Of a DNA stretch of 11,454 nucleotides, positions 1 through 11,454 are shown piece by piece. How positions within the stretch are numbered: the stretch's first letter is position 1; every line of letters starts with the position of its first letter. The notes beneath the pieces were generated by a model. It saw only the letters and a program-made list of their open reading frames with translations, was not told the origin of the DNA and did not search any database. Source of the stretch: an uncultured Ruminococcus sp. (GTDB taxonomy: Bacteria > Bacillota > Clostridia > Oscillospirales > Acutalibacteraceae); the NCBI GenBank assembly GCA_902772795.1, contig CACYBZ010000061.1, positions 1 to 11,454 on the forward strand, in the 5' to 3' direction. Position numbers and translations under genes: made by a program.

Positions 1-131
1 AAAAAGTTTTGTCCACTTTTTCAAAAGTGGTGGGGTCGAGGGGCAAAGCCCCTCGTGGGATTTTTAAGGGCGAAGCCCTTAAACTATCCGAATTTTAAAA
101 AGTTGGTGAGGTCAAGAGTGAAACCCTTGAG
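1..131 (+). repeat. Hairpin-rich intergenic repeat, copy 1 (tandem: full unit plus degenerate unit)
   Basis: No gene is visible in this stretch. The full unit (1-83) starts with a conserved AAAAAGTTTTG and holds three hairpins in a row. H1 is CCACTTTT/AAAAGTGG (13-30). H2 is CGAGGGGC-aaa-GCCCCTCG (37-55). H3 is TTTAAGGGC-gaa-GCCCTTAAA (63-83). The linkers GGGGTC and GTGGGATTTT separate them. A second, shorter unit follows: a degenerate H1 at 88-106 (one G-U pair, one mismatch) and a degenerate H2 at 112-130 (one A-C mismatch), again separated by a GGTC-type linker (GAGGTC). The same architecture recurs at 5675-5780 and 11348-11434, in the opposite orientation. Its role is unknown. It could be a transcript-end structure, a REP/BIME-like element or a non-autonomous mobile repeat. 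No target-site duplication is visible. Confidence 0.8.
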
Positions 132-163
132 ATAAAAATATTTTTTGTAAATGAAATATCCAT

Positions 164-192
164 TATTCATTCAGGCGGAAATGTGGTATAAT
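164..192 (+). promoter_or_regulatory. Extended -10 promoter for the K+ channel gene
   Basis: A perfect TATAAT at 187-192 is immediately preceded by TGG (184-186), the TGn of an extended -10. With a 17-bp spacer the -35 would be TATTCA (164-169), only 3 of 6 matches, which the extended -10 can compensate. Transcription would start near 199, some 24 nt before the GTG at 223, leaving room for the GAGGAAG ribosome binding site at 207-213. It lies downstream of the repeat, so the channel appears to be transcribed on its own. Confidence 0.7.
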
Positions 193-222
193 AAAAACAG
201 AGCGTTGAGGAAGTGATAAGTC

Positions 223-1044
223 GTGTATCGTAAAATCAAGAAAAGAGCCTTTGAAATTATACAATGTGCCGACGAAAATGACCCCGAAAGTAAACGGTTT
301 GACTTGTTCATTGTCGCACTGATTTTTATTAACCTTGTCATTGCGGTAGTCGAAACATTTACAGTTCCTTATGTGTTGCAACAGGTCATCACGAATATTG
401 AAAATATATCTGTCATAATATTTAGCGTAGAATATGTACTGAGAGTATGGACATCAGACTGTCTTTATGAAGGGTTGTCGCCGTTGCAGTCAAGAATCAG
501 GTATATATTTTCGTTTATGGCGTGCATAGACCTGTTGGCGATACTTCCTTTTTACATACCGCTTCTGTTTCCCATAGATTTACGGGTACTCAGGGCATTG
601 CGGATTATCCGTATGTTTCGGTTATTCAAGATAGGCAGATATACCGACGCATTCATCACGATAGGAAAGGTATTCAGAAGCAAAGCAAGTCAGTTATTTT
701 CATCGGTGTTCGTGGTAGGGTTGCTGATGATTATTTCTGCGGTACTCATGTACAACGTGGAAAACACAGCTCAGCCTGACAAGTTTGACAATGCGTTTTC
801 AGGGATATGGTGGTCAATATCGACGCTGACAACGGTAGGGTACGGTGATATTTACCCTGTGACGGTGCAGGGTAAATTATTAAGTATCATTATCGCTATG
901 CTGGGGATAGGACTGATTGCCGTTCCGACAGGGATTATCACATCGGGATTTATTGAGGTACTCAACGAAGAAAAACAACAGATTGCCGATGTGGTAGACG
1001 AAAAATGCTATTGTCCCTACTGCGGACACCGTATTGATGAATAA
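223..1044 (+). CDS. Voltage-gated K+ channel (six-TM ion transporter family)
   Basis: Predicted 273-residue inner-membrane potassium channel that would work as a tetramer. S1 lies at about 27-45, S2 at 60-78 (acidic E70), S3 at 95-113 (D103) and S5 at 158-178. S4 is a textbook voltage sensor with a positive residue every third position: R121, R124, R127, R130, R133, K136. The pore helix leads into the selectivity filter TVGYGD (204-209), diagnostic for K+, and S6 spans about 216-240. There is no RCK/TrkA domain after S6. Instead the protein ends in a short soluble tail with C262, C264, C267 and H269, resembling half of a zinc ribbon. The GTG start is supported by GAGGAAG 9 bases upstream. The gene has its own promoter and is separated by 255 bases from the rnj run. 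The physiological trigger cannot be read from the sequence. Confidence 0.92.
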   Translation: MYRKIKKRAFEIIQCADENDPESKRFDLFIVALIFINLVIAVVETFTVPYVLQQVITNIENISVIIFSVEYVLRVWTSDCLYEGLSPLQSRIRYIFSFMACIDLLAILPFYIPLLFPIDLRVLRALRIIRMFRLFKIGRYTDAFITIGKVFRSKASQLFSSVFVVGLLMIISAVLMYNVENTAQPDKFDNAFSGIWWSISTLTTVGYGDIYPVTVQGKLLSIIIAMLGIGLIAVPTGIITSGFIEVLNEEKQQIADVVDEKCYCPYCGHRIDE

Positions 1045-1114
1045 ATAACAGGGACTTTTCTGCTGTTTATTCAGTTCACAAAAAGCTGGTTTGAATTCTA
1101 ATATTTTAATTAAC

Positions 1115-1143
1115 TTGACATCAATTCATAAATAGAGTAAAAT
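1115..1143 (+). promoter_or_regulatory. Near-consensus sigma-A promoter for the rnj operon
   Basis: A perfect -35 TTGACA (1115-1120) is followed after exactly 17 bp by TAAAAT (1138-1143), 5 of 6 matches to the -10 consensus. This is the best vegetative-type promoter in the window. The expected start is near 1150, giving a leader of about 150 nt before the GTG of rnj. It probably drives the seven-gene run. Confidence 0.82.
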
Positions 1144-1205
1144 TAAGGAAATATGTTTGTTCGGAATTGATTTACCATAAAATAAAATTATCAGAAAACA
1201 GTTCT

Positions 1206-1234
1206 TTTATGTTTGGCACCGTTTGCAACATAAA
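1206..1234 (+). promoter_or_regulatory. Hairpin in the rnj 5' leader
   Basis: An 8-bp perfect stem, TTTATGTT (1206-1213) with AACATAAA (1227-1234), can be extended inward by GCA/TGC (1216-1218 with 1224-1226) after a two-base bulge, closing a CCGTT loop. It ends 65 bases before the rnj start and has no U-tract, so it is not an intrinsic terminator. It could be a stability element or an autoregulatory site, but no known riboswitch class is recognised. Confidence 0.4.
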
Positions 1235-1299
1235 TCAGAAAAGATATGTTTTCGGGTAATCTGAAATATATACATAATATTGACAATGGAGGTTTGTTT

Positions 1300-3141
1300 G
1301 TGAATAACGGCAATGAGAGAAAGCCCGTTGCAGGAAGAAAAAACGGCAGTGTCAGAAATACGGACAGTGACAATGCCAGAAAATTCCAGAACGGCAAGAC
1401 AAGAACGAACAGGAAAGCTTACTACCCGAAAAAAACGGGAGTCAATGGCAGAAAATCTCCCACAAGGAGAAATGAAGCAATAAAATCATCTATCAAAGTA
1501 GCGTTTCTGGGCGGTCTGAATGAAATAGGAAAGAACATCACGCTGTTTGAATGTCAGGGGGATATGTTTATTCTGGATTGCGGAATGGCATTTCCTGACG
1601 GCGAAATGCTGGGCGTGGATCTGGTACTGCCCGACTTTACCTATGTCAAAGAAAATGTTGACAAAATCAAAGGAATTATTATCACGCACGGTCATGAAGA
1701 CCATATCGGTTCTTTGCCGTATCTGCTGAAAGATGTCAATATTCCCGTATACGGCACACCACTTTCCATGGGACTTGTGGGCAACAAGCTCAAAGAACAT
1801 AATCTTTTGTCATCGGCACAGCTCAATGTTGTTCATGCGGGCGACGTGTTGAAAATGGGGTGTATGAATGTTGAACTGATTCATGTCAACCATTCCATAC
1901 CCGACTCCGTAGGTGTGGCGATACATTCGCCTGCTGGAACGATTGTGCATACAGGTGACTTCAAAATCGACTTTACGCCTGCAACGGGAGATGTCATTGA
2001 CCTGACACGTTTTGCGGAACTGGGAAAAGAAGGGGTACTGGCACTCATGGCGGACTCCACCAACGCCGAAAGAGCAGGATTTACCAAGACGGAAGCCAAA
2101 GTACGGGAAAGTTTTGAAAATCTCTTTATCAGGGCAAAGAACAAAAGAATTATTATTGCGACTTTTGCCTCGAACGTCAACAGAATACAGCAGATTGTGG
2201 ACTGTGCCAAGGCGAACGGAAGAAAAGTGGCATTTTCGGGAAGAAGTATGCTCAACTATGTACAGGTTGCCACAGAACTCGGCTATATGGAAGTTTCAGA
2301 CGGTGCTGTCATAGATATTGATTCCCTCAATGAATATCTGCCCGAACAGATTGTTCTGGTAACGACAGGGTCACAGGGAGAACCGATGTCGGCACTTTAC
2401 CGAATGGCATATTCCGAACATCGGAAAGTAGCGGTCGGTAAGGGGGATTTCATCATTATTTCCGCCAATCCGATTCCCGGAAATGAAAAGATGGTCGGCA
2501 ACGTCATTGATGAACTGTTGAAACTGGGTTGCGAAGTGGTTTATGAATCCATGTATGAAGTTCATGTTTCGGGACACGCCTGTCAGGAAGAACTGAAAAT
2601 CATTCATAATCTGGTAAAGCCTGAATTTTTTATTCCCGTGCACGGCGAACAGAAACATCTGAAAAAGCATGCAGATTTAGCCGAAAGTCTGGGTATGGAC
2701 AGGGAAAATATTTTCATCGGTGATGTCGGCAACGTCATCGAACTCAAAAAAGGCGAAATGAAACCGCTGGCGAACGTCACATCAGGAAAAATCTTTGTTG
2801 ACGGTCTTGGTGTGGGTGACGTGGGCAGTATCGTACTGCGTGACCGTAAACATCTGGGGCAGGACGGTCTGATTATTATTGTATCGGCTCTGGATATCGT
2901 TGACGGCTACATTGTCAGCGGGCCCGATGTGGTTTCAAGAGGGTTTGTGTATGTCAGGGAATCAGAAGAAATCATCTATGAGATACGCAGGATATCCATG
3001 GAAATTCTGCAGGATTTTGCGTCAAGGAATGTTCATGAGTGGAATATGATAAAGAATAAAATCAAAGAAGAAGTATCAAAGCACATTTTCAATAAAACAA
3101 GACGTACTCCTATGATATTGCCGATTATTATGGAGGTATAA
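1300..3141 (+). CDS. rnj: Ribonuclease J (metallo-beta-lactamase/beta-CASP RNase)
   Basis: Cytoplasmic 5'-to-3' exoribonuclease and endoribonuclease of bulk mRNA decay and RNA maturation. The metallo-beta-lactamase core shows the zinc motif HGHEDH (130-135), then H198 and D220. The beta-CASP part includes SGRSM (313-317), TTGSQGE (355-361) and SGHACQE (424-430), with HGE at 448-450. A C-terminal domain runs from about 510 to 613. The first 65 residues or so are an extra basic, Asn-rich, probably disordered extension ahead of the conserved KVAFLGGLNEIGKN start (66-79). I chose GTG at 1300 (613 aa) because GGAGG at 1288-1292 sits 7 bases upstream. The in-frame ATG at 1246 has no ribosome binding site and would lie inside the leader. 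It is the first gene of the run, 23 bases before gdpP. J1 and J2 paralogues cannot be told apart here. Confidence 0.93.
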   Translation: MNNGNERKPVAGRKNGSVRNTDSDNARKFQNGKTRTNRKAYYPKKTGVNGRKSPTRRNEAIKSSIKVAFLGGLNEIGKNITLFECQGDMFILDCGMAFPDGEMLGVDLVLPDFTYVKENVDKIKGIIITHGHEDHIGSLPYLLKDVNIPVYGTPLSMGLVGNKLKEHNLLSSAQLNVVHAGDVLKMGCMNVELIHVNHSIPDSVGVAIHSPAGTIVHTGDFKIDFTPATGDVIDLTRFAELGKEGVLALMADSTNAERAGFTKTEAKVRESFENLFIRAKNKRIIIATFASNVNRIQQIVDCAKANGRKVAFSGRSMLNYVQVATELGYMEVSDGAVIDIDSLNEYLPEQIVLVTTGSQGEPMSALYRMAYSEHRKVAVGKGDFIIISANPIPGNEKMVGNVIDELLKLGCEVVYESMYEVHVSGHACQEELKIIHNLVKPEFFIPVHGEQKHLKKHADLAESLGMDRENIFIGDVGNVIELKKGEMKPLANVTSGKIFVDGLGVGDVGSIVLRDRKHLGQDGLIIIVSALDIVDGYIVSGPDVVSRGFVYVRESEEIIYEIRRISMEILQDFASRNVHEWNMIKNKIKEEVSKHIFNKTRRTPMILPIIMEV

Positions 3142-3164
3142 AAACTGCTGGGAGGTGGAAAAAC

Positions 3165-5207
3165 TTGAAAAGAAAAGTATGGACGGTAACTCCGTTTTTT
3201 ATTGTGTATGCTGTCGGAATACTTGCCATGGCAGGTTTTTCCTACCGCTGGAATATGTATGTATTCACAATAGAAATGCTGATTGCTGTTTTGTCGATAT
3301 TTATTGTGATTATCGGAGTAATCCGTTTTCAGTATCACATACAGAGTACGCTGAGGCAGTCTATTGAAAAAATCGGTAGCGATAAATTTGACTATCTTGA
3401 AAATTTCAACATTCCCGTAGCGATAACGGGAGAAAAAGATGATATTATCTGGTCGAACAGGTGTTTTAGTACGGTGCTTTGCGGAGGAAAGGAATGTTCG
3501 GGGGATCTGGTCAACCGTTACATTCCGAACACCACACCACAGCACATCATTGAGTCCAACGGAGCGGACGTGGTATATGGTGAAAAACGATATACGGTTG
3601 TAGGGTATAAACTGCATGAAAAGTCGTCTGTCTTTTACTTTATCGATGATACATACTATAAGGACACCACAGATGAATATATGAATTCCCGTCCTGTCAT
3701 TGCCACAGTGGAATTTGACAACGTGGAAGAATTTGAAAAAGATGATGACAGACAACAGGCATATGTCATGGTCAATGTGGAAAACGTCATTCAGAAATGG
3801 GCGATGAAATTCAACGGACTGTATAAGAAACTCTATAACGGCAAGTACATGATTATTTTTGAAGAACGTGTTCTGGACGCACTGACGGAAGATGATTTCA
3901 ATGTACTCAAGGAAGTCAAGCAGATACCGTTGGAAAATGTATTGTGCAGTCCGACAATTTCCATAGGGATAGGCAGATGTGCGGAAACATTCAAGCAGTG
4001 TGAGTTATGGTCAAGAAACGCTCTGGATATGTCTTTGGGGCGTGGGGGTGACCAGGTGACCATCAAGACCAAAGACCAGTACCGTTTTTACGGAGGGGTA
4101 TCGCAGGGCTTTGAGAAAATCGACAAGGTAAGAACAAGAGTTATTGCGAGTTCTCTGGTACAGCACATTCGGGCAAGCGACCATATTCTGATTATGGGAC
4201 ATCACAATTCCGATATTGACTGTATAGGAACGGGTATAGGATTGTGGAGCAGTATTTCCAAGGACATGAAGAAGTCAGCGAAAGTGGTTGTGCGGAAAGA
4301 TAAGACCGTTGCAGAATCGCTTATCCGTTTCATGGAGGAAATTGCGGGTGAAGATATGTTCATCGAACCGTCTGAAGCACTGGACATGATAACGGAGAAG
4401 ACGTTGCTGATAGTGGTAGATACCCATTCGCCGAATTTTCTGGAAGACCCTCTGGTTTATGAGAAAGCGTCAAGGATAGTGGTTATTGACCATCACAGAA
4501 TGATGGTGAATCATATTTCCAATGCGATAGTCTTTTTTCATGAACCGTCAGCGTCATCAGCGTCAGAGATGACAACGGAACTCATACAATATATGGGGGA
4601 CAAGAATCTGACACCTTATGAAGCAGCAGCATTGCTGGCAGGAATCACGCTGGATACCAAGAATTTTGTTCTGAGGACGGGTGTGCGTACTTTCGAGGCG
4701 GCGGCGTATTTAAGACAGCGTGGAGCAGATACAGTTGAAGTCAAGCGGTTGTTTTCCAATTCTCTGGATAATTACAAGGCGAAATTCCGACTGGTAAGCG
4801 GAGCGGAGATATTCAATAACTGTGCGTTGGCTTGTTCGGAGGACGAGGACGACGGAGATGAAGATATTATTGTGACAGCGGCACAGGCGGCTGATGATTT
4901 GCTGAGTATCAGCAATGTCACAGCGTCATTTGTGATGTACAAGAAAGGTGACAGTATACGGATATCCGCCCGTTCGCTGGGAGATGTCAATGTACAGCTT
5001 GTCATGGAGAAGATGGGCGGAGGCGGACATCATTCCATGGCGGGGGCACAGCTCAACGGCGTGACTATGGAACAGGCGAGAGCGATGCTGATAGATATTA
5101 TAGAAAGCAATGAAATCAAAAGTGACGGATTTCTGGAAAATGACGAAGATGAAGAAGAGGAAAAGACATTTTCGCAAACAGAAAGAAAACGTCTGACAAG
5201 CGGATAA
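3165..5207 (+). CDS. gdpP: Cyclic-di-AMP phosphodiesterase GdpP (DHH-DHHA1 family)
   Basis: Membrane-anchored enzyme that hydrolyses c-di-AMP to pApA, thereby affecting potassium/osmotic balance and cell-wall stress tolerance. Two transmembrane segments (about 9-26 and 34-54) precede a PAS-like region (about 75-160) and a degenerate GGDEF domain (about 175-305) ending in [10 protein letters not shown] (292-301). The catalytic DHH domain follows, with GHHNSDID (345-352), VVDTHS (417-422), IDHH (441-444) and LDTKN (496-500). The DHHA1 domain has [10 protein letters not shown] (618-627). All expected metal-binding residues appear present. Length is 680 aa, slightly longer than the roughly 659 aa of the Bacillus protein. 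The extra length includes an acidic run at 559-567 inside DHHA1 and an acidic tail at about 659-667. The TTG start is supported by GGAGGTGG at 3151-3158. It sits 20 bases before rplI. Confidence 0.93.
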
Positions 5208-5227
5208 CGAGGAAAGGAAATGAAATC

Positions 5228-5674
5228 ATGAAAGTTATTTTATTACAGGACATCAAAGGAACAGGCAAAAAAGGAGAACTGAAAGAAGTATCTGACGGAT
5301 ATGCCAGAAATTTTCTGTTGCCGAAGAATCTTGCCAAGAAAGCGACAGCCCAGGCAATGAGTGAACTCAAGACGGCAGAAGAATCCAAAGCCTTCAGGAT
5401 TGAGGAAGAAAAGAAAAGAGCCAACGGCGAGAAAAAACAACTGGAGGGTCAGTCTGTCAGAATTACCGCCAAAGCAGGCAGTAACGGCAGACTGTTCGGT
5501 TCAGTGACAGCAAAGGAAATTTCGGCTGAACTGAAAAAGCAGTTCAGTATCAATGTAGACAAAAGAAAAATCACGCTTGATGCCGATATCAAATCATTCG
5601 GCACATACAATGCACAGATAAAACTCTATACAGGTATTGTGGCACAAGTGAAAGTTGTTGTAACAGAGGCCTGA
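5228..5674 (+). CDS. rplI: 50S ribosomal protein L9
   Basis: Large-subunit ribosomal protein that binds 23S rRNA near the L1 stalk and helps maintain reading frame. The 148-residue length is normal for the family. The N-terminal RNA-binding domain holds the L9 signature around [20 protein letters not shown] (residues 13-32). A long charged helix (about 40-75) connects it to the C-terminal domain, which ends in [11 protein letters not shown]. The ATG start has GAGGAAAGGA at 5210-5219, 8 bases upstream. An out-of-frame ATG at 5221 is not used. The gene lies between gdpP and dnaB, the usual Firmicutes arrangement, but a 157-base gap with a repeat element separates it from dnaB. Confidence 0.97.
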
Positions 5675-5780
5675 GTTCAAGGGCTTTGCCCTTGAAAATC
5701 CCACGGGGGACGCTGTCCCCCGACCCCTGCCCACTTTTGAAAAAGTGGGTCAAAACTTTTTAAGGTTTAAAAAGTTTTCG
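5675..5780 (-). repeat. Hairpin-rich intergenic repeat, copy 2 (inverted, inside the operon)
   Basis: Read on the - strand this is the same unit as 1-83: AAAAAGTTTTG, H1, GGGGTCG, H2, GTGGGATTTT, H3. On the + strand H3 is TTCAAGGGC-ttt-GCCCTTGAA (5676-5696), H2 is CGGGGGAC-gct-GTCCCCCG (5704-5722) and H1 is CCCACTTT/AAAGTGGG (5730-5749). The stems differ in sequence from copy 1, yet both arms have changed together so pairing is kept. The unit starts one base after the rplI stop codon and occupies most of the rplI-dnaB gap. It could attenuate or punctuate transcription between the two genes, but there is no clean U-tract directly after a stem. Confidence 0.82.
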
Positions 5781-5793
5781 GTTGTTTTGAGGT

Positions 5794-5813
5794 ACAGGGA
5801 CGGAAATCCCTGT
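5794..5813 (+). promoter_or_regulatory. Small hairpin just upstream of the dnaB ribosome binding site
   Basis: A perfect 7-bp stem, ACAGGGA (5794-5800) with TCCCTGT (5807-5813), closes a 6-base loop and ends about 5 bases before the AGGAAG ribosome binding site. It is separate from the repeat copy. It might influence dnaB translation or mark an RNA processing site. No function is established. Confidence 0.35.
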
Positions 5814-5831
5814 CTGAAAGGAAGTGATGAG

Positions 5832-7196
5832 ATGGCAGAAAGTACAGAGTTGCTCAATGAGATAAAGTTGCCTTACAATATGGAGGCGGAACAGTCGGTA
5901 TTAGGGGTTATCATGATGGATAACGACTGTATGGACGTTGTGGCGGAGATTATTCCCAGCAAGGATTATTTTTATGTTTCCGACCATAAGTTGATTTACG
6001 CAAGCATACTTTCGCTTTACAACAGGGGAAAGTCAATGGACGTAGTTACTGTTCTCAATGAACTGCGGAAAAACAGTGCATTCGATGACGATGAGAAAAG
6101 CCGTGCTTATTTTACAAAGATTGCACAGGTTACACCGCATATCGGTCATGCCCGTGACTATGCCAACATTGTCAAGGAGAATTATGAAATCAGACGGCTG
6201 ATTACTGTTGCCAAGAACATCATTGAAGAAGCCAGTGACGGAGGTTCAACATCACAGCAGTTACTCGACAGTGCCGAACAGAATATTTTTGATATACGAA
6301 AAGGGGCAGACATCAAAAGTCTGGAACATATTGAAAGTGTCATTTATCAGACGCTTTCCCGACTGGACGCACTCAATTCGCCCGATGAGGACAAGGCAAA
6401 GCCGATATCTTCAGGTATTGCGGATCTGGACAGGGTCATTACAGGGCTGAACCGTTCCGACCTGATTCTGCTTGCCGCCCGTCCGGGTATGGGAAAAACT
6501 TCTTTTGCACTGAATATTGCCCGACACGTTGCCACGAAACTTCATCAGAAAGTGGCTTTTTTTTCTCTGGAAATGACAAAGGAACAGCTTGTTTCCCGAC
6601 TGCTTTCCACGGAAGGACTCATTGAGGGAACGAAGTTACGTTCAGGAAAACTAGACAATGACGAATGGGCAAGGCTGATGGAAGCGGCAGAGATTTTAAG
6701 TCATGCCAATATGTATCTTGACGAAACCACCATGCTGACTGTTCCCGCAATGAAAGCCAAACTGCGTCGTCTGAAAGATGTGGATCTGGTAGTCATTGAC
6801 TATCTGCAACTGATGGGCAGTACACTGAGGACAGAAAATCTGGTACAGGTTGTCGGCGAAAATACAAGGGCGTTGAAAAGTATGGCGAAAGAATTACACG
6901 TTCCTGTAATTCTGTTGTCCCAGTTGTCCCGAGCCAGCGAACAGAGAGCGGAACACCGTCCGATGTTGTCCGACCTGAGAGATTCAGGTTCTATCGAACA
7001 GGACGCTGACATTGTGCTGTTTCTTTACCGAGAGGGCTATTATAACGATAAGAATGCGTCAGATACCGATGAAGTGGACATGAACCGTGGTGAATGTATT
7101 GTAGCAAAGAACCGTCACGGTGAAACCAACACGGTAAAACTGCACTGGCAGGGCGAATTCATGCGTTTTACTTCGCAGGAGGACAGATATGAATGA
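5832..7196 (+). CDS. dnaB: Replicative DNA helicase DnaB
   Basis: Hexameric ATP-dependent helicase that unwinds DNA at the replication fork (called DnaC in Bacillus subtilis). The 454-residue protein has the N-terminal DnaB domain beginning at PYNMEAEQSVLG (14-25), a linker around 155-185, and the RecA-like C-terminal domain. Walker A is ARPGMGKTS (216-224) and Walker B is LVVIDYLQLM (319-328). The motifs QLSR (364-367), DLRDSGSIEQDAD (381-393) and KNRHG (426-430) are all present. I start it at ATG 5832 because AGGAAG lies 7-8 bases upstream and the family's N-terminus begins there. The longer in-frame GTG at 5745 lies in the repeat and would add 29 unrelated residues. Its stop overlaps the tilS start by 8 bases, which suggests translational coupling. 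Confidence 0.97.
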   Translation: MAESTELLNEIKLPYNMEAEQSVLGVIMMDNDCMDVVAEIIPSKDYFYVSDHKLIYASILSLYNRGKSMDVVTVLNELRKNSAFDDDEKSRAYFTKIAQVTPHIGHARDYANIVKENYEIRRLITVAKNIIEEASDGGSTSQQLLDSAEQNIFDIRKGADIKSLEHIESVIYQTLSRLDALNSPDEDKAKPISSGIADLDRVITGLNRSDLILLAARPGMGKTSFALNIARHVATKLHQKVAFFSLEMTKEQLVSRLLSTEGLIEGTKLRSGKLDNDEWARLMEAAEILSHANMYLDETTMLTVPAMKAKLRRLKDVDLVVIDYLQLMGSTLRTENLVQVVGENTRALKSMAKELHVPVILLSQLSRASEQRAEHRPMLSDLRDSGSIEQDADIVLFLYREGYYNDKNASDTDEVDMNRGECIVAKNRHGETNTVKLHWQGEFMRFTSQEDRYE

Positions 7197-8568
7197 CCGT
7201 GTCAGCGATATGATACGACAGACAGTCATTGATAATGAAATGTTTGTCTGTGGGGAAAGAATTGTTGTCGGTGTGTCAGGGGGGGCAGACTCCATGTGTC
7301 TGCTCCACTTTCTTGTGTCGGTGAAAGAAGAATTTCATCTGGAAATTATTGTGGCACATATCAACCATAATCTGCGGGGGGAAGAGGCTTACCGTGACCA
7401 GAAAGTCGTTGAACAGTTTTGTCAGGAAAGAAATATCCGTTGTGAAGTACTCAGTGCAGACGTTCACCGACTGGCACAGGAAAGCGGTGAAAGTTGTGAA
7501 ACGTGCGGAAGACGTATCCGATATCATTTTTTTGAGCAACTTTGCGGAGATAGCGGTAAAATTGCTACTGCCCATACGCTTTCGGACAGTGTGGAAACCG
7601 TCCTGTTTCATATGGCACGTGGAGCGGGTTTACAAGGACTTCTGGGTATTCCCAAAATACGCAACAATATTATACGACCGCTGATTAATATTACCCGTGT
7701 TGAGGTGGAACAGTATTGTCATAACCATGCCGTTGCATATGTCACCGATTCCACCAACCTTGAAAATGACTATAACCGAAACAAAATCCGTAATCTTGTC
7801 ACGCCCGTGATGAAAGAAATCAATCCGTCATTTGAAACTGCGGTTAAAAGACTTTCCGAAACGGCACAGCAATATCTTTTGCTTGTGGGTGAACTGGCGG
7901 AGCAAATCATTCATAAATCCCGAATAAAACAGAATAATATAACTATGTATCAGTGTTGCGTGCTGAAAGGCTGTCACGAAACGGTATTGAAACAGGCAAT
8001 GATTGCTTTGTTGCAGGAAGCAGGGTGTCATACTTATGAGGAAAAGCATATTTTTCTTATGGTGAAAGCTGTCTGTGAAAACAGCGGTGGAGTGGATTTA
8101 CCGCAGAATTTCTGTGCAGTCGTCAGACAGGGAATGCTGAGAGTATATCAGAAACAGAAACGTCAGGAAATGATGTTAGTATTCCCCAAAACAAACAGCG
8201 AATTTATCATTAATCAACAAAAAATTATTGTTAAAATTATGACAAAGGAAGAATTTGACAAAAATGTCAGCGTTCACAAATTATTATTAAAAAATGCACT
8301 GGATTGTGATATAATACACTCTGAGATTTTTATCAGGACACGAAGAAGTGCCGACCGTTTCCGACAGAGCAACCGAGGCAGAGAGAAGTCTGTCAAGAAG
8401 CTTTTCAGTGAAGCGAAGATTCCGCTGGAAAGAAGAAATGATATTGTACTGGTTGCCGACGGCAATGAGGTGTTGTGGATTGACGGGTTCGGTGTGTCGG
8501 CGAAGGCAGGCGTAACGTCGTCCACCCGAAATGTTGCATGGATTAGCGTAGATACAGTGAGGAATTGA
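7189..8568 (+). CDS. tilS: tRNA(Ile)-lysidine synthetase TilS
   Basis: Cytoplasmic ATP-dependent enzyme that joins lysine to C34 of tRNA-Ile(CAU), so that the tRNA reads AUA codons and accepts isoleucine. The 459-residue protein has the PP-loop SGGADS (30-35), the HINHNLRG motif (57-64), the TAH...D...ET segment (127-137), IIRPLI (161-166), DSTN (187-190) and RNKIR (197-201). The C-terminal TilS domain (about 378-440) has IRTRRSADRF and KKLFSEAKIP. The usual HHADDQ-like stretch here reads HTLSDS, keeping H129 and D133. The ATG overlaps the dnaB stop, and the stop is 2 bases before the hpt ATG. The 3' part, near 8200-8330, is notably AT-rich and contains a candidate internal promoter. Confidence 0.95.
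   Translation: MNDRVSDMIRQTVIDNEMFVCGERIVVGVSGGADSMCLLHFLVSVKEEFHLEIIVAHINHNLRGEEAYRDQKVVEQFCQERNIRCEVLSADVHRLAQESGESCETCGRRIRYHFFEQLCGDSGKIATAHTLSDSVETVLFHMARGAGLQGLLGIPKIRNNIIRPLINITRVEVEQYCHNHAVAYVTDSTNLENDYNRNKIRNLVTPVMKEINPSFETAVKRLSETAQQYLLLVGELAEQIIHKSRIKQNNITMYQCCVLKGCHETVLKQAMIALLQEAGCHTYEEKHIFLMVKAVCENSGGVDLPQNFCAVVRQGMLRVYQKQKRQEMMLVFPKTNSEFIINQQKIIVKIMTKEEFDKNVSVHKLLLKNALDCDIIHSEIFIRTRRSADRFRQSNRGREKSVKKLFSEAKIPLERRNDIVLVADGNEVLWIDGFGVSAKAGVTSSTRNVAWISVDTVRN
8287..8315 (+). promoter_or_regulatory. Candidate internal promoter within tilS
   Basis: A perfect TATAAT (8310-8315) is preceded directly by TGA (8307-8309), forming an extended -10. A 17-bp spacer leads to TTAAAA (8287-8292), 4 of 6 matches to the -35. 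It lies in an AT-rich part of the tilS coding region about 255 bases upstream of hpt. If used it would drive hpt and ftsH independently of the distal promoter. AT-rich coding DNA can produce such matches by chance. Confidence 0.4.
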
Positions 8569-8570
8569 TT

Positions 8571-9113
8571 ATGGAGAACAGTTATTTACCCGAAAATTTT
8601 GAAAGAGTTCTGCTCAGTGAAGAACAGATAGCCGAAATTGTCAGTACGCTGGCAGAGCGTATCAACCATGACTTTCAGGGCAGGGAACTGCTGGTGGTAG
8701 GCATACTCAAGGGGAGTTTCATGTTTATGTCTGACCTTGTCAAGGCGTTGAAAATTACCTGTCATATTGATTTCATGTCCGTTTCGAGTTACGGCAATGC
8801 CACGCAGTCAAGCGGAAGAGTGAACATTGTCAAAGACTTGTCTGAATCCGTCAGCGGAAAAGATGTGCTTGTCATAGAAGACATCATTGACTCAGGCATT
8901 ACACTGGATTTCATCATCAGACACATACTCAACAAGGGTGCGGAGAGTGTATCGCTGTGTACTTTGCTCAACAAACCGCACCGCAGAAAAAAAGATGTTC
9001 CCGTAAAGTACTGGGGACGGGAAATTGAAGATGAATTCGTGGTAGGCTACGGCATGGACTATGCGGAAAAATTCAGGAATCTGCCTTTTATCGGTATTCT
9101 TAAAGAAAATTGA
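8571..9113 (+). CDS. hpt: Hypoxanthine-guanine phosphoribosyltransferase
   Basis: Purine salvage enzyme that transfers the phosphoribosyl group of PRPP to hypoxanthine or guanine, giving IMP or GMP. The 180-residue length is typical. The PRPP-binding motif is VLVIEDIIDSGITL (99-112), with the acidic pair E103-D104. Other family segments are ILKGSF (45-50), the flexible-loop region SSYGN (72-76), K135 with its neighbours, and FVVGYGMDYAEKFRNLPFIG (157-176) near the C-terminus. I start at ATG 8571, with GAGGA at 8559-8563. An in-frame TTG at 8565 would overlap the tilS stop and crowd the ribosome binding site. The tilS-hpt-ftsH order is conserved in Firmicutes. In Bacillus subtilis, HprT and TilS together have been reported to affect ftsH expression. 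Confidence 0.96.
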   Translation: MENSYLPENFERVLLSEEQIAEIVSTLAERINHDFQGRELLVVGILKGSFMFMSDLVKALKITCHIDFMSVSSYGNATQSSGRVNIVKDLSESVSGKDVLVIEDIIDSGITLDFIIRHILNKGAESVSLCTLLNKPHRRKKDVPVKYWGREIEDEFVVGYGMDYAEKFRNLPFIGILKEN

Positions 9114-9122
9114 CAGTATTTC

Positions 9123-9153
9123 TTGCTATTAACTGTTTCAATAGATTTATAAT
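9123..9153 (+). promoter_or_regulatory. Candidate promoter directly upstream of ftsH
   Basis: A perfect TATAAT (9148-9153) lies in the 62-base hpt-ftsH gap. The best -35, TTGCTA (9123-9128), matches 4 of 6 but with a long 19-bp spacer. A start near 9160 would place the GAGGAG ribosome binding site at the very 5' end of the transcript, so either the start is slightly different or this is a fortuitous match. Confidence 0.4.
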
Positions 9154-9175
9154 TCGTAATGAGGAGTGAATGTGC

Positions 9176-11302
9176 TTGAGTAAGGAAAGCAAAAATAACG
9201 GCAATAACCGAAATAACAGGAATGCAGGTCATGGTATGGGCAGATTTCTGCTGATTTTTACCGTACTGATAGCTGTCATTCTGATGATTGCCTTTGCGTT
9301 CAACAGTCAGCCGAATGAAAAATATCTTTATTCGGATATTATGGGCTATTTTGAACGGCTGGAAGTCAAGGCGTTTCAGATTGACCTTACCAGCGGTAAA
9401 TTACAGATGCAGTTGCGTGCGGACGCTAAAATACAGAACCATCTTGTCTATAATTCCAGCAATACAGGACTGTTCGGGTCAACAGGCAGTAAGAGTTCTT
9501 CTGTCAAGAGCGTTGAGCCTAACAGCAAGCATAACGGACTGGGTAATCTTACCAAGGACGGCGACAAGACAAACGGTGCGATTCTGACATATTCATTACC
9601 CGATATTTCCATATTCTGGAATATGCTTATGGGAAATGTCGGCAACGGACAGACAAAAAATCTGATACAGGCTTATAACGAAAAATATCCCGATTCCCCG
9701 ATAATTTACAATTACGGCAAGTCAGCAGACAACAGCTGGATATTTGATATTATCCCGACATTGGTACTGGTTGCCATCATGATTGTTTTCTGGCTGTATA
9801 TTATGAGAAGAATGTCAGGTTTCGGCGACCCGACCAAGTCCATGGGATTCGGCAAGGCGAAAATCAAGAACCTTAACGATGAAAAACGTAAGACGACATT
9901 TGCAGATGTGGCAGGTGCTGACGAGGAAAAGGAAGAACTGGAAGAAATTGTTGAATTTCTGAAAGACGGAAGTCGGTTCAGCACACTGGGAGCGAGGATT
10001 CCGAAAGGCGTACTGCTGGTAGGCCCTCCCGGAACAGGTAAGACCCTTCTTGCCAGAGCCGTAGCAGGTGAAGCAGGCGTACCGTTTTTCTCTATTTCAG
10101 GTTCAGACTTTGTAGAAATGTTTGTCGGTGTAGGTGCGTCGAGAGTGCGTGACCTGTTCGACCAGGCAAAGAAAAACAGTCCTTGTATTATTTTCATTGA
10201 TGAAATTGACGCAGTAGGCCGTCAGCGTGGAGCAGGTGTCGGCGGAGGCAATGACGAACGTGAACAGACGCTCAATCAGTTGCTTGTCGAAATGGACGGT
10301 TTTGGTATCAATGAGGGCATTATCATTATTGCCGCCACGAACCGTCCCGATGTTCTTGACCCTGCCTTAATGCGTCCGGGGCGTTTTGACCGTCAGGTAG
10401 TTGTCAATTATCCCGACATCAAGGGAAGAAAAGAAATTCTCAAAGTTCATGCGAAAGATAAACCGCTTGCCCCTGATGTCAAACTGGAAGTGATTGCAGG
10501 AACTACTGCAGGATTTACGGGTGCAGACCTGGAAAACCTACTCAATGAAGCGGCTTTGCAGGCAGCAAAGAAGAATCTGAAAGCCATTACCATGAAAGAA
10601 ATTCAGGACGCTATGATGAAAGTCGTAGTCGGTTCTGAAAAGAAGTCAAGGGTAATGTCCGAACAGGAAAAGAAACTTACTGCCTATCATGAAGCAGGTC
10701 ATGCGATTGCGTTTCATGAATGTCCCACACAAGACCCTGTACACGAAATTTCGATTATTCCCCGAGGACTGGCAGGCGGTTACACCATGCCACAGCCTAA
10801 AGAGGATAAAAGCTATAAATCCAAAAAGACCATGGAAGAAGATATTGTCGTTTGTCTGGGTGGCAGAGTTGCGGAGGCGATTATTCTCGGCGACATTTCG
10901 ACAGGAGCGTCGAATGATATTCAGAAAGCGACCGATACAGCCAGAGCGATGGTCACACGCTATGGTATGAGTGATGTTATCGGACCCATCAATTATGCAG
11001 GCGGACAGGAAGTTTTCATTGGCAGAGATATGGCACATTCCAAAGATTTTTCGGAGAGCACTTCTGCGGAAATTGACAAGGAAGTTCACCGTATTATTAT
11101 GAATGCCTATAAGCGGACGGAAGAAATTCTGAGTAACAATATTGACAAACTTCATCTGACGGCACAATATCTGATAAAGCACGAAAAAATGAACGGTGAT
11201 ATTTTTGCCAAAGTCATGGACGGAACTTTTGTGGAAGAACCTGACACTGACATTGATGAAGAACCTCCCGTATTTGAAACCAACATTGATGACGAAGAAT
11301 AA
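9176..11302 (+). CDS. ftsH: ATP-dependent zinc metalloprotease FtsH
   Basis: Membrane-anchored AAA+ protease, hexameric, that degrades misfolded membrane proteins and short-lived regulators. Numbering from the TTG at 9176 (708 aa), a hydrophilic N-terminus precedes TM1 (about 23-42), a long extracytoplasmic loop (about 43-188) and TM2 (about 189-210). The AAA domain has Walker A GPPGTGKT (283-290), pore motif FVG (316-318), Walker B D342-E343 and the second region of homology ending in RPGRFDR (400-406). The protease domain has HEAGH (505-509) and the third zinc ligand D581. The loop is roughly twice the usual size because of a Ser/Gly/Asn/Lys-rich insert (about 93-134). The C-terminus is acidic. 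GAGGAG at 9161-9166 is 9 bases from this TTG but only 3 from the ATG at 9170, so I prefer TTG. The choice changes only two residues. Confidence 0.95.
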
Positions 11303-11312
11303 GTAACAAGAA

Positions 11313-11347
11313 AAAGCTGTCTGACACAAAATCAGACAGCTTTCTTT
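11313..11347. terminator. Rho-independent terminator closing the operon
   Basis: A perfect 12-bp stem, AAAGCTGTCTGA (11313-11324) with TCAGACAGCTTT (11332-11343), closes a 7-base loop. On the + strand the stem runs into TTTCTTT. On the - strand it runs into a better tract (TTTTTCTTG), so it may stop transcription from both sides. It begins 10 bases after the ftsH stop codon. Confidence 0.92.
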
Positions 11348-11434
11348 AGTCAGGGGCTCCGCCCCTGAACCCCGCAAGCCTTTGAAAAGGCTTGACCGAA
11401 ACTTTAAGGCGAAATCTGCTGACGCAGATTTCGG
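11348..11434 (-). repeat. Hairpin-rich intergenic repeat, copy 3 (inverted, diverged)
   Basis: Right after the terminator, this copy holds H2 as TCAGGGGC-tcc-GCCCCTGA (11350-11368) and H1 as CAAGCCTT-tgaa-AAGGCTTG (11375-11394), separated by the complement of the GGGGT linker. A further perfect 10-bp hairpin, CGAAATCTGC-tgac-GCAGATTTCG (11410-11433), lies where copies 1 and 2 have no hairpin. H3 is absent. Sequence identity with the other copies is limited but order, spacing, loop sizes and linkers match. The last 20 bases of the window show nothing I can assign. Confidence 0.75.
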
Positions 11435-11454
11435 AAAACGTGCAGGAAACAATC

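Follow-up and report, generated by a model that had tools for sequence, protein, structure and literature searches.

The stretch analysed here (the window, 11,454 nucleotides) is one whole contig of an uncultured Ruminococcus sp., with element copies at both its ends. Its source assembly (G000) comprises 2,239,832 bases in 480 contigs and is 84.6% complete. According to Pfam, the window carries an ion-channel gene, ribonuclease J, a GdpP-like gene, rplI (the gene for ribosomal protein L9), DnaB, TilS, a phosphoribosyltransferase and an AAA/M41 protease of the FtsH type, all on the + strand. Between and around these genes lie copies of a repeat composed of short hairpins (H1, H2 and H3), which were scored with R1, a covariance model built from ten equal-length copies of G000 and used to align all other copies. 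The features are the following:

1–83, + strand: copy A, full core (sequence, fold, model R1 96.3 bits)
1–83, + strand, parts of copy A: lead AAAAGTTTTG; H1 at 13–30; GGGGTC; H2 at 37–55; linker GTGGGATTTT; H3 at 63–83 (sequence, fold)
88–129, + strand: weak, decayed partial unit behind copy A (R1 12.3 bits, E 0.041, filters off)
5676–5762, − strand: copy B, full core (sequence, fold, R1 102.0 bits)
5676–5749, − strand, parts of copy B: H3 at 5676–5696; H2 at 5704–5722; H1 at 5730–5749 (sequence, fold)
5752–5778, − strand: extra AT-rich palindrome on the leading side of copy B (fold)
11311–11345, listed on the − strand: terminator-like hairpin behind ftsH, adjoining copy C and possibly used by ftsH (terminator listing)
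11349–11407, − strand: copy C, truncated core of the CAAGCC type (sequence, fold; R1 47.0 bits for 11314–11407)
11350–11394, − strand, parts of copy C: H2 at 11350–11368; H1 at 11375–11394; linker GTGGGATTTT and H3 missing (sequence, fold)
11410–11433, − strand: hairpin H0 of a double element, CGAAATCTGC TGAC GCAGATTTCG (fold; same module in other G000 copies)
11434–11454, + strand: probable start of a spacer, in other doubles running to CCGAACGAAGTGAGCC and a second core, here cut by the contig end (comparison with other copies)

Copy B starts one base past the rplI stop codon. The predicted fold energies of 1–85 on the + strand (z −3.64) and of 5675–5780 on the − strand (z −4.93) were lower than those of all 200 shuffles, and that of the longer stretch 1–131 was matched by 2 of 200. 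The Rfam 15 covariance models gave no match in the window with E up to 1. The initial annotation, made from the letters of this contig, had described three copies with common order, spacing and linkers and a second unit reaching to 131. The common plan was recovered in copies A and B, copy C ends short of the third hairpin, and of the second unit a weak match was left.

The core, of about 86 nt, follows the plan lead AAAAGTTTTG-H1-GGGGTC-H2-GTGGGATTTT-H3, the three hairpins being short perfect palindromes in fixed order with fixed linkers. H2 exists in two length classes, and since MAFFT misaligned these classes and copy C, model-based alignment was used. Alignment of the copies revealed that linkers and loops are kept as sequence; the earlier statement that the fold rather than the sequence is conserved was therefore too strong, although folding itself is constrained (see below). 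By eye, many single copies in G000 open with a fourth hairpin, H0 (for instance AAAATTTGC-nnnn-GCAAATTTT), whose stem varies in both arms, and in the doubles of this genome an inverted CAAGCC-type core is followed by H0, then by a spacer that ends in CCGAACGAAGTGAGCC, and finally by a second core. This suggests that copy C with its H0 belongs to such a head-to-head double as its left half, the remainder being cut off by the contig end (11454).

In G002, a sister genome, and in some copies of G000, G001 and G003, the core, often followed by a right-hand hairpin H4, is bracketed by inverted ends TTTCYACCTGWGCGGTTGRAA, which are terminal inverted repeats of roughly 21 bp. Fourteen of the 18 regions fetched for these ends were two-ended; 13 of them span 127–242 bases and one, holding a further repeat inside, 470. 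With up to 3 mismatches, the ends occur 191 times in G002, 36 in G000, 24 in G003, 20 in G001, once in G005 and not at all in G004, and the reversed pattern was absent from all six of these genomes of the genus. Within 480 kb of G002, 27 of 29 inverted ends lie within 350 bases of a core, and pairs of them span 149–389 bases. By contrast with these bracketed copies, most of the 60 copies printed out of 82 found in G001 and G005 are bare cores without inverted ends, often beginning ATAAAGTTTAGG, and no terminal repeats were found around eight copies of four other genomes. Since the core occurs with and without inverted ends, the core is the common part and the inverted-repeat element is one carrier. 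The alternative named in the initial annotation, that the stems might be explained by the terminal repeats of a MITE, thus applies in part: copies do lie inside an element with terminal inverted repeats, but the hairpins are internal to it and are not those repeats.

Some other arrangements were seen beside these elements. Two inverted-repeat elements at different sites of G001 (L193 on C53 and L194 on C27) contain H3 and H4 and lack H1 and H2, which suggests deletion derivatives that still spread. Another repeat, which opens with ATATGCACTAA or a similar sequence, lies directly at the H2 of the element in L202 (C221), L209 (C461) and L210 (C358) of G000, and in L202 the insert has the hairpin GGGGCAAAGCCCC at either side, as though H2 had been a target. 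Runs of AATGCGTAATTCGTAAT beside many elements, for example in L096–L099 (G002, C50), look like a separate small tandem repeat. Four loci of two other genera (L064, L066, L077 and L079, in G022 and G016) share on their right side a flank containing GCAGGA(A/G)GG, possibly the end of another carrier.

The repeat is abundant in the genus. G000 gave at least 46 BLAST matches to copy B (40 of 183 candidates scored) and at least 151 matches to R1 (150 candidates scored); the 150 listed go no weaker than E 1.3e-7, so that the true number may well be higher. At least 110–114 R1 matches each were obtained in G001, G002, G003 and G005 (112 candidates scored), all of the same genus, and three, with a best E of 6.7e-11, in G004, also of this genus and 99% complete. 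Among the 150 listed copies of G000, 41 begin within 150 bases of the first base of a contig, against 4.8 expected. Contigs thus break at copies, and the high density previously noted, three copies in 11 kb, overstates the average of this genome. The 480 kb of G002 gave 230 hits, of which 226 were non-overlapping and 183 near full, and the same sequence reversed gave none. On merging, 156 elements were obtained: 47 single copies on the + strand, 47 on the − strand, 45 head-to-head '−+' doubles and 17 other groups, with no '+−' double standing alone. Identical sequences were present among 38 of the 183 near-full cores, in 13 groups (compared from AAGTTTT on).

With R1 at E 1e-4, scoring 29 candidates in each genome, matches were obtained in 32 of the 150 genomes from the family, the own genome included; these represent 30 of 135 genera. 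In a phylum sample 2 of 199 genomes matched; one was the own genome, leaving 1 of 198 others. Outside the family but within the order, 15 genomes were searched, and 1–3 matches at E 0.01 were obtained in three of them; one of these, G036, shows the architecture. Weak matches in G030 and G031, also of other families, resemble unrelated groups of hairpins and were rejected as members. In twenty stretches taken from ten other genera the lead is AAAGTTT or close to it and H1 mostly has a TTCA-type loop; nearly all of them have a GGGGTC-like linker and H2, with quite different stem sequences; H3 and its linker vary most across genera. A pattern scan of named genomes found at least 104 stretches, and the 80 listed all came from the metagenome-assembled genomes RUG10751, RUG11850, RUG158 and RUG213 (RUG denoting rumen genomes), which are labelled uncultured Ruminococcus or Clostridiales. 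An IMG/VR contig classed as viral (L315) also carries a single copy of the G001/G005 type (8728–8756, − strand); the sequence surrounding this copy agrees with locus L273 of G001, so that the contig may be host DNA. In the literature searched, with most subscription journals outside it, no work on such repeats in Ruminococcus or its relatives was recognised from titles and abstract openings.

The stems of these copies were then compared pair by pair in four alignments (A5–A8; A7 holds the best 150 of 187 matches), which were fitted to the R1 structure, so that pair counts lean towards it. Among 55 distinct copies of G000, 98.4% of the cells were standard pairs, 21 of the 25 pairs changed on both sides, and 161 cells had changed on both sides as against 7 on one. 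Because of this fitting and of the relatedness of the copies, shuffle counts are not probabilities; none of 500 shuffles reached any of five covariation measures in this set. The 136 distinct copies of G002 had 420 cells changed on both sides and 26 on one, with four measures reached by none of 500 shuffles and one, further pair types, by 87. For the 62 copies of G001 and G005 the figures were 172 and 34, and 0 of 500 shuffles on all five measures; for 45 copies taken across genera they were 252 and 11, with four measures reached by 0 of 500 shuffles and pair types by 1. Structures slid along the alignments scored at most 0.152 in covariation and the true structures 0.355–0.590; these controls, together with the arms visible in the raw copies, speak against an alignment artefact. 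These results indicated that hairpin formation is constrained and that the covariation is real. The proposal that both arms had changed together was therefore confirmed, and the covariance-model search of the genome and its relatives that had been suggested as a check gave strong covariation throughout, with all controls passed except further pair types in G002.

We consider that these repeats are probably non-autonomous, high-copy, dispersed palindromic repeats of the MITE/REP kind that act at the DNA level. This reading is based on copy number, architecture, covariation, scarcity of G.T pairs, mostly intergenic placement in both orientations, presence or absence at given sites, identical copies and the enclosing inverted-repeat element. 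Against it stand the fact that no mover was found in the searches for RAYT and for long pairs of the inverted ends, and the compensation of 7 of 15 changed stem pairs in positional orthologs, which suits selection in place or exchange. The earlier opposition between a functional structure and a decayed repeat proved a false choice: folding is constrained, and there are also at least 110–151 dispersed matches per genome in five genomes, some identical and some at sites that are empty in relatives.

The composition of the stems bears on whether DNA or RNA is folded. An RNA stem tolerates G.U pairs, and a palindrome that folds on either DNA strand, or is copied from arm to arm, does not. G.T pairs made up 8 of 1327 standard stem pairs in G000, 27 of 3305 in G002 and 34 of 1479 in G001/G005 (0.6–2.3%), and 18 of 1017 across genera, versus 24 of 434 (5.5%) in 20 tRNAs from the fetched stretches. 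This scarcity relative to tRNAs favours DNA palindromes over RNA, and together with the placement in both orientations it points to a DNA role. It is not proof, since RNA use of both strands would avoid G.T pairs as well. In GTAG repeats, G-T pairing is often observed and its frequency in REPs has been taken as a sign of RNA function, according to excerpts of PMC3733652; here such pairs are scarce and the sign points the opposite way.

Ten placed elements had no copy at the corresponding site of a sister genome. By eye, the flanks were clean on both sides at 3 of these 10 sites (L216, L246, and L099 near rplI), and unalignable bases lay between the flanks at the other 7; at any single site of this kind gain is indistinguishable from loss. 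The gdpP–rplI gap holds a copy in G002 and consists of 20 bases in the window. The gap behind rplI has a copy on the − strand in G000 and copies on the + strand in G001 and G005, which have copies in common in both gaps around this gene, and G004 has no copy in the approximately 350 bases printed on each side of it. Behind ftsH, both G000 and G002 carry copies. At sites common to sister genomes whole modules have been lost or gained. The elements that could be placed were 3 of 241 of G002 in G003, 4 of 13 of G003 in G002, 6 of 43 of G001 in G005, 4 of 52 of G005 in G001, 9 of 30 of G000 in G002, 2 of 30 of G000 in G003 and 14 of 241 of G002 in G000, and as many stretches, above all those of G000 and G003, were fetched for holding copies, the shared-site counts are inflated. 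The ends of the inverted-repeat element lie in A/T-rich runs, and no target duplication could be fixed from the aligned sites. As to gene order, rplI of G004 (L091) is not followed by dnaB, unlike in the window (5228–5832), and the next frame looks cupin-like by eye.

A tentative extension of the DNA-repeat reading, which we regard as possible but doubtful, is that these copies form a class of mobile hairpins that can do without RAYT and is widespread in one family, in which a putative recombinase would read three folded hairpins by shape, loop and linkers, and whose lineage-specific stems would have co-diversified with it in a lock-and-key-like manner.

An unlikely explanation is that the repeats are cis-acting RNA, with hairpins at 3' ends and in operon gaps stabilising or attenuating mRNA and selection at each site keeping the stems. 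Part of its evidence comes from placement, where gene context rests on a crude ORF caller. Of the 156 G002 elements, 143 lie outside called ORFs, which counts for the DNA-repeat reading, and 13 overlap them; of the 141 in classed gaps, 99 are in co-directional, 24 in convergent and 18 in divergent gaps. However, co-directional gaps are 303 of all 397 gaps in the 480 kb anyway (48 are convergent and 46 divergent). Free gap length is 30,359 bases in co-directional, 9,457 in convergent and 11,232 in divergent gaps, from which about 31 of 141 elements would be expected in divergent gaps instead of 18, so that promoter gaps look avoided. Mapping against gene orientation, also suggested initially, gave a mild strand bias: of 174 single copies counted in the co-directional gaps of five genomes, 104 are on the strand of the genes (p 0.012), which also tells against pure DNA parasitism, but both orientations occur. 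In G001 and G005, 32 of the 45 single copies on the genes' strand in co-directional gaps begin within 60 bases of the upstream stop codon. Against an RNA function stand the scarcity of G.T pairs relative to tRNAs, the copies missing in sister genomes, and G004, with three matches in the same genus.

Positional orthologs bear on the same point. Sixteen copy pairs were formed, a copy being kept only if it had a partner of 70 bases or more on the same strand. As G000 is part of 9 of these pairs, several of which are poorly aligned, stem changes were counted only in the seven pairs that come from the two closer genome pairs (about 88% identical DNA). In these, 182 of 197 stem pairs were unchanged, 7 were compensated and 8 had single changes, and 30 of 247 unpaired positions differed, so that stems change less. 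The unchanged and compensated pairs suit per-site selection on RNA. This low rate of stem change argues that inserted copies do not simply decay neutrally, or else reveals that they exchange sequence with others. Among eight G000/G002 ortholog pairs, several of them poorly aligned, the ortholog was more similar than almost every one of 25 random paralogs in 2 cases, and in the other 6 it was not. Copies, once inserted, may be open to selection in place, including selection on RNA.

Concerted mutation, by template switching at quasi-palindromes or hairpin exchange between copies, would produce covariation in the absence of selection; we judge it improbable as the explanation. It would suit the near-perfect Watson-Crick stems with few one-sided changes, the occurrence of hairpin variants in changing combinations, and the modules lost or gained whole at shared sites. 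When G002 copies were compared with their 8 nearest copies, private changes comprised 10 double pairs in 9 copies, 21 broken pairs, 8 single changes to G.T and 50 unpaired positions; some of the double changes are known hairpin variants in a new combination and may represent exchange and not mutation. However, the broken and G.T private changes persist, and concerted mutation alone explains neither the dispersal nor the same architecture over many genera.

That the copies are REP/REPIN-type repeats moved by RAYT, a Y1 transposase, has a rather remote chance of being correct. Excerpts of PMC3116915 and PMC3733652 describe for such repeats, as found here, short palindromic, intergenic, high-copy units, inverted doubles (45 of 156 elements in G002), compensated or alternative complementary stem residues, and a location mainly between co-directional and convergent genes. 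The RAYT domain PF01797 matched three times in G002 and once in G003, but all four matches contain stop codons, and no match was found in G000 (84.6% complete), G001, G004 or G005, of which G000, G001 and G005 each carry at least 110 element matches. Over the family, PF01797 was present in 18 of 32 element-bearing and 52 of 118 other genomes (p 0.24), and eight genomes with at least 12 element matches lack it. Given its absence from copy-rich genomes and the missing association across the family, a present need of these repeats for RAYT is unlikely. By eye, neither strand of the core consensus has the GTAG or CGTC tag of REPs. The present repeat differs further in combining three distinct palindromes whose order and linkers are fixed. 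Inverted doublets are the main unit of REPINs; among the 156 elements of G002 there are 45 such doubles and 94 single copies.

Two-way transcription terminators are a most improbable explanation. In their favour, the H2 of copy A (37–55, + strand) with its T-rich linker is listed as terminator-like, the T run being set off by the linker, and stems that pair perfectly on either strand could work in both directions, which would likewise keep G.T pairs out. However, the hairpins of copies B and C are absent from the terminator-like listing of the window, copy C adjoins a different terminator-like hairpin, just 24 of 141 elements are in convergent gaps (which make up 48 of all 397 gaps), and several other genera have no T stretch between H2 and H3.

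Returning to the dispersed DNA repeat, other known families are also akin to it. As described in excerpts of PMC3733652 and PMC3049150, bacterial MITEs (RUP, NEMIS, Nezha and ERIC) resemble that part of the copies which lies in a non-coding element with terminal inverted repeats of about 21 bp; the lack of coding capacity, intergenic location (143 of 156) and small core of about 86 nt are likewise MITE-like. The differences are that the core also occurs without such ends, notably in most printed copies of G001 and G005, and that neither the 480 kb of G002 nor the genus-wide matches listed revealed a resident insertion sequence having these ends. Nor did a search for long pairs of TTTCYACCTGWGCGGTTGRAA ends, as an autonomous source, find any in these 480 kb or among those listed matches; an autonomous copy with the same ends may exist in the genus. 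The BOX elements of Streptococcus pneumoniae (excerpts of PMC3049150) are likewise composite repeats built of modules in a Firmicute; they too are predicted to fold strongly, and their mover is uncertain. Compared by module plan and not by sequence, they consist of boxA, a variable number of boxB, and boxC, and the present repeat is found mainly in another family. The kind of repeat is known, but several features are unusual: three hairpins keep a fixed order, the stems are free in sequence while staying palindromic across many genera, G.T pairs are scarce, the carrier changes, and RAYT is missing.

We propose that the core would spread as DNA into intergenic gaps, either alone, as head-to-head doubles or in the inverted-repeat element. 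Its palindromes, as single-strand hairpins or cruciforms, would be read by a putative enzyme acting in trans, for which linkers and loops would be the part read as sequence. Sources with mismatched arms would presumably not spread, so that, within this proposal, mainly changes of both arms would become common among copies. An inserted copy may also act mildly on mRNA.

If this reading is right, uncultured bacteria harbour a large non-autonomous repeat family that fills intergenic gaps and is concentrated at contig ends. By plain extrapolation, G002, the densest genome, would have about 900 near-full copies (183 in 480 kb of about 2.4 Mb). The family would offer many paralogs with free stem sequence but constrained folding, and the missing enzyme would be a concrete target. 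The share of G.T pairs would provide a simple test to separate DNA palindromes from RNA folds in other finds of covariation.
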